A stretch of 64,000 nt of DNA, taken from assembly GCF_021608225.1 (NCBI RefSeq), contig NZ_JAKIJS010000001.1, positions 620,001-684,000 on the forward strand, in the 5' to 3' direction. Below, one piece after another: positions 1-64,000 of this stretch (position 1 is its first letter; every line of letters starts with the position of its first letter). Under the pieces are notes generated by a model. It worked only from the letters and a program-made list of their open reading frames with translations, did no database searches and had not been told where the DNA came from. Source of the stretch: Pseudalkalibacillus berkeleyi (GTDB lineage Bacteria; Bacillota; Bacilli; Bacillales; Fictibacillaceae). A program made the translations under genes and the position numbers.

Positions 1-405
1 ATCCTAACGATGTATAAACACGATGAATACTTTATGTCTGCATTGAAAGCAGGTGCAGATGGATATATTTTAAAGGATGCACCTGCTGAAGAGGTAATCG
101 AAGCGATTCATGAAGTTGCTGAAGGTAATTCCATCCTACATCCTAGTATGGCAAAGAAATTAGTCGATTATCATCAAAAGAAGAATCAAGTGAATCAAAA
201 TGCAAAGGATCTGACAGATCGCGAAAAGGATGTACTAATTTGCCTCGTAGAAGGGTTAAGTAATAAACAAATCGCTGAAAGACTTTTTATTAGTGACAAA
301 ACTGTAAAAATTCACGTGAGTAATATCTTTAAAAAATTGGGTGTGAAAAGTCGCTCTCAAGCCATTATCTTCGCAGTCCAAAACCAAATCGTACCACTTC
401 CTTAA
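1..405 (+). CDS. NarL/FixJ-family response regulator, 3' part
   Basis: The reading frame is already open at base 1, so the gene begins outside the window. What remains is the end of a receiver domain, with the LKDAP segment that carries the conserved receiver lysine, a linker, and a LuxR-type helix-turn-helix (LTDREKDVL through GVKSRSQAI). Such proteins are phosphorylated by a partner histidine kinase and bind DNA as dimers in the cytoplasm. The order receiver then HTH and the spacing fit the LiaR/DegU/NarL group. A kinase gene is expected upstream, outside the window. A strong terminator follows at once, so this is the last gene of its operon. The exact regulon cannot be told from this fragment. 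Confidence 0.93.
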   Translation: MLTMYKHDEYFMSALKAGADGYILKDAPAEEVIEAIHEVAEGNSILHPSMAKKLVDYHQKKNQVNQNAKDLTDREKDVLICLVEGLSNKQIAERLFISDKTVKIHVSNIFKKLGVKSRSQAIIFAVQNQIVPLP

Positions 406-414
406 AGGGGAATG

Positions 415-458
415 ACCCGGATAAAAGCTTAATTTAGCTTTTATCCGGGTTATTTTTT
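415..458 (+). terminator. Intrinsic terminator after the response regulator
   Basis: A perfect 15-bp stem (415-429 with 436-450) closes a 6-nt loop and is followed by a T-rich run. It sits 10 bp after the stop codon. Confidence 0.93.
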
Positions 459-474
459 TAATCCATCTCAACTA

Positions 475-620
475 TCCGCCCATTTCATCGACTAATTCGA
501 TCATTTCATCGACTTATCTGATCATTTCATGGAATAATCTGCCCATTTCATCGATTTATCTGATCATTTCATTGGAAAATCCGCCCATTTCATGAAATTA
601 TCTGCCCATTTTAGTAAGAT
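475..620. repeat. Seven tandem copies of a 21-bp intergenic repeat
   Basis: Units start near 475, 497, 518, 539, 560, 581 and 602. Each has the core CATTTCAT (last copy CATTTTAG) preceded by either CGCCC/TGCCC or CGATC/TGATC, so two unit types are interspersed. The period is 21 bp, two helical turns. It lies in the 364-bp gap between the response regulator and the GntR gene. Stops occur in the frames I read, so it is not coding. From 621 to about 710 I see nothing else I recognise. Confidence 0.85.
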
Positions 621-692
621 AGTCATGCTATACATGTTCATACAACATAATGGTGAAGCCATCAACAAAATAACAGAGCAATCGTATAAGAT

Positions 693-721
693 ACATCGAT
701 AATTGTGACTATTGTTATAAT
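693..721 (+). promoter_or_regulatory. Candidate extended -10 promoter for the gntR gene
   Basis: TATAAT at 716-721 is preceded by TG with one base between (713-714), the extended -10 form. The -35 position (693-698) is poor. Transcription would start near 728, about 40 bp before the start codon. No experimental support. Confidence 0.45.
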
Positions 722-739
722 TCTGAATTTTGTGTTGAA

Positions 740-751
740 ATCATATATGAT
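740..751. promoter_or_regulatory. Candidate operator palindrome
   Basis: ATCATATATGAT is a perfect 12-bp palindrome. It sits just downstream of the predicted transcription start and just upstream of the gntR start codon, where an autorepressor could bind. FCD-type GntR proteins often bind short AT-rich palindromes. AT-rich DNA gives such palindromes by chance, so this is a weak call. Confidence 0.3.
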
Positions 752-769
752 TTTATATATTATAAATTT

Positions 770-1429
770 ATGAAAGCGCTTAACTCGAAATCTATGAATA
801 AACAACAATACGCGTATAAGTTGTTGCGTGCTCGCATTCTTGATGGCTCGTATGGCCCTGGGTTTCGGATTGTCATTGATCAGATTGCTAGAGAAATTGA
901 AACGAGTGCGATTCCAATTCGTGAAGCATTACGTCAATTGGAATCCGATGGACTCATTCAATTCAAACCTTATAGCGGTGCTGTCGTAACACCGATTAAC
1001 GAAAATGAGTATTTAGAAACGTTATCGGTACTCGCTGTGATTGAAGGTTATGCAACTGCGATCAGTGGTCAGCATTTTCCAAAAGAAAGAATTCCAGATT
1101 TAGAGGAAATCAACGGTAAGATGAAACAGGCTTTGGAGGATCTGGATTTCACAACATTTGGTTCTCAAAATCGGGCATTTCATGCGTTGACCTATGAATA
1201 TTGTGACAATCAATATCTTGTAGAAAACATCAGGTCTACATGGAAACGACTTGACTCTATTAGGAGATCTGGTTCAGCTTTTATGCCAGTCAGAGCGAAG
1301 GAATCGGTTCGCGAGCATGAAGAAATCATACGACTATTATCCACGCGTGCAGAAGCTCATGTCATTGAAGAATATGTTAGAGATCACAAATTGAATACGG
1401 TCAAATCTTTCTACCATCAAAGACATTAA
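770..1429 (+). CDS. GntR-family (FCD/FadR-type) transcriptional regulator
   Basis: 219 aa. Residues about 10-75 form a GntR winged helix (AYKLLRARILDGSYGPG, then IPIREALRQLESDGLI). The rest is a mainly helical FCD-type effector domain with histidine-containing segments (AFHALTYEY, REHEEII) typical of the metal and carboxylate pocket. It sits directly before the 4-hydroxyphenylacetate operon on the same strand with a 76-bp gap, so I infer it controls that operon and senses an aromatic acid or a ring-cleavage product. No clear Shine-Dalgarno precedes the ATG at 770. An ATG at 794 is an alternative start, also without one. Family certain, regulon inferred. Confidence 0.9.
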   Translation: MKALNSKSMNKQQYAYKLLRARILDGSYGPGFRIVIDQIAREIETSAIPIREALRQLESDGLIQFKPYSGAVVTPINENEYLETLSVLAVIEGYATAISGQHFPKERIPDLEEINGKMKQALEDLDFTTFGSQNRAFHALTYEYCDNQYLVENIRSTWKRLDSIRRSGSAFMPVRAKESVREHEEIIRLLSTRAEAHVIEEYVRDHKLNTVKSFYHQRH

Positions 1430-1505
1430 GGAGGTTAAAGATTACTTTGTACTTCTTAGAAAACAACTTTTAGTAAAAAATAACAGTTTTAAAGGAGAGG
1501 AAAGA

Positions 1506-2435
1506 ATGTCTAGATTTGATGATTTGAAACAACGTATGAGGGGCTCTATTGCGCCCATTATTACCCCTTTTAAAGAGGATGATTCAGTTGACCTCGATGC
1601 ATTAGAAGAACTGATTCATTGGCATATTGAGAGTGGGACCCATGGAATTTCCGTAACTGGAACGACAGGAGAGCCAAGTTCACTGACCCTTGAAGAACGA
1701 GTCCAAGTGATGGAAAGGGCAGCTAAAGCAGTTAACGGAAGAGTACCTTTTGTGCCAGGAACAGGATCAACCAACCATCAAGAAACGTTATACCTCACCC
1801 AGAAAGCAAAAGACATTGGAGCAGATGCCGCTATGGTCATCGTTCCTTACTACAACAAGCCTTCACAACACGCCTTATACAAACACTTCAAAACCATCGC
1901 CGACACCGTAGATATACCTATTATCATTTACAACATACCGGGTAGAACAGCCGTCAATATGGACGTGAAAACAATTGCTCGCCTTAATGAAGACTGTGAA
2001 AATATCATTGGCATAAAGGAATCGAATAAAGATTTCGAACATGTAAACCGAGTTTTGCTGCATTGTGGAAGAGATTTTCTATTGTATTCAGGAATCGAAT
2101 TGCTTTGTTATCCAATGCTTGCAATTGGTGGGGCAGGATACATTAGTGCAACTGCGAATGTCATGCCTGGTCGCGTTGCGGACGTTTATAATTACTGGGT
2201 TAATGGCAATATCAAAAAAGCACAAGAGCTTCATTATGACCTCATGCCACTGAATGACGTCTTATTTAAAGATACAAACCCAGCACCGTTAAAAGCTGCG
2301 CTAGGTATGATGGATCGAATTAACCCACAACTTCGCCTGCCGATGGATCTTCCAAATGAGGAGCTCCAAAAGGAAATACGTTCGGTATTAGATCAATATG
2401 GATTACTATCTAAAAATGTTGGGAGTCATGCGTAA
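1506..2435 (+). CDS. DapA/DHDPS-family lyase of the hpa operon
   Basis: 309 aa, a class I aldolase of the dihydrodipicolinate synthase family. Visible motifs are TGTTGE at 51-56, YYNKP at 115-119, Tyr142 and Arg147 in IYNIPGRT, and the Schiff-base Lys171 in IGIKES. In this family the lysine binds pyruvate or another 2-oxo acid. True DapA is normally found with lysine genes. Here it is first in a homoprotocatechuate operon, which suggests it splits 4-hydroxy-2-oxoheptanedioate into pyruvate and succinate semialdehyde, the job done elsewhere by the unrelated HpaI. That role is inference. A strong GGAGAGG precedes the ATG, and the stop overlaps the next start (TAATG). Confidence 0.88.
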   Translation: MSRFDDLKQRMRGSIAPIITPFKEDDSVDLDALEELIHWHIESGTHGISVTGTTGEPSSLTLEERVQVMERAAKAVNGRVPFVPGTGSTNHQETLYLTQKAKDIGADAAMVIVPYYNKPSQHALYKHFKTIADTVDIPIIIYNIPGRTAVNMDVKTIARLNEDCENIIGIKESNKDFEHVNRVLLHCGRDFLLYSGIELLCYPMLAIGGAGYISATANVMPGRVADVYNYWVNGNIKKAQELHYDLMPLNDVLFKDTNPAPLKAALGMMDRINPQLRLPMDLPNEELQKEIRSVLDQYGLLSKNVGSHA

Positions 2436-3229
2436 TGAAACATGCACGTTTTATTCTAGAAGGTAGAGAACAATTCGGGATTGTGGAAGATGGGAAAATC
2501 GTAGCTTCATCAGGAAAAGTTTATGAAGAAAGTGATATCGATGTCTGGTTGGCTCCGTTTAAGCCAAACAAAATGATTGGACTAGCTTTAAACTACGCAG
2601 ATCATGCAGATGAATTAGGCCTTGAAAAACCTAAGGAGCCAGTGCTTTTTATCAAGCCTAACTCTTCGATTGTCGGTCACAAAGCACCTGTCTATTACCC
2701 TGACGGTGCCACATATATGCACTATGAAAATGAGTTAGCCGTCGTCATCGGTAAAGAAGGTCGAAACATTAAAGCTGCTGATGCAATGGATTACGTAAAA
2801 GGTTATACGATCGCGAATGACGTGACGGTTAGAGACTTCGTCAATAACATGTATCGTCCACCAGTAAGAGCAAAGGGACATGACACATTCGGACCGATGG
2901 GACCATATTTCGTTGATAAGGAAGACATTCCGGATGTAAATAATATTGAATTACGTACGTATGTGAATGGTGAATTACGCCAACAAGGGAATACGAAAGA
3001 TCTCATTTATAACATTGAAGAATTAATCGAATTTATCAGTTCATTCATGACGCTTGAGCCGAATGATGTCATATGGACAGGTACACCAAAAGGTATTTCA
3101 CATGTCTATCCAGGGGACCAAGTGCGACTCGAAATTGATTACTTAGGGGCATTAGAAAATCACATTTTAGATGGAAGAACGGAAGAGGTCGAGGCAGGAG
3201 GTGCCGATCATGCAGAAACCAAACGTTAA
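2435..3229 (+). CDS. hpaG: Fumarylacetoacetate hydrolase family protein, HpaG-like
   Basis: 264 aa. Divalent-metal ligands of the FAH fold are visible as Glu98 and Glu100 in HYENELAVVIGK and Asp129 in NDVTVRD. The late WTGTPKGISHVYPGD segment is also family-typical. E. coli HpaG (about 430 aa) is a fused duplication that decarboxylates and isomerises 5-oxopent-3-ene-1,2,5-tricarboxylate. This is a single unit and may need to act as a dimer. It starts one base before the end of the lyase gene (TAATG) and its own end overlaps hpaE by 20 bp, so translation is likely coupled. Which of the HpaF, HpaG or HpaH steps it covers cannot be told by eye. Confidence 0.85.
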   Translation: MKHARFILEGREQFGIVEDGKIVASSGKVYEESDIDVWLAPFKPNKMIGLALNYADHADELGLEKPKEPVLFIKPNSSIVGHKAPVYYPDGATYMHYENELAVVIGKEGRNIKAADAMDYVKGYTIANDVTVRDFVNNMYRPPVRAKGHDTFGPMGPYFVDKEDIPDVNNIELRTYVNGELRQQGNTKDLIYNIEELIEFISSFMTLEPNDVIWTGTPKGISHVYPGDQVRLEIDYLGALENHILDGRTEEVEAGGADHAETKR

Positions 3230-4727
3230 AGATCCTATTCAACTGTATATCAACGGTAACTTTCAGGCTGCTCATCAAGGTCATGTATTCGAGAATCTCA
3301 GTCCTTACTCTGCAGATGTCATCAATCAAGTGGCAGAAGGTCAGAAAGAAGATATCGAATTTGCAGTTGATGCGGCAAAGAATGCATTTCGAAATGGTCC
3401 ATGGCGCTCAATGAAAGTAAGTGAGCGACTTGAATACATTAACAAGATCGCGGATCTGATTGATGAACATATTGAAGAAATTGCTTATCTCGAGTCGTTG
3501 GATACAGGTCTTCCGATCAAGCAGACTAAAAAAATGACTTCTCGTGCAGCAACGAACTTCCGATTTTATGCTGAGATGGTCAAAAACCGGATTGTAGGAG
3601 AAGCGTATCAAGTTGATGATGAGTTCTTGAATTATACGGTCCAAAAACCAGTAGGTGTTGCAGGGTTGATTACACCTTGGAACGCACCATTTATGCTCGA
3701 AACGTGGAAAGTAGCCCCAGCACTTGCTACTGGTAACACCGTTGTTCTAAAACCAGCGGAATGGTCACCGTTAACAGCGAATAAGCTTGCAGAAATTATT
3801 GACGAGGCGGGACTTCCAAATGGTGTGTTTAATGTCGTACATGGGTTTGGAGAAACGGCAGGTGCGGCACTTGTTGCTCACCCTGACGTCGAGCTTATCT
3901 CCTTTACTGGGGAAACGACGACCGGATCAGAAATTATGCGAAACGGCGCAGCTAGTTTGAAACGTTTTTCTATGGAACTTGGTGGAAAATCACCAATCAT
4001 TGTATTTGACGATGCTGATATTGAACGAGCTTTGGATGCATGTGTATGGGGGATCTTCTCGTTTAATGGAGAGCGTTGTACAGCAAACTCAAGACTATTC
4101 GTTCAAGACTCGATTAAGGATATGTTCATCGAACGCCTGAAAGAAAGAGTGTCCAATATCGTCGTAGGTGATCCGATGGATATGGATACGGAAGTAGGAC
4201 CTCTCATCCATAAAGAACATTATAACCGGGTGAAAAATTACTTAGCGATTGCAACACAAGAAGGTGCAGAGATCTATCAAGGCAAAATTCCAGCTGGGCT
4301 AGAAAGTGGGAACTATGTTGCACCAACTTTACTTCTAGATGTGAAAAATGACATGAGAGTTGCCCAAGAAGAAATTTTCGGGCCTGTACTCACTGTCATG
4401 ACTTTTACTTCTGAAAAAGAGGTAATCCAACTTGCTAACGATATTCGGTATGGATTAGCAGGATATGTATGGACGAACGACATGAAGAAAGGACACCGTG
4501 TAGCACAGGCTGTCGAAGCTGGTATGCTTTGGGTGAATTCTCAAAATGTCCGTGATCTCCGCATTCCATTTGGTGGTTCTAAATCTTCAGGAATTGGACG
4601 AGAAGGTGGGCATTACGCTTTCGAATTTTACACAGAAATGAAAGTGATTCATGTGGCGATGGGAGACCACCACATACCACAATTCGGAAAGAAACAGTTG
4701 ACTTCAACATCAACGCATAAACAATAA
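3210..4727 (+). CDS. hpaE: 5-carboxymethyl-2-hydroxymuconate semialdehyde dehydrogenase
   Basis: 505 aa from the chosen start. I use the ATG at 3210 because AGGAGGT (3196-3202) lies eight bases before it; a frame opening at 3171 lacks a site. It is an NAD-dependent aldehyde dehydrogenase: PWNAPF with Asn158, FTGETTTG, SMELGG with general base Glu256, GERCTA with nucleophile Cys290, and EEIFGPV. In the pathway it oxidises the semialdehyde made by HpaD. Position between hpaG and hpaB supports the specific name over generic ALDH families. It overlaps the end of hpaG by 20 bp. Confidence 0.9.
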   Translation: MQKPNVKDPIQLYINGNFQAAHQGHVFENLSPYSADVINQVAEGQKEDIEFAVDAAKNAFRNGPWRSMKVSERLEYINKIADLIDEHIEEIAYLESLDTGLPIKQTKKMTSRAATNFRFYAEMVKNRIVGEAYQVDDEFLNYTVQKPVGVAGLITPWNAPFMLETWKVAPALATGNTVVLKPAEWSPLTANKLAEIIDEAGLPNGVFNVVHGFGETAGAALVAHPDVELISFTGETTTGSEIMRNGAASLKRFSMELGGKSPIIVFDDADIERALDACVWGIFSFNGERCTANSRLFVQDSIKDMFIERLKERVSNIVVGDPMDMDTEVGPLIHKEHYNRVKNYLAIATQEGAEIYQGKIPAGLESGNYVAPTLLLDVKNDMRVAQEEIFGPVLTVMTFTSEKEVIQLANDIRYGLAGYVWTNDMKKGHRVAQAVEAGMLWVNSQNVRDLRIPFGGSKSSGIGREGGHYAFEFYTEMKVIHVAMGDHHIPQFGKKQLTSTSTHKQ

Positions 4728-4815
4728 ATCTCCGACGAATTCAAACGATCATGATGTAGCAACGAGACGGATATGTCGGCACTAGCTTGAGATCAATTAT
4801 TCAGGAGGGATCTAT

Positions 4816-6291
4816 TTGGGTGCACGTACGGGTAAAGAATATATTGAAGGTCTGAAAGCTGCGAAGAACAATGTTTGGATCCACGGGGAAAGGGTGGAAG
4901 ATGTAACGACACACCCTGCTTTGAAAAATGTCGTTCAGTCGATGTCGAAACTAATGGATATGCAACATGAGAAGCCTGATAAAATGCTTTATACTTCTCC
5001 AACATCAGGGGATCAGGTAGGTCTTTCATTTATCGCTCCAAAAACGAAGGAAGACCTCGTCAAAAGAAGTGGGATGTTCACCGAGTGGGCACGTCACACA
5101 GGCGGTATGATGGGGCGAACACCGGACTATTTAAATACAAGTGTCATGGCATTTGGGACCGCAGAGAAATTCTTTGCAGAAGCCGATCCGATGTTCGGTG
5201 AGAACGTACGGAATTATTATGATTACTGCCGTGAAAATGATGTGACGTTGACTCATACTTTGATTCACCCACAAGTGAATCGTTCAAAAATGCAACACGA
5301 ACAAAAAGACCCTGGCATTTCTGCTCATATCGTTGAGAAAAATAAAGACGGAATCGTAGTCAATGGTGCAAGATTACTTGCAACACAAGGCGGCATTACA
5401 GACGAGATTGTTGTTTTTCCATCAACATTGAACAAAGCATCTACTAACGATGATCCTTATGCAATGGCATTTGCGATTCCAAACAATACGAAAGGTTTAA
5501 AGTTTGTCAGTCGTGAATCGTTTGATGTTGGTCGTAATCAATGGGATCACCCGTTAAGCTCAAGATTTGAAGAGAGCGATGCGATTGTCATTTTCGACAA
5601 TGTACTCGTACCTTGGGATCGGGTATTTGTTGCCGGAAGTTCAGATATTTGTAATCGCACCTATGTGGAAACGAATGCTATGGTGCACATGACGCATCAA
5701 GTCATCGCAAAGAATACAGCGAAAACAGAATTCGTCTTAGGCGTCATTCTTAGTATGATCGATGCGATTGGAATTGAACGATTCCAACACGTGAAAGAAA
5801 AGGCATCTGAAGTCATGGTGATACTTGAAACGATGCGCTCGCACTTGTTCCGAGCAGAACAAAATGCATCCACTGATAAGTATGGAAATATGACACCTGA
5901 TTTCGCACCATTGAATGCAGCACGTAACTGGTATCCGAAGGTATATCAACGAATGGTTGAAATTGTACGTATTCTCGGTGCTTCAGGGCTAATGGGAACA
6001 CCAACGCAAGATGACTTCACGAGTGAAGAAATTGGGGAGTTCGTACACCGTTACACTCAAGGTGGACAGATCGACGGTTATGAAAAAGTACAACTATTCC
6101 GCTTGGCTTGGGATCTCTCCCTTAGCTCATTCGGTGGACGACAAGCTCTGTATGAATATTATTTCTTCGGAGATCCAATTCGAATGTCCAATGTGTATTA
6201 TGATGTCTACAACAAAGATCCGTATAAGGAAATGGTTAAATCCTTCCTTGACCGGGTGAAACCGACTACCGCTCAGAACGTGAATGTATAA
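4816..6291 (+). CDS. hpaB: 4-hydroxyphenylacetate 3-monooxygenase, oxygenase component
   Basis: 491 aa, the usual length for HpaB. It starts at TTG with AGGAGGGA (4803-4810) in front. Sequence features of the two-component FADH2-dependent hydroxylases are plain: RTGKEYIEGL at the N-terminus, GMMGRTPDY, LTHTLIHPQVNRS, and GARLLATQG. It hydroxylates 4-hydroxyphenylacetate to homoprotocatechuate with reduced FAD supplied by a separate reductase (HpaC). No HpaC gene is adjacent. It sits 88 bp after hpaE and 14 bp before hpaD. Related 4-hydroxybutyryl-CoA dehydratases share the fold but not this context. Confidence 0.93.
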   Translation: MGARTGKEYIEGLKAAKNNVWIHGERVEDVTTHPALKNVVQSMSKLMDMQHEKPDKMLYTSPTSGDQVGLSFIAPKTKEDLVKRSGMFTEWARHTGGMMGRTPDYLNTSVMAFGTAEKFFAEADPMFGENVRNYYDYCRENDVTLTHTLIHPQVNRSKMQHEQKDPGISAHIVEKNKDGIVVNGARLLATQGGITDEIVVFPSTLNKASTNDDPYAMAFAIPNNTKGLKFVSRESFDVGRNQWDHPLSSRFEESDAIVIFDNVLVPWDRVFVAGSSDICNRTYVETNAMVHMTHQVIAKNTAKTEFVLGVILSMIDAIGIERFQHVKEKASEVMVILETMRSHLFRAEQNASTDKYGNMTPDFAPLNAARNWYPKVYQRMVEIVRILGASGLMGTPTQDDFTSEEIGEFVHRYTQGGQIDGYEKVQLFRLAWDLSLSSFGGRQALYEYYFFGDPIRMSNVYYDVYNKDPYKEMVKSFLDRVKPTTAQNVNV

Positions 6292-6305
6292 GGGGGCTTC
6301 AGAGA

Positions 6306-7289
6306 ATGGACTTTAACATCATTCGTATTGCGAGAGTCGTCATGAATGTGACAGATCTCGACCGCTCAAGAGCTTTTTACGTAGATGCACTTGGCTTTGT
6401 TGAAACAGAGCGAGATGAAGACCATCTTTATCTAAGAGGACTTGAGGAACACGTTCATCATAGTCTTGTACTTAAGAAATCCGAAAAGCCAGGTATTCAA
6501 GCGATGGCCTACAAGGTGATGGAAGAGCAACACCTCGATCAATTGTATACGTTTTTCAAGGATAAAGGCATGAGACCGAAATGGATGGACCAGGGGTGTC
6601 AAAGAGGGATAGGAAGGACTCTTCGCGTACAGGACCCGTCCGGACTACCGCTCGAATTCTTCGCAGAAATGGAAGGCGTTGAGCGTATGCTCCAACGGTA
6701 TGATCTGTACCGTGGCGCTCGTATTCAAAGGATCGACCACGTTAACTGTATGGTTCAGGACGTGGAAGCGGCTCAATCTTTTTATATGAATGAACTTGGA
6801 TTCCGTTGTTCAGAATATACGGCAACGGAGGATGACCGTGTTTGGGCAGCTTGGTTACACAGAAAACCTACCGTTCACGATCATGCTTTTATGAATGGTG
6901 TAGGTCCAAGACTTCACCATGTTGGGTTTTCCTTGAGTGATCCAATGAGCGTCATCCACTGTTGTGATGTGCTTGCGGCAAAAGGTTATGCTCATGCTAT
7001 AGAACGAGGGCCAGGTAGACACGGATTATCGAATGCGTTCTTCCTTTACTTAAGAGATCCTGACGGCAATCGGATTGAATTATATACAGGGGACTATTTA
7101 ACGAGTGATCCTGACTTCAAACCGATTCGATGGGACTTGAATGACCCACGGAGAGCAACGTTCTGGGGACATGCCGCGCCAGATAGTTGGTTCAATGAAG
7201 CGAGTGTCGTTTTGGATGTCCATACAGGTGAGGAATTGCCTACCTCTGAGCCGGTTTTACAACAGCGAAAGCCAGATTTCGTTACTTAA
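6306..7289 (+). CDS. hpaD: 3,4-dihydroxyphenylacetate 2,3-dioxygenase (extradiol, VOC type)
   Basis: 327 aa with two vicinal-oxygen-chelate modules (about 5-125 and 140-265). The likely metal ligands are His145 (RIDHVN), His205 (RLHHVGF) and Glu258 (NRIELYTGDY), matching the His-His-Glu spacing of Brevibacterium and Arthrobacter homoprotocatechuate dioxygenases, where Fe(II) or Mn(II) is used. It opens the catechol ring to give 5-carboxymethyl-2-hydroxymuconate semialdehyde, the HpaE substrate. It is of the Gram-positive type, unlike the LigB-type E. coli HpaD. It is the last gene of the operon, with a weak hairpin after it. Confidence 0.93.
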   Translation: MDFNIIRIARVVMNVTDLDRSRAFYVDALGFVETERDEDHLYLRGLEEHVHHSLVLKKSEKPGIQAMAYKVMEEQHLDQLYTFFKDKGMRPKWMDQGCQRGIGRTLRVQDPSGLPLEFFAEMEGVERMLQRYDLYRGARIQRIDHVNCMVQDVEAAQSFYMNELGFRCSEYTATEDDRVWAAWLHRKPTVHDHAFMNGVGPRLHHVGFSLSDPMSVIHCCDVLAAKGYAHAIERGPGRHGLSNAFFLYLRDPDGNRIELYTGDYLTSDPDFKPIRWDLNDPRRATFWGHAAPDSWFNEASVVLDVHTGEELPTSEPVLQQRKPDFVT

Positions 7290-7301
7290 ATATTTGTTTC
7301 A

Positions 7302-7340
7302 AGGCTAGGGGAGTTAAAAAAATTCCCTTAGCCTTAATTT
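7302..7340 (+). terminator. Possible terminator after hpaD
   Basis: AAGGCTAGGGGA pairs imperfectly with TTCCCTTAGCCTT around an A-rich loop; one base bulges and the T-run that follows is weak (AATTTATTA). Confidence 0.45.
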
Positions 7341-7482
7341 ATTAGTTTGCAAGCTACTGAATAAGGGCATTTTGATATTAAGGGAAAAAGTTAGCTGAGC
7401 GTGAGCTCATACTTGCGCCTCACTATGTGCGTGATATGATTATACAAGGTGAATAATCAATTTTTGAAAGGGGATTTTTGAC

Positions 7483-7938
7483 TTGGCTAAACAAGAAATA
7501 CCTACAGAACTTACACCAGAACTTGTAGAATTCTTTCAAGGTGAAAAGTTAGTAAACATTGCGACAGTAGATGCAGAAACAGGTGCCCCAAATGTAAATG
7601 CGATTTCATGGGTTAAAAGTGTGGATGAGAAGCGCATTCGCTTTTCGGTTACGAACAATTCTCGTATTGTCGATAATATTAAAGCAAATCCTGGTGTTGT
7701 CTTAAACATCATCGGATTAGAAACGGTTTATTCGATTCAAGGGAAAGCTGAAATTCTTGAGGATACCATGGAAGGTGTCAACCTGAAGCTTGCAAAAATC
7801 GAGATTACGGTTGAGTCTGTATTTGAAAGCATGTTCTGGGGAGCGAAAATTACTCAAGAGCCAGAATATGAAAAGACATACAATCTTGAAAAGGCGAAGG
7901 AATTAGACAATTCCGTTTATGCGGCTCTAATGAAGTAA
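7483..7938 (+). CDS. Pyridoxamine 5'-phosphate oxidase-like FMN-binding split-barrel protein
   Basis: 151 aa. The pattern KLVNIATVDAETGAPNVNAISWVK, followed by RIRFSVTNNSRIVDNIKANPGVVLNI, is typical of the PNPOx-like split barrel that binds FMN or a related flavin. Catalytic residues of true PdxH are not obvious, so I do not call it a B6 enzyme. It begins with TTG after GAAAGGGG. It follows the hpa operon by about 190 bp with a possible terminator between, so it is probably separately expressed. Because HpaC-type reductases also use a split-barrel fold, a role as reductase partner of HpaB is possible but not supported by any motif I can see. Confidence 0.8.
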   Translation: MAKQEIPTELTPELVEFFQGEKLVNIATVDAETGAPNVNAISWVKSVDEKRIRFSVTNNSRIVDNIKANPGVVLNIIGLETVYSIQGKAEILEDTMEGVNLKLAKIEITVESVFESMFWGAKITQEPEYEKTYNLEKAKELDNSVYAALMK

Positions 7939-7941
7939 ACG

Positions 7942-7977
7942 AAGGTGGTGCTCTCTATTTACAGGGCACCTTTTTCA
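7942..7977 (+). terminator. Terminator after the split-barrel gene
   Basis: GGTGC (7947-7951) pairs with GCACC (7966-7970), then TTTTT; an alternative register pairs AAGGTG with CACCTT. Confidence 0.6.
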
Positions 7978-8048
7978 AAACTTAAGCTGAAGAAGATTAC
8001 ATACGTGTATGTAAAATATGATGATAGGATTAAAGAAGGAGAACGTCC

Positions 8049-8678
8049 ATGGGTGTCTACTGGGAAAAATTCAAATACTTCTTAACGGATTTGTCACAAG
8101 AAGATATTTTGCGATGGCTAGAAGAATATAAAGATCTTGGACCTTTCCCAGGCATCTTATTACCGATGCTTGAAGCGTTTATACCTATTCTGCCACTCGT
8201 ACTATTTGTGGCAGGTAACGCTGCTGCTTATGGATTTTTCTGGGGTGTGCTTTTTTCATGGATTGGCACCGTATTCGGTTCGATATTCGTTTATTTATTA
8301 GTGCGTAAATTCGCCCAACAAAAGTTCATGAAATTCGTAGCCAATCATAAAAAATCAAAATCTTTACTTGATTGGGTTGAAAAGAAAGGATTTGGTCTTC
8401 TTTTCGTGCTATATTGCTTCCCCTTTACGCCATCCGCACTCATCAATGTCGTTTGTGGACTATCAAGAATCAATACACTTACGTTTGTACTCGCTGTTAG
8501 TCTCGGAAAATTAGTCATGGTGTTTTTCATTTCTTATATAGGTCATGATTTCTTCTCGATCATTAAAGAACCTGTAAAAATGATCATTATTAGTGCAGTG
8601 ATCTTCATATTATGGTTGTTCGGGAAGTTATTGGAACGAAAGCTGCATACACCTTTAAAAACAAAAATAAACGAGTAA
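8049..8678 (+). CDS. TVP38/TMEM64 (DedA-like) membrane protein
   Basis: 209 aa with about five or six hydrophobic segments. The hallmark VTT/SNARE-associated core is present: FIPILPLVLFVAGNAAAYG near residues 43-61, then FSWIGTVFGS, and later FPFTPSALINVVCGLSRI. The family contains bacterial YdjX-Z, YhjE and YtxB proteins and is linked to phospholipid handling at the cytoplasmic membrane. AAGGAG lies before the ATG at 8049. It is flanked by terminators on both sides, so it appears monocistronic. The exact orthologue is not assigned. Confidence 0.87.
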   Translation: MGVYWEKFKYFLTDLSQEDILRWLEEYKDLGPFPGILLPMLEAFIPILPLVLFVAGNAAAYGFFWGVLFSWIGTVFGSIFVYLLVRKFAQQKFMKFVANHKKSKSLLDWVEKKGFGLLFVLYCFPFTPSALINVVCGLSRINTLTFVLAVSLGKLVMVFFISYIGHDFFSIIKEPVKMIIISAVIFILWLFGKLLERKLHTPLKTKINE

Positions 8679-8707
8679 CTTAGATGTATACTATGCAATA
8701 TGATGGA

Positions 8708-8740
8708 AGAGATGATTCGATGGTGAATGATCTCTTTTTA
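8708..8740 (+). terminator. Terminator after the TVP38-type gene
   Basis: An 11-bp stem with one mismatch (8708-8718 with 8725-8735) ends in TCTCTTTTTA. Confidence 0.8.
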
Positions 8741-8782
8741 ATTGAAAACATGTCAGAAAAGCAATGTCATGATTAAGAGAGG

Positions 8783-9544
8783 GTGAGTGAACTGGTACCA
8801 CGAAGAACGAGTGCGGAAATTAAAGCGATGCATGAAGCGGGGAAGTTGTTAAGTCAATGTCATAAAGAGATTAGGAAAAGAATCAAACCAGGGATTTTAA
8901 CTAAGGACATCGATGACTTTGTTGATCAATACTTAAGTAGGCACGGAGCAACACCTGAGCAAAAAGGATACAACGGTTATCCTTATGCAACATGTGCATC
9001 TGTGAATGATGTTGTTTGCCATGGATTTCCTTCGAAATCCCCCTTAAAAGATGGAGATATTGTTACGATTGATATGGTCGTAAATTTAAATGGTTGGCTT
9101 GCGGATTCAGCTTGGTCATACCGAGTAGGAAATGTTAGTGATGAAGCTGAAACATTGTTAAATACAACGAAAGAAGCACTTTATATTGGTATTGAACAAG
9201 CAAAGGTCGGGAACCGCATCGGTCATATTGCGAATGCGATCCAAAGCTTTGCTGAACAAAAGGGATATTCAGTTGTGAAGGATTTTATCGGTCATGGAAT
9301 TGGGCGTAAAATCCATGAGTCACCCATTGTTCCTCACTTCGGTCCTATTGAACAAGGTCCAGTTCTCGAAGAAGGTATGGTCATAACAATCGAACCGATG
9401 TTAAATTGTGGTGCGCATTTTGTATATGTTGAAGAAGACGGTTGGACGGCAAGAACGGTAGATGGCAGTCTCTCAGCACAGTACGAACATACTGTTGCGA
9501 TTACTTCTGATGGACCGATGATACTGACGGAACAAAACAAATAA
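8783..9544 (+). CDS. map: Type I methionine aminopeptidase
   Basis: 253 aa. It removes the N-terminal methionine from nascent proteins in the cytoplasm. All family residues are present: His80, Asp97 and Asp108 (TIDMVVNLNGWLADSA), His171 (GHGIGRKIHES), Glu204 (ITIEPML) and Glu235 (QYEHTVAI). Counted from the GTG at 8783 these numbers agree almost exactly with the E. coli enzyme, which supports this start. It stands alone between terminators, not in the ribosomal-protein cluster where the main Bacillus map lies, so it is probably the second copy (MapB/YflG type). Confidence 0.93.
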   Translation: MSELVPRRTSAEIKAMHEAGKLLSQCHKEIRKRIKPGILTKDIDDFVDQYLSRHGATPEQKGYNGYPYATCASVNDVVCHGFPSKSPLKDGDIVTIDMVVNLNGWLADSAWSYRVGNVSDEAETLLNTTKEALYIGIEQAKVGNRIGHIANAIQSFAEQKGYSVVKDFIGHGIGRKIHESPIVPHFGPIEQGPVLEEGMVITIEPMLNCGAHFVYVEEDGWTARTVDGSLSAQYEHTVAITSDGPMILTEQNK

Positions 9545-9557
9545 CTTATTGATTTAC

Positions 9558-9592
9558 AGAGCGGCCACTAAATTTGGCGGCTCTTTTTATTT
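9558..9592 (+). terminator. Terminator after map
   Basis: A 9-10 bp stem with one mismatch (around 9558-9567 and 9575-9584) is followed by TTTTTATTT. Confidence 0.75.
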
Positions 9593-9658
9593 GCATTCTA
9601 AAGGTCGATGTCAATGAATAAGGTGAATATGACATTGATTATAGGGAGGTTTATTTGC

Positions 9659-9904
9659 ATGCACACGAATAGAAAGTCATATCGTCCCTATATCGGGCCA
9701 TGTGATCCTTGTCGACCGATCCGTGTAAAGTACTATGAAACGCCGCCCAATTTATATCTTGGCTATCAGCCATATGGATTACAGCAATATGACCCGTGCA
9801 CCGCTTTGAAAAAAGGAACACTTTGGCCAGCGTTATTTGCGCCTTATAGTAACCCATATAAAAAGAGAGAGGGGGAGCAGGAAAATGACGGAGCGAATGC
9901 CTGA
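9659..9904 (+). CDS. cotJA: Spore coat-associated protein CotJA
   Basis: 81 aa. The YIGPCDPC motif, the segment RPIRVKYYETPPNLY, and TLWPALFAPY are characteristic of CotJA. I start at the ATG at 9659 because AGGGAGGT (9643-9650) lies eight bases upstream; a longer frame reaches back to about 9608 without a better site. In B. subtilis the cotJ operon is made under SigE in the mother cell and the proteins enter the inner coat. It overlaps cotJB by 20 bp. Confidence 0.93.
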   Translation: MHTNRKSYRPYIGPCDPCRPIRVKYYETPPNLYLGYQPYGLQQYDPCTALKKGTLWPALFAPYSNPYKKREGEQENDGANA

Positions 9905-10148
9905 TGAATTTTATGCTTTAATGGAAAGTTTACAGGAGGTTGATTTTGTACTTGTAGAGCTGACCTTATATCTTGATACTCACCCTGAAGACTATCAAGC
10001 GATTAAACAATTCAATGATTATTCTCAAAAGAGCATGGAACTCCGTCAACAAATTGAACAGAAATATGGACCTCTCACGCAATACGGGCATAGTTACTCT
10101 GGCTATCCGTGGAATTGGAATAAGCCTCCATGGCCATGGCAAATGTGA
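9885..10148 (+). CDS. cotJB: Spore coat protein CotJB
   Basis: 87 aa. It has the short acidic helical core found in CotJB (MESLQEVDFVLVELTLYLDTHPED) and an aromatic tail rich in Pro, Trp and Gly (GYPWNWNKPPWPWQM). The ATG at 9885 follows a G-rich site (GAGGGGGAGCAG) inside cotJA, so the two are translationally coupled. CotJB is needed with CotJA and CotJC for assembly of the coat layer in B. subtilis. The middle position in the operon confirms identity. Confidence 0.92.
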   Translation: MTERMPDEFYALMESLQEVDFVLVELTLYLDTHPEDYQAIKQFNDYSQKSMELRQQIEQKYGPLTQYGHSYSGYPWNWNKPPWPWQM

Positions 10149-10176
10149 CGAACAGCATAATAGGGGGTAGATGGAC

Positions 10177-10746
10177 ATGTGGGTATACGAAAAAAAACTA
10201 CAATATCCTGTGAAAGTGAGCAAATGTGATCCGAGATTAGCAAAATACTTAATTGAACAATATGGAGGGGCGGATGGTGAGCTTGCTGCCGCATTAAGAT
10301 ATTTAAACCAACGGTATACGATTCCTGATAAAGTCGTTGGTTTATTAACAGATATCGGAACTGAAGAATTTGCGCATCTAGAAATGATTGCAACGATGAT
10401 ATATAAGCTAACGAAAGATGCTACACCAGAAGAGATGAAGGAAGCAGGGCTAGGGGACCATTACGCTAACCATGATGGAGCACTTTTCTATCAAAATGCT
10501 GCAGGGGTTCCCTTTACAACAAGTTATATTGCAGCAAAGGGCGATCCAATCGCGGATTTATATGAAGATATTGCCGCCGAAGAAAAAGCGAGAGCTACAT
10601 ATCAATGGATCATCAATATGAGTGATGACCCTGATTTGAATGATAGCTTAAGCTTTCTTAGGGAAAGGGAAATTATCCATTCGCAACGGTTTAGGGAAGC
10701 GGTAGAAATTTTAAAAGAAGAAAGAGATCGGAAGAAGATTTTTTAA
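10177..10746 (+). CDS. cotJC: Spore coat protein CotJC, manganese catalase family
   Basis: 189 aa. It is very close to known CotJC proteins from MWVYEKKLQYPVKVS onward. The ferritin-like manganese catalase ligands appear in GELAAALRYLNQRY, GTEEFAHLEM, DIAAEEKARATYQW and REIIHSQRF (Glu and His residues). I take the ATG at 10177, nine bases after AGGGGG; the ATG six bases earlier is too close to the site and the family begins MWVYEKK. CotJC probably protects the forming spore against peroxide as well as being structural. A hairpin follows. Confidence 0.95.
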   Translation: MWVYEKKLQYPVKVSKCDPRLAKYLIEQYGGADGELAAALRYLNQRYTIPDKVVGLLTDIGTEEFAHLEMIATMIYKLTKDATPEEMKEAGLGDHYANHDGALFYQNAAGVPFTTSYIAAKGDPIADLYEDIAAEEKARATYQWIINMSDDPDLNDSLSFLREREIIHSQRFREAVEILKEERDRKKIF

Positions 10747-10753
10747 GAAAGTG

Positions 10754-10796
10754 AGGGGCTGACTCCCAATTAAGTTTGTCAGCCCCTATTATATAT
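10754..10796. terminator. Hairpin between cotJC and terC
   Basis: A perfect 10-bp stem (10754-10763 with 10778-10787) sits between convergent genes. The T content after it is only moderate on the plus strand, so it may serve both directions weakly. Confidence 0.65.
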
Positions 10797-10800
10797 TGAA

Positions 10801-11589
10801 TTATGCATTTTCCGGCTCTTGCTTTGTACGATCGGATTGGTTCCTTTGTCCTGAAAGAAACCATCCACCCACAGCAAGGGCAACTAGTATGCCGTAAAAT
10901 GTTGCTTTCCATATTAAGCTATGTGTAAAATCTTCTGGAATAATCCCTACGTTCGGATGAGCAATAGTATGAACGATCAGCTTTACACCTACCCAAGTGA
11001 CGATTAGATATGCTGCAGTTTCAAGTCCGGGACGTTGTTTAAGAATTTTAGATATATACGTTGCAGCTGTACGAATTAACATAAGACCAATTAGCCCCCC
11101 AAGGAATATGACAGCGAACTTACCTCCGTCCATTCCTCCTATTGAAGGTAAAGGTGTTTTAGGCAATGCGAGGGCTAGTGCAACTGCGGCGAGTATAGAA
11201 TCAACAGCAAATGCGATATCCGCAAGCTCTACTTGAATAACTGTTTTCCAAAAGCTCTTGTTACTCACTTTCACTTCTGTTTTTTCCTCATCATGCCCAC
11301 TTTTAATTCGTTTTTGTTTATAAATATGTTTCACACCAATGTATATTAAATAAGCGGCACCGATTGCCTGGACTTGCCATACGTTTACAAGGTATGAGAT
11401 AGCGAATAAAGCTGCAAAACGGAAGATGAACGCACCTAATATACCGTAGAAGAGTGCTTTCTTTCGTTGTTCAGGCGGTAAATGTTTGACCATTACAGCC
11501 ATGACTAAAGCGTTGTCAGCAGAGAGTAGACCTTCAAGACCGATTAAGATTAGCAAGGTCCAAGCATACTCTAACCATAATGATTCCAT
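10801..11589 (-). CDS. TerC-family membrane protein, probable manganese exporter
   Basis: 262 aa with about seven hydrophobic segments. The two conserved acidic TerC motifs are visible: GLEGLLSADNALVMAVM near residues 18-34 and ELADIAFAVDSILAA near 120-134. Members in Bacillus (YceF/MeeF, YkoY/MeeY) export Mn(II) and help metallate secreted enzymes. A yybP-ykoY manganese riboswitch in the leader strongly supports a manganese role. AAAGGAG lies nine bases before the ATG. It is monocistronic and convergent with cotJC. Confidence 0.93.
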   Translation of the reverse strand: MESLWLEYAWTLLILIGLEGLLSADNALVMAVMVKHLPPEQRKKALFYGILGAFIFRFAALFAISYLVNVWQVQAIGAAYLIYIGVKHIYKQKRIKSGHDEEKTEVKVSNKSFWKTVIQVELADIAFAVDSILAAVALALALPKTPLPSIGGMDGGKFAVIFLGGLIGLMLIRTAATYISKILKQRPGLETAAYLIVTWVGVKLIVHTIAHPNVGIIPEDFTHSLIWKATFYGILVALAVGGWFLSGQRNQSDRTKQEPENA

Positions 11590-11613
11590 AAATCAGAACT
11601 CCTTTCAAAATGG

Positions 11614-11650
11614 AAAAAGACTCGAATCCCAATAATGGCTCAAGTCTTTT
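11614..11650 (-). terminator. Second terminator-like hairpin in the terC leader
   Basis: On the minus strand a stem of about 10 pairs with two G-U pairs (11637-11648 with 11617-11629) is followed by TTTTTCC. It lies between the riboswitch terminator and the terC ribosome site. Confidence 0.6.
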
Positions 11651-11662
11651 TTGAAAGAACGC

Positions 11663-11776
11663 AAAAAGACCTTTACCATTAGAGGCAAAGGTCTTGCTAA
11701 CAACGTCGAGTTGCCGAAAACGCCGAGAGGTAATCCTCTGAAATGACGACGAAATCGCTAAAGCTACTCCCCTTTG
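11663..11776 (-). promoter_or_regulatory. yybP-ykoY manganese riboswitch with terminator platform
   Basis: Read on the minus strand, the aptamer starts with AAAGGGGAGTAGC (from 11776) and ends with TTAGCAAGACCTTTGCC (to 11684), both hallmark elements of the yybP-ykoY Mn(II) family. CAAAGG and CCTTTG can form the P1 closing stem. The same 3' half can instead pair with GGTAAAGGTCTT (11677-11666) to make a 12-bp terminator followed by TTT. The two structures exclude each other, so Mn binding should stabilise P1 and allow transcription of terC. Confidence 0.93.
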
Positions 11777-11789
11777 AAATTCTATGGTA

Positions 11790-11818
11790 ATTATACAATG
11801 AATTGAGCCGAATATCAA
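11790..11818 (-). promoter_or_regulatory. SigA-type promoter for the riboswitch and terC
   Basis: On the minus strand the -35 is TTGATA (11818-11813), then exactly 17 bp, then the -10 TATAAT (11795-11790). Transcription would begin about 7 bp before the first conserved aptamer bases. Confidence 0.85.
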
Positions 11819-11899
11819 TGTACATTTACTTATACTGATACCCAATAAATTGTATTTTAAACAGTGGGAAGAAACCTATACATTAAGTAAAAAGTATTT

Positions 11900-12526
11900 T
11901 TATTTCACTCGGGCGAGTGTTAGTCCATCACCGATTGGAAGGAGGATGCTCTCTAGTTTTGAATGATTAGCCACTTTTTCATTATACCTTCGCAGGGATA
12001 TCGTACTTTCATCCGTCGAGTTTTCATTAAGCACTTCAAAATTCCACAACGTGTTGTCAGCTGCGATGATCGCGCCTGGATTGGCAAGCTCTATACAACA
12101 GTCCAAGTAGTTTATGTAGTTTCCTTTATCTGCATCTATGAAGAAAAAGTCATACTTTTCTTTCTCGTTAGATAGATTTTCTAATGAGGATAGAGCAGGT
12201 CCGATTTTGTATGTTACTTGACCTTTGAAACCAGCTTCTTCTACATTTTTCTTCGCTACATTCGCATAAGATTCTTCTAATTCCAATGAAACGAGATGAG
12301 CAGATGGATTTCCACGTAAGAGACAGATTCCACTGTAACCTCCAAGTGCACCAACTTCTAGAATGTTCTTTGCCCCTGAGATCGTTACAAGCATGGAAAG
12401 GAGTTTACCCGTTTCCGGTGATACAGATATCGTTGGCATTCCGATTTCTGTCATACCTTCATTGATTTTTTGATATTCCACATCTTCAGGCGTAAATAAC
12501 GTTTGAATATATTGTTCTAATTTCAT
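11900..12526 (-). CDS. SAM-dependent O-methyltransferase (YrrM/CCoAOMT-like)
   Basis: 208 aa. Class I methyltransferase motifs are clear: ILEVGALGGYSGICL (SAM loop, about residues 55-69), LVSLELEESYANVAKKN, FFIDADKGNYINYL with the metal-binding aspartate, and AADNTLW. This arrangement is that of the cation-dependent caffeoyl-CoA O-methyltransferase group, including B. subtilis YrrM. I prefer the second of two ATGs because it is five bases from AGGAGG (12537-12532), the first only two. The substrate is unknown. It is followed by a minus-strand riboswitch leader but not linked to it. Confidence 0.9.
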   Translation of the reverse strand: MKLEQYIQTLFTPEDVEYQKINEGMTEIGMPTISVSPETGKLLSMLVTISGAKNILEVGALGGYSGICLLRGNPSAHLVSLELEESYANVAKKNVEEAGFKGQVTYKIGPALSSLENLSNEKEKYDFFFIDADKGNYINYLDCCIELANPGAIIAADNTLWNFEVLNENSTDESTISLRRYNEKVANHSKLESILLPIGDGLTLARVK

Positions 12527-12553
12527 CATGTCCTCCTCATTTTTGATGGATTT

Positions 12554-12976
12554 TTATTCCTCTTTATATTCTATACTGTAAATGATCGTAAAGCCTAGAA
12601 TGATACCTGAGAAAAAGTGAAGTCTTTCGTTTCCAAAAAGGATGTTCGCAAAACCGATAAAATCTCCCCAAGATAGTAAGGTGAAATAATAAGCAGGAAA
12701 AAGTAAAACTAATAGAGAAGGAATCCCAAATATACTAAACTTGCGCCAATTATATTTCAGATTCTTACGATCCTTAGATAATCGTGGGATGAATGGAATC
12801 GCCAAGAGTGCCCCGTAAATGACAGGGAAGAAGATTGAATAGTAAAAAACAGGTGTAAGTAAGAAATTTTCTTCAGCTTGCACTTTTAAATTCGATTCTA
12901 TTTTGAAACCACCTAACAAAAGTGCGCCGAAAAACAATAAATATATAAAATAACGGAGCGTGGAACGATTTTTCAT
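12554..12976 (-). CDS. Small membrane protein, unrecognised
   Basis: 140 aa with about four hydrophobic segments (around residues 9-25, 40-60, 85-105 and 118-135) separated by basic loops such as RLSKDRKNLKYNWRK. I start at the ATG at 12976 because GGAGGT lies eight bases upstream; the earlier ATG at 12991 is part of that site. It is 27 bp upstream of the methyltransferase gene on the same strand and may share its transcript. I do not recognise a family. Confidence 0.72.
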   Translation of the reverse strand: MKNRSTLRYFIYLLFFGALLLGGFKIESNLKVQAEENFLLTPVFYYSIFFPVIYGALLAIPFIPRLSKDRKNLKYNWRKFSIFGIPSLLVLLFPAYYFTLLSWGDFIGFANILFGNERLHFFSGIILGFTIIYSIEYKEE

Positions 12977-13134
12977 ATGTAAGACCTCCATTCTAAACTA
13001 ATCATATTGTTCGAATAGGACAATCAGCTTTTGGACTAGAAGATAGAACAGGTGAAGCAAAATCAGTTAAGTCAATACTACCCTTTAATGGAAAAAGAAA
13101 AAAGCCTTAATCATTGGTTGGGAGATGTTTTACG

Positions 13135-13947
13135 TTGAGAGAATGGAAGAAGTCTTTTGAAAATGCTTTAAATTTCAATGGGAAAGAGGAAGTTGTTGAC
13201 CTTTTGGAGGAACAAAAAACGCTACATGCAGGAACTGCCCCTGCAAAAGTAAAGAGATTAGCGATTAAATTAATTGAGCAAAAATGTATGGGGAACGAAA
13301 TTATGATGAATGAATGGGCTTATTTTCTTGCTAAACACCAGAGTCCTACAGCAAAAGAAATTGCCGCTCATTTACTCGTTAATGTGTATGAAAATGATAA
13401 GGAACCATGTCATTTCTATCTTTATTATTTAGCAGATGATCATCATTGGGAGGTCAGAGAATGGGCAGCTGGCGCATGTGGCAGTTTATTAGCTGCACAT
13501 TATGCGTCTTTTTATCCTGTATTAAATGAATGGATACAAGATAATTCGGAAAATGTGAGACGTGTAGTCGTACTAGCAGTCATGTACGCAAGTAAATCGC
13601 TAACAAGTAGGTATGTACGGGAGCTTCTTCATTTATTTGAACCGCTCATGTGTGACAATTCTGCATATGTAAAGAAGAATTTAGGTCCATTCGCAATAGG
13701 AGATGCACTACTTAGTCGTTTTCCCGATGAGGTACTCGCGTGGTTGGAACATCTTAGTGAGAGTGAAAATGAGCATGTTCGATGGAACATTGCAATGGTA
13801 TTTACGTCAGCAGCATCCAGAAAATTTAAACAACCGGGGTTTAGATTGTTGTCATCATTTGCGAACGACGAAAGAAAACCTATACAAAGAGCAGTGAAGA
13901 AGGCGAAAGAGAATCTCGAGAATGGACAACAGGTAGCAAGCAAATAA
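13135..13947 (+). CDS. HEAT-repeat protein, possibly DNA alkylation repair (AlkD)-like
   Basis: 270 aa, almost entirely helical. Repeats with the HEAT pattern are visible, for example WEVREWAAGACGSLLA, ENVRRVVVLAVMYAS, AYVKKNLGPFAIGDALL and EHVRWNIAMVFTSAA. The aromatic-rich repeats resemble AlkD-type alkylation repair proteins, but I cannot confirm the base-flipping residues. I choose the TTG at 13135, ten bases after GGGAG. A TTG at 13114 is also possible. It is divergent from the membrane gene and followed by an acetyltransferase 76 bp away. Confidence 0.75.
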   Translation: MREWKKSFENALNFNGKEEVVDLLEEQKTLHAGTAPAKVKRLAIKLIEQKCMGNEIMMNEWAYFLAKHQSPTAKEIAAHLLVNVYENDKEPCHFYLYYLADDHHWEVREWAAGACGSLLAAHYASFYPVLNEWIQDNSENVRRVVVLAVMYASKSLTSRYVRELLHLFEPLMCDNSAYVKKNLGPFAIGDALLSRFPDEVLAWLEHLSESENEHVRWNIAMVFTSAASRKFKQPGFRLLSSFANDERKPIQRAVKKAKENLENGQQVASK

Positions 13948-14023
13948 ATGACTAGAAAATCGTTGCATCCTTATCCTAAATATGTAAAATAGTTCTTAAT
14001 ACCATAGGAGAGGGGATGGGGAA

Positions 14024-14812
14024 TTGATTCGAAAATTAACAGACAAGGATCATGAACAAGTGATGGACTTTTTAAGTGTTGAACCTGCTCTGAATTTATT
14101 CATAATCGGAGATATTGAAAACTTTGGTTATGAAACAGACTTCCAACAATTATGGGGAGAATGGCAAAATGATCGTTTAATCGCAGTATTATTAAGGTAT
14201 AAAGAGAATTTTATTCCTTATGCGAAAGGTGACTTTGACGTAAAAGGATTCGCGGAGATAGTTTTAGCGGCAGAGCAATTTCAAATTTTATCAGGGAAAG
14301 AAGAAATCATTGATCAGTTTGATCCATACATACCTTCAAAGCAAAAACGGAGCATGTATTTTGCAGAGATAACTAATCGCTCAAATTTAGAAAAGATACA
14401 AACTAGAGAAGAGATCCACGTTGCAACTGTTGATGATGTTGAGGCGATTTTTACACTAAGAGAGAACATCGAAGAGTTTACTGCTTCTAGTGCATCTAGA
14501 GATAGTATGGTTCATACCATTCAAACAAATAGTGGACGAACGTATTTTATGAAAGATCAAGGGAAAGCGATTACAAGTGCATCCACTACCGCAGAAAATT
14601 CGAAACCAGCGATGATTGTTGGTGTTTGTACAGCAACCAACTATAGGAATAAGGGGCTTGCTTCAAAATGCTTGAGTGCACTTTGTGATGATGTATTAAA
14701 AGAAGGGAAGTCGCTCTGCTTGTTCTATGACAATCCAGCGGCGGGTTCCATCTATCAACGGCTTGGATTCAATGAGGTTGGGCGTTGGACATTGTTGCAT
14801 AAAGCGGAATAA
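14024..14812 (+). CDS. GNAT-family acetyltransferase
   Basis: 262 aa. The N-terminal half (IRKLTDKDHEQVMDFL ...) is a degenerate GNAT-like lobe. The C-terminal half carries the acetyl-CoA binding motif, here IVGVCTATNYRNKGLASKCL with the R-x-x-G-x-A core near residues 210-215, followed by CLFYDNPAAGSIYQRLGF, the usual motif B. It starts at TTG with AGGAGAGGGG before it. The substrate is not known. The unusual two-lobed form matches the FR47/ZogY-like acetyltransferases of Bacilli. Possibly in one transcript with the HEAT-repeat gene. Confidence 0.85.
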   Translation: MIRKLTDKDHEQVMDFLSVEPALNLFIIGDIENFGYETDFQQLWGEWQNDRLIAVLLRYKENFIPYAKGDFDVKGFAEIVLAAEQFQILSGKEEIIDQFDPYIPSKQKRSMYFAEITNRSNLEKIQTREEIHVATVDDVEAIFTLRENIEEFTASSASRDSMVHTIQTNSGRTYFMKDQGKAITSASTTAENSKPAMIVGVCTATNYRNKGLASKCLSALCDDVLKEGKSLCLFYDNPAAGSIYQRLGFNEVGRWTLLHKAE

Positions 14813-14827
14813 CGAACTTGAAGAAGA

Positions 14828-14858
14828 TTGATTTTTCAGGTAACATATATTGTATAAC
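14828..14858 (+). promoter_or_regulatory. Candidate promoter for the ABC-F leader
   Basis: TTGATT at 14828-14833 followed 17 bp later by TGTATA (14851-14856), or 19 bp later by TATAAC. It lies between the acetyltransferase stop and the small leader ORF. Confidence 0.4.
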
Positions 14859-14883
14859 GATTTGAAATTTGGAGGTGTAAGGC

Positions 14884-15009
14884 ATGCTTACGGTTTCGTT
14901 TCCAAGTATGGATTGGCTAACAGTTGAAGTTCGGTCTCAAACGCATGATGTTGCGTACGACGGGAGAAGTCTGTCAAATTTTCCATACTTAAAACGTAAC
15001 AAGACGTAA
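14884..15009 (+). CDS. 41-aa ORF in the leader of the ABC-F gene
   Basis: ATG to TAA, 41 codons, beginning MLTVSFPSMDWLTVEV and ending LKRNKT. GGAGGTG (14871-14877) is placed six bases before the ATG, so it should be translated well. No signal peptide or known domain. A strong terminator follows 38 bp after its stop and the ABC-F gene starts after that. Leader peptides plus terminators are common in front of antibiotic-resistance ABC-F genes, which makes a regulatory ORF likely, although 41 codons is long for that. A 9-bp inverted repeat (14904-14912 with 14982-14990) lies inside it. Confidence 0.6.
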   Translation: MLTVSFPSMDWLTVEVRSQTHDVAYDGRSLSNFPYLKRNKT

Positions 15010-15046
15010 GCACATCCTTATCCCGATTCCTTATCATATTTACGGA

Positions 15047-15083
15047 ACCATGGGCAGGTTAACGCTTGCTTATGGTTTTTTTG
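15047..15083 (+). terminator. Terminator or attenuator in front of the ABC-F gene
   Basis: A continuous 12-pair stem with three G-U pairs (15047-15058 with 15065-15076), loop TTAACG, then TTTTTT. It ends about 70 bp before the ABC-F start codon, in the same leader as the 41-aa ORF. Confidence 0.85.
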
Positions 15084-15155
15084 TGTGTTTTAAAAGTTTG
15101 GAGTTAATGACAACTAGGACTAACTAGACATCTAATTAAAAAGGAGACTAATTTC

Positions 15156-16784
15156 ATGATCGTATCTACAATTAATCAAATCAGCAAAATGTATGCAGGG
15201 ACTTGGATTTTTCAAGACCTTTCATTACAAATATATGAAAAAGATAGACTGGCATTGATCGGACCGAATGGTGCAGGGAAATCTACATTGATGAAATGCA
15301 TCGCTGGAACAGAAACCGTTGATACCGGTACCGTAGCTTACAAAAAAGACAGTACCATTGGAATGCTCGATCAAATTCCTAAAGTTGATCCTCACATCCA
15401 AGTGGAAGAAGTACTTAAACAATCATTTGAAGAAGTATATGAAATTGAATTACAACTGAAAAGAGTTACAGAGAAAATGTCAGATCCATCTGAACAAGAT
15501 AAACTAGAAAAGCACTTCAATCAATTCGGCAAACTACAAGACCGCCTAGAAGAATTGAACGGGTATGCAATTGATTCAAAAATTAAAGGTGTCATGCAAG
15601 GGCTTGGTCTCGATCAACTTAGTGATCATCCTTTCGCTACATTAAGTGGTGGAGAGCAAACGAAGGTTGGACTTGCTGCCATACTGCTTGAAGAACCGGA
15701 CTTACTCTTATTGGATGAACCAACGAACCATCTTGATATGGAAGCATTGGACTGGTTAGAAGAATACATCCGGAATTATGAGGGTGCAGTCGTCATCATC
15801 TCACATGACCGGTATTTTCTAGATGCCGTTGCGACCAAAACGGTAGAAATTGATTCAGGCGTTTTAGAAGAATATGTAGGAAATTACACTGCTTTCACTA
15901 AAGAAAAGGAGAAGCGGTTAACATTAGAGTTCCAAGCCTATCAAGATCAGCAAAAGAAAATAAAGAAAATGAAAGAGGCCATTAAACGAATGCGTGACTG
16001 GGCAACGCGTGCTGATAATCCAAAAATGCACAAGCGCGCTCGTAATATGGAGAGGGCTTTAGAACGAATGAACAAATTAGATCGGCCGCAGCTCGAACGC
16101 CGAACAGCGGATCTTGGATTTACCTCATCTAAACGAAGTGGTAAAGATGTCGTCCAGTTTGAAAATGTATGTAAACAAATCGATGAAAGGATACTCTTTT
16201 CTAGCCTTAATTTTATGCTTCATTTTAAGGACCGAGCAGCGATTATCGGAAAGAATGGGGTTGGTAAATCGACCCTACTTCGTATGATACTTGGTGAAAT
16301 CACTCCAGATGAGGGAGAGGTTCGAATTGGAGCATCTGTTAAAATCGGGTACCTATCACAAAAGGGGTTGTCAGGCTACGAAGGGTGGAATATTCTCGAT
16401 GCTTATCGAGATGTTGCTCGAGTTGAAGAGGGGGAAGCGCGGTACCGGTTAAGTCGATTTTTATTTTTCGGTAAGGATGTTTTTAAGAAAGTAGATGCAT
16501 TAAGCGGTGGAGAAAGAACGCGCTTGAGACTAGCCCAAATGATGACGGAAAATTATAATCTTCTTCTGTTAGATGAGCCAACAAACCATCTAGACATTGA
16601 CTCTCGGGAAGCGTTAGAAGAGGCATTAGATGGATTTGGTGGAACGTTGCTGGTCGTTTCACACGATCGCTATTTCCTCAACAAATTGATTAATAAAACA
16701 TTTTGGATTGAAGACGAGAAGATCAATCATTACATCGGCAACTATACAGATGCCAAAGAAGAAAGAATAAAATTAAAAAATTGA
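15156..16784 (+). CDS. ABC-F family ATPase (ribosome-associated)
   Basis: 542 aa, two ABC domains in one chain and no membrane segments, the ABC-F layout. First domain: Walker A GPNGAGKST at 36-44, signature LSGGEQTK near 164, Walker B LLLLDEPTNHLD. Second domain: GKNGVGKST near 365, LSGGERTR, LLLLDEPTNHLD. Between them lies a charged helical linker of about 85 residues (KKIKKMKEAIKRMRDWATRAD ...), the P-site tRNA interaction motif. Such proteins act at the ribosomal E site as translation factors or antibiotic protection proteins. The leader with ORF and terminator hints at drug-inducible control. Subfamily not assigned. Confidence 0.92.
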   Translation: MIVSTINQISKMYAGTWIFQDLSLQIYEKDRLALIGPNGAGKSTLMKCIAGTETVDTGTVAYKKDSTIGMLDQIPKVDPHIQVEEVLKQSFEEVYEIELQLKRVTEKMSDPSEQDKLEKHFNQFGKLQDRLEELNGYAIDSKIKGVMQGLGLDQLSDHPFATLSGGEQTKVGLAAILLEEPDLLLLDEPTNHLDMEALDWLEEYIRNYEGAVVIISHDRYFLDAVATKTVEIDSGVLEEYVGNYTAFTKEKEKRLTLEFQAYQDQQKKIKKMKEAIKRMRDWATRADNPKMHKRARNMERALERMNKLDRPQLERRTADLGFTSSKRSGKDVVQFENVCKQIDERILFSSLNFMLHFKDRAAIIGKNGVGKSTLLRMILGEITPDEGEVRIGASVKIGYLSQKGLSGYEGWNILDAYRDVARVEEGEARYRLSRFLFFGKDVFKKVDALSGGERTRLRLAQMMTENYNLLLLDEPTNHLDIDSREALEEALDGFGGTLLVVSHDRYFLNKLINKTFWIEDEKINHYIGNYTDAKEERIKLKN

Positions 16785-16793
16785 TTAAATAGA

Positions 16794-16844
16794 AGACTGA
16801 CTCTTCATCAAGCAAAATAGGATGGAGGGACAGTCTTTTTTTTG
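16794..16844 (+). terminator. Terminator after the ABC-F gene
   Basis: A long stem pairs AAGACTGACTCTTCATC with GATGGAGGGACAGTCTT (one mismatch), then a run of eight T. Confidence 0.88.
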
Positions 16845-16941
16845 AGCTCATGATCTTCTGGAGGTGAAATTTACCAAAGAAATGGACTTGCATATAGAAC
16901 GAGTGTTCGCATATAATGATAAAAAACGGGAGGAAAAAGTC

Positions 16942-17175
16942 ATGAAGAGAATGTTAATCAGAGCTTTTGAACAAAGAAAGCCGATTGAAATTGTATATCT
17001 GTCCACAGATGGTGCGATTACGCAACGTGTCATCTGGATTTCAAACGTAACTGAGTCATCGATCACTGGCTATTGTTCTCTGCGAAAACAAACACGAACG
17101 TTCAGCATTGATCGTATTCTTTCTTCTAGACTGATTCCGTACCATAATAAAAAATCAAATGATTATGCCGGTTAA
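16942..17175 (+). CDS. Stand-alone WYL-domain-like small protein
   Basis: 77 aa from the ATG at 16942, which has GGGAGG nine bases upstream. The sequence IEIVYLSTDGAITQRVI followed by ITGYCSLRKQTRTFSIDRI is the core of a WYL domain, a small beta fold that senses ligands or nucleic acid and is usually fused to a helix-turn-helix. Here it is alone. A longer version from an ATG at 16882, or from the GTG at 16864, is possible because GGAGGTGA occurs at 16859-16867. It lies just before the next small gene (15 bp) and addB. Confidence 0.75.
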   Translation: MKRMLIRAFEQRKPIEIVYLSTDGAITQRVIWISNVTESSITGYCSLRKQTRTFSIDRILSSRLIPYHNKKSNDYAG

Positions 17176-17190
17176 GGAGTGAGTTAGAAC

Positions 17191-17547
17191 ATGTATGCTA
17201 CAAAGGAAGAAAGCCTACTCATCGATCGGTTTATCCTTTATCCAATGCTTCTGACCATATTGAATCGGGATTTGCAAGTATTTCAGCAAGCACCTTTTAA
17301 ATTTACACAGCCTTACGTTTTGTGGATTGAAGACAGAATGCGAGAAATTACAGAAGAACTCCATCAAATGCGTAGAGAAATGAAGTCGAAAAACATTAAA
17401 GTATCTTTCCACCGAATTTATCAAGATACGTCTGAATACAACATCATTGTTCGTGGCTATCATGAAGTGATTAAATACTCCAACTTCCACCTTCGAAATC
17501 AGGCTGAGTTAGCTCTTCAGAGATTATTTCTTGGTCTTACATCTTAA
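17191..17547 (+). CDS. Conserved hypothetical protein upstream of addB
   Basis: 118 aa, hydrophilic and helical. The N-terminal part (LIDRFILYPMLLTILNRDLQVFQQAPFKF) and the tail (RNQAELALQRLFLGL) remind me of the short YhjD-type proteins that lie near addAB in Bacilli, but I cannot confirm that. GGAGTGAG precedes the ATG. No catalytic motif, signal peptide or membrane segment is seen. It may be cotranscribed with the WYL gene 15 bp upstream. Confidence 0.72.
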   Translation: MYATKEESLLIDRFILYPMLLTILNRDLQVFQQAPFKFTQPYVLWIEDRMREITEELHQMRREMKSKNIKVSFHRIYQDTSEYNIIVRGYHEVIKYSNFHLRNQAELALQRLFLGLTS

Positions 17548-17671
17548 TCTTTCGGTGGTTTCCTCTAGACCTCCAAATTATCAATACTTGCCAAGACTCT
17601 AACCTATAAATCCATATAAAAAAATGAGATAATAAGAAATACGAGTTCAAAGACGGGAAGGAGAATGGTAC

Positions 17672-20600
17672 ATGTCTGTCCGATTTATCGTTGGTAGATC
17701 TGGAAGCGGCAAGACAACGAAATGCTTAGATGAGATTCGATCCGTTTTACAAAAGAATCCATCTGGAGCTCCGATTGTCATGCTCGTACCTGATCAAATG
17801 ACTTTTCAAATGGAATATGAGTTAGTGAAGACACCTGGACTAGGCGGAATGATTCGCGCGCAGGTGTTTAGTTTTTCCAGACTAGCACTGAAAGTTCTTC
17901 AAGAGGTTGGCGGTTTAACACGTTATCATATTAGTTCCACAGGAATGAACATGCTCCTGAGGAAGGTCGTCGAGAAAGAGAGAGATCAGTTAGTCTTATT
18001 TAATAAATCATCTGAACAGAACGGCTTTTATGAGTTACTTGAAGAGATGGTGAAAGAGTTTAAACGATACTGTTTAGAAGCTACAGACCTTGAACAACTC
18101 GAGAAAACATTATTAGAAGAATCGGATGATCGCAATTTATTGAGAGACAAGCTACATGATTTACATATTATATATCACCAATTGGAAGCCATGTTAGAAG
18201 GTCAATATGTTGATTCAGAGGATTATTTACGCATGTTAGAAGAGCGCATGCCAGACTCTAGCTACTTTAAAGGATGCGAAGTGTGGATTGATGGTTTTCA
18301 TAGCTACACCCCACAAGAAATGGGAGCCATACGTGCGCTCATGAAAAAGGCGAAGCGAGTGAATATCACGCTAACTTCAACTGGACCGACTGACCATCCA
18401 GCTTCAGACCTTGATTTATTCAGGATGACGAATACAACGTATCAGAAGTTATCAGCCATTGCTGAGGAAGAAGGCATCCAAGTTGAATCGGTTGAGCGAC
18501 TTGAGGAACAACATCGCTTTCAGCATTCTCCTTCTATCAGACATTTAGAGAATTATTTACACGAACGACCTGTCGTTCCATTTTACGGTGAAAGTACTGT
18601 GCAAATTAGTAGTGCGGTAAACCGTAGAGCTGAAGTAGAAGGCATTGCGAGGGATATTCAAGAGCTCGTCCAAAATAAGGGGTATCGATATCGAGATATC
18701 GCGATCTTAGTAAGGGATGCATCTACATACTCCGATCTTTTAAATACGTTGTTAGTAGATTATGAGATTCCTTTTTTCCTTGATCAGAAGAGGTCGATGC
18801 TACACCATCCTCTAATTGAATGCATTCGCTCAAGCTTAGATGTTATTTCTCAGAATTGGCGATATGATCCCGTTTTTCGGTGTGTTAAAACCGATTTATT
18901 GTTTGAACATGATCAATGGACGACACAGCAAATAAGGGAACAAGTCGATTTATTAGAGAACTACGTGTTGGCACATGGTATTCATGGTAAGAAACGATGG
19001 ACAAGTAAAGAAGATTGGAATTATCGGAAATTTAGGTCTCTCGATATGAACTTTGGTAGTCAGACGGATGATGAGCGTGATAAACAACGTTGGATTAATG
19101 AAGCGAGACAGATGATTGCAGATCCTTTGTCACGTTTGGAAAGAGATTTGAAAGCTTCTAACAATGGCAAGGAGCTTTGTGAAGCTTTATTTCTTTATTT
19201 AGAATATCTTCAAGTACCTGCAAAGCTTGAAAAGTGGCGGTATGATGCTGAACAAGCTGGAGATTTAAGTCTTGCTAGAGAACATGATCAAGTTTGGCAA
19301 GCTGTCATAGATCTTATGGAACAAATGGTTGAGATTGTAGGAGAGGAACCTTTAAGTTTAGACCTATTTAACAAGATGTTGAATACAGGATTAGAGTCGA
19401 TGAGGTTTGCTCTCGTACCGCCTTCAATTGATCAAGTCTTGATTGGTAGTCTAGACCGCTCCAGATTTTATGATGTGAAGTGTACGTTCATACTTGGTGT
19501 AAATGATGGTGTGTTACCTGCTAAACCGAGTGAGGACGGCATTTTATCTGAGGATGACCGGGAAACGCTACAGTCTCTCGGTGTTGAGATGGCGCCTACA
19601 GCTAGGGAAAACCTTCTGGATGAAAACTTCCTAATTTACATGGCCTTGGCAAGTGCTTCTGACTATCTCTTTGTTTCTTATCCTTTAGCGGATGAAGAAG
19701 GGAAATCTCTTGTTCCGTCTATCTTAATCAACCAGCTTAAAGAGTTATACCCAGAGCAATCCGAACGATTCATTATGCAGGAACCGAATGAAAGTGATGA
19801 AGAACCTTTCCGTTTCATCGGTCGGCCTGGCCGAACACTATCTTTCTTAACTTCACAGCTTCGTCAGTGGCAAAAAGGTTACCCAATAGCTAGTGAATGG
19901 TGGAATGTATATAACTGGTTTGTTATGAATGAAGGCTGGAACACTTCAGCTAAACGAACAATTCATAGTCTCTTTTATGAGAATAAAGCTGATTCATTGA
20001 AAAGTAATACGAGTAAACAATTGTACGGAGATCATCTCAAGGCCAGTGTATCTAGAATGGAGAAACATCAATCATGTCCATTCTCTCATTTTGCTAGCTA
20101 TGGATTGAATCTTCAAGAGAGACAATTGTTCCGTCTTGAAGCACCAGATATTGGTCAACTATTCCACGCTGCTTTGAAAGAAGTTGCTGATTCGCTCCAA
20201 CAGAGAAAAATGGATTGGAGAGAGCTTTCTTCGAAGGACTGTTATCGAATTGCAACTGAAGTAGTAGAAAAGCTAGCACCTAGATTGCAAAGTCAAATCT
20301 TATTAAGCTCAAATAGATATCAGTATATCAAAAGGAAACTCATTAACGTTGTAGGACGAGCTTCATATGCACTCAGTCAACAAGCGAAGGCAAGCGGTTT
20401 TTCTCCGATAGGACTTGAGCTTGAATTCGGAAATAAAGAAAAAATCCCGGCTTTAAAATATCAACTAAAAGACGGAACGACGATGGAAGTCATCGGTAGA
20501 ATCGACCGAGTAGATACTGCTACAAATGAAGATGGATTACTCTTACGTGTCATTGATTATAAATCAAGTCAAAAAGGTCTGAATTTGTCAGAGGTATATT

Positions 20601-21172
20601 ATGGTATAGCCTTACAAATGTTGACTTATTTAGATGTCGTGCTAACCCACTCTGATGAATGGCTAGGGAAAGAGGCCGATCCAGCAGGTGTGTTGTATTT
20701 CCATGTCCATGACCCTGTCCACTCATCCAAAAAACTTCTAACACTAGATGAAATTGAGAAGGAATTGTTTAAGAAATTCAAGATGAAAGGTTATGTCTTA
20801 GAGGATGAGGATGTTGTTCAGCTTATGGACAACACAATTGAAGGACACTCGGAAATCATACCAGTGGCAACTAAAAAGGATGGTAGTTTCCGGAAAGGCT
20901 CATCACTACTAAATAAAGAACAATTTGATGAAGTGCGTTCCTATGTAAGGTCAATGATTGGTTCGATAGGTTCAGACATTATGGATGGCAACATTGATAT
21001 TTCACCTTACGAGATGCAAAAACGAACGCCATGTACGTATTGTTCATTCCGCTCAGTTTGTCAATTCGATCATTCATTAGAAGAAAATAACTACAGACCT
21101 TTAAAGAATATAAAAGATGAAGAACTATTTAAAAAAATGCGAGAGAGGGGAGGAGATGAAGCTGATGCGTGA
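17672..21172 (+). CDS. addB: ATP-dependent helicase/nuclease subunit B
   Basis: 1166 aa, the usual AddB length. Walker A is GRSGSGKT at residues 8-15. The iron-sulfur cluster cysteines are Cys802 (HQSCPFSH) and Cys1121, Cys1124 and Cys1130 (PCTYCSFRSVC), nearly identical in number to the B. subtilis protein. The RecB-type nuclease motif is LRVIDYKSSQKG. With AddA it resects double-strand breaks and responds to Chi in the cytoplasm. GACGGGAAGGAG precedes the ATG. Its end overlaps addA by 8 bp. Confidence 0.97.
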   Translation: MSVRFIVGRSGSGKTTKCLDEIRSVLQKNPSGAPIVMLVPDQMTFQMEYELVKTPGLGGMIRAQVFSFSRLALKVLQEVGGLTRYHISSTGMNMLLRKVVEKERDQLVLFNKSSEQNGFYELLEEMVKEFKRYCLEATDLEQLEKTLLEESDDRNLLRDKLHDLHIIYHQLEAMLEGQYVDSEDYLRMLEERMPDSSYFKGCEVWIDGFHSYTPQEMGAIRALMKKAKRVNITLTSTGPTDHPASDLDLFRMTNTTYQKLSAIAEEEGIQVESVERLEEQHRFQHSPSIRHLENYLHERPVVPFYGESTVQISSAVNRRAEVEGIARDIQELVQNKGYRYRDIAILVRDASTYSDLLNTLLVDYEIPFFLDQKRSMLHHPLIECIRSSLDVISQNWRYDPVFRCVKTDLLFEHDQWTTQQIREQVDLLENYVLAHGIHGKKRWTSKEDWNYRKFRSLDMNFGSQTDDERDKQRWINEARQMIADPLSRLERDLKASNNGKELCEALFLYLEYLQVPAKLEKWRYDAEQAGDLSLAREHDQVWQAVIDLMEQMVEIVGEEPLSLDLFNKMLNTGLESMRFALVPPSIDQVLIGSLDRSRFYDVKCTFILGVNDGVLPAKPSEDGILSEDDRETLQSLGVEMAPTARENLLDENFLIYMALASASDYLFVSYPLADEEGKSLVPSILINQLKELYPEQSERFIMQEPNESDEEPFRFIGRPGRTLSFLTSQLRQWQKGYPIASEWWNVYNWFVMNEGWNTSAKRTIHSLFYENKADSLKSNTSKQLYGDHLKASVSRMEKHQSCPFSHFASYGLNLQERQLFRLEAPDIGQLFHAALKEVADSLQQRKMDWRELSSKDCYRIATEVVEKLAPRLQSQILLSSNRYQYIKRKLINVVGRASYALSQQAKASGFSPIGLELEFGNKEKIPALKYQLKDGTTMEVIGRIDRVDTATNEDGLLLRVIDYKSSQKGLNLSEVYYGIALQMLTYLDVVLTHSDEWLGKEADPAGVLYFHVHDPVHSSKKLLTLDEIEKELFKKFKMKGYVLEDEDVVQLMDNTIEGHSEIIPVATKKDGSFRKGSSLLNKEQFDEVRSYVRSMIGSIGSDIMDGNIDISPYEMQKRTPCTYCSFRSVCQFDHSLEENNYRPLKNIKDEELFKKMRERGGDEADA

Positions 21173-24100
21173 AGTTATTCCTAAACCAGAAGGTGCACAG
21201 TGGACTGATGAACAATGGCAAGCGATTACAGCCCGTGGAGAAGACATCTTAGTTGCAGCAGCTGCAGGCTCAGGGAAAACAGCTGTGCTAGTAGAGAGGA
21301 TCATCCGCCGTCTGACTGAAAAAGACGGTGTCGATGTCGATCGTTTGCTAATTGTTACGTTCACTAATGCTGCTGCGGCTGAGATGAGGAAGAGAATAGG
21401 GATTGCATTAGAGAAAGAATTGAAGGAAAAGCCAGGCTCACTACATTTGAGAAGACAGTTGACATTGCTGAACAGGGCATCCATTTCAACCCTTCACTCT
21501 TTCTGTATAGAAGTTTTGCGCAAATATTACTACCAGCTTGATTTAGATCCTAACTTCAGGATTGCTGACGAAACAGAAGTAGAATTAATTCGACAAGAGG
21601 TTTTAGAAGAGTTATTAGAGGTGGAGTACGGAAAAGAAAGTAATGAGCCATTTTACGATTTAGTCGATCGATTCAGCAATGACCGTGGAGATGATGAGAT
21701 ACAAAAGATGATTACCCGTCTTTATGATTTTTCACGAAGTTATCCCTGGCCTGAAATCTGGCTTAATCGGATGGTTGAGAAGTATGCATTGAGCCACAAT
21801 GCTGACAAGCTAGAAGACTTACCTTGGACAAGTGAATTAATACAAGATGTTCAACTGCAATTACGGGGCATGTTGGAATTGATTGAACAGGCGAAGGAGT
21901 GGTCTTTGTTACCAGGAGGTCCACATCCTTATTTTGAAACACTCCAAGAAGATGAGCAGCTCATTAGAAATTTGATTCATGCGGGGATGGATTCTTGGTC
22001 AGCAATATATGAAGCGTTTCAAGGGTCATCATTCTCAAGGTTGAAGGCCTGTAAAGGGGATGACTTTGATGATGCTTTAAAGGAACAAGTGAAATCCATT
22101 CGTGACCGAGTGAAAAAGCAAGTTGATAGCTTGAAAGAAGATTTATTCAGCAGAAGTCCGGAATCCTATATACATCACATACAGGAATTGGCACCCGTCA
22201 TGAAAACGCTCGTAGAATTGGTCACTCAATTTTCTAACCAATTCCAAGCAGCGAAAAAGGAAAAGGCACTTGTGGATTTTTCTGACTTAGAACACTACTG
22301 CCTTGAAATCCTCACCGGAGCATCTAGTTCAGAAACCGAGCTTGTGCCGTCACAAGCAGCGGAGGAGTATCGTCAAAAGTTCATTGAAGTACTCGTCGAT
22401 GAATACCAGGATACGAATCTTGTACAGGAATCAATTGTACAGCTTGTCACGAAGGAACAAGGCGAAGGTGCTAACTTGTTTATGGTCGGGGATGTTAAAC
22501 AAAGTATTTATCGCTTTCGATTAGCAGAGCCTACTTTGTTCCTTGATAAATATAAGCGGTATTTTGATTCTCAACCTGGTGAGGGCGTTCGTATTGATTT
22601 ATCACGTAACTTCCGAAGTCGTAGGGATGTCATTGACAGTACGAATTTCTTGTTTAAGCAGATTATGAACGAAACAGTAGGTGAAATTGAGTACGATGAA
22701 GCCGCAAAATTACGGCTAGGTGCAGACTTTCCTCAAAACGAACAAGCTAATACAGAATTGGTATTAATCGATCGTAGTGATGAAGAACAGGAAGTTGACG
22801 AAGATATTGAAAACTTGGAATCCATTCAACTCGAGGCAAGATGGATGGCTACACGTATTAAGGAATTAATTGGTCATAATGATGATCAGGCACCCTATCA
22901 AATTTATGATGGAAAACTGAAGCAACACCGGCCTATAACGTATCGTGATATTGTCATATTATTGCGTTCAACTGCAACGGCAGCACCAACGATTCAAGAA
23001 GAATTCAAAAAGCAAGGAATCCCTGCTTATGCTGACCTATCCTCAGGATATTTTGAAGCAGTAGAAGTTTCAGTCATGATGTCTTTACTTCAAGTTATTG
23101 ATAATCCATATCAGGATATCTCATTAGCATCAGTTCTGCGATCTCCGGTAATTGCGTTAACAGGTGAGGAGTTAGCTGAAATAAGAGTCGCCAATAAGAA
23201 AGGATCCTATTATGAAGCACTCGTTTCTTATTTGAAAGTTGCAGAGCCGTCATCAACCCTTGAGAAAGTAAATTTCTTTTATAAAAATTTGCAACGCTGG
23301 AGAACGAAGGCGCGACAAGGAGACCTATCTGATTTAATCTGGCAAATATACCGTGAAACGGGTTATTACGACTATGTTGGCGGCATGCCGGGCGGACAAC
23401 AAAGGCAGGCTAATTTAAGGGCACTTTATGATAGAGCGCGACAATATGAGAATACTTCTTTTAGAGGACTATTCCGATTCCTCAGATTTATCGAGAGAAT
23501 GAAAGACCAAGGTAAAGACTTAGGAGCGGCAAGAGCATTAGGAGAGCAAGAAGATGTTGTGAGAATTATGACCATCCATAAAAGTAAAGGATTAGAATTC
23601 CCAGTAGTCATGCTGGCTAATTTAAACAAAAGGTTTAATGAGATGGATATGCGGGGTGGCTTTCTTCTACACAAAGAAATTGGCCTTGGTGCGAAATTCA
23701 TGAATCCTACTCATAGGGTTAGCTATCCAACGTTACCACAGCTAGCCATCCAAAAGCGTCTCCGCATGGAAATGGTCGCTGAAGAGATGAGAATTCTTTA
23801 CGTTGCTTTAACGAGAGCGAAAGAAAAACTGATTTTGATAGGTGCAGTAAAGAATTTGGACAAACAGTTGCAGCAATGGCAACATATGATTGCCCGTAAA
23901 GGCTGGCTTTTACCAGATTTTGAGAGAGCATCTGCAAAATCCTATTTGGACTGGATTGGTCCTGCAGTTATCCGTCATCCAAGCATGGAGTTGCTTAGGG
24001 AACGGATTGGGTCTTCTAGTGTGATTGATGAGGATCTATCCGCTACAGAAGACAGATGGAATTTGACTTTATTGCAATCAAAAGACATAAAAGTAGTAGA

Positions 24101-24902
24101 TCATGAAGCGATGGAAGAAAAAAATGATTTATTGGAACAAATTAAAGAGTTCAAGCAAGTAACTGCTAAAGAAGTAACAGATATTGAAGCTAGATTATCT
24201 TGGCAATATCCATATCAACAATCTAAGAAACATATGTCGAAGCAGTCCGTTACTGAGCTTAAGAGAAATATTGAATCTCGAGATGAGTACGGAGATACGA
24301 CACTTGTTAGGCAGTTCCGAGGTCCTATTGGGGACAGACCGAGTTTCTTACAAGAAAAATCGATGACAGCAGCAGAAAAAGGTACAGCGATGCATTTAGT
24401 TATGCAACACTTGACTACCAAAGCAACGTTTTCTCATGATGTAATTCGTGAAACCGTTGCAGAACTTGTAAATCGTGAACTAATGACGGAAACACAAGCA
24501 GATTCAGTTGATATAGATTCGATTTCGTTATTTTTCGATACAGAGGTGGGGCATTATTTCAAAAATAATGCAAACATATTCAGAGAAGTACCTTTCAGTT
24601 TAGCGCTACCTGCAAAGGAAGCATATACGGATTGGCAAGGTAAAAATGACGAACATGTCCTCGTTCAAGGCGTAATGGATTGCGTCATTGAAGAAGAGGA
24701 TGGTTTCATCCTATTAGACTACAAAACAGATGGGATTAAGAATCGGTTTGAAGACTTTGAAAAGGCTCGGCCTATTCTTGAAAAAAGGTATGCTGTGCAA
24801 TTAGATTTATACGCAAAGGCAATAGAAGAAATTTGGAAGAAACCTTGTAAGGAAAAATACTTATACTTTTTTGATGGTGGACATCTACTGCGTCTACCAT
24901 AA
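21165..24902 (+). CDS. addA: ATP-dependent helicase/nuclease subunit A
   Basis: 1245 aa from the ATG at 21165, chosen because AGGAG (21151-21155) is nine bases before it. The ATG at 21156 abuts that site. Superfamily 1 helicase motifs: Walker A AAAAGSGKT at 31-39, LVDEYQDTN with Asp412, GDVKQSIYRFR, and LYVALTRAKEKL. The C-terminal RecB-like nuclease shows GTAMHLVMQHL and ILLDYKTDG (Asp1185, Lys1187). AddA is the 3'-5' motor and one of the two nucleases of AddAB. It overlaps addB by 8 bp, and sbcD starts 15 bp after its stop. Confidence 0.97.
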   Translation: MREVIPKPEGAQWTDEQWQAITARGEDILVAAAAGSGKTAVLVERIIRRLTEKDGVDVDRLLIVTFTNAAAAEMRKRIGIALEKELKEKPGSLHLRRQLTLLNRASISTLHSFCIEVLRKYYYQLDLDPNFRIADETEVELIRQEVLEELLEVEYGKESNEPFYDLVDRFSNDRGDDEIQKMITRLYDFSRSYPWPEIWLNRMVEKYALSHNADKLEDLPWTSELIQDVQLQLRGMLELIEQAKEWSLLPGGPHPYFETLQEDEQLIRNLIHAGMDSWSAIYEAFQGSSFSRLKACKGDDFDDALKEQVKSIRDRVKKQVDSLKEDLFSRSPESYIHHIQELAPVMKTLVELVTQFSNQFQAAKKEKALVDFSDLEHYCLEILTGASSSETELVPSQAAEEYRQKFIEVLVDEYQDTNLVQESIVQLVTKEQGEGANLFMVGDVKQSIYRFRLAEPTLFLDKYKRYFDSQPGEGVRIDLSRNFRSRRDVIDSTNFLFKQIMNETVGEIEYDEAAKLRLGADFPQNEQANTELVLIDRSDEEQEVDEDIENLESIQLEARWMATRIKELIGHNDDQAPYQIYDGKLKQHRPITYRDIVILLRSTATAAPTIQEEFKKQGIPAYADLSSGYFEAVEVSVMMSLLQVIDNPYQDISLASVLRSPVIALTGEELAEIRVANKKGSYYEALVSYLKVAEPSSTLEKVNFFYKNLQRWRTKARQGDLSDLIWQIYRETGYYDYVGGMPGGQQRQANLRALYDRARQYENTSFRGLFRFLRFIERMKDQGKDLGAARALGEQEDVVRIMTIHKSKGLEFPVVMLANLNKRFNEMDMRGGFLLHKEIGLGAKFMNPTHRVSYPTLPQLAIQKRLRMEMVAEEMRILYVALTRAKEKLILIGAVKNLDKQLQQWQHMIARKGWLLPDFERASAKSYLDWIGPAVIRHPSMELLRERIGSSSVIDEDLSATEDRWNLTLLQSKDIKVVDHEAMEEKNDLLEQIKEFKQVTAKEVTDIEARLSWQYPYQQSKKHMSKQSVTELKRNIESRDEYGDTTLVRQFRGPIGDRPSFLQEKSMTAAEKGTAMHLVMQHLTTKATFSHDVIRETVAELVNRELMTETQADSVDIDSISLFFDTEVGHYFKNNANIFREVPFSLALPAKEAYTDWQGKNDEHVLVQGVMDCVIEEEDGFILLDYKTDGIKNRFEDFEKARPILEKRYAVQLDLYAKAIEEIWKKPCKEKYLYFFDGGHLLRLP

Positions 24903-24917
24903 GGAAGGAGGAATTCT

Positions 24918-26096
24918 GTGAGACTACTGCACACTGCCGATTGGCATCTAGGTCGTACTTTAGAAGGTAGAAGTCGATTAACGGAACAAGAGCATTTTTT
25001 ACAGGAGCTATGCGAGATCGTAAAAGAAGAATGTATTGATGTCGTATTAATGGCTGGCGACGTTTTTGATACCGTTAATCCACCCGCGGCCGCTGAACAA
25101 CTATTCTATGAATATATGGCAAAATTAACAGAAGAAAAGAATTGTAAAGTTGTCATCATAGCAGGAAACCATGATAACCCAGATCGATTAAGTGCTTCTG
25201 GTCCAATTGCTTCTATGCACGGTATTGAAATCATCGGTTACCCAACAATGAAGCCACTTGAAATGACAATCCCGTCGACCGGTGAAACTTTAAAGGTTGC
25301 AGGCCTACCTTATCCTTCAGAATCACGCTTAAAAGAACTATTGACAGAGTCTTTCGATGAAGAAACGTTGAGAGATGCTTATGATGTGCGAATAGAAAAG
25401 TTGTTTAATGAGCTTTGTGACCAATTTGACGGTTCCTCGGTTAACATTGCAATGAGTCATATCTATGTTGCAGGAGGACGAGAAACAGATTCTGAAAGAC
25501 CTATTCAAGTTGGGGGAGCATATACGGTTACAGCAGACGCACTCCCATCAAAAGCACAATATGTCGCTTTAGGTCATCTTCACCGTCCACAAACGTTTAA
25601 GAGATCTGCTGCCGGTAATGCAAGGTACTCTGGTTCTCCAATCGCATATAGTTTTTCAGAGGCTGGTCAGGCAAAATCGGTAACAGTTATAGATGTACAA
25701 CCTGGTTCAGAGGCAGTAACAAGAGAAGTCTTTCTATCTAGTGGAAAACCTTTAGTCAAATGGAAGGCTGACGAAGGGTTACAACAAGTTTACAAGTGGT
25801 TAGATGAAGAGAAGGACATCCATGCCTGGATTGATTTAGAGATCCACTTAAAGGACACGCTAAGCATGGAAGAAATTCATAAACTAAGAAATGCTCGTGA
25901 TGGATTCATTCATATAAGACCAGTTTTTGAGGAGATGGAGGCAACTGAAGAGAAACAAAGATTATCAGATTTGCCCATTGATGAGCTATTCAAACGATTT
26001 TATGAGCGCCAAACAAATGGTGGCACACCAGATGAGAAATCAGTCCAATTATTCATGGAGTTAATCGATTCGTATGAAGGGAGGGAGAATCAATGA
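24918..26096 (+). CDS. sbcD: Exonuclease subunit SbcD (Mre11-like)
   Basis: 392 aa. Metallophosphoesterase motifs are complete: DWHLGR with Asp8 and His10, MAGDVFD with Asp48, GNHD with Asn84 and His85, and LGHLHRPQ. With SbcC it cuts hairpins and protein-blocked ends. Translation begins at GTG after GGAAGGAGGAATTCT. The last bases share ATGA with the sbcC start (4-bp overlap), so the two subunits are made together. Confidence 0.96.
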   Translation: MRLLHTADWHLGRTLEGRSRLTEQEHFLQELCEIVKEECIDVVLMAGDVFDTVNPPAAAEQLFYEYMAKLTEEKNCKVVIIAGNHDNPDRLSASGPIASMHGIEIIGYPTMKPLEMTIPSTGETLKVAGLPYPSESRLKELLTESFDEETLRDAYDVRIEKLFNELCDQFDGSSVNIAMSHIYVAGGRETDSERPIQVGGAYTVTADALPSKAQYVALGHLHRPQTFKRSAAGNARYSGSPIAYSFSEAGQAKSVTVIDVQPGSEAVTREVFLSSGKPLVKWKADEGLQQVYKWLDEEKDIHAWIDLEIHLKDTLSMEEIHKLRNARDGFIHIRPVFEEMEATEEKQRLSDLPIDELFKRFYERQTNGGTPDEKSVQLFMELIDSYEGRENQ

Positions 26097-29000
26097 GACC
26101 TATACACCTATCTGTAGCTGGATTACATAGTTTTCGCGAGAAGCAGGATGTTGATTTCCAAACACTTTGTGATGGTGGTGTATTTGGTATCTTTGGTCCG
26201 ACAGGTAGCGGGAAATCCTCACTACTAGATGCTGTCACTCTTGCCTTATACGGTAAAGTCGAAAGAGCTGCAAACACGATTCAAGGAATAATGAATCATG
26301 CAGAAGACCAATTAAATGTTAGTTTTACATTTGAACTTGGAGAGGGTACATCTGCGAAAAGATACAAAGTAGATCGTACCTATAAACGTGGAAAAAATGA
26401 TGCAATAAGAACGAGTACTTGTCGACTCATTGAGGTTATTAACGAAGAACATGTTGTAATGGCTGACAAGGAAAGGGATGTCACTTCTGAAGTTGAACAA
26501 ATTTTAGGGCTGACATTAACTGATTTTACCCGTGCAGTTGTTTTACCTCAAGGGAAGTTTGCTGAATTCCTTTCATTGAAAGGTGCAGAGCGACGACAGA
26601 TGCTTCAACGCCTTTTTCGACTAGAGCAGTATGGGGACCTTCTTAATCAGCGATTAAAGAAGAGAGCGGAAGAAACAAACATATTTCTTAAGGAAATTGT
26701 TGCAGAACAACAAGGACTAGGAGATGCTTCTCAAGAACTGATTACAGAACTTGAAAAACGTTTAAAAGAAACAATTGAAAACGTAAAGGTTAAAAACCAA
26801 TTGTTAAGTAAAAAAGAAGTTCAGTTTGAGCATTATAGACAAATTTGGCAATGGCAAGAAGAATTAAATGGTGTGAAGGAAAGACTTCACGCCTTAGCAC
26901 AACAAGAGCCTGAAGTGAAAAAGTTGGCTCAACAGCTAGAGGCAGCAAAAGTGGCCGATGCTTTAGTTCCTTATGTAAATGAACTGGAAAATATATTAAA
27001 TGAACAGCAAGATTGGACCTATAAGCGTGACCAATTAACAAAAAAGGTCGAACACTCATCCGAAATTGCGAATAAAACTGTTGAAGAGTTAAAGGCAATC
27101 CGAAAACATAGAGCTGAACATGAACCTAAGTTATACGAACAATTGCAACAGTTAAAGCAAGCTAGTGACCTCGACAAGGAAAGGACACTGCTAAGATCCC
27201 GCCTCAAGGAAGACCAGTTGAAACTTCGCAAGCAAAAAGAAGAATTAGAGCATGCTGAAACAGAATTAATCAACTTTAGAGAAAAGAAGCAAAAAGCTTT
27301 AAAGCGACAAACAGAAATCAAGCAGAAAATTGAATCCAATACGATCTCAATTGAAGACAGAAATCGATTGAGAGACGGTATAACACTCAAAAAAGAAATT
27401 GAATCGAAACAACAATCGAAAGATGAACGTCAAAAGGAATTTAAAAAACTAACACAGGTTGTTTCACAGTTGGACCAAACAATTGAGAAGCAAACACGTG
27501 AAAAAGACCAACTGAAAAAGAAAATGGGTTATCTCCTATATCATACCGAAACCATTTTCAATCGAGTTTGTGAACATGAACGAGTCATTGAAACAGCGAA
27601 AAGTGGAATCGAAAGCACATTAAAGGACTCCATAGAAAATCAAAGAAAACTTGAGCTGAACTCTTTATCAGCGCAAGTTGCGGAACATCTAGATTCAGGA
27701 GAGGCATGTCCTGTTTGTGGATCAATTGACCATCCAAAACCAGCAACACATTCTGTAGAAAACCGTGATTATCGAGAAGTGATTCAAGATCTTGAACAAA
27801 CATTAACAGACATTAAGAATGAAGAAATCGCAATCAAGCACAGCAAAAAAGACTTAGAGTACTTGTTCGAAACCATACAGGAATATGTTCAAAAAGAAGA
27901 GCTTAGTGGAAATGAAATTGCAGCTACATCATTTGATCCAATTGACCAAACTATGCAAACGACTGAAGAACTAAAGCAATACTTGCATATACTTCAAACT
28001 GAAACAAAAGGCTTTAAACAAGACCTAATTGAACTTAAAGAAAAGAAAAATCAATATACAAAGTTGTACTCTGCTTGTGATAAAGAGTGGATTGAAAGTA
28101 AAACCTCTCAAAATACTTATTCTCAAGAACTTGTAAAGACGAATGAGAAGAAAGTAGAACTAGAAGAACAAATTCAAGTTTTAGAAAACCGTTGGAATGA
28201 GCAATATCATTCAATGCCTTACCATGACATTGAACAACTACAGAGTGACATGGATAAGAGAGACCAAGAATTAACTGATTTAAACCAACGTTATGACAAA
28301 AGCGTTTCGTTCTTATATGAACTAGAGGATACAATTACGCAATGTGTTGACCGCGTACAGACGAAGAAATTATCATATTCCGAACTGAATGCTGATATCA
28401 AATCTTCTGAAAAGAGGCTCCAAGAGTGTACAAGTTTGATTCTTGAACGTTGCGGAGAAGAGAATCCAGACGAGTTGATTCGATCAGTTCAATTAGAAAT
28501 GGATACATTGAAGCGAAATGAACAAGCAATCCAACAAACCAGTGAGTCTGAATCTGCGAAACTTCAAACGCATGAAAAGGACTTAGAGGTTGCAAAATCT
28601 GCACTAGAACAAGTCAATAAACGTCTACAAGTTGCGCAAAGGCAATGGGATGAAAAGTCGGTATCTACTATTTTTGAATCTAGAGAACAGGTTAAGGATG
28701 CGATTATACCGCTTGAAAAGCAGAATGTATGGGAAAAGCGAATTCAAGCATTTCATAACGAAAAAATTCAGCAAGAACATGATCAAAGCAGACTGCTCAA
28801 ACAATTAAATAACAAAGAAATTAGTGAATTTGAATGGCAAAAGGTACAGTCTGAGTTATCTGAAGCTAAACAAGCAAAAGAAAAAGCACTTTCAGAAAAT
28901 GCTAGGCTTGATGGTGAAGTAGAAGAAGTTAAGAAACGTGCAGTAAAGTACAATGAGCTTGAGGTGAAACGAGAAGAATATGAAGAAGTTGCCGAACGAC

Positions 29001-29500
29001 TCGGAAAGTTGCAAGCTGTATTTAGAGGGAACAGTTTTGTAGAATTCATAGCGGAAGAACAGCTCAACCAGGTTGCTAGAGATGCTTCACAGCGGTTAGG
29101 CGAATTGACTAGGCAGAGGTATGCGCTAGAGGTTGATTCAACAGGAGGCTTTGTTATTCGAGACGATGCAAATGGAGGCGTCCGACGTCCTGTCACATCA
29201 CTCTCTGGAGGAGAAACATTCCTTACATCACTTGCTTTAGCATTGTCATTGTCAGCTCAAATTCAATTACAGGGTGAGTATCCACTCGAATTTTTCTTCC
29301 TAGATGAAGGGTTTGGAACATTAGACCAATCTTTACTTGATACCGTGATTTCAGCACTAGAACGATTACAAATGCAACAAGTTTCTGTTGGGGTGATTTC
29401 ACATGTACCGGAGTTAAGAGCGAGACTCCCTAGAAAGCTAATCGTAGAACCTGCAACGCCTTCAGGAAAAGGAAGTACTGTCTCAATTGAAACTTTATAA
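26093..29500 (+). CDS. sbcC: Exonuclease subunit SbcC (Rad50-like)
   Basis: 1135 aa. The N-terminal ATPase half has Walker A GPTGSGKSS (35-43). Two long coiled-coil arms, rich in Lys, Glu and Gln, flank the zinc hook CPVC at Cys539 and Cys542. The C-terminal half has the signature SLSGGETFLTSLALALSLS and Walker B FFLDEGFGTLD. It is an SMC-like DNA-tethering ATPase. The 4-bp overlap with sbcD and the terminator ten bases after its stop define the end of the addB-addA-sbcD-sbcC cluster. Confidence 0.96.
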   Translation: MRPIHLSVAGLHSFREKQDVDFQTLCDGGVFGIFGPTGSGKSSLLDAVTLALYGKVERAANTIQGIMNHAEDQLNVSFTFELGEGTSAKRYKVDRTYKRGKNDAIRTSTCRLIEVINEEHVVMADKERDVTSEVEQILGLTLTDFTRAVVLPQGKFAEFLSLKGAERRQMLQRLFRLEQYGDLLNQRLKKRAEETNIFLKEIVAEQQGLGDASQELITELEKRLKETIENVKVKNQLLSKKEVQFEHYRQIWQWQEELNGVKERLHALAQQEPEVKKLAQQLEAAKVADALVPYVNELENILNEQQDWTYKRDQLTKKVEHSSEIANKTVEELKAIRKHRAEHEPKLYEQLQQLKQASDLDKERTLLRSRLKEDQLKLRKQKEELEHAETELINFREKKQKALKRQTEIKQKIESNTISIEDRNRLRDGITLKKEIESKQQSKDERQKEFKKLTQVVSQLDQTIEKQTREKDQLKKKMGYLLYHTETIFNRVCEHERVIETAKSGIESTLKDSIENQRKLELNSLSAQVAEHLDSGEACPVCGSIDHPKPATHSVENRDYREVIQDLEQTLTDIKNEEIAIKHSKKDLEYLFETIQEYVQKEELSGNEIAATSFDPIDQTMQTTEELKQYLHILQTETKGFKQDLIELKEKKNQYTKLYSACDKEWIESKTSQNTYSQELVKTNEKKVELEEQIQVLENRWNEQYHSMPYHDIEQLQSDMDKRDQELTDLNQRYDKSVSFLYELEDTITQCVDRVQTKKLSYSELNADIKSSEKRLQECTSLILERCGEENPDELIRSVQLEMDTLKRNEQAIQQTSESESAKLQTHEKDLEVAKSALEQVNKRLQVAQRQWDEKSVSTIFESREQVKDAIIPLEKQNVWEKRIQAFHNEKIQQEHDQSRLLKQLNNKEISEFEWQKVQSELSEAKQAKEKALSENARLDGEVEEVKKRAVKYNELEVKREEYEEVAERLGKLQAVFRGNSFVEFIAEEQLNQVARDASQRLGELTRQRYALEVDSTGGFVIRDDANGGVRRPVTSLSGGETFLTSLALALSLSAQIQLQGEYPLEFFFLDEGFGTLDQSLLDTVISALERLQMQQVSVGVISHVPELRARLPRKLIVEPATPSGKGSTVSIETL

Positions 29501-29509
29501 TATAATGAA

Positions 29510-29540
29510 GGGCTGATGGTGTCATCAGCCCACATTTTTT
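29510..29540 (+). terminator. Terminator after sbcC
   Basis: A perfect 9-bp stem (29510-29518 with 29523-29531), loop GTGT, then ACATTTTTT. Confidence 0.9.
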
Positions 29541-29541
29541 A

Positions 29542-30936
29542 TTATGATTCATTTTCTACAACTCGTTCAATTGCTTTTTCGTGTGCATGTACAGTTGCAA
29601 GGATATCTTCATCCGTATGGACGACCGACATAGAGTACCGGTTAAGTGGTTTTGTATAGATACCCAACTTCAGTAATTCATAATCGATTTTCTCACGTAA
29701 GTTACGGTCAGCATGTTTCATGTCTCGGTAATTTTCGATAGCTGACTTTGTAAACAAGATATTAAAAATACTACCGATCCCGACAGTTTTCATCGGAATA
29801 TTTTTACTAGCATAAAGGCTCTCAAGTTGAGATCGTAGAGATTCTGTTTTTGAAATGAGGTCTTTCATCATTGATCCTTGTTCTAACACATGAATCGTCG
29901 CAAGACCAGCAGCTAGTACGGTTGGATGACCATTATAAGTACCACTATGGAACAGCACTTCATTTTTGTGATTATTATTTGCACCAGCTGTTAAAATATC
30001 TCTTCCTTTGTTAGAAGCACTAATCATCATAATTTCCTTTTTACCACCTACAGCCCCAACTGGAAAACCACCACCAAGCACTTTACCAAGTGCAGTTAAG
30101 TCCGGTTTGATATTGTAAATTTCTTGAGCCCCACCAAGCCCTAATCTGAAACCGGTTTTCACCTCATCAAAGATTAATAATATTCCTAGCTCTTCTGTAA
30201 CCTTTCGTAATCCATTAAGAAAGGATTGCTTGGCTGGGATAAAGCCTCCTTGGACGGGTTCAATAATCACAGCACTTAAATCCTTTGCATGCTCTCTTAA
30301 TAATTTTTCTGTCGCGTTAATATTATTGAAGGGGAGTATGAGTGTATTTTTGACATGGTGATCAGATATGCCACTCGATTCAGGTACGGCATTCGGTGCA
30401 GCATCCAATCCTGCTTTAGATTCATCGGGATTTACACTTAAGAGTACTTGATCATAGCCGCCGTGATAATGTCCTTCAAATTTTGCTACCTTTGACTTAC
30501 CTGTATATGCAGACGCTATACGCAATGCTAATTGGGTCGCTTCTAGACCTGAATTCGTGTAACGGACCATTTCAATTCCAGGGTACAAGTCAATCAATTT
30601 ATTAGCCATTTCAATTTCAAGTCGATGTGGCGTTCCGAATATAGTAGTGCCCGCTTGTGTCATCTGATTCTGGACCGCTTCAAATACACTGTGGTGACCA
30701 TGACCAAGAATAAGTGCCCCGTAACATAACAAGTAATCAATGTATTCATTACCATCTACATCGAACAAATGGCTCTTTTCCCCACGCTCCATAACTAATG
30801 GATGAGGCTTGAAATATTTTATGTTAGCAGTAACGCCTCCTGGTATGACTTCACACGCTTGATCGTAAAGTGATGCAGATTTTTCTGTGTGATCAGATAA
30901 CTCTGGATTGGTTAAAGTCATTGGTTTTAATTCCAT
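29542..30936 (-). CDS. Class III aminotransferase, glutamate-1-semialdehyde mutase-like
   Basis: 464 aa, PLP-dependent. Family segments are ACEVIPGGVTANIKYF, YGALILGHGH, VRYTNSGLEATQLALRIA, KFEGHYHGGYD, IIFDEVKTGFR-type FDEVKTGFRLGLGG and the cofactor lysine in LTALGKVLGGG. The overall pattern is closest to HemL-type enzymes, yet no heme genes are near, and HemL is normally about 430 aa. It is more likely an aminotransferase or aminomutase on an unknown substrate. AAGGAG touches the first ATG; the next ATG (Met6) is 15 bases away from it, so the start is uncertain. Confidence 0.85.
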   Translation of the reverse strand: MELKPMTLTNPELSDHTEKSASLYDQACEVIPGGVTANIKYFKPHPLVMERGEKSHLFDVDGNEYIDYLLCYGALILGHGHHSVFEAVQNQMTQAGTTIFGTPHRLEIEMANKLIDLYPGIEMVRYTNSGLEATQLALRIASAYTGKSKVAKFEGHYHGGYDQVLLSVNPDESKAGLDAAPNAVPESSGISDHHVKNTLILPFNNINATEKLLREHAKDLSAVIIEPVQGGFIPAKQSFLNGLRKVTEELGILLIFDEVKTGFRLGLGGAQEIYNIKPDLTALGKVLGGGFPVGAVGGKKEIMMISASNKGRDILTAGANNNHKNEVLFHSGTYNGHPTVLAAGLATIHVLEQGSMMKDLISKTESLRSQLESLYASKNIPMKTVGIGSIFNILFTKSAIENYRDMKHADRNLREKIDYELLKLGIYTKPLNRYSMSVVHTDEDILATVHAHEKAIERVVENES

Positions 30937-31094
30937 CTCCTTAATCTTATTTCTAATTAGTTAAACATTCGATAAACGCATGAACAAAGTGTGGATTCAA
31001 TACTGGAAATTCCACACATTCCTTAGTATCAAACAAGGAATTTAGTGAGGTTTAGAGAATAGTAGTTCAAAGATCACTGTTCGGAGGGATGATT

Positions 31095-31712
31095 TTGAGA
31101 AATAGAAAAGAGACACTAGAATTATTTGATACTTGGGCAGGTACATATGATGAATATATACAAGACCCTAAGGGACCTTTACTAGGTTATGAGTCAAGCT
31201 TAGTAGAAGCAGCAAGTTGGCTAGAAAAGAGATCCTTCCATTCCATATTGGATATAGGGATTGGAACGGGGAATTTTGCGAGTCGTTTTAATGGCAAGAA
31301 CATTTTCGGTGTGGATCTATCTCAAAAAATGATCATAGAGTGCAAACATCAGCATCCAGACTATCATTTATCTCTTGGAACTTTTACAAAGAACAATCAG
31401 TCTTCAAGGATGTTCGATTTGACGGTTTCAAGTTTCGCCTTTCACGAAGTAGATTCTGAAGAACGTCCTGACGCTTGTAAGGAAACCCATCGTATTTTGA
31501 AGGACGAAGGCTTATTTCTACTCGTTGATATCATGTTTGCATCTAAAACAGCGAGAGATGATGCGAGAAAATTGATCGGAAAGTACTGGGATTCATCAGA
31601 AGACTATCCTCTCATTTCCGATACGGATGAAGCACTAAGAAGTGTAGGTTTCAAGTCGATTCTGTGGAAACAGACAGGTCCCTATCACTGGGCTGTCATC
31701 TCACAAAAATAG
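31095..31712 (+). CDS. Class I SAM-dependent methyltransferase
   Basis: 205 aa. LFDTWAGTYDEYI at the N-terminus and LDIGIGTGNFASRF (SAM motif I) then NIFGVDLSQKMI are typical of small YrrT/UbiE-like methyltransferases. I choose the TTG at 31095 since GGAGGG is seven bases upstream; the in-frame ATG at 31089 overlaps that site. Substrate unknown. It is divergent from the aminotransferase and 99 bp ahead of the membrane-protein pair. Confidence 0.86.
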   Translation: MRNRKETLELFDTWAGTYDEYIQDPKGPLLGYESSLVEAASWLEKRSFHSILDIGIGTGNFASRFNGKNIFGVDLSQKMIIECKHQHPDYHLSLGTFTKNNQSSRMFDLTVSSFAFHEVDSEERPDACKETHRILKDEGLFLLVDIMFASKTARDDARKLIGKYWDSSEDYPLISDTDEALRSVGFKSILWKQTGPYHWAVISQK

Positions 31713-31811
31713 TTCATAATAATTATTGGAAAAAAATGATATAGGCGTGAATTTCTGATAGGATAGAGTATATGATCATTGCTTGAGAGAGATAGAAATG
31801 GGGGAAGAGGC

Positions 31812-32486
31812 TTGGAGCATCGTGTTCAAGTTTGGAGAGGTTTATTTAAGCCTGAAGAAACAATCCATACGTTGAGAGAATCAAAATCGATCCATGGGTA
31901 TCGGTGGAGACTGTTGATTTTGTTATTATGTAGTTCAATTATTTTTGGAATTACCTTCTATATACAATCTGCGGAGTGGCTATTATTACCAGAAGCGGTT
32001 AAGTTGGATCTAACGAACGATCAAAAATTTGCTGCTTCAATTTTAATTGGTATTGGTGGAGGACTTAGTGGTATTATTCTGCCTTTTTTGATGATCGGTT
32101 CATCTGCACTATTACTTTGGGGATTTTTTCGAGATATCGGTTTTAAAAGATTATTTGTCATGAACACATATTTATTCGTGATTATATTGATTGGTTTAGC
32201 AGCTAATCTTCCGTTTATGTATGCCTTCGGATCCACTGAAATGTTATCACCATATGGAATCGGTCCTTGGGTGAAAGCGTTGACGGATCATGTATTTCTT
32301 ACAACGATGTCGGGATGGATTACCATCTTTTTCATTTGGCATATGTATTCAACGATTAGGCTACTAATGGAAGCTTCTCTAAAATCAAAACGATACATTC
32401 TATGCGTTACCATTGGATTGCATATTATCTTGATCACCTGCCTATCCGTGATCAACATGATGTATCACTTACACTTGAACGGTTAG
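31812..32486 (+). CDS. Yip1-like membrane protein, YknW-like
   Basis: About 224 aa with five hydrophobic segments. The opening RVQVWRGLFKPEETIHTLRE followed by membrane helices and a long glycine-rich loop (IGIGGGLSGIILPF) resembles Yip1-domain proteins such as B. subtilis YknW. The start is uncertain: TTG at 31812 after GGGGGAAGAGG, or TTG at 31779. The next gene, 17 bp on, encodes a membrane-fusion protein, which repeats the yknW-yknX order. In B. subtilis YknW helps assemble the YknXYZ exporter that protects from the SdpC toxin. Confidence 0.72.
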   Translation: MEHRVQVWRGLFKPEETIHTLRESKSIHGYRWRLLILLLCSSIIFGITFYIQSAEWLLLPEAVKLDLTNDQKFAASILIGIGGGLSGIILPFLMIGSSALLLWGFFRDIGFKRLFVMNTYLFVIILIGLAANLPFMYAFGSTEMLSPYGIGPWVKALTDHVFLTTMSGWITIFFIWHMYSTIRLLMEASLKSKRYILCVTIGLHIILITCLSVINMMYHLHLNG

Positions 32487-32503
32487 AAACGGGGGTTCTA
32501 AGG

Positions 32504-33676
32504 TTGAATGGTTACATAAAAAAAGCACTGATAGTGATTCCGATTGTTCTCTTTGTCGTTATTAATACGTATTTGTTTGTGCTGAATGAGTCGCTCTTTG
32601 CTAGTGAAAAACCATACGAAGTTTCGACAGTGGAAAAACGAGATCTTAAAGAGACAATTAAGTCTACAGGTGTTGTTATCCCAAAACAAATAGAAGAATT
32701 TTATTATGACGATCAACGAGGGACATTGGAAGAAATTCTTGTGCAAGAAGGGGACAAGGTCTCCAGTAGTACAGAAATTCTTAAGTATAGTTCTTCAGAT
32801 TATGAGAGTCAGATTAATGTGTTAGAAAATGAAATCGATATACTTGAAACCGAACAAGATTATCATGAAGATCGCGAACGACTTCTTGGTAACCAAATCG
32901 TTCGAGAGTCAAATAAAGAAGATGAAGAAAAAGATGAATCGACTATATTCTTATTAGAACAAGAACAAGCTGATGCTGAATATCAAGCCGATCGGATTGA
33001 TACAACCATTTCTAATAAGGAAGACGCAATTAATCAATTGAAGACACGCTCAGGAGAAACGAGCGTTAAGAGCTCTATTTCAGGAACTGTCACAAAGGTA
33101 TCTTATGAAAGAGGGAAGAACAACGAACCCGTTGTGATAATTGCTAACGAAGATGAAGTTTTAGTAAGGACGACTCTTTCGGAAGAACAAGTTCTTCTGC
33201 TAAGTGAAGGTGATGCGGTTCTGTTAAAATCTGCAGATCGTAAAGAACGTAAAGGATTAGTAGCATCTATACAACCTTCAGAGAAAGAAAATTCAAAGTT
33301 CCAAGTAGACATAGAAGTTGAAGAAACAGATGAAAATCGACTTCAAGTCGGGACTACAGTTGAAATGACTGTTCGTCCTGTAGCTATCGAAAATGCGGTT
33401 GCGATAAACAAACAATCAATCTTAGCTATAAATGGGAAAGAATACGTCCTTGTTGTAAAAGAAGGATACATAGATAAGCGAAAAGCTTCCTTTGGCTTTG
33501 AAAGCGGATCCTATGTGGAAGTTACAAAAGGATTAAAGGCTAAAGAAACTATTGTTAAGCACCCGAACCGTCTACTCGTAGATGATATGGAAATTGAAGT
33601 GAAGAATCTTGAAAAAGAGAAGAAAAAGGAAGAGAAAGATCTAAATAAAGATGAAGAATCATCAGATGGAAAATAA
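32504..33676 (+). CDS. HlyD/RND-type membrane fusion protein, YknX-like
   Basis: 390 aa. One N-terminal membrane anchor (ALIVIPIVLFVVINTYLFVL), then a barrel-sandwich (lipoyl-like) half-motif around GTLEEILVQEGDKVSSSTEI, a long acidic coiled coil (about residues 85-170), the second lipoyl half with SSISGTVTKVSYERG, a beta-barrel, and a very charged tail (KEKKKEEKDLNKDEE). This is the periplasmic-adaptor architecture used in Gram-positive ABC exporters such as YknXYZ. The TTG at 32504 follows GGGGGT. The permease and ATPase genes (YknY, YknZ) are absent; a terminator follows immediately. Confidence 0.85.
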   Translation: MNGYIKKALIVIPIVLFVVINTYLFVLNESLFASEKPYEVSTVEKRDLKETIKSTGVVIPKQIEEFYYDDQRGTLEEILVQEGDKVSSSTEILKYSSSDYESQINVLENEIDILETEQDYHEDRERLLGNQIVRESNKEDEEKDESTIFLLEQEQADAEYQADRIDTTISNKEDAINQLKTRSGETSVKSSISGTVTKVSYERGKNNEPVVIIANEDEVLVRTTLSEEQVLLLSEGDAVLLKSADRKERKGLVASIQPSEKENSKFQVDIEVEETDENRLQVGTTVEMTVRPVAIENAVAINKQSILAINGKEYVLVVKEGYIDKRKASFGFESGSYVEVTKGLKAKETIVKHPNRLLVDDMEIEVKNLEKEKKKEEKDLNKDEESSDGK

Positions 33677-33696
33677 ATAATTATGAAACGTCTATT

Positions 33697-33730
33697 AAGT
33701 CCAAATCATAACTGATTTGGGCTTTTTTTG
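33697..33730 (+). terminator. Terminator after the YknX-like gene
   Basis: A 12-bp stem with one G-U (33697-33708 with 33713-33724), loop TAAC, then seven T. Confidence 0.9.
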
Positions 33731-33742
33731 TGCTGACTTGAA

Positions 33743-33820
33743 CTCAAATCAGGAGTCCAGTGATTTCAGGGTTAGAGCGCCCCTCCCGCGTACCCTCAAA
33801 TCAGGAGTCCAGTGATTTCA
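33743..33820. repeat. Pair of 26-bp direct repeats
   Basis: CTCAAATCAGGAGTCCAGTG plus ATTTCA occurs at 33743-33768 and again, identical, at 33795-33820, 52 bp apart. Each copy also contains an internal dyad AAATCA ... TGATTT. It lies between two terminators in a 251-bp gap with no gene. Confidence 0.85.
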
Positions 33821-33875
33821 AGCTATGATAAAGCCTCTTCTTACTAAAATAACAATAACTCCAAACCAAAAATCA

Positions 33876-33905
33876 TATAAAAAGAAGCTTGGATATCCAA
33901 GCTTC
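33876..33905 (-). terminator. Terminator after the TrhA gene
   Basis: The perfect palindrome GAAGCTTGGATATCCAAGCT with its last bases (33884-33905) is followed on the minus strand by TTTTTATATG. Confidence 0.8.
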
Positions 33906-33927
33906 CTCTTATGTCAGTGTCGTTTTT

Positions 33928-34581
33928 TCAGATCACCCTAATAGGTAATACATAAAGCAGTATTGCGAAGAAATGGAATGCTGTACCTGCTAAAACAAAA
34001 ACGTGCCAGACTGCATGGTGATAAGGGAAGGCGCGCCACACATAGAAAATCGTGCCGACTGTGTATAGGAGCCCACCTATGATAAAGAGCAAACCTCCAC
34101 TAGTTGGTAAAGTTGTCATCAATGGCTTCCAAGCAAATACCGCGAGCCAGCCCATTACGATATAAATGACAGTTGATAGGAAGAGAAATCGTTTGACAAA
34201 GAATGCTTTAAAGAAGACTCCAAACAAAGCAATTCCCCAGACGATTCCAAACAATGTCCATCCTAATGCACCTTTGACGATAATGAACAAGAATGGAGTG
34301 TACGTACCTGCGATAAAGATGTAGATCGCTGCATGGTCAAAGATTTCAAACAAATCCTTCAGTTTGCCGTCTGGGAAACTGTGTACGAGAGTGGATGCCG
34401 TATAAAGGATTAACATAGAGGCACCGTATATTGAAAAACTGACTACATGCCAGGCTGAACCCTCAAGCGCAGCCATTACGACAAGAAGCACGAGCGCGAC
34501 GAGACTGAAAACTACACCAATTCCATGTGTAATTGCGTTGACGATTTCTTCTTTACGCGTATAGGTGTGCGTATTTGCCAT
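33928..34581 (-). CDS. trhA: TrhA/hemolysin III family membrane protein (PAQR)
   Basis: 217 aa with seven hydrophobic segments. The family opening EEIVNAITHGIGVVFSLVAL, the STLVHSFP motif, IFDHAAIYIFIAGTYTPF and the closing YHHAVWHVFVLAGTAFHFFAIL with the conserved histidines are all present. These PAQR-fold proteins affect membrane lipid homeostasis in bacteria; the name hemolysin III comes from early B. cereus work. B. subtilis YplQ belongs here. GGAGGT precedes the ATG by about eight bases. The radical SAM gene lies 23 bp upstream on the same strand. Confidence 0.92.
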   Translation of the reverse strand: MANTHTYTRKEEIVNAITHGIGVVFSLVALVLLVVMAALEGSAWHVVSFSIYGASMLILYTASTLVHSFPDGKLKDLFEIFDHAAIYIFIAGTYTPFLFIIVKGALGWTLFGIVWGIALFGVFFKAFFVKRFLFLSTVIYIVMGWLAVFAWKPLMTTLPTSGGLLFIIGGLLYTVGTIFYVWRAFPYHHAVWHVFVLAGTAFHFFAILLYVLPIRVI

Positions 34582-34604
34582 AACTGACCTCCTTAATGAG
34601 AAAG

Positions 34605-36374
34605 TTAAACGATCTCATTTATATTGATTAATTCGTTTGCAATCGTATAAGCGGACGTTTTCTTAGCTTTTGGATCAAAATACATGATTAACAGTGTTTC
34701 ACGATTTTTAATAACCCCATCCTCTAGATAAGTTTCTAAATCGAATGGAATGCTTTCAATCATTACGTGTTTATGCAATTCTTTCTCTGTTAATTGAAGT
34801 CCTGCAAACTCATCTGAAACTTTTTCAGGATTCAATGCTAAGAATCGCATACAAGCGGACTGCGTTTGTCGATCCATCGTATAATCCCACCAAGGTTTTC
34901 GTGGTTTATGCTTTTGACGAATGAAGTAATCGTATTTCATCAGTCCTTCAATGGCTGGAAGTCCCTCAATATTACGCTCACTTAGAAATGAATGGAGTCG
35001 CTTAAACAGATCTTCTAATTGATGTCCTATACGAGACCATCCGCTTCTTTCCCAATAATCACCGAATTGCTGGAAGAAATCAAAAGCTGTTGGGAACACA
35101 TGATCAATGAGATAAGTAACAGTGGTATCCATTCTGTGATCATTCCAAAACTTTTCGAGGACATCTTCCACACGTTTTATTTTAATGATTTCATCAAAGG
35201 TTAGTACATTGTTACCCAATATCTCATAGGGTGCTTGGTCCATATAAATGTAATCATGTTGATCTGCTCTTAGGCGTAAACCAGTACCACGCAACATCTT
35301 CAAGAAACCAAGCTGAACTTCTTCAATGCGGAAATCAAATACGTCATTAAAAGTTTGACGGAATGAATCGTAATTTTCTTCAGGTAAACCAGCAATTAAA
35401 TCGAGATGTTGAACGATTTTGCCGCCGTCTCGAACTGTCGTGACTGTTCTTTTTAACTTATCAAAGTTTTGCCTTCGTTCAACGAGTTCATTTGTTGCGT
35501 CATTTGTAGACTGGACACCTATTTCAAATCTGAACAGGCCGACAGGGGCATGTTCGTTCAAATAATCAATCACTTCTGGTCTCATGATGTCCGCTGTGAT
35601 TTCAAATTGGAACACCGTATTTGGAAGGTGCTCTTCTATTAAGAATTCGAACATTTCTAATGCGTAGTCTCGTCGAATGTTAAATGTACGGTCAACAAAC
35701 TTGATGGTTCGTGCGCCATTGTTCATAAGAAATCGAATTTCTTCTTTTATCATTTCAATATCAAAATAACGGACGCCCACTTCAATTGAGGATAAGCAGA
35801 AAGCACAAGAGTAAGGACAGCCTCTACTCGTCTCAATGTAAGTTACTCGTTTCGATAATTGACTTAAATCTTCTTCAAAACGGAATGGAGAAGGGACCGA
35901 TTTAAGGTCAAGTTTCGGTCGAGGTCCTGATCGGTGAGGCCTTCCGTCTTTTAAAAATGCTAAGCCTTTCACTTCTTCAGGATCGTTTTCATCTCTTAAG
36001 GCAGTAAGGAAATCTTTAAACGTTTCTTCTCCTTCACCTACGATGATGTAGTCAACAAGGGTCAATCGTTCTAGCCATTGAGGCACGTCGTATGAAACTT
36101 CAGGTCCTCCAAGGACTATTTTAATTTCTGGCTTAATTTTCTTTAACATTTCAATAATCGGAATCGTTTCTTCTATATTCCATATATAACAGCTAAATCC
36201 GATAACATCAGGATCATAAGAATACAAATCACTTACGATGTTCATCACTGGATCTTTAATTGTATATTCCGCCATTTGCAAATTGAATTCAGGAGCGCAA
36301 TAGCTCTTTAAATATCTGAGTGCAAGGGAGGTGTGTATATATTTTGCGTTTAATGTACTTACAACTACATTCAT
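34605..36374 (-). CDS. B12-binding radical SAM protein (DUF4080 type)
   Basis: 589 aa. The N-terminal cobalamin-binding Rossmann domain (about 1-135) contains GFSCYIWNIEE and GGPEVSYD. The radical SAM core follows, with Cys186, Cys190 and Cys193 in RGCPYSCAFC binding the 4Fe-4S cluster. The C-terminal part resembles the DUF4080 region of Bacillus proteins of this class. I use the ATG at 36374, eight bases from GGAG; a GTG nine bases earlier overlaps that site. Its substrate is unknown; relatives methylate or rearrange carbon centres. It appears to be cotranscribed with the TrhA gene. Confidence 0.9.
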   Translation of the reverse strand: MNVVVSTLNAKYIHTSLALRYLKSYCAPEFNLQMAEYTIKDPVMNIVSDLYSYDPDVIGFSCYIWNIEETIPIIEMLKKIKPEIKIVLGGPEVSYDVPQWLERLTLVDYIIVGEGEETFKDFLTALRDENDPEEVKGLAFLKDGRPHRSGPRPKLDLKSVPSPFRFEEDLSQLSKRVTYIETSRGCPYSCAFCLSSIEVGVRYFDIEMIKEEIRFLMNNGARTIKFVDRTFNIRRDYALEMFEFLIEEHLPNTVFQFEITADIMRPEVIDYLNEHAPVGLFRFEIGVQSTNDATNELVERRQNFDKLKRTVTTVRDGGKIVQHLDLIAGLPEENYDSFRQTFNDVFDFRIEEVQLGFLKMLRGTGLRLRADQHDYIYMDQAPYEILGNNVLTFDEIIKIKRVEDVLEKFWNDHRMDTTVTYLIDHVFPTAFDFFQQFGDYWERSGWSRIGHQLEDLFKRLHSFLSERNIEGLPAIEGLMKYDYFIRQKHKPRKPWWDYTMDRQTQSACMRFLALNPEKVSDEFAGLQLTEKELHKHVMIESIPFDLETYLEDGVIKNRETLLIMYFDPKAKKTSAYTIANELININEIV

Positions 36375-36565
36375 TTTCGTCACTCCAAGATCGTATTAAC
36401 ATCTTATTTTACCACATCTCATATGAAAACTTTGTATGTTTGATGAAAAGAGGAGTTTTTACGATGAAATGGAAGTATATACGTGGACAAAAGAAGTGCG
36501 AAATATTTTACAAATGAAAGGTTGTCTCTCATCATTATGGTAAAACATTTAAGGAGGAATTTCGG

Positions 36566-36850
36566 GTGGACCGATTATCAGACTGTGAGATTACTAAACG
36601 ATTAGAGAATCTACAAGGATGGTCCTTACAAGATGAAAAGTGGATTGTGAAGAAATATAGGTTTAAAGAGTATTTAGATGGTATCGAGTTTGTTCGTAAT
36701 ATCGCGCATATTTCTGAAGACATCCAGCACCATCCGATGATCTCCATCGACTACAAACTTGTTACTGTAAAATTAAGTTCATGGCAGGCGAAGGGTCTAA
36801 CAGAGCTGGATTTCAAACTCGCAGCTGATTATGACCGTTCGTACGAATAG
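36566..36850 (+). CDS. phhB: 4a-hydroxytetrahydrobiopterin dehydratase (PCD/DCoH)
   Basis: 94 aa, the usual size. The active-site pattern fits: Glu51, His55-His56-Pro57, Tyr63, Trp73 and Asp82, with the His/Trp position occupied by Trp where many enzymes have the third histidine. This matches the published PCD motif as I remember it. The enzyme dehydrates the pterin carbinolamine formed by aromatic amino acid hydroxylases. Translation starts at GTG after AAGGAGG. It is followed 13 bp later by the YisK-like gene. No phenylalanine hydroxylase is in the window, so its partner or alternative moonlighting role is unknown. Confidence 0.9.
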
Positions 36851-36863
36851 GAGCGTTAGATAA

Positions 36864-37775
36864 ATGAAATTTTTCAGTGGGATTTATCAAGGTGAGTCAA
36901 TGATCGGAGTTATTTATACGAAAACGAACGAAACAATTAACCTTACGGAAGCATCAGCAAACTATGGTGTCCAATTGCCAAGCACATTACTAGCTTGTAT
37001 ACAGATGGGTGAAGAGTTTGTGAGAATGGTTCATAGTGTATTAGATTTTGTTGATCAAGAGACAGAAGAACGACCTTTCAAAATTCATTTTGAAGACGTG
37101 CAGTTACAAGCTCCGATTTTAAGGCCGAATAAAAATATTTTCTGTGTTGGGAAGAATTATCGAGATCATGCGCTCGAGCTCGGTGGTGTAGAAGATATAC
37201 CTGAAGTCCCAATGTTCTTTTCAAAATCACCTACATCCGTTATTGGTACAAATGAAGTCATCCAGATCCCAACTGATGTTACGACGGATATTGATTATGA
37301 AGGTGAACTTGCTGTCATCATAGGAAAAAGAGGGAAAAGGATTCAAACAGAAGACGCTTATGACTTTGTGTTTGGCTATACAATTGTGAATGATGTAACT
37401 GCTAGAGATCTTCAAAGTAAACATAAGCAATTTCTTATTGGAAAGAGCATGGATACGAGCTGTCCAATGGGTCCAGTTATTGTACATAAAGCTGCCATAC
37501 CTGACCCTCATGACTTATTCATAACAACACGTGTAAATGATGAAGTGCGACAACAATCTTCAACGTCCAACATGATGTTCACTATTCCTGAGCTTATTAG
37601 TGATTTATCTAAAGTGATGACGCTTGAACCAGGAGATATTATTGCAACAGGAACGCCAGCGGGAGTGGGAAAAGGGTTCAATCCACCAAAGTATTTGAAA
37701 GCAAACGATCGTGTGACGATTGATATCGATCGAATTGGAACGCTCATGAATACAGTAGAGAACGAGGTTTACTAA
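36864..37775 (+). CDS. yisK: Fumarylacetoacetate hydrolase family protein, YisK-like
   Basis: 303 aa. It has the N-terminal extension of YisK and then the FAH core: NIFCVGKNYRDHALELG, DYEGELAVIIGKRG with the metal-binding glutamates, TIVNDVTARDLQ with the aspartate, GKSMDTSCPMGP, and IIATGTPAGVGKGF. B. subtilis YisK is a near match in length and sequence as I recall it, has oxaloacetate decarboxylase-like activity, and associates with Mbl. Its place between the add/sbc cluster and yisL fits the B. subtilis gene order. A catabolic role with the gabD-like gene 60 bp downstream is also possible. Confidence 0.88.
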   Translation: MKFFSGIYQGESMIGVIYTKTNETINLTEASANYGVQLPSTLLACIQMGEEFVRMVHSVLDFVDQETEERPFKIHFEDVQLQAPILRPNKNIFCVGKNYRDHALELGGVEDIPEVPMFFSKSPTSVIGTNEVIQIPTDVTTDIDYEGELAVIIGKRGKRIQTEDAYDFVFGYTIVNDVTARDLQSKHKQFLIGKSMDTSCPMGPVIVHKAAIPDPHDLFITTRVNDEVRQQSSTSNMMFTIPELISDLSKVMTLEPGDIIATGTPAGVGKGFNPPKYLKANDRVTIDIDRIGTLMNTVENEVY

Positions 37776-37835
37776 CTCGTCCTTAATGGAATGGTACATG
37801 TATGATCACATAATTGAAGTGGAGGCGTTTTTTTG

Positions 37836-39266
37836 ATGGATAAAGGCATTTTCATAAATAATGAATGGGCTGACCATGGCCTAGAGAAAATTGAAGTCCG
37901 CAATCCTGCAACAGGTGAGATCGTAGGAACCGTACCTAAAGGTGGCAAGAAGGAAACGAAATCAGCAATTGATGCTGCACACGATGCATTTCCTTCTTGG
38001 TCGGCTTTAAACGCTTATGATCGCGCTGCATACTTAGAAAAATTATACGATTTAATGGTGAAACATGAAGATGAATTGGCTGAACTAATGACATCAGAAA
38101 TGGGAAAACCGTTGAAGGAATCGAAGGGTGAAGTTCAGTACGCGGCTTCCTTCGTAAAATGGTATGCGGAAGAAGGTAAGCGTGTATACGGTCGTACGAT
38201 TCCTCCATCAAAAGATAATAAACGGATGCAAGTCATTAAACAGCCAGTTGGTGTTGTAGGTGCGATTACACCATGGAACTTCCCAGCAGCAATGATTACT
38301 CGCAAAATGGCACCCGCTTTAGCCGCTGGATGTACATTTGTTGTAAAACCACCTAAAGAAACACCGCTAACAGCAGTGCGCCTAGTTGAGCTTTGTGAGG
38401 AGGCGGGCTTTCCTAAAGGTGTTGTGAATTTAGTTTCAGGAAAATCATCTGAGATTGGCGATGAATTATTAACGAATCCTAAAGTACGGAAGATTACGTT
38501 TACAGGGTCGACTGAAATCGGGAAAACATTAATGGAGAAAGCTTCAGGTCAAGTGAAAAACTTATCTCTAGAGCTTGGTGGACATGCGCCAATTGTTGTC
38601 CTTGATGACGCAGATATTCCATACGCTGCCAAACAAACGGTAGCTTCTAAATTCCGAAATGGTGGGCAAACTTGCATATGCGGAAATCGGGTTTACGTAC
38701 AAGAAAAGGTATATGACGAATTTATTAAACATGTTGTTGCTGAAACAGAAAAGCTTAAAGTAGGGAACGGCTTTGAAGATGGAACAGACATCGGTCCTAT
38801 GATTAATAAGGATGCTTATGAAAAAGTTGGCAAACATGTTGAAAACGCGGTGAACCAAGGTGCTAAATGCGTGACGGGTGGAAAAGGTCATGAGGCTGAA
38901 AACGGTACTTACTTTTACGAGCCAACGGTTATTATTGATGTTCAGCCTAGCATGCTCATTATGAATGAGGAAACGTTCGGTCCAGTGGCACCGATTCAGA
39001 AAGTAAAGACAGATGAAGAAGCAATCAAATATGCGAATATGACACCATTTGGATTAGCATCATACGTTTTCAGTGAAAATTATAGTAGAGGTATGAAGGT
39101 CGTTGAAGCGCTAGACTACGGAATTGTCGGTTGGAATGATGGACTACCATCTGCAGCTCAAGCGCCATTTGGAGGTATGAAGCAAAGTGGACTAGGACGA
39201 GAAGGCGGATTGGAAGGATTAGAAGCCTATCTTGAAACGAAATACATCTCAATCGGAATGAAGTAA
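37836..39266 (+). CDS. gabD: NAD(P)-dependent succinate-semialdehyde dehydrogenase
   Basis: 476 aa. Aldehyde dehydrogenase motifs: ITPWNFPAAMITRK, FTGSTEIGK, LSLELGGHAP with the general base, GGQTCICGNRVYVQ with the nucleophile cysteine, and ETFGPVAPI. The paired cysteines CIC and the segment SEMGKPLKESKGEV are typical of GabD-type enzymes. It oxidises succinate semialdehyde to succinate, which would take up one end product of the hpa pathway. GGAGG lies ten bases before the ATG at 37836; the TTG at 37833 is an alternative. A terminator follows. Confidence 0.88.
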   Translation: MDKGIFINNEWADHGLEKIEVRNPATGEIVGTVPKGGKKETKSAIDAAHDAFPSWSALNAYDRAAYLEKLYDLMVKHEDELAELMTSEMGKPLKESKGEVQYAASFVKWYAEEGKRVYGRTIPPSKDNKRMQVIKQPVGVVGAITPWNFPAAMITRKMAPALAAGCTFVVKPPKETPLTAVRLVELCEEAGFPKGVVNLVSGKSSEIGDELLTNPKVRKITFTGSTEIGKTLMEKASGQVKNLSLELGGHAPIVVLDDADIPYAAKQTVASKFRNGGQTCICGNRVYVQEKVYDEFIKHVVAETEKLKVGNGFEDGTDIGPMINKDAYEKVGKHVENAVNQGAKCVTGGKGHEAENGTYFYEPTVIIDVQPSMLIMNEETFGPVAPIQKVKTDEEAIKYANMTPFGLASYVFSENYSRGMKVVEALDYGIVGWNDGLPSAAQAPFGGMKQSGLGREGGLEGLEAYLETKYISIGMK

Positions 39267-39271
39267 AAGAA

Positions 39272-39305
39272 AGGGATTGATGCCGAGTCGCATCAATCCT
39301 TTTTA
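39272..39305 (+). terminator. Terminator after gabD
   Basis: A perfect 10-bp stem (39274-39283 with 39290-39299), then TTTTTATTA. The minus strand also reads into a T-rich stretch, so it may work both ways. Confidence 0.85.
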
Positions 39306-39317
39306 TTATAAATTGTG

Positions 39318-39779
39318 TCAAGCATTGATTGAGGAGGTGCTGGAAGGACCTCGCGTGAATGGTGTTCTAGATGTGTTGAGAAGCGGAGATGAGACAAGTA
39401 ATAAGGAGACAGCCATAGACGTGTAAAATCCAATGGATAATATATTACCAATGTTGGTCATGACGAATAGACAGCTCATTACTGCGATAAATCCGGCGAT
39501 TGAGTCTACGTACCACGGAAGTGTCCTTTTAATCAATAAACTATAAAGAAAGAGGAGTGAAAGGGTCGGTGCAATCAGCATCACATAGAGCGGTAGGATT
39601 TGATCATGAGAAATGCTAGAAAGCCCAAGCGTGTTAAGTTCATTTGCAAAGTGACTGGCTTTGTAAGGGAGTGAATAACCAGTTATGTTGATCGATGTGA
39701 GAAGTAGAGGAATTTTCAGCCAAGGCAATGCAAAACTAACCAGCAAAACAGTATGTAACCAAAAGCGTAAGTTCTTCAT
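39318..39779 (-). CDS. Membrane protein, unrecognised
   Basis: 153 aa with four hydrophobic segments, starting MKNLRFWLHTVLLVSFALPW and ending in a Ser/Thr-rich tail (SRTPFTRGPSSTSSINA). The start at 39779 is chosen because the N-terminus then begins with a membrane segment; the upstream GGGGG is 12 bases away, so the ribosome site is poor. The frame extends another 30 codons upstream. I do not recognise a family. It lies between gabD and rocD. Confidence 0.6.
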   Translation of the reverse strand: MKNLRFWLHTVLLVSFALPWLKIPLLLTSINITGYSLPYKASHFANELNTLGLSSISHDQILPLYVMLIAPTLSLLFLYSLLIKRTLPWYVDSIAGFIAVMSCLFVMTNIGNILSIGFYTSMAVSLLLVSSPLLNTSRTPFTRGPSSTSSINA

Positions 39780-39895
39780 GTAGTATACGAACCCCCAATG
39801 ATGTTTTAATCTACAATGAAGATATTCATTATTGTTTATAAACAGAACCGAACATTTAAATGAGATCATAATTCGGTAATTAGTCCTGTAAACAT

Positions 39896-39949
39896 AAAAA
39901 AGGCTGACTAGAGGAACATCTCACATTGGATGTCCTCAGAGTCAGCCTC
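39896..39949 (-). terminator. Terminator after rocD
   Basis: On the minus strand AGGCTGACTCTGAGGACATC pairs almost fully with GATGTTCCTCTAGTCAGCCT, followed by six T. Confidence 0.9.
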
Positions 39950-39962
39950 ATACCATTCTCAC

Positions 39963-41180
39963 TTATACGCTTAATACGTCTTTAATTTGCTCAATTGCCC
40001 AATCTAGGTCTTTCTTGTCAATGATGAGTGGTGGAGCAAATCGGATGACTGTATCATGTGTTTCTTTACAAAGTAAACCTTTTTCTTTTAACTGCTCACA
40101 ATAAGGGCGAGCTGCTTCTGTCATTTCAACTCCGATAAATAGTCCGCGTCCGCGTACTTCTTTAATCTTCGGATTGTTAATTGATTTAAGCTCTTTTTGG
40201 AAGTAGTCACCAAGCTCTAGTGAACGCTCCACAAGCTTTTCCTCTTCCATGACTTCAAGGGATGCAACAGACACTGCACAACCTAACGGGTTACCACCGA
40301 ATGTGGATCCGTGTGATCCAGGATTAAATACACCTAGTACATCTTTATTTGCAGCCACACAAGAAATTGGGAATACCCCGCCTCCAAGTGCTTTTCCTAA
40401 GATATACATATCTGGTACAACGTTGTCCCAGTCACATGCAAACCTTTTACCAGATCGGCCTAAACCAGCTTGAATTTCATCAGCAATCATAAGTACATTT
40501 TCATTAGAACATAACTCACGGACTTCTTTTAAGAATCCTTCTGGTGGTATGTTGATTCCAGCTTCACCTTGAATCGGTTCAAATAAGAATGCAGCTGTGT
40601 TTTCTGTAATCGCTTCTTTCAATGCCTTAATGTCACCGTATGGAACTAGCTTAATTCCTGGTAACATCGGACCGAAGCCACGCTTGTATTCTGCTTCAGA
40701 TGATAATGAGACCGCAGACATTGTACGTCCGTGGAAGTTCCCTTCACAAGCGATGATTTCAGCTTGGTTCTCAGCGACGCCTTTTACATCATATGCCCAA
40801 CGACGTGCTGATTTAATAGCTGTCTCAACTGCTTCTGCTCCAGTATTCATTGGTAAGATCATGTCTTTCTCTGTTAATTGTGAAACTTTTTCGTAAAATG
40901 GAGCAAGTTGATCGTTATGAAATGCACGAGATGTTAATGTTACTCGACCAGCTTGCTTAGTAAGAGCTTCAATGATCTTAGGATGACGGTGACCTTGGTT
41001 CACTGCAGAATACGCACTGAGCATATCCATATAACGTTTACCTTCAGGGTCTTTAACCCAAACACCTTCTGCTTCAGAAATAACAATCGGTAGTGGAAGG
41101 TAGTTCTTTGCACCATATTGTTCTGTTTTCGAAATAATCTGTTCAGTTCCTTGTTGGTCAGTTACTTGATTTTGATTCAT
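39963..41180 (-). CDS. rocD: Ornithine aminotransferase
   Basis: 405 aa. The enzyme turns ornithine plus 2-oxoglutarate into glutamate semialdehyde and glutamate, in arginine breakdown. Recognisable stretches are [73 protein letters not shown], the cofactor lysine in [14 protein letters not shown], and [15 protein letters not shown]. Length and sequence fit RocD rather than ArgD. It stands alone; the usual rocE/rocF neighbours are absent. Strong terminator downstream. GAGTG precedes the ATG. Confidence 0.95.
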
Positions 41181-41246
41181 TTGCTCACTCCATTCTATAC
41201 TTATAGTCTGTAATCATTATAAAGGATAATGCATGCACAATGCACA

Positions 41247-41564
41247 CATTTATAGAGGATGATCAAAAAGTCCGGTGAAAATGGTCGTCGAATTTCTGTG
41301 TCAGCTTGCTTTTCCTCTCCTCACGTATCCAGTTCATACGCTCCGGTACTCAAAGCTACGCTTCCTTGAACTTCTCGCTCCTTTTTATCCTCCTTTTTGA
41401 ACATACATTTATAGAGGATGATCAAAAAGTCCGGTGAAAATGGTCATCGAATTTCTGCGTCAGCTTGCTTTTCCGTTCCTCACGTATCCAGTTCATACGC
41501 TCCGGTGCTCAAAGCTACACTTCCTTGAACTTCTCGCTCCTTTTCATCCTCCTTTTTGAACATA
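41247..41564. repeat. Two tandem copies of a 159-bp intergenic element
   Basis: Copy one spans 41247-41405 and copy two 41406-41564; they differ at about seven positions. An 8-bp start of a third copy follows at 41565. Each copy begins GAGGATGATCAAAAAG and ends CCTCCTTTTTGAACATA, so the ends are inverted relative to each other (GATCAAAAAG against GTTCAAAAAG). No ORF or transposase. This fills most of the 458-bp gap between rocD and yisL and looks like a MITE-type or other dispersed non-coding element. Confidence 0.9.
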
Positions 41565-41638
41565 CATTTATACTATTTCCTTTTGTGATTCCCTTTTGAT
41601 ATGATTGATATGATTTGTTATAGAGGAGGAAATAAAAT

Positions 41639-41986
41639 ATGATTCATGCACACGTATCTTCATGGGCAATTGCATTAATTCTGTTCTTTGTTACTTATTT
41701 CTTATTGAAAGCTGGAAAGGCAAAAGGGCATAAAATCACAAGTATGATTTTGAGATTATTCTACGTGTTGATCATACTGACAGGTGGTATGGTGTTCATC
41801 AACATTGTTACTGCCGGTGCATTCCAGTTCATGTATCTCGTTAAAGTACTCGTAGGTATTTGGGTAATCGGTGGAATGGAAATGGTACTTGCTAAGACGA
41901 AAAAGGGTGAATCCGCAAAGGGTATGTGGATTATGTTTATCATATCCCTTGTACTAGTCTTGTACTTAGGTTACGACGTCCTGTAA
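41639..41986 (+). CDS. yisL: YisL family membrane protein (DUF1516)
   Basis: 115 aa with four hydrophobic segments (around 8-24, 38-58, 66-84 and 94-113). IHAHVSSWAIALILFFVTY, MILRLFYVLIILTGG and GIWVIGGMEMVL match the YisL pattern. Function is unknown; it is an integral membrane protein conserved in Bacilli. AGAGGAGG lies eight or nine bases before the ATG. It keeps the B. subtilis relation to yisK and asnO. A strong terminator follows. Confidence 0.92.
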   Translation: MIHAHVSSWAIALILFFVTYFLLKAGKAKGHKITSMILRLFYVLIILTGGMVFINIVTAGAFQFMYLVKVLVGIWVIGGMEMVLAKTKKGESAKGMWIMFIISLVLVLYLGYDVL

Positions 41987-42000
41987 AAATTGAAAATAAG

Positions 42001-42038
42001 AACGACCCAAAAGCTAGAAGGCTTTTGGGTCGTTTTTC
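42001..42038 (+). terminator. Terminator after yisL
   Basis: A perfect 14-bp stem (42001-42014 with 42021-42034) followed by TTTTTC. Confidence 0.92.
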
Positions 42039-42048
42039 TGTTCGTAGC

Positions 42049-42420
42049 TTAATTTTCAGTAAGAATCTTCATAAGTGCTTTTTCAATTGTGTCGTCTTTA
42101 GCGTTATTTTCAAAATATGTATTGATTTGAACGAGCAATTCTTGGGGTTGTGAAATGTCCATATCCCTTGATTTAAGTCCATTTGATATATTTACCGTAA
42201 ATTCAAGCTGTTCCCTATAGGATAATTTATTCCATTCAGATCCCGTTTGTTTCAAAATCTGATCTGGTTTTAGTTGAATCTTGTTAGACTCTTTGCTCTT
42301 TGACTGGACAGTCATTTCCCTTTCGTCTACAAAGAAATCTGTTAGCTCTGGACTAACAACAACAGCAGAAATTCCTAGCAATAGACCCATAGTCAAAATA
42401 CCAAATAATAAATTCTTCAT
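42049..42420 (-). CDS. Predicted secreted or membrane-anchored protein, unrecognised
   Basis: 123 aa. A hydrophobic N-terminal segment (LLFGILTMGLLLGISAVVV) without a lipobox is followed by a hydrophilic, mostly helical region. GGAG is five bases before the ATG. Two hydrophilic helices rich in Lys, Asn and Glu follow. It converges on yisL. No known domain is evident to me; a small extracytoplasmic protein of Bacilli is the most that can be said. Confidence 0.7.
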   Translation of the reverse strand: MKNLLFGILTMGLLLGISAVVVSPELTDFFVDEREMTVQSKSKESNKIQLKPDQILKQTGSEWNKLSYREQLEFTVNISNGLKSRDMDISQPQELLVQINTYFENNAKDDTIEKALMKILTEN

Positions 42421-42700
42421 CCGTTCTCCAGCCTTTTCATCTAATTAATCGTTACCCTACCTTAGTATAACATCCTCTTCAATTTGTGACGTTAGTTAAA
42501 AATTAGACAATCAATTATTCGTTTGAAAATATTTACATATCGGGTCATTAGCACTAGTGACAAGCTGCGAATCATACTACATACGGGTTAAAATAGGAAT
42601 TTATACACAGGCCTTATCGTTGAAGAAATAAGGTCAAATTGACGATAGATAAGTATAGAGTAAATGAATGACTTACTATTCTTTTGAATTGACGTAGGGA

Positions 42701-45613
42701 ATGATGCGATTTATGAAGACTTATACGACGATGTATCGCAACAAAGCGCAAATACTTGAGTTTATAGAGAGGAATGAACTTTCCAATAAGGAAAACCTAT
42801 TTATACAAATCTTTACGAAGGACGGAAAAGTGAAAGTTACTCGTCTTCATGAGATCTTGGTTGATGCGTTACCTCAAGCTGTATTAATTGGTGCAACCGT
42901 AGACGCATCATTTAGTAAAGAAATTAAGACTGCAGGAACTGTCGTTTCAATTACTGTTTTTAACAAGGTGAAGGTTAAGAGCACTTTTGTTCAATTTAAT
43001 CCAGGTATGGATACGTACCAAGAAGCATTGAATATGGGACAGAATACAATTAACGATGACACAAAAGCAATCGTTCTATTCGGTAGCAGTCATACAATAG
43101 ATAACCAAGTTGTGTTAGATGCTTTTGCGAATCATTATCCTGATTTACTAGTAGCTGGTGGGAATGCTGTCCCGCTTGGTACGAACAATCTGGAGTATCT
43201 TATTGCGACAGACGGCATTATCGATTGTGGAATGGTTGTAGTCAGTTTATCTGGAGTGGACCTTCAGGCATCGTTACACGCATGTACAGAATGGAATACA
43301 GCTGGTAGATCCTTTATGGTTACAGGAGCTAATGAGGATTTGATTCAAACCCTTGATCATAAGCCGGTTAAAGAAATTTATCAAAAATATTTAGGCAGGG
43401 AAATGCTCGAAAATATTAAGCAAGCAGGTTCATCTTTTCCATTAATGGTGAAGCAAGGGGCTGTTACGAAACCTATCCTAATAAAGGACTTTCATCAAGA
43501 CGGTTCAATCACTGTGGCTGAGCCAATTGAAGTTGGGACGACCGTTTATATTGGTTGTGGTGATGCAAGCATCTTTCTTAATACGTTCAATTTCATTTCA
43601 GACAAATTAAGAGGTGTTCCGGTAGAAGGATTATTTATGTATTCTTGTATGTCACGGATCCGTTTTTTCAAAAAAGGCGTTGAACATGAAATGAATACGA
43701 TTAAGAACCTTGTACCCACTACCGGTGCTTTTACAGCAGGTGAGTATTATCATGAAGATGGGAAGAATGAAATGCTTTCCTATGCGCTCACCTTCCTTTC
43801 GTTGGCTGAGTCTGAAGTTTACATCGACGAGACAGATTTTAATCGTGCAGCAAACACAAACTCAGAGATAAAGGAAATTCTTGCTTTGTCTCAATTAATA
43901 AAAGCTTCAACTGAAGATTTAGAGGAACTTTACAATAGTTTAAGAGAGTCTGAACAGCGCTATACATCGTTATTTGAGCATAATCCGGATATCGTATACT
44001 CCGTAGATTCACATGGTAAAATTACAAGTATTAATGCTTCACTAGAGAAAATATTAGGATATACGTGTAAAGAGGTCATCGGAAACAAGGCTACGGATTT
44101 CTTAAGAGAAGAAGATGTTGAGCGCGTCTATCATTACTTTCACTTAGCAATGAGAGACAAGCCACAGCACTTTACGTTAGTAATTCGTCATAAGAATGGA
44201 GAAAATGTGCTGTTCGAAATTGCGAACATGCCAATTAGGGTAAATGATGAAGTAGTAGGCGTGTATGGTGTTGCCAAAAATAGAACAGAGCAGTTTTTAG
44301 CTGAACAAAAGATTTCAGAACTTGCCTATCATGATAGTTTAACAGGGTTACCGAACAGGTTATCTTTTCATGAGCGATTAAACGAAAAGATAGAGATAGC
44401 ACATGAGAATAATGAAAGTGTTGCGGTCATGGTCATAGATTTAGATGAATTTAAAATGATTAATGATAGCCTAGGTCATCATGCTGGAGATCGAATTTTA
44501 AAGCACGTTGCGACCAATTTAAGTGGTTGCATTTCAGATCGTGATTTTATTGCTCGTTTTGCAGCAGATGAATTTCTTATCTTGGTGCCAACAGTAGAGA
44601 GTGTTAATGAATTGTCAGCATTGGCTGATCAATTGCTTACTGCAATTAAGAAACCCGTTTTCCTAAAAGGGAAGGAATATGTTTTATCAGGTAGTATTGG
44701 GGTCAGTCTCTATCCAAGTGATGCGTTAGACGAAGAAAAATTACTCAAAAATGCGAATTTAGCCTTACATAAGGCTAAACGAAGTGGTCGTAATAGTATA
44801 CAATTCTTCACAGGCGATATGAATGCTATGATTTCAGAAAGATTAGAGCTAGAAAATCATTTGCGGAAGGCGCTTAGTTTGAACGAACTAGAAGTCTATT
44901 ATCAACCGCAAATAGATATTGAATCGGGTCGTGTGTTTGCTTTTGAAGCTTTATTACGCTGGAAACATACTAAACGTGGAATGATTCCTCCAAACATTTT
45001 TATTCCCATTGCAGAAGACACAGGGGTCATTAATGAGATTGGTTATTGGGTATTATTAGAAGCATGCACGCAAACGCGTCAATGGCATGAGTCAGGTATG
45101 AACGATCTATCCGTATGTGTCAATGTATCGGGTATCCAGTTCCAACGACCGGATTTTATTGATGAAGTGAAAGCATGTTTAGAAACATCAGGCTTGGAGT
45201 CATCCTTCCTTCATATCGAATTGACTGAGAGTATTATGCTTGAGGATGTCGAGCACACGATAAAAATTATTAACCAACTTAAGGGATTAGGTGTGAAGAT
45301 CTCAGTAGATGATTTTGGTACAGGATATTCCTCTTTAAGTTACTTAAGAGACTTTCCAATCGACATATTAAAAATCGACCAATCATTTATTAGAAATCTA
45401 GAAGATTCAAATCCAGATGCTGCTATCGTACGTGCAATCATCACAATGTGTGAAGGGCTAAATGTAACAGTTCTTGCCGAAGGTGTTGAAACAGAGCAGC
45501 AACTTAAAACGCTACAACAGTTTGGTTGTAATCAAATTCAAGGCTATTACATTAGTAAACCAGTAAAAGCAGTAGAAATAAAAGGCTTATATAAGAACTT
45601 TCAAATGAATTAA
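42701..45613 (+). CDS. FIST-PAS-GGDEF-EAL cyclic-di-GMP phosphodiesterase with degenerate cyclase domain
   Basis: 970 aa, no membrane segment. FIST sensory domain about 15-385 (with LFMYSCMSRI, Cys316), PAS about 415-535 (SLFEHNPDIVYSVDSHGKI), GGDEF about 540-705, EAL about 715-965. The cyclase signature reads AADEF (621-625) instead of GGDEF, so cyclase activity is doubtful. The phosphodiesterase residues are intact: FEALLRWKH (Glu749), NVSGIQF, IELTES, DDFGTGYSS, KIDQSFI and LAEGVETEQQ. FIST domains bind small molecules such as amino acids. ATGATG at 42701 follows GTAGGGA; Met2 or Met5 are alternative starts. A terminator follows, so it is monocistronic. Confidence 0.93.
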   Translation: MMRFMKTYTTMYRNKAQILEFIERNELSNKENLFIQIFTKDGKVKVTRLHEILVDALPQAVLIGATVDASFSKEIKTAGTVVSITVFNKVKVKSTFVQFNPGMDTYQEALNMGQNTINDDTKAIVLFGSSHTIDNQVVLDAFANHYPDLLVAGGNAVPLGTNNLEYLIATDGIIDCGMVVVSLSGVDLQASLHACTEWNTAGRSFMVTGANEDLIQTLDHKPVKEIYQKYLGREMLENIKQAGSSFPLMVKQGAVTKPILIKDFHQDGSITVAEPIEVGTTVYIGCGDASIFLNTFNFISDKLRGVPVEGLFMYSCMSRIRFFKKGVEHEMNTIKNLVPTTGAFTAGEYYHEDGKNEMLSYALTFLSLAESEVYIDETDFNRAANTNSEIKEILALSQLIKASTEDLEELYNSLRESEQRYTSLFEHNPDIVYSVDSHGKITSINASLEKILGYTCKEVIGNKATDFLREEDVERVYHYFHLAMRDKPQHFTLVIRHKNGENVLFEIANMPIRVNDEVVGVYGVAKNRTEQFLAEQKISELAYHDSLTGLPNRLSFHERLNEKIEIAHENNESVAVMVIDLDEFKMINDSLGHHAGDRILKHVATNLSGCISDRDFIARFAADEFLILVPTVESVNELSALADQLLTAIKKPVFLKGKEYVLSGSIGVSLYPSDALDEEKLLKNANLALHKAKRSGRNSIQFFTGDMNAMISERLELENHLRKALSLNELEVYYQPQIDIESGRVFAFEALLRWKHTKRGMIPPNIFIPIAEDTGVINEIGYWVLLEACTQTRQWHESGMNDLSVCVNVSGIQFQRPDFIDEVKACLETSGLESSFLHIELTESIMLEDVEHTIKIINQLKGLGVKISVDDFGTGYSSLSYLRDFPIDILKIDQSFIRNLEDSNPDAAIVRAIITMCEGLNVTVLAEGVETEQQLKTLQQFGCNQIQGYYISKPVKAVEIKGLYKNFQMN

Positions 45614-45624
45614 TCAATGATATT

Positions 45625-45678
45625 AAAAGGCTAAGCAGTTATACATCAATAATGATGAATGCGCTTAGCCTTTTGTTT
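45625..45678 (+). terminator. Terminator after the FIST-EAL gene
   Basis: A perfect 12-bp stem, AAAAGGCTAAGC (45625-45636) with GCTTAGCCTTTT (45663-45674), then GTTTCCCTTTT. Confidence 0.85.
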
Positions 45679-45722
45679 CCCTTTTAAAATTGTCTAGCTC
45701 CTAAATCACTTAATTTACTCTT

Positions 45723-46502
45723 TTATTCATACAAGTCTGTCCTACGATCCTCATAGATCGGAATTCGTTTGCGGAACTCGTTTAATTCTTCGATTTGTAT
45801 GTTTGCATATATTGTAGTTTCGTCCTCATCTGCTTCTGAAAGAATTTCTCCCCAAGGGTTAATGATCATAGAGTGACCTCCAAAAACGTTATCAGGGTCA
45901 CTTCCAACTCTATTACAAGCGACAACATAACATTGATTTTCAATGGCACGTGTAATGAGAAGATTACGCCAATGTTCTGTCCTAGGTTTCGGCCACTCAG
46001 CTGGCACGAATAATACTTTCGCACCTTCTAGGGCATGTTTTCGGATCCATTCAGGAAATCGGATGTCGTAACAAATAAAGCCCGCAGCTGGTATATCATC
46101 AATCGTGAAATGCCCATCATCGTTCCCAGCTTTCAAATATTTCTCCTCATTCATAAGTCGGAATAAGTGAACCTTACTATATTCCTTATGCACATTTCCT
46201 TCTCGGTCAAACACGAGCATTGTATTAAACACATCTTTTTCTTTTCTTACAGCAACAGACCCTGCCACAATGTTGACGTGATAAGAAATAGCGAGAGAAG
46301 AAATGAATTCGATGGTTTTTTCCCCGTTAGGATCACCGATTTGATCAAGCATTTCTAGGTCATATCCCGTGGTCCATAATTCTGGTAGAACGATTACATC
46401 GGTTTGATCTGAACAAGCCTCACGTATTTTACTCGTAATATGCTCAAAGTTGGCTTGTGGATTACCGTATACAATATCCATTTGAATGACTGCTACTTTC
46501 AT
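45723..46502 (-). CDS. mtnU: Carbon-nitrogen hydrolase of methionine salvage (omega-amidase type)
   Basis: 259 aa. The nitrilase-superfamily triad is Glu41 (LPELW), Lys110 (YSKVHLF) and Cys144 (FICYDIRFPE). Length and the segment FVPAEWPKPRTEHW match MtnU (YkrU), which hydrolyses 2-oxo-omega-amides formed in methionine salvage. The divergent gene is mtnE, supporting the call. GAGGGGG lies before the ATG. No S-box is visible in the 119 bp between them. Confidence 0.9.
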   Translation of the reverse strand: MKVAVIQMDIVYGNPQANFEHITSKIREACSDQTDVIVLPELWTTGYDLEMLDQIGDPNGEKTIEFISSLAISYHVNIVAGSVAVRKEKDVFNTMLVFDREGNVHKEYSKVHLFRLMNEEKYLKAGNDDGHFTIDDIPAAGFICYDIRFPEWIRKHALEGAKVLFVPAEWPKPRTEHWRNLLITRAIENQCYVVACNRVGSDPDNVFGGHSMIINPWGEILSEADEDETTIYANIQIEELNEFRKRIPIYEDRRTDLYE

Positions 46503-46621
46503 TAATTTGTCCCCCTCGCAATGTCCAATATTAGTTTGTATATATTGCTTTACTTTTCACTGATTACACCTTAACATAAATGATTAGAATTTTCGTACAG
46601 TTTACTTGGAGGTGGATGTAT

Positions 46622-47794
46622 TTGAATCGTTTTCAACAATCAGATGCGCTTAAGCGTCTTCCTGAGCAATTTTTTGCAAATCTTGTCCAAAAAATACAGC
46701 CTTATTATGAGGCGGGATATGACATGATTAATCTAGGGCAAGGGAACCCCGATCAACCGACACCAGATCATATTGTAAAAACACTACAAAATTCTGCAGC
46801 CAATCCTGTTCACCATAAGTACCCACCATTTCGTGGACATGCATTCCTGAAGAAAGCAATTGCTGATTTTTACAAACGGGAATATGACGTAGATCTGGAT
46901 CCAGAAAAAGAAGTGTCAGTCCTATTTGGTGCAAAAGCTGGACTTGTTGAGATTAGTCAATGTTTTTTGAATCAAGGGGATATTGCATTGGTCCCAGATC
47001 CTGGTTATCCAGATTATGAATCAGGCATTGCCTATGCAGATGCAATACAACACAATATGCCTTTAAAAAAGGAGAATGATTTCCTACCGGATTATGCTTC
47101 CATTCCTGAAAAGACTTTAGACCAAGCGAAGCTGATGTTCTTGAACTATCCGAACAACCCAACTGCGGCGATTGCGACAGAAGCTTTTTTCGAGGAAACG
47201 ATAGACCTTGCTGAAAAGAACGACATATGTGTTGTACATGATTTTGCGTACGGATCCATTGGTTATGATGGTCACAAACCGATTAGCTTTCTCCAAGCAA
47301 AAGGTGCGAAGAAAGTTGGAATCGAAATGTATACACTTTCGAAGACGTTTAATATGGCGGGCTGGCGTATTGGGTTCGCACTAGGGAACGAAAAGGTGAT
47401 CGAAGCGATCAACCTTCTTCAGGATCACTACTATTGCGGGATGTTCGGAGGCTTACAAGAAGCTGCTGCTAAGGCTTTGAATGGTCCACAGGATTGCGTT
47501 CAAGATTTACGCGCCTTGTATGAAGAACGTCGAAATGCGTTTATACCCAAATTACAAGAGAATGGCTTTGAAGTCGTTTCACCGAAAGGGTCATTTTTTG
47601 CTTGGATTCCTGTTCCAGATGGCTTTACATCTGAATCATACTCGGATTTTCTAATGGAAGAAGCGCATGTCATCGTTGCCCCAGGGAATGGTTTCGGTGA
47701 AAGTGGAGAAGGTTTTGTACGGGTTGGCCTCCTTTGCGAAAAAGAACGATTAATTGAAGCTGCAGAACGTATGATTAATGTTAAAAGGCGATAA
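46622..47794 (+). CDS. mtnE: Methionine-salvage aminotransferase
   Basis: 390 aa, class I/II PLP enzyme. It resembles B. subtilis MtnE closely: PEQFFANLVQKIQPYYEAGYDMINLGQGNPDQPTP, HKYPPFRGHAFLKKAIADFY, FLNYPNNPTAAIAT, HDFAYGSIGYDG, and the cofactor lysine in TLSKTFNMAGWRIGF. It transaminates 2-oxo-4-methylthiobutanoate to methionine. I use the TTG at 46622 because GGAGGTG (46608-46614) is seven bases before it. The rest of the salvage pathway is not in the window. Confidence 0.9.
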   Translation: MNRFQQSDALKRLPEQFFANLVQKIQPYYEAGYDMINLGQGNPDQPTPDHIVKTLQNSAANPVHHKYPPFRGHAFLKKAIADFYKREYDVDLDPEKEVSVLFGAKAGLVEISQCFLNQGDIALVPDPGYPDYESGIAYADAIQHNMPLKKENDFLPDYASIPEKTLDQAKLMFLNYPNNPTAAIATEAFFEETIDLAEKNDICVVHDFAYGSIGYDGHKPISFLQAKGAKKVGIEMYTLSKTFNMAGWRIGFALGNEKVIEAINLLQDHYYCGMFGGLQEAAAKALNGPQDCVQDLRALYEERRNAFIPKLQENGFEVVSPKGSFFAWIPVPDGFTSESYSDFLMEEAHVIVAPGNGFGESGEGFVRVGLLCEKERLIEAAERMINVKRR

Positions 47795-47880
47795 CCGAGA
47801 TAACATTTAAACCATTTTTTATGGGCACATTTCCATCTTCAAAGCATAAATTGTGTATAGAGATGGAGGGTGAGGGAACC

Positions 47881-49728
47881 ATGTGTGGAATAACTGGCTG
47901 GATTGATTTTCACAGAGATTTATCCCGTGAAACTGCAACGATCAAGAAGATGGCATCAACACTAGGGAAAAGGGGACCCGATGCAACGAATCATTGGGTT
48001 GCACCTCGTGTTGCGTTCGGACACGCGAGACTCATTGTTGTTGACCCCAAAGGTGGGGGTCAACCGATGCATAAAACATATAAAGGCTCGACGTACACAA
48101 TGATTTATAACGGAGAATTGTATAACACGGACGACATCCGAAAAGTTTTGCTGACAAAAGGTCACACATTCGAGTCCCATAGCGATACGGAAGTCTTACT
48201 CACAAGTTATGTAGAATGGGGAGAAGCTTGTGTTGAGCATTTAAATGGGATTTTTGCATTTGCCATTTGGGATGAGCGTAAAGGGCAACTTTTCATGGCA
48301 CGAGATCGCCTCGGTGTTAAACCACTTTTTTTTAAGCTAGATAAAGGCAGGTTGCTATTTGGATCGGAGTTGAAATCGATACTTTCACATCCTGGTGTAA
48401 AAGCGGAAGTTGACCGAGAAGGATTACAAGAAGTGTTCGGTCTAGGTCCATCCAGAACGCCTGGTCACGGGGTTTATCGCGGGATAAAGGAATTGCGAGC
48501 TGCACATGCGATGAAGTTCGATCAAAATGGCGAGAAAGTATGGCGGTATTGGGATGTCGAAAGTAAGGAGCATAAAGACTCGTTAGATGATACGGTTGAA
48601 AATGTGCGATGGCTATTAAAGGATGCAGTCGAACGTCAGCTTGTAGCCGATGTACCTGTGTGCACATTTTTGTCAGGTGGAGTTGACTCCAGTGCAATTA
48701 GTGCGTTCGCTTCTAGATACTTCAAACAAGAAGATCGCGGAGCCTTGCATACGTACTCAATTGACTATGAGGATAATGATAAATACTTTAAGAAGAGTAC
48801 ATTTCAACCCAACTCAGATGGTCCTTGGATCAAAATCATGCGTGAATATTTAAAAACGGTTCATCACAATTCCGTCATCGAGAATGAAAAATTGTTGCAC
48901 TATTTAAAGGCTGCTGTTCACATGAGGGACCTACCAGGTATGGCAGATGTAGACTCTTCTTTACTTTGGTTCTGTGAGGAAATTAAGCAGCAGTTTACAG
49001 TTGGCTTGTCTGGTGAGTGTGCGGATGAAATCTTCGGTGGGTATCCATGGTTTTATCGACCAGAGCTATTAGAGCGTGAAGCCTTTCCTTGGATGCACTC
49101 AGTAAATGAAAGGCAATCGATTCTGAGACCTGAATTAGGAGCAAAGTTGCAATTGAAAGAATATGTGCAGAGTCGGTATCAAGCTACAGTTGATGAGACA
49201 CCTAAGCTCGATGGGGAAAGCCGTGATGAAGCTCGTCGGCGTGAAATGTCTTATCTAAATATGCATTGGTTCATGGCAACGCTGTTAGATCGGAAAGACA
49301 GGATGAGCATGGGAGCAAGTCTTGAAGTCCGTGTTCCGTTTGCTGATCATCGGATTGTGGAATATGCATGGAACATCCCTTGGGATATGAAAATGCTTGA
49401 AGGCAGGGAAAAGGGGATCCTGCGGAAAGCACTGGAAGGCATCTTGCCAGACGAGATTTTATATCGAAAAAAGAGTCCATATCCGAAGACACATCATCCA
49501 GAGTATACACGCTTGGTGAAAGGGTGGCTTTCATCGATTATAGCTGATGGTTCAGCGCCACTCCTTGAGTTAGTTGACCGATCTAAGGTGGAAGAAATCA
49601 TTCAAACAGATGGAGAAGCATTCAAGACACCATGGTTCGGCCAACTGATGACTGGCCCTCAGCTCATCGCTCACCTCGCACAAATCAACACTTGGCTCGA
49701 AGATTATAACGTGAATATTGTAGATTAA
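47881..49728 (+). CDS. asnO: Asparagine synthetase (glutamine-hydrolysing)
   Basis: 615 aa from the ATG at 47881, which places the nucleophile Cys2 of the glutaminase domain right after Met (CGITGWIDF). The PP-loop of the synthetase domain is FLSGGVDSS, and LSGECADEIFGGYPWF is typical. Length and position after yisK and yisL match AsnO (YisO) of B. subtilis, which is needed for sporulation. GGAGGGTGAGGG precedes the ATG. A terminator follows. Confidence 0.95.
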   Translation: MCGITGWIDFHRDLSRETATIKKMASTLGKRGPDATNHWVAPRVAFGHARLIVVDPKGGGQPMHKTYKGSTYTMIYNGELYNTDDIRKVLLTKGHTFESHSDTEVLLTSYVEWGEACVEHLNGIFAFAIWDERKGQLFMARDRLGVKPLFFKLDKGRLLFGSELKSILSHPGVKAEVDREGLQEVFGLGPSRTPGHGVYRGIKELRAAHAMKFDQNGEKVWRYWDVESKEHKDSLDDTVENVRWLLKDAVERQLVADVPVCTFLSGGVDSSAISAFASRYFKQEDRGALHTYSIDYEDNDKYFKKSTFQPNSDGPWIKIMREYLKTVHHNSVIENEKLLHYLKAAVHMRDLPGMADVDSSLLWFCEEIKQQFTVGLSGECADEIFGGYPWFYRPELLEREAFPWMHSVNERQSILRPELGAKLQLKEYVQSRYQATVDETPKLDGESRDEARRREMSYLNMHWFMATLLDRKDRMSMGASLEVRVPFADHRIVEYAWNIPWDMKMLEGREKGILRKALEGILPDEILYRKKSPYPKTHHPEYTRLVKGWLSSIIADGSAPLLELVDRSKVEEIIQTDGEAFKTPWFGQLMTGPQLIAHLAQINTWLEDYNVNIVD

Positions 49729-49734
49729 TTTGAG

Positions 49735-49769
49735 AGAGGTTGGTGTGGCATGCCAGCCTCTTTAATTTA
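49735..49769 (+). terminator. Terminator after asnO
   Basis: A 9-bp stem with one G-U (49735-49743 with 49753-49761) followed by TTTAATTTAT. Confidence 0.75.
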
Positions 49770-49820
49770 TGCAGGGGATGTTGATGTCTATCATTTAATC
49801 AAAAGGCGGATAAATCTGTG

Positions 49821-49920
49821 AATCTGTCTATAATTTCTGGAATCTGTCTATAATTTCTGGAATCTGTCTATAATTTCTGGAATCTGTCTATAATTCCTGA
49901 AATGTATCTATAATTGCAGA
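49821..49920. repeat. Five tandem 20-bp repeats, each with TATAAT
   Basis: Units start exactly at 49821, 49841, 49861, 49881 and 49901. The first three are identical (AATCTGTCTATAATTTCTGG); the fourth and fifth have diverged. TATAAT occurs at 49829, 49849, 49869, 49889 and 49909. They fill the space upstream of the NERD gene. A degenerate half unit lies at 49811. Confidence 0.93.
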
Positions 49921-50006
49921 ATGAAGATTCATTTGAAAATTTGAGGAAGGATTTACATCTTAGCGAGCAGAATTTCAATACAGAAACCTTATATGGGAGT
50001 GATTTA

Positions 50007-51005
50007 ATGCAAATAAATAAACCGTTTATTGCACTGCAGTTGATGGCTTTGTTGAGGCGAAGCCCTGCAAAAGATCGATCGCACCCTAAGCATTCTATCA
50101 TTATTAGAAGACTTAAAAGGGTTATGGGAGGTTTTAGAGGCGAAGAAAGCGTATTTTACCAGCTTAATTATCTACCTAAAGAACAATTCCTCATTTTACA
50201 TGGTCCCAGATTATCCAATGAAAATACTTACTTCCAAATTGACTTTCTTGTTCTTTCTCCTCACTTTTACACCATCATTGAAGTGAAAAACATATATGGA
50301 GAACTTTATTTTGATCCAGTATTTGATCAACTTATTCGAAAAATGCCAGATGGCACCCAAACCGGCCTACAAGATCCAACTTCACAAGTGAAAATACAAA
50401 AAATGCAACTTCGTAAATGGTTAAAACATCATAAACTTCCTATAGCCCCTATAAAATACCTCATCACGGTCAGTGACCCCAAAACCATATTGAACACTTC
50501 GTTAGCTAATCACAACATTTCAAATTGGATTATACATAAACACGCTCTTATGAGTAAGTTTGAGCATTTTATTAAGGCTAATCCAAAAGAAATCATTTCC
50601 AATAAAGATGTCAAAAAAATAGCCAGGAAAATAAAGAGAAAAAATGAACCGCTATTATCTGATGTATTAGATACCTATAAATTTACTCCATCACAAATTA
50701 CGAGCGGTGTTTCTTGTCCAAAATGCCTTGAACTACCTATACCAAGACATAAATACCGAAAAAATTGGGTGTGTCCAACATGCAGAGCTTCATCTAACCA
50801 AGCCTATTTCGAAGCTATCGCAGATTATGCTCTATTAATCAATAACACTTTTTCAAACAGGCAGATGAGATTATTTCTTCATATTGATTCAGATTCAACA
50901 GTCTACAATCTCCTCAAAAAAATGAACATCCAAACTGTAGGTAGAAAGCATTCAATTTCCTTAGATGATGTGTATATGTATGCGAATAAAAACTTTAATG
51001 AGTAG
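50007..51005 (+). CDS. NERD-domain nuclease-related protein with zinc-ribbon
   Basis: 332 aa from the ATG at 50007, which has GGGAGTG five bases upstream; a TTG at 49914 inside the repeat array is a possible longer start. The NERD region (RVMGGFRGEESVFYQLNYL, then YFQIDFLVLSPHFYTIIEVKN) holds a PD-(D/E)xK-like core with Asp, Glu and Lys. A C-terminal zinc-binding pair CPKC ... CPTC follows, and a short tail. NERD proteins occur in DNA-processing and plasmid contexts; the substrate is not known. It is a single gene between the repeats and the N-demethylase operon. Confidence 0.87.
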   Translation: MQINKPFIALQLMALLRRSPAKDRSHPKHSIIIRRLKRVMGGFRGEESVFYQLNYLPKEQFLILHGPRLSNENTYFQIDFLVLSPHFYTIIEVKNIYGELYFDPVFDQLIRKMPDGTQTGLQDPTSQVKIQKMQLRKWLKHHKLPIAPIKYLITVSDPKTILNTSLANHNISNWIIHKHALMSKFEHFIKANPKEIISNKDVKKIARKIKRKNEPLLSDVLDTYKFTPSQITSGVSCPKCLELPIPRHKYRKNWVCPTCRASSNQAYFEAIADYALLINNTFSNRQMRLFLHIDSDSTVYNLLKKMNIQTVGRKHSISLDDVYMYANKNFNE

Positions 51006-51118
51006 TTGCCAAAGATTCCCCTCTTTCCAACACAAAACCTCTATCATTCATTTCTTGAAGGAGTTCTGACACTATATATTGAACTTGTAGTTTAACGTAT
51101 GTAGAGAGGAGTTTACCT

Positions 51119-52066
51119 ATGTCATCTCATACATTTCCATTCCCATTTACGACAAATCAATATGCCTATTCAAATAATTCTTCGCTACTCGAACCTGCTT
51201 GGACTGTGACGGTTACAGATGAATATAAACATGAAGTATTATTGAAGCGAAAATTACTGCATCAAAACCATGATAGATGTTACCGTTCACTCCCTATTTC
51301 AATTGAGTCGCAATGGGAAGCGATGCGACTTGTGCTGAATCATCTGGCGGAAGCGTATCCTAACCACTTTAGTTTAGAAAAACGAGGAAAAGAATATCGA
51401 TTTCAAAATCATTTGTTACAGGAAGAAGAACGGTTTATTTTCAGAGACAACAGTTCAGTAAACCTTGAGCCGCTTGATTTGGTAGGTCGTCATATCCAGG
51501 AGGATCTCATTTTGATGGGGGATCGCAGCGATGGCTTATTTTTAGAGGCTGGTCAGCTTTGTTTTCCTTCAAATTGGTCCTTGACGTTTGTGCTTGGTAT
51601 GGAATTTAAGTCGATTCATATGCCAGTTCCTAATATCACGGACAATGGTTTTATTCAAAAAGTTGAACGGTTCATTTCAAGAATTCGTCCCAACACCGCT
51701 TGGGAACGAAAGAATTGGTCCATTACCATATCAGAAAAGCTCGATACCCCTCTCGAAACGTATGCTGAATGGGGGAAGCTCCGTCAAGAAGTTACAGAAG
51801 AGAATGCAGTTGAAATGGTTCATCTCCGAGTCGAAGTTCAGCGGTTGTACCGACTTCCGATTAACAATGACATACTTTTTACCATCCACACTTATCTTTT
51901 ATCCTTAAAAGATTTAGTTAAGAATGATCATTGGCTAAAGCTCTTTTACAGTAATATCAAAACGCTTCCCGAAGAAATTACAGATTACAAAGGGATTTCC
52001 TTCTATAGAAAAGACTTGATGAAGTATCTTGAAAATAAAATGGCTCATAAGAAGATGATCCGATGA
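51119..52066 (+). CDS. DUF3445 heme-dependent N-demethylase-like subunit (DmmC-like)
   Basis: 315 aa. The repeated motif content (CFPSNWSLTFVLGMEFKSIHMPVP near 160, then HLRVEVQRLYRLPINNDILFTIHTYLLSL near 245) is that of DUF3445, the alpha subunit of heme-dependent oxidative N-demethylases and the catalytic part of dimethylamine monooxygenase. These remove a methyl group from secondary amines with release of formaldehyde, using electrons from a flavoprotein. AGAGGAG lies before the ATG. It shares ATGA with the next gene. Identity of the family is good; the substrate is inferred from context. Confidence 0.83.
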   Translation: MSSHTFPFPFTTNQYAYSNNSSLLEPAWTVTVTDEYKHEVLLKRKLLHQNHDRCYRSLPISIESQWEAMRLVLNHLAEAYPNHFSLEKRGKEYRFQNHLLQEEERFIFRDNSSVNLEPLDLVGRHIQEDLILMGDRSDGLFLEAGQLCFPSNWSLTFVLGMEFKSIHMPVPNITDNGFIQKVERFISRIRPNTAWERKNWSITISEKLDTPLETYAEWGKLRQEVTEENAVEMVHLRVEVQRLYRLPINNDILFTIHTYLLSLKDLVKNDHWLKLFYSNIKTLPEEITDYKGISFYRKDLMKYLENKMAHKKMIR

Positions 52067-52488
52067 AAAGAAAAATCGTTCTTTTTACAGATGAAAGGCA
52101 TATGGAACAAGCGAATACTAAGCTTAAATCATTTGAACAGGACGGACGAATGTGTGAATTGATTATAGTTAAAAGTGAGACAAATTACGAAGAAATACTG
52201 ACTGGATTGTCAGTTGGTACTCAGGTATTGATTTGTACTGAGGCTGAAGAAGCACAAGTAATCCAAAGATCAGCATTAAGTTTAGGTTTCCTTCATGATG
52301 ACATCATTTACATGTCTTCAAAAGAGAAGAATCCCCGTGTATTTTGTTCACAGTGTCATTTTATACAAAGGGTGGACCAGAAAATAGCTTTCAAATGTAG
52401 AAACTGTAGTCAAAAAATTCTACCTTCTGACCATTATTCAGCTTATCATCATGCCTTTCTTGCATACCCAAGCTTTCAAAAAGGATGA
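52063..52488 (+). CDS. DmmA-like small subunit with four-cysteine metal site
   Basis: 141 aa. An alpha/beta N-terminal part is followed by CSQC (95, 98) and CRNC (112, 115), a probable zinc or iron site, and the closing SDHYSAYHHAFLAYP. This arrangement is that of the DmmA-like subunit of dimethylamine monooxygenase. It overlaps both neighbours by 4 bp (ATGA at each end), so the three products are likely made in fixed ratio. Confidence 0.78.
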   Translation: MKRKIVLFTDERHMEQANTKLKSFEQDGRMCELIIVKSETNYEEILTGLSVGTQVLICTEAEEAQVIQRSALSLGFLHDDIIYMSSKEKNPRVFCSQCHFIQRVDQKIAFKCRNCSQKILPSDHYSAYHHAFLAYPSFQKG

Positions 52489-53432
52489 ACAAACCCATGA
52501 AACAATTTTATCAATTGAGAGTATTGAAAACAGAATATGTCACACCAACAGTTAAGAAATTCACACTGACTTCTGAGGAAATCAACCTACCAAGCTTCGG
52601 GGCTGGTGCACATATTACGGTGAAACTTCCGATGGGTACGCGACAGTATTCCCTTACCAATGATCCTTACCAACAAGAGAATGAATATACGATTGCGGTG
52701 AAGAACATTGGGAGTGAAAACAGTGCATCAACGTTTTTACATGAACACATTGAAGAAGGGGATACACTCGAAGTGTCCGGTCCTGATAATTATTTTCCAG
52801 TTCGATCCGAAGGTAAGCATCATGTATTCTTTGCGGCTGGAATCGGAATTACCCCATTTCTTTCCATGATGGCCTATTTGATTCAAATTGATCAGTCGTT
52901 TGAACTCCATTATGCAGGAGCAAGTAAAGAGGATTGTGCATTTTATAAAGAAATTAAAAACCAATACCCGGAACAAACGACTTTTTATTTTATGGAACGA
53001 GAACAAAAAGTCCAAATACTAAGAGAAGTGTTGAGTAATCAAACGGTTGGCACACACTTTTACATTTGTGGACCGGCTGGATTCATGGATCAGTTCATAT
53101 CATATTGTAATGAGATTGGTTATCCAGATGAGTGTGTCCACTCAGAAAGATTCCGTCCGGCGAACACAACCATAAATCGAAAACCGTTTTCAGTAACCAT
53201 TGGTAAAAAAACCATCCAAGTTGGTTCAAACCAAAGCTTGCTCCAAGCCATAAATGAAAAAGGGATCCTAGTTCCATATGCTTGTCAAATGGGCATCTGC
53301 GGTACGTGTGAAGTGGCAGTATGTAACGGAGAAATTCTCCACAATGATACGTTTTTGACAGATGAAGAGAGAAAGGTGAAGATGCTTTCTTGTGTGTCTC
53401 GAGGGATTGGGCACATCACTATTAAGATATAG
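52485..53432 (+). CDS. Phthalate-dioxygenase-type reductase (DmmB-like), FMN and 2Fe-2S
   Basis: 315 aa. FMN/FAD-binding RQYSLTND (53-60), NAD-binding GIGITPFLSM (119-128) and ICGPAGFMD (194-202), then a C-terminal plant-type ferredoxin domain with Cys267, Cys272, Cys275 and Cys303. It passes electrons from NAD(P)H to an oxygenase. Such reductases serve VanB, phthalate dioxygenase and dimethylamine monooxygenase; the partner here is the DUF3445 protein two genes upstream. It ends directly against the convergent LigD polymerase gene. Confidence 0.92.
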   Translation: MNKPMKQFYQLRVLKTEYVTPTVKKFTLTSEEINLPSFGAGAHITVKLPMGTRQYSLTNDPYQQENEYTIAVKNIGSENSASTFLHEHIEEGDTLEVSGPDNYFPVRSEGKHHVFFAAGIGITPFLSMMAYLIQIDQSFELHYAGASKEDCAFYKEIKNQYPEQTTFYFMEREQKVQILREVLSNQTVGTHFYICGPAGFMDQFISYCNEIGYPDECVHSERFRPANTTINRKPFSVTIGKKTIQVGSNQSLLQAINEKGILVPYACQMGICGTCEVAVCNGEILHNDTFLTDEERKVKMLSCVSRGIGHITIKI

Positions 53433-54347
53433 TCACTGATTCAATAGCCCATCCAAAATTCTCCTTAAGGGTTGTGTGCTGCGAATCGAGTCCATTTCAG
53501 AGAATGGACATCCTTTTGTTTTGATGCGTTTGAGAACATCGGAAATGGAGAACATCTCTGGTTTCAATCGTTCGTCCACTTCGTCCCAATAAAGTGGGGT
53601 AGCAACAAGTGCATCATCATTCCCTCTCAATGAGTAAGGGGCAATAATCGTTTTTCCTTCTGCATGCTGTAAGAAATCAATATAACACTTCGAACCTCTA
53701 TTCTCTTTCAACCGTTCGATTGTAAAATTATCTGGAAATTGAGTCACTAAATAATCCGCAATAAATTTCGTGAAAACTCTTGTTTCTTCATAAACGAACT
53801 GATCTTCAGGAATTGGAATATAAATTTGCAACCCTTTGTTGCCAGAAGTTTTGATAAAACCAGTGAGGTCAAAACGGTCTAGTATTTTCTTTATTTCCAA
53901 ACCTGCTTGGACGGCAAGAGCGAAATGATCCCTAGATGGAGGATCCAAGTCGAATACAATTTCTGAAGGTGAGGATGAACCCATCTTATTGAAAGGTATA
54001 TGAAACTCCAAGGATAATTGATTCCCCAGCCATATGAGGGTCTCTAAATCGTTACAAACGATGTAATTAATCTTCTCATGTACCTTGGTTTGTATGAAAT
54101 CTGGTGCATAATCGGGACAATTTTTTTGATAAAAGTAATCATCATACATCCCATGAGGATAACGCTTTACGGTCAAGTATCGATTGTTCAAAAAAGGTAG
54201 CATACGCTTATGGACTTCAATCAAATAATGAAGGTAAGCTTGCTTGTTAATGTCCTTTTCAGGATATAGTAGCTTATCTAAACTCGTCACCTGAATGGTG
54301 TGACCATTAATATTCAACTGTCCATTTGCGTTTGAAGTGCTTCCCAT
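53433..54347 (-). CDS. ligD: NHEJ polymerase domain protein (LigD POL)
   Basis: 304 aa. The archaeo-eukaryotic primase fold is seen from VTSLDKLLYPEKDINK, metal-binding Asp133 and Asp135 in IVFDLDPPS, TSGNKGLQIYIPIP and KTIIAPYSLRG. It fills gaps at ends during non-homologous end joining. In B. subtilis this is the C-terminal half of LigD (YkoU); here it is a separate gene in another frame, starting 34 bp before the ligase gene ends. GGGAGGA lies before its own ATG at 54347. Confidence 0.92.
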   Translation of the reverse strand: MGSTSNANGQLNINGHTIQVTSLDKLLYPEKDINKQAYLHYLIEVHKRMLPFLNNRYLTVKRYPHGMYDDYFYQKNCPDYAPDFIQTKVHEKINYIVCNDLETLIWLGNQLSLEFHIPFNKMGSSSPSEIVFDLDPPSRDHFALAVQAGLEIKKILDRFDLTGFIKTSGNKGLQIYIPIPEDQFVYEETRVFTKFIADYLVTQFPDNFTIERLKENRGSKCYIDFLQHAEGKTIIAPYSLRGNDDALVATPLYWDEVDERLKPEMFSISDVLKRIKTKGCPFSEMDSIRSTQPLRRILDGLLNQ

Positions 54348-55273
54348 GTGCAGTCCTCCCAGTGGATATCCAACCTGAATTGTACGAATCTCGGATGTCT
54401 TAATTGCATGTTATACAATTCTAGAAACTCCAACTCGACACAGATCCCGGGGCTGACTTTAATCAATGTTCCTTTTCGTCCTTTTTGGTTGTTCTGCACG
54501 ATCTGTATGAGCGCTTCCCGATCTTTCCCTTCAAGACCATGGGAAAACAAACCGATTTGTTCTAGCTTTTTATCTTTTATGACAGCGATATGAACATATC
54601 CATTCCCTTCATCAAACCCAGTCACAATGAAAAAGCCTCGGAATAATCGTTTGACTTTCAACCAATTAGGCGTTCGTTTTCCTGAAATCCAAAGACTGTT
54701 CTTCCTTTTCGCGACGATGCCTTCACCTTTCTTACTCTTCACTTGATTAAAAAGTGATTCACCATCTGACTGAGGTGGTATCCACTGAATTGAGGTTTGA
54801 AAGTCATGATTAACTGTTGGGTAAGACATCTTATTCATCCAGGATTGTAGCTGTTGTTTCCGGTTGATATACGTTTCACTCTTTAGTGGTTTTCCTCCTA
54901 TCACCAACAGGTCAAAAACCAAGTAGGTAACAGGGGACAAGAGGGTATGTTGTTGTATCTTCTCTATATTTTTCAGTCGGCCACGTTTTTGTATTTGTGA
55001 AAATGAAGCACGAATATCAGATTCAAGTACACATAGTTCACCATCTAATAAAATAGGTAAATCCTCATTGTATTCATTCTGTATTCGAGTAGCTTCTTTT
55101 ACAATCTCCGGAAAACCTGTTCTTAAAGAAATTAGATTTCTGCTATAAAGGTCAATTTCCTCTTCATCAATATAAAGAAGACACCTGAAGCCATCATATT
55201 TGATTTCATAGTACAAATCATCCCCTTCCGGGACCTCGGATGTTAAGGTAGGAAGCATCGGTTTAAGCCGCAT
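54314..55273 (-). CDS. ligD: NHEJ ATP-dependent DNA ligase (LigD LIG)
   Basis: 319 aa. The adenylated lysine is Lys25 in EIKYDGFR; other ligase motifs are LLDGELCVLE, EGIVAKRK and NWLKVKRL. The OB-fold follows. It seals ends brought together by Ku. Its ATG shares one base with the Ku stop (TAATG), and its tail overlaps the polymerase gene by 34 bp in another frame. It lacks the polymerase and phosphoesterase domains often fused to it. Confidence 0.93.
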   Translation of the reverse strand: MRLKPMLPTLTSEVPEGDDLYYEIKYDGFRCLLYIDEEEIDLYSRNLISLRTGFPEIVKEATRIQNEYNEDLPILLDGELCVLESDIRASFSQIQKRGRLKNIEKIQQHTLLSPVTYLVFDLLVIGGKPLKSETYINRKQQLQSWMNKMSYPTVNHDFQTSIQWIPPQSDGESLFNQVKSKKGEGIVAKRKNSLWISGKRTPNWLKVKRLFRGFFIVTGFDEGNGYVHIAVIKDKKLEQIGLFSHGLEGKDREALIQIVQNNQKGRKGTLIKVSPGICVELEFLELYNMQLRHPRFVQFRLDIHWEDCTWEALQTQMDS

Positions 55274-56091
55274 TATTCACTGCTCGCTTTTTTCTTTCTT
55301 GTGCGGGTTGTTTTCTTCTTCTTCGGTTTTGTGTCATCAATACTTGCTTGTAATGCATCCATTAAGTCAACAACATCTGCTTTTGGTTGTTGCTTTGCAA
55401 CTTTAATTTGTTCACCTTTAACCTTACTTTGTATGGCTTCCATCAAAGCTTCGCGATAATCGTCTTGATATTTTCCTGGATCGAATTCTGTCGTCAATTG
55501 TTCGATCAATTGAATGGCCATTTTTAATTCTTTCTCGTTTAACTCGACCTCCTCAGGTATTTCAGGAACGAGATCGATATTCCTTACTTCATCAGGAAAA
55601 TGAATGGTTTCAAGCAAAAGTCCTTTGTCATAAACACGGACAACGGATAAATGTTGTTTGGAGCGTATCATCACTTTCGCTATCCCGATTTTTCCGGACT
55701 CCTCCATCGCATTCTTCAAAAGGCTATAGGGCTTTGAACCATTTTCGCCAGGTCCGATAAAATAAGAGCGATCGAAGTAGATGGGGTCAACTTCAGATAA
55801 ATGGACAAAATCTAAGATTTCAATTGATTTCGTTTGCTCTTTTGAAAGAGCATCTAGATCCTCTTTCTCTAGTTCGACGAATTTATTCGGTTCATACTCA
55901 TAGGCTTTAATAATTTCACTTTGCTCTAGAGATTTCTCACAGGCTGTGCATGTTTTTTCATATTTGATAGGACTGTGGTCTTCTTTATGAAGCTGTCTCA
56001 TTTTGATGTCTTTGTTTTCAGTAGCTGCAAATAATTTGATTGGAATCGTGACTAATCCAAAACTAATTGAGCCTTTCCACATTGTGTGCAT
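55273..56091 (-). CDS. ku: Non-homologous end-joining protein Ku
   Basis: 272 aa from MHTMWKGSISFGLVTIPIKL, the standard Ku opening. The Ku core runs to about 255 and a basic tail (KPKKKKTTRTRKKKASSE) follows, as in B. subtilis YkoV. It forms a ring on DNA ends and recruits LigD. The frame extends upstream to 56148, but similarity starts at this ATG (or three residues later). In B. subtilis the operon is under SigG in the forespore; I see only a poor candidate upstream. Ku, ligase and polymerase form one coupled operon. Confidence 0.95.
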   Translation of the reverse strand: MHTMWKGSISFGLVTIPIKLFAATENKDIKMRQLHKEDHSPIKYEKTCTACEKSLEQSEIIKAYEYEPNKFVELEKEDLDALSKEQTKSIEILDFVHLSEVDPIYFDRSYFIGPGENGSKPYSLLKNAMEESGKIGIAKVMIRSKQHLSVVRVYDKGLLLETIHFPDEVRNIDLVPEIPEEVELNEKELKMAIQLIEQLTTEFDPGKYQDDYREALMEAIQSKVKGEQIKVAKQQPKADVVDLMDALQASIDDTKPKKKKTTRTRKKKASSE

Positions 56092-56173
56092 ACCGAGGCA
56101 TCCCTTCATCCTTTTATACATAATGTCTGCTATAAAGGACCATTCCATTATCCCCAGTTTTTACTAGTTCATG

Positions 56174-56205
56174 AAAAGAAGAGCCATCCGCTAGGATCGC
56201 TCTTC
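56174..56205 (-). terminator. Terminator after the SDR gene
   Basis: On the minus strand GAAGAGC (56205-56199) pairs with GCTCTTC (56184-56178) with further pairing GATCC/GGATG, then TTTTC. Confidence 0.75.
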
Positions 56206-56210
56206 ATGAA

Positions 56211-57095
56211 TTAACCACTTACAATTATTCCACCATTAACGTGTATCATCTGACCTGAAATGTAGCTTGAGTCGTCAGACGCCAGGAAAACATAACTGGG
56301 AGCTACTTCGTCTGGTTGTCCCGGTCGTCCCATAGGGGTGTTCTTACCGAATTCACCTACATGCTCGGCATCAAAAGTTGATGGGATCAGCGGAGTCCAA
56401 ATTGGACCAGGGGCTACACCATTTACACGAATTCCTTTCGAAACGAGAGATTCTGATAAAGATCTGGTAAAAGCAACCATGGCACCTTTTGTACTGGAGT
56501 AATCAATTAAGTGATCGTTCCCTTTATATGCTGTTACAGAGGTCGTATTGATGATTGTGCTACCGCTCTTTAAATGAGGTAGTACTGCTTTTGACATATA
56601 GAAACAAGAAAAGATATTTGTTCTGAAAGTGTGTTCTAACTGCTCTTGATCGATTTCTTCGATACCATTCTTAGGATGTTGTTCAGCTGCATTATTGATG
56701 AGGATATCGATGGCTCCGAATTCAGTCATTACTTGTTGGACGGCATTGTCACAAAATTTCTGATCACCTATATCTCCTGGAATCAATAAACACCTTTGTC
56801 CTTCTTCTTCAACTTGGCGTTTCGTTTCGTTTGCGTCTTCATGTTCATTTAGGTAGATGATGGCTACATCTGCACCTTCTTTTGCATACAAAATTGCAAC
56901 AGCTTTGCCGATTCCGCTATCGCCGCCTGTTATGATTGCCTTCTTTCCGTTCAACTTTCCACTACCCTGATAATATGTATCCTCCGATTGAGGAGTAGGG
57001 ACCATTTCCGATTCTGTTCCTGGTTGATGATTCTGATGTTGAGGTGGTTGGCCTGAAGGTTTGTCCTGGTGAGGTGAGAAGTGTTGTGGAAACAT
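56211..57095 (-). CDS. General-stress type short-chain dehydrogenase (YdaD/YhxC-like)
   Basis: 294 aa. A hydrophilic N-terminal tail (QDKPSGQPPQHQNHQPGTESEM) leads to the Rossmann motif ITGGDSGIGKAVAILYAKEG. The catalytic Ser-Tyr-Lys set appears as TTSVTAYKG and DYSSTKGAMVAF, followed by VAPGPIWTPLIP and the C-terminal ISGQMIHVNGG. This form matches SigB-controlled Bacillus SDRs such as YdaD (Gsp39). Substrate unknown. AAGGAG is about 11 bases before the ATG at 57095. Confidence 0.9.
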   Translation of the reverse strand: MFPQHFSPHQDKPSGQPPQHQNHQPGTESEMVPTPQSEDTYYQGSGKLNGKKAIITGGDSGIGKAVAILYAKEGADVAIIYLNEHEDANETKRQVEEEGQRCLLIPGDIGDQKFCDNAVQQVMTEFGAIDILINNAAEQHPKNGIEEIDQEQLEHTFRTNIFSCFYMSKAVLPHLKSGSTIINTTSVTAYKGNDHLIDYSSTKGAMVAFTRSLSESLVSKGIRVNGVAPGPIWTPLIPSTFDAEHVGEFGKNTPMGRPGQPDEVAPSYVFLASDDSSYISGQMIHVNGGIIVSG

Positions 57096-57267
57096 AATGA
57101 TAAAATCTCCTTTCTTGAGTAGCGTTAACAATTACAAATACTATATAGATATTCCTTATACTATTACCGTTTTGGACAAATCTAATCATCAAAAATGGCT
57201 ATATGGTTTGAAAGAACTACGCCATTGGGAAGGGTATACAAAGAGATGACTTCAAGGAGGACTACAA

Positions 57268-58872
57268 TTGATTATTGATAACATTCGACTTTATCGACCA
57301 AATAAAAATGATGACCCTGACCAGGTGCATCACATCCATATAGAAGAAGGGAAGATCTCTGAAATCAAAAAAGGCAGATCACCAGAACAAGGTGTGGACG
57401 TCTATGATGGGGATAAGCGCACAATCATGCCAAGTATAACTGATTCTCATTTACATTTACTTCGGTACGGATTGATGAAGACTGAGCTCGATTTAAGAGG
57501 TGTAACATCATGGGCAGAACTGAAAAGAGAAGTGAATGAGTATTACCCATACATGGAAGAACATGACTGGATTATCGGTAGGGGATTGGAAGATGATCAA
57601 TATTCTGATTTGGATCATCCACTTACCGCTAAGGATTTAGAGGAAATACACCTTCATAAGCCGATGTTCTTCATGCACAGAGATGGACATGAATGTGTGG
57701 TCAACCAAACGGTCTTAAATAAATTGAAGAATGAGGATACTTTCTTAAAGAAGGTGCCTGAAGACTTTATTGAGAAGAATGACGACGGAGAATGGAACGG
57801 TAGATTCAAGGATACGGCTGTTCATTATATTAAGCGCCATTTTCGTAGTAGACCGAAAGACGAAGCAAAAGAAGCCATTCAAGCTGCGGTACCGTTTTTA
57901 TTGGAAAATGGGGTTACATCCGTCCATACAGACGATCTCAACTTTATAAAAGATTACAAAATATTGATGGAGAGTTATCAAGAGTTAGAATGGGAAGGTA
58001 AGCTCCCTGTAGACGTTTTTCTGCATTACTATATTTTTCAAAAAGAGGATTTGAACGAATTTTTGAATGCATTTGATATTAGATCTGGTGAAGGTTCTGA
58101 AAAAGTTAAGGTCGGTGCAATCAAAATCTTTTTAGATGGAACACAACGACTCCATACAGCTGCTATGCGTATTCCTTATCATGACAAACCGGAAACCGCT
58201 GGAGATGTGATTTACTCTCAAGAGGAATTGAATGAAATTGTCCGTGTAGCCTCGCAAAATAACATGCAAGTAGCGATGCATGCTTTAGGTGATCGGGCAA
58301 CTGAACAAGCGATCATTGCACTGGAACAACCTGAAGTGAATGTCAATAAATTAAGGCACAGGATTATCCATGCCCAGACCCTTGGACCAGATTTATTGGA
58401 TCGAATGCGAGATCTTAAACCATACATCGAGGTACAACCATCCTTTCTGATGGATGAATATGATGAAAAGGCGAAATGGGTAGGCGAAAATCTTGCACCG
58501 TACTGTGATGCATTTGGTTCATTGGAATCAAATCAGATTCCTTATACTTTAAGCTCTGATGCCCCAATTGGTGACTTAAATCCATTTGTTTCAGTATTTG
58601 GTGCGGTTAATAGGACGGATTTAAATCATAACCCTGAAGGAGGCTGGGTCCCTTCGGAAAAATTGACGATCGATCAAGCATTTTACGCCTTTACTTACAC
58701 ACCGAGACTACTGGAATTTCAAGAAAAACATAAAGGACGTTTAGAGAAAGGTTATCAGGCAGACTTTCTACTAATTGACCAGCATCCCAAAAAAATGCAT
58801 GAACGTGAGTTACACAATATAAAGGTGAATGAAGTCTGGGTAAAAGGTAAACAGGTATACTCATCAGATTGA
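57268..58872 (+). CDS. Amidohydrolase, YtcJ-type (amidohydrolase 3)
   Basis: 534 aa. Metal-binding DSHLH (60-64), FFMHRDGHE, KIFLDGTQRLHTA, AMHALGDRA, HAQTLG and SSDAPIGDLNPF follow the family order; the closing GYQADFLLID is the C-terminal beta-sandwich. Family members hydrolyse N-formyl or cyclic amides; the substrate here is unknown. It starts at TTG with AAGGAGG in front. It is divergent from the SDR gene. Confidence 0.9.
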   Translation: MIIDNIRLYRPNKNDDPDQVHHIHIEEGKISEIKKGRSPEQGVDVYDGDKRTIMPSITDSHLHLLRYGLMKTELDLRGVTSWAELKREVNEYYPYMEEHDWIIGRGLEDDQYSDLDHPLTAKDLEEIHLHKPMFFMHRDGHECVVNQTVLNKLKNEDTFLKKVPEDFIEKNDDGEWNGRFKDTAVHYIKRHFRSRPKDEAKEAIQAAVPFLLENGVTSVHTDDLNFIKDYKILMESYQELEWEGKLPVDVFLHYYIFQKEDLNEFLNAFDIRSGEGSEKVKVGAIKIFLDGTQRLHTAAMRIPYHDKPETAGDVIYSQEELNEIVRVASQNNMQVAMHALGDRATEQAIIALEQPEVNVNKLRHRIIHAQTLGPDLLDRMRDLKPYIEVQPSFLMDEYDEKAKWVGENLAPYCDAFGSLESNQIPYTLSSDAPIGDLNPFVSVFGAVNRTDLNHNPEGGWVPSEKLTIDQAFYAFTYTPRLLEFQEKHKGRLEKGYQADFLLIDQHPKKMHERELHNIKVNEVWVKGKQVYSSD

Positions 58873-58954
58873 AATAGCAGTTCAGTCATCACACCATAAC
58901 CCTTTTGAAGTCTGTTATAATGGCAATAATAGTGGCTTTGAGGGAGATTAAGTG

Positions 58955-60133
58955 ATGAAAATGAAAATGGAATTAACCCATGAGGAAGTGCAACATCTTG
59001 TTGAATTATTTCATACTTATCATGACACAATTTTGTCTGAATGGTTGAAGGTTGCAAATATTTCCGAGGATGATCCATTCCTGAGTGAGGTTACTGCTAA
59101 TGGCGGTCATACAATTCGATTGTTAGTAGCCTATATCAAAGATCCGGAAACGCTATTGATTGAGCAGTTGACTAGGAAAATTGCAATAGAAAGAGTTGAA
59201 GCCAAAGTAGGCATCGGTGAGTTTATTTCGAACATTAATCTTGGTCGTTCTATCATTTATCGTGTATTTAACCGTGTTAACATACCTGATTCTTATCAAA
59301 TGAAATATTTAATGGTCATTAATGATTTCTTTGACCTTTATATGTATCATGCGATTACAGAATACACGAGAGTGAAGGATTCAATTATTCAGAATAAAAA
59401 TCAGTTTATCCAAGAAATGCATAGTGATCGTCTTTCTATATTAGGTCAAGTAGCAGCAAGCTTTGCTCACGAATTTAGGAATCCTTTAACATCTATTAAA
59501 GGATTCATTCAAATGATTGAGAAGGATGCAACTACCGAAACGGAAACCTATTTCAGAATTATTAAACAAGAATTAGACAGTCTTGAAGATAAAATCACTC
59601 AATTTCTGTATCTTTCAAAAATGAAAGGCTTGGATGATCAGTCTGAAGTATTCGCATTGGAAAGTGTAGTCCAAGGCATGATGGAATTCTTATACCCACG
59701 ATTCTTAGATGAGAATATTAATGTCCATCATCATTTAGCTGACCACTCTTACATGTTTGGAGTAGAAGGTCAAATCAAACAAGTATTGCTTAATATTCTC
59801 AACAATGCTGTAGAAGAACTTTCAGAAATAAAAGGAGAGCGGACGGTTAAAGTCAATTTGTGTGAACTGGATGGAAACATTCAATTGACTATTACGAATA
59901 ACGGCTCGATGATTCCTGAACATCTTTTAGAAGACATTTTTGAGCCGTTCATTTCTACAAAACAATTAGGTACAGGCTTAGGATTATCTGTATGTAAGCA
60001 AATTGTAGAAAAGCATAAAGGTAGTATTCAAGTTATCTCTACAGAAGAGAAAACGTCCTTCGTTATGACATTTCCTAAAGCAGACTTGGAAGGAGAGTTA
60101 CATGACAGCGATGATTCATTACAATGCCAATGA
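58955..60133 (+). CDS. Soluble sensor histidine kinase, sporulation-kinase-like
   Basis: 392 aa from the ATG at 58955 (GTG three bases earlier is possible). No membrane segment. A helical N-terminal sensor (about 1-150) is followed by a HisKA with FAHEFRNPLTSIKGFIQMI, phosphoacceptor His172, and an HATPase with NILNNAVEEL, ITNNGSMIPEHLLEDIFEPFISTK and GTGLGLSVCKQIVEKHKG. The H-box and catalytic region resemble Bacillus sporulation kinases feeding Spo0F. No response regulator is adjacent. Its end overlaps the ATP-grasp gene by 32 bp. Confidence 0.9.
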   Translation: MKMKMELTHEEVQHLVELFHTYHDTILSEWLKVANISEDDPFLSEVTANGGHTIRLLVAYIKDPETLLIEQLTRKIAIERVEAKVGIGEFISNINLGRSIIYRVFNRVNIPDSYQMKYLMVINDFFDLYMYHAITEYTRVKDSIIQNKNQFIQEMHSDRLSILGQVAASFAHEFRNPLTSIKGFIQMIEKDATTETETYFRIIKQELDSLEDKITQFLYLSKMKGLDDQSEVFALESVVQGMMEFLYPRFLDENINVHHHLADHSYMFGVEGQIKQVLLNILNNAVEELSEIKGERTVKVNLCELDGNIQLTITNNGSMIPEHLLEDIFEPFISTKQLGTGLGLSVCKQIVEKHKGSIQVISTEEKTSFVMTFPKADLEGELHDSDDSLQCQ

Positions 60134-61364
60134 TTTAAAGAAAGAACTACTAGAAGATACGCAAATAAGTGAACAAAGGCCTGTGTTGATTTGCAATGCC
60201 CATATTACTGGATTAGCAGTGGCGAGAGGTCTAGGTAGAAAAGGTGTTCCAGTTATTGCACTTGACCGTGAGGATAGGGGACTTGCCTTTTCATCTAAAT
60301 ATGTGAAACATAGAGGCGTTTGTCCAAATCCAGTTGTAGCCGAAAAGGCATTTATTCAATATTTGATGGATATTGGACCAGCTTTCAGCCAAAAATGCGT
60401 ATTGATCCCTTCTATGGATGAATGGGCTCTATCTTTTGCAAAATATGCTGACCAGTTGTCCGAATATTATATATGGCCTTTCTCTAGTTATGAGACAATC
60501 GAACAAATTCTAGATAAATCCCAACTGTATGAAAGAGCAAATGAACTTGGTGTCCCAGTTCCTGGATATAGCAAATTGACAGATTCAAATATTCACGAAT
60601 TACCTAATCAACTGTCATTTCCTATGGTATTAAAACCGATTAATAAACGGGCATTCTATGACGCATTTCAAGAAGGCTTATTTATCGCTTCTGATCAAAA
60701 AGAGTATGTTGAAATGACTAAGAAAGCAAAAGAAGCTGGATTGGATTTAATTGCTCAAGAATTTGTAGATGTGCAAAGGGATGGGTACGTAACAATCGCA
60801 GTTTATATGGATGGGGAACAAAATCTTAGAGGGGCACTTGCCGGAAGAAGGCTTGAAATTTATCCGCCTCGTTCAGGCACGACTTGTTTAGTCGAATCCA
60901 TTCAAGCACCGGAGTTGACCGATAGAGCCGTAGCAGTGCTAAAGGATTTCTCTTATGAGGGAATTGCTGAATGTGAATTTCTGTATGATGAGAAAGATGG
61001 GGAGTATAAACTTCTTGATATTAATACGCGACCTTGGAAATGGATTGGCCTTCCGATTCATTGTGGCGTGAACCTACCTCATCTTCTTTATTCATATGTA
61101 AACGGAGAGCCGTACTCCAATCTAAATCCAAAAAACGGCGTAAAATGGATTTACACAAACGATTACAAAAAACTTAAAGAAGAGAAACAAGGTTTGTATG
61201 ATGGAGATATTTTGGAGAAAGAAGAATGGCTGGAAATTCTTCTGAATCAGACAGATGAAAGTTCAAAAGTGATCACTGCAGTTGAATCACAAGATGATCC
61301 AGAACCAGCGTATAGACTGCTTCAAAATTCCTTTTCCAAGAGATCATATTATTGTCCTTGTTAA
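60102..61364 (+). CDS. ATP-grasp family ligase (carboxylate-amine ligase-like)
   Basis: 420 aa. An N-terminal Rossmann-like part (RPVLICNAHITGLAVARGLGRKGVPVIALDRE) precedes an ATP-grasp core with PMVLKPINKRAF, IAQEFVD, GIAECEF and LLDINTRPWKWIGL, where Glu and Asn coordinate Mg. It resembles D-aspartate-ligase-like and other peptide-forming enzymes. AAGGAG is in front of its ATG, inside the kinase gene. Product unknown. A terminator follows. Confidence 0.88.
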   Translation: MTAMIHYNANDLKKELLEDTQISEQRPVLICNAHITGLAVARGLGRKGVPVIALDREDRGLAFSSKYVKHRGVCPNPVVAEKAFIQYLMDIGPAFSQKCVLIPSMDEWALSFAKYADQLSEYYIWPFSSYETIEQILDKSQLYERANELGVPVPGYSKLTDSNIHELPNQLSFPMVLKPINKRAFYDAFQEGLFIASDQKEYVEMTKKAKEAGLDLIAQEFVDVQRDGYVTIAVYMDGEQNLRGALAGRRLEIYPPRSGTTCLVESIQAPELTDRAVAVLKDFSYEGIAECEFLYDEKDGEYKLLDINTRPWKWIGLPIHCGVNLPHLLYSYVNGEPYSNLNPKNGVKWIYTNDYKKLKEEKQGLYDGDILEKEEWLEILLNQTDESSKVITAVESQDDPEPAYRLLQNSFSKRSYYCPC

Positions 61365-61383
61365 TTTAACAAATGAGCTCGGA

Positions 61384-61440
61384 GTGGAGTTCCTTCTTAC
61401 GAAAAAGTTAGGACTTACACTCCAGGCTTATTTTTTTTTG
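61384..61440 (+). terminator. Terminator after the ATP-grasp gene
   Basis: GGAGTG pairs with CACTCC at the base of an imperfect long stem, followed by TTATTTTTTTTT. Confidence 0.65.
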
Positions 61441-61624
61441 CCTGAAATTAAGTGATGGACCCACTACTGAGAAGGGAATGAACCTTTTGATGGTCATAAC
61501 TGATCATTTACTACATGTGAAGACGACTAAAACTTCGAATACGTTTTCTGAAATGCATACTAAACAATCATACAATCAATTTACCGCGGAAAATTGAAAG
61601 TATGCTTTCTGAAAAAGGTGCTAA

Positions 61625-62119
61625 GTGAAAGAAGGTTATGAAACACTTTTGGTACAGTATGAGCCATTAATCAAGAAATTGATAAAAAGATACAATTATG
61701 TAGATGGATATGATGAGTTGTTTCAAGTAGGTCGTATTGCTCTATGGGAAGCATATGAACGATTTGATTCAAGAAAAGGAGCGTTTCCTGCCTATGCAAA
61801 GACTTATGTGACAGGACGTTTTCTGCAATTTTTGAGAAAGCCCGGGTTTGAAACGGTTGAAGCAACAGAAAAGATAATGGATGACCATCTTCATTATGAT
61901 GTTACTTATTTAGATTCCATCATAGTAGATGAATTGCTTCAAAACCTATCGAAAAGAGAACGGTTATGCGTTGAATATGTGATCTTACAAAGTGGGAGCC
62001 AGAAAGAACTCGCAAGAAGAGAGCAGGTGTCGTACGAAACGGTTCGTTCATGGAAAAAATGTGCGCTTAAGAAATTGAGGATAAAAGGGATCGCAATGAA
62101 CAAGATAAAAGAAAACTAG
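61625..62119 (+). CDS. Sigma-70 family sigma factor (short, region 2 and 4 only)
   Basis: 164 aa. Region 2 spans LIKKLIKRYNYVDGYDELFQVGRIALWEAYERFD and AYAKTYVTGRFLQFL; region 4 with its helix-turn-helix spans LSKRERLCVEYVILQSG through SYETVRSWKK. No region 1 or 3, so it is of the ECF-like alternative type. No anti-sigma factor is beside it. Translation starts at GTG after AAGGTG. It is preceded by a 260-bp gap holding only the upstream terminator. Confidence 0.87.
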   Translation: MKEGYETLLVQYEPLIKKLIKRYNYVDGYDELFQVGRIALWEAYERFDSRKGAFPAYAKTYVTGRFLQFLRKPGFETVEATEKIMDDHLHYDVTYLDSIIVDELLQNLSKRERLCVEYVILQSGSQKELARREQVSYETVRSWKKCALKKLRIKGIAMNKIKEN

Positions 62120-62165
62120 GCGAAGGATGAGCCTTAGCTGAAAATATAAAATCCATTTCTATCGT

Positions 62166-62209
62166 ATAAAAAAGGAATTGAACCTTTATAGATGGTAGGT
62201 TCAATTCCT
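62166..62209 (-). terminator. Terminator after the 43-aa gene
   Basis: A perfect 13-bp stem (62173-62185 with 62197-62209). The T-run lies only on the minus-strand side, six T. Confidence 0.88.
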
Positions 62210-62219
62210 CAAATATGAC

Positions 62220-62351
62220 TTATAGATGGTCTGTTTTCTTAGAATATTGTCTAGAGCCGTTCTTAATGCTTTCGTCTTGCATCTTATTCTTTCGTTCTTG
62301 GTTCGCTTGGTTGTCTCGCTTCTTCTTATCATTATCTTTTGTATTAGACAT
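62220..62351 (-). CDS. 43-aa highly charged protein, DUF3941-like
   Basis: Minus-strand ATG at 62351 to TAA. AAGGAGG lies seven bases before the start, a near-perfect site, and a strong terminator follows the stop, so the gene has a full transcription-unit context. The product begins MSNTKDNDKKKRDNQANQER and ends SRQYSKKTDHL; it is nearly all Lys, Asn, Asp, Gln and Arg with no hydrophobic core. It resembles small DUF3941 proteins of Bacilli as I remember them, including the YSKKTDHL end. Function unknown. Confidence 0.8.
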   Translation of the reverse strand: MSNTKDNDKKKRDNQANQERKNKMQDESIKNGSRQYSKKTDHL

Positions 62352-62395
62352 CTCAATCCCTCCTTAACGATTAATTTAAACGTTAAGGAAAAGAT

Positions 62396-63265
62396 TTATT
62401 CGGAATCCGGTGATCCGTTCAAGAAGTATACGGCTAGTGTCCCTGGACCAGAATGAGCCCCGATCGCACAACCAATCGTATTGACCATGACATTCTTGAC
62501 TTTAAATTCGCTTTCAATCATTTCTTTCAGTTCATTTGCTCTCGTTAAATCATCAGCATGAGAGATAGCAATCGTTTGTTGGTCGAAATTCTGACCACGT
62601 TCATTGATTAATTCAATTAAGCGACTCAGCACTTTCTTTCTCCCTCTCACTTTTTCGATAGGGAACAACTTACCTTCTTCCATATGTAGTACAGGTTTAA
62701 TTTTTAATAATCCACCAACAAATCCTGCTGCCTTTGAAACTCGGCCGCCACGTACTAGATACTCTAAATCATCAACTGTAAAAATGTGCTCGATTTTGTT
62801 GATGAGGGAGTGTGTGATGGAAGTTGCACGTTGTAGATCTAGCTCACTCTCAGCCATTTTTGTCGCTAGGTAGTAAGCGATCAAGCCATATCCAAGCGAT
62901 GCGCTTTTGGAATCAACAATTTGTAATTCTGGATTGAATCCTTCTTCAATGACTTGTTCTTTCATAAGACACGCCGTTTGATATGTACCTGACAACTCTG
63001 AAGAAAGCGTGATATAAATGGCGGGTTGATTATTTTCCGCGAGCTTCTGGAATAGTTGTTTCATCCGGTCTGGTGGGACTTGAGAAGTTTTTGGAACTGC
63101 ACCGTTTTTCATTTCAGTGTATAGTGTTGAGGGTTGAATCGTCTCTTTATCATAAAACTCATTATCATTCACATGGACGACTAATGGTAATACTTCAATG
63201 TTGTATTCATCAATAATGTGTTTTGGTAAGTCGCAGCCTGTATCTACGATTAGTTGAATAGACAT
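62396..63265 (-). CDS. DegV family fatty-acid-binding protein
   Basis: 289 aa. The lipid-binding EDD fold markers are IVDTGCDLP, KTSQVPP, TLSSELSGTYQTA, VDSKSASLGYG, VDDLEYLVRGGRVSKAAGFVGGLLKIKP and CAIGAHSGPGTLAVYF. DegV (FakB-type) proteins hold a fatty acid for phosphorylation by FakA at the membrane. FakA is not nearby. GAGGTG precedes the ATG. The 43-aa gene lies downstream on the same strand, 44 bp away. Confidence 0.93.
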   Translation of the reverse strand: MSIQLIVDTGCDLPKHIIDEYNIEVLPLVVHVNDNEFYDKETIQPSTLYTEMKNGAVPKTSQVPPDRMKQLFQKLAENNQPAIYITLSSELSGTYQTACLMKEQVIEEGFNPELQIVDSKSASLGYGLIAYYLATKMAESELDLQRATSITHSLINKIEHIFTVDDLEYLVRGGRVSKAAGFVGGLLKIKPVLHMEEGKLFPIEKVRGRKKVLSRLIELINERGQNFDQQTIAISHADDLTRANELKEMIESEFKVKNVMVNTIGCAIGAHSGPGTLAVYFLNGSPDSE

Positions 63266-63421
63266 AGTTTCACCTCACAAAATAATTACAATTTCCTACT
63301 TTTATTTTAGTGTAGCCTTGTAAAAAACAAAAAGCAATGAATTGTTTCAAATGGATTGACAAATAGGGCAGATATTGATAAAAATAGTACGTTCTATTTG
63401 GAAACGAAAGAAGGGATCTAT

Positions 63422-64000
63422 ATGACGCTTGTGTCAGAATTGAAGAAGATTACGATCATTTTGCTAGGTGCTGTCCTAGGTGCAGTTTCATTGAATTACT
63501 TTCTAATACCTGCGAATGTTTACGCAAGTGGGTTTACCGGAATCGCTCAGTTACTCGCTAGTGTTTTAAAAGAGACGCCAATACCAGCTTCAACCGGTAT
63601 TTTATTATTCGTACTGAACATACCTGTTGCCATCTTAGGTTGGGTGAAGGTTGGTAAGGCTTTTACGATATATAGCTTTTTTAGCGTAGCGGCAACAACA
63701 TTCTTCTTAGAAGTTATTCCAATTAAGGTGATTTCAGAGGATATTTTACTTAATGCGGTTTTCGGTGGTGTAATTGCAGCAATTGGAATTGGCTTCACGC
63801 TTAAGTGGGGTGCGTCAACAGGTGGAATGGATATTGTTGCGATGGTCCTTTCTAGAATGAAAGACCGTCCAATCGGTATTTATTTCTTTTCATTGAATGC
63901 CTTCATTATTCTAACTGCCGGATTACTTTATGGTTGGGAAAAGTCATTGTATACATTAGTTACCTTATATGTAACTTCTCGTGTGATAGACGTCATTCAT
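63422..64000 (+). CDS. YitT family membrane protein, 5' part
   Basis: 193 codons are present and the frame is open at the window end. Hydrophobic segments alternate with the family motifs ASGFTGIAQLLAS, ISEDILLNAVFGGVIAAIGIGFTLKWGASTGGMDIVAM and SRMKDRPIGIYFF. B. subtilis has several (YitT, YpjC, YqfU, YvjA, YxkD); which one this is cannot be told. Function is unknown. AAGGGA lies about seven bases before the ATG. Confidence 0.9.
   Translation, partial: MTLVSELKKITIILLGAVLGAVSLNYFLIPANVYASGFTGIAQLLASVLKETPIPASTGILLFVLNIPVAILGWVKVGKAFTIYSFFSVAATTFFLEVIPIKVISEDILLNAVFGGVIAAIGIGFTLKWGASTGGMDIVAMVLSRMKDRPIGIYFFSLNAFIILTAGLLYGWEKSLYTLVTLYVTSRVIDVIH

Follow-up and report, generated by a model that had tools for sequence, protein, structure and literature searches.

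A predicted three-gene oxygenase unit of the HODM/Dmm kind in Pseudalkalibacillus berkeleyi and its relatives among the Bacilli

Introduction

The closest described counterparts of the locus presented here are HODM, from Pseudomonas mendocina, and the DmmDABC systems of Ruegeria pomeroyi, Paracoccus aminophilus and Methylocella silvestris. According to a study that appeared in Nature in 2016, HODM reportedly contains haem, FMN, 2Fe-2S and tetrahydrofolate and carries out the oxidation of dimethylamine. To our knowledge, the enzyme family has become known solely through dimethylamine oxidation and mostly from proteobacteria. In the case of the Dmm proteins, one report states that dmmABC, without other dmm genes, oxidise dimethylamine to methylamine in E. 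coli, DmmD being auxiliary (PMC5520151), and another that P. aminophilus no longer grows on dimethylamine when any one of its dmm genes is mutated (PMC4543880). No study of the corresponding Bacilli genes was found among the literature matches listed, which covered open-licence papers.

The locus lies in a stretch of 64,000 nucleotides (hereafter, the window) of the 3.50 Mb genome of Pseudalkalibacillus berkeleyi, which has a single gene of the PF11927 family. A sequence-only reading had proposed that this gene is the first of a three-gene unit resembling dimethylamine monooxygenase. Families, fold, conserved residues, linkage, gene context and a marker residue were computed for this triad and its relatives.

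Organization of the Three-Gene Unit

The three frames are all open and uninterrupted on the + strand, just where the sequence-only reading had placed them (Table 1), and their family matches are far above chance, bearing out the proposal of a three-gene Dmm-like unit. The triad has counterparts of the core subunits A (a borderline match), B and C of DmmDABC, from which it nonetheless differs in several respects: the order is C-A-B, in contrast to A-B-C in seven annotated proteobacterial plasmid loci; dmmD, found upstream in five of these loci, downstream in one and absent from one, is lacking; the middle subunit is shorter than six proteins annotated as DmmA family (175 to 206 aa); and no methylated-amine neighbours, of those sought, flank it.

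Table 1. Features of the triad, in positions of the window
Feature	Position	Strand	Remarks
Putative RBS, GAGGAG	51106..51111	+	Read from sequence; 7 bases 5' of alpha start
Alpha subunit (PF11927/DUF3445, HODM-alpha/DmmC-like haem-PAS)	51119..52066	+	315 aa; PF11927, 5lte and 5lth matches
Middle subunit, DmmA-like	52063..52488	+	141 aa; PF22289 match; CxxC-x13-CxxC
Reductase, phthalate-dioxygenase-reductase type	52485..53432	+	315 aa as longest frame; 2pia, Fer2 and NAD_binding_1 matches

The genes had also been described as overlapping by ATGA at both junctions. When the sequence was read directly, ATGA was found at 52063 and at 52485, and the first of these overlaps recurs widely, a four-base overlap of alpha and middle genes being seen in 35 of the 57 loci that have both partners (the window counted), but the second is doubtful as a start. 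At this middle/reductase junction, AAAGG runs straight into ATGA and a further in-frame ATG follows at 52497; four of the six relatives displayed (L041, L045, L063 and L094) likewise have one within a few codons downstream. For these reasons, the ATG at 52497 seems more likely to be the reductase start than the ATGA at 52485, which is probably a ribosome site lying over a stop. Upstream of alpha, no shared control element was found in the 150 bases compared between the window and 14 near relatives, a weak negative given that each gene was assumed to begin where its longest frame does, which certainly leaves some of the compared sequences misaligned, and a promoter scan returned 6 sites, compared with a mean of 9.4 after shuffling.

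The Alpha Subunit

The membership of the first protein in the DUF3445 family was confirmed at the level of both sequence and fold. It scored 221.5 bits against PF11927 (cut-off 25) and matched P. mendocina HODM (5lte; further structures 5lth and 5lti) with 1.4e-65 over residues 5-305, that is, over nearly its full length, and its AlphaFold model (pLDDT 88.7) aligned with 5lth, the complex of HODM with dimethylamine, with an E of 5.9e-31, a TM of 0.89 and 37% identity. In an alignment of 62 rows, made of 61 loci plus HODM, residues D129, S154, G160, H167, P171, R197, N199 and W200 (window numbering) are identical throughout, and H167, R197, N199 and W200 are also kept in seven of seven further alphas. 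On the basis of this conservation, H167 is the obvious candidate for a haem ligand. Within the PAS range, given as HODM 155-290 in PMC8694187, the window protein and HODM have the same H, R, N, W, E and Q. A difference from HODM is that no dedicated tetrahydrofolate-binding gene stands beside the window triad.

The Reductase and the Middle Subunit

The third protein matched the phthalate dioxygenase reductase 2pia with 2.8e-47 and contains Fer2 and NAD_binding_1 domains, the motif RQYSL (residues 53-57) and the C-terminal [2Fe-2S] cysteines 267, 272, 275 and 303 (C-x4-C-x2-C-x27-C). It is, as had been proposed, a reductase of the phthalate-dioxygenase type (PDR), with predicted flavin and [2Fe-2S] sites.

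The second gene had been read as encoding a DmmA-like four-cysteine subunit, and this description holds in part. Cysteines 95, 98, 112 and 115 are kept without exception across the 28 relatives aligned, and the protein narrowly passed PF22289, DmmA-like_C (29.4 bits, cut-off 27.4), but it fell below the cut-off of the NCBIfam DmmA model NF041259 (55.2 bits, cut-off 60), and PF22290 was not listed for it in the same Pfam search. Profile searches thus left the first two genes within the DUF3445 and DmmA-like families, the middle protein being borderline. Its model (pLDDT 92.9, pTM 0.68) had 2pia as its best PDB match (E 6.8e-4, TM 0.49, rmsd 7.9), and a profile comparison with the nucleotide-binding domain of the reductase gave an hhalign value of 1.9e-9 and a probability of 96%, the GIGITP loop of the reductase not being conserved in that alignment; the direct pairwise match is weak (E 0.017). 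These comparisons point to a small Rossmann-like domain related to the NAD-binding domain of the reductase, to which a Cys4 motif is added, and the protein appears to be a pared-down relative of the reductase that has become a subunit for docking or relay.

Distribution, Linkage and Constraint

The sequence-only reading had held that such oxygenases belong mainly to marine and methylotrophic proteobacteria, a view that proved too narrow. PF11927 was found in all eight genomes of the genus (the source genome counted), in 58 of 299 sampled genomes of the order and in 4 of 398 genomes sampled across the phylum, all four from the order of the window. In 61 loci that were read (60 fetched plus the window), a simple frame picker located both partner genes near alpha in 57. 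The family is common in Bacilli. The misses were L040, L042, L065 and L098; in L040 and L042 the middle gene is probably hidden by a longer overlapping reductase frame, while a 462-aa frame of L065 was considered as a natural middle-reductase fusion and rejected, as it has no Cys4 motif and seems to be a reductase frame extended out of register. In the set of 94 loci to which the window belongs (the orphan set, see below), the reductase is downstream of alpha in 94 and a Cys4 frame is present in 92. Proteobacterial loci show no downstream partner in this count because their A and B genes sit upstream, and the middle-gene lengths it gave, which run from the first Met of each frame, are crude and were left aside. 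The linkage of the triad holds while its neighbours change.

In one genome pair, dN was 0.17 for alpha and 0.26 for the reductase, both with undefined (saturated) dS, and the middle gene gave 0.60 against 2.9. A search of 50,697 phage records yielded no match that would indicate carriage by phages.

Lineages and a Marker Residue

An unrooted tree of 116 distinct alphas (147 before identical ones were removed) contained several solid groups: 11 Bacilli including Bacillus methanolicus PB1 (the PB1-type, 98/96), a third Bacilli lineage of five rows (100/100), six proteobacterial alphas (100/100) and a 15-row set around the window (100/100). The PB1-type and the proteobacteria were split from all others with 98/85, and the remaining 94 alphas, the orphan set, fell on one side with 86/88. 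The 98/85 split was at first taken to prove that the window falls outside the branch of the known enzymes, and this was withdrawn in view of a second unrooted tree of 54 rows, to which five proteobacterial or actinobacterial sequences (one of them actinobacterial), B. badius and one remote relative were added, and which includes HODM and P. aminophilus DmmC, the R. pomeroyi and M. silvestris DmmC being in neither tree. The second tree keeps the PB1-type (99/97), the third lineage (100/100) and the neighbours of the window (100/100), but it leaves the backbone open, with a single origin of the 25 orphan rows used appearing in 58% of bootstraps, and it may in turn be distorted by two very long rows, L201 and L198. 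Identity values draw no sharp line either: the mean identity to HODM is 43.7% for the PB1-type and 40.4% for the orphan set (38.0% for the window), with overlapping ranges (42.3-46.3% in 11 loci and 35.0-44.7% in 94 loci, respectively), and the window alpha is on average 45.8% identical to PB1-type alphas.

The lineages do differ at one position, HODM T228, directly after the invariant R-x-N-W. It is T in 17 of 17 PB1-type and proteobacterial alphas, S in 91 of the 94 of the orphan set (S201 in the window, differing in this from HODM) and N in five of five of the third lineage; S is the commonest type among the Bacilli loci examined. Seven added alphas carried T in Paracoccus aminophilus, Mycobacterium, Cupriavidus, Ruegeria conchae and Paraburkholderia, N in B. 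badius and A in a remote relative that shares 27% identity with the window protein. A change from T to S is mild, and this difference is not to be over-read, since of 67 PAS-range positions common to the six proteobacterial alphas the window keeps 41, close to the 43 that L068, L073 and L076 each keep (the third lineage, 34). P239 was tried as a second marker, being found in 16 of 17 alphas of the first set, and dropped on account of T in L198 and V in L201.

In gene organization, the PB1-type loci (such as L155 of B. methanolicus PB1 and L176 of Alkalihalobacillus sp. BA299) resemble the window in having the reductase downstream in 11 of 11 and a Cys4 frame adjoining alpha in 10 of 11, the exception being L073, in which the probable middle gene sits past the reductase. 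They are set apart from the window as a separate solid lineage, by the T at 228 in all 11 and by some methylated-amine neighbours. The third lineage (L047, L067, L070, L075 and L079, together with L197 of B. badius) has the same three-gene core and order as the window, but differs in the N at 228, in the PAS-range changes W180F and F184W and in a fixed, catabolic-looking context in all five loci plus L197.

Gene Neighbourhood

The context of 115 loci was searched with 23 query proteins under thresholds set by ourselves, covering up to about 10 kb on each side (less where contigs end, and under 15 kb in total for six orphan loci). None of the 23 was found beside the window triad, which thus has no methylated-amine neighbour among those sought, and the 94 orphan loci had an ammonium transporter in one, an aldehyde dehydrogenase in four and no other query protein. 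This near absence is the informative part of the search, given that all queries came from L068, L070, L076, L180, L182 and L183 and that counts in those groups include self-matches.

With this proviso on self-matches, the 11 PB1-type loci showed an ammonium transporter (Amt) in five, an IclR regulator in seven, an EutQ-like cupin in six, an acyl-CoA-dehydrogenase-like protein in three, the protein c132 in three, GmaS plus MgsABC in two, a monomeric-sarcosine-oxidase-like protein in two and an aldehyde dehydrogenase in one; L168, of 7 kb, had none. Six of the 11 were without a nearby ammonium transporter, nine without NMG genes, and a DmmD-like gene was beside none of them. Each of the five proteobacterial loci had several of the query neighbours. 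In the third lineage, a sigma-54 activator, an NCS1 permease and an aldehyde dehydrogenase were present in five of five, the queries being from L070 itself, and the triad of the Bacillus badius plasmid pPM400 (L197) has these neighbours around it too, with an annotated hemA directly preceding alpha. A haem-synthesis gene within this cluster fits with a haem enzyme, to judge by analogy; the hemA near L173 was not counted as such evidence, since it lies about 6.5 kb from the triad and is perhaps an ordinary chromosomal gene.

The fixed cluster of the third lineage (including L197) comprises the sigma-54 activator, a small protein, the NCS1 permease, the triad and an enzyme resembling betaine aldehyde dehydrogenase (below the model cut-off), and it suggests a dedicated amine catabolic operon yielding an aldehyde. 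In Bacillus methanolicus PB1 (L155/L068), ammonium transporters, an IclR-type regulator and an EutQ-like cupin are near the triad, and neither MgsC nor a GmaS orthologue was found in that genome at the thresholds used. EutQ-like cupins occur near Dmm-type genes in an actinobacterium (L198, 4122-4493) as well as in PB1-type Bacilli (L155, L178, L073 and L176). The protein c132, of 270 aa, is encoded beside PB1-type triads (L068, 12175-12990; L073; L174), and for the L068 copy neither Pfam nor NCBIfam gave a match at the thresholds used.

The Rest of the Pathway

Enzymes that could act after dimethylamine oxidation were sought in whole genomes. NMG synthase (MgsC, E up to 1e-60) was found in two of 299 genomes of the order, one being that of the query, and GmaS, at 71% identity or more, in the same two only; neither was the genome of the window, in which a single weaker GmaS match (1.2e-62) was read as an ordinary glutamine synthetase. 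Copper amine oxidase was found in none of the eight genus genomes, and monomeric sarcosine oxidase TIGR01377 scored above cut-off in none, with weaker relatives in all; the RuMP enzyme HxlA was above cut-off in four of the eight, that of the window not included. No DmmD gene adjoins the triad, and each of the eight genomes has one GcvT-like protein 27-29% identical to DmmD, which in the source genome (28%) is encoded about 1 Mb away. If the source organism were to oxidise dimethylamine, methylamine would probably be left over.

Possible Function

The triad is a three-component oxygenase of the HODM/Dmm kind by its alpha subunit, fold and reductase, with a borderline third subunit. In the mechanism that we infer, which extends to haem, electron path and demethylation, the three genes would specify a single chain of electron transfer whose last member is a haem oxygenase of this kind. 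Electrons from NAD(P)H would pass through the flavin and the [2Fe-2S] cluster of the reductase; the DmmA-like protein, as a shrunken relative of the nucleotide-binding domain of the reductase with a putative four-cysteine metal site, would dock or relay; and the haem-PAS domain of alpha would activate O2, so that a methyl group leaves a small N-methylated amine as formaldehyde. The window copy stands on its own as a triad, with no dedicated genes for regulation, transport or C1 metabolism adjoining it. We favour, with modest confidence, an explanation in which the triad encodes a haem-PAS N-demethylase of a small N-methylated amine, growth on dimethylamine probably not being its purpose.

The main competitor, plausible if rather less probable, is a plain dimethylamine monooxygenase that converts dimethylamine to methylamine and formaldehyde for scavenging or detoxification, the methylamine being excreted or used by another enzyme. 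The triad has the same three subunits that suffice in E. coli (PMC5520151), and the dmm mutants of P. aminophilus fail on dimethylamine (PMC4543880); the fold matches dimethylamine-bound 5lth, and the core residues common to HODM and the window alpha appear to fit dimethylamine just as well. The trees give no resolved separation from the known enzymes, and it was the open backbone of the 54-row tree that led us to rate this possibility slightly up and our favoured explanation slightly down. The sequence-only reading had argued that the substrate may not be dimethylamine from the missing neighbours. That may be correct, but the reason is weak, because DmmD-like genes are equally missing from beside the 11 PB1-type loci and dmmABC suffice in E. 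coli. Better hints against dimethylamine are the empty context of the 94 loci, which hold one ammonium transporter and no other sought methylated-amine gene, the S in place of T at 228 and the failure to find NMG synthase, a GmaS orthologue or copper amine oxidase in the genome of the window, although none of them settles the substrate.

PAS haem domains are mostly sensors, and alpha might accordingly be pictured as a sensor or stress protein with a haem-PAS domain and retained redox partners, active for instance in salt stress, rather than as a demethylase. E. coli MKH13 became more salt-tolerant with a DUF3445 gene from saline soil on its own (PMC5809485); however, the linkage, in all 94 loci, to a reductase complete with flavin and [2Fe-2S] parts, and a full-length fold and residues common to the enzyme HODM, make a sensor role very unlikely. 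A decaying remnant devoid of present function is the least probable of all: the middle subunit of the window has only 38% identity to that of L041, compared with 76% for alpha, but all three frames are open, PF11927 is kept throughout the genus and dN is low against saturated dS.

Returning to the favoured N-demethylase, a broader proposition can be put forward tentatively, with rather less confidence: that HODM-type PAS enzymes have diversified in substrate within the Bacilli, as marked by T, S or N after R-x-N-W, and that the S type of the window demethylates a substrate other than dimethylamine. If this were true, the PAS enzyme family would carry out, in many Bacilli of soil and sea, a chemistry that has gone unrecognised. 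The chemistry of the known enzymes is established already; what the lineages, contexts and 228 marker add is that substrate diversity in the family becomes testable, as Bacilli lineages differing at a residue beside an invariant motif, and in gene company, offer a direct way to ask whether it has more than one substrate.

Other Genes of the Window

Just 5' of the triad, a gene at 49914-51005 encodes a NERD-domain protein with a pair of CxxC motifs at its C-terminus. It was considered as a triad partner and rejected, since in the other genomes of the genus the first-copy loci, seven in all, carry family c20 (LacI-like by eye) in its place. On the other side, positions 53433-56148 of the - strand encode Ku, an ATP-dependent ligase and a LigD primase-polymerase domain, each in a gene of its own and with slight overlaps, instead of a single fused LigD. 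These LigD/Ku genes are kept 3' of the triad across the genus, in opposite orientation, and the end-joining gene clusters c13/c14 adjoin the triad in seven other genus genomes as well. Farther upstream, the region 42701-45613 encodes a 970-aa FIST-PAS-GGDEF-EAL protein, a cyclic-di-GMP protein of the sensor type.
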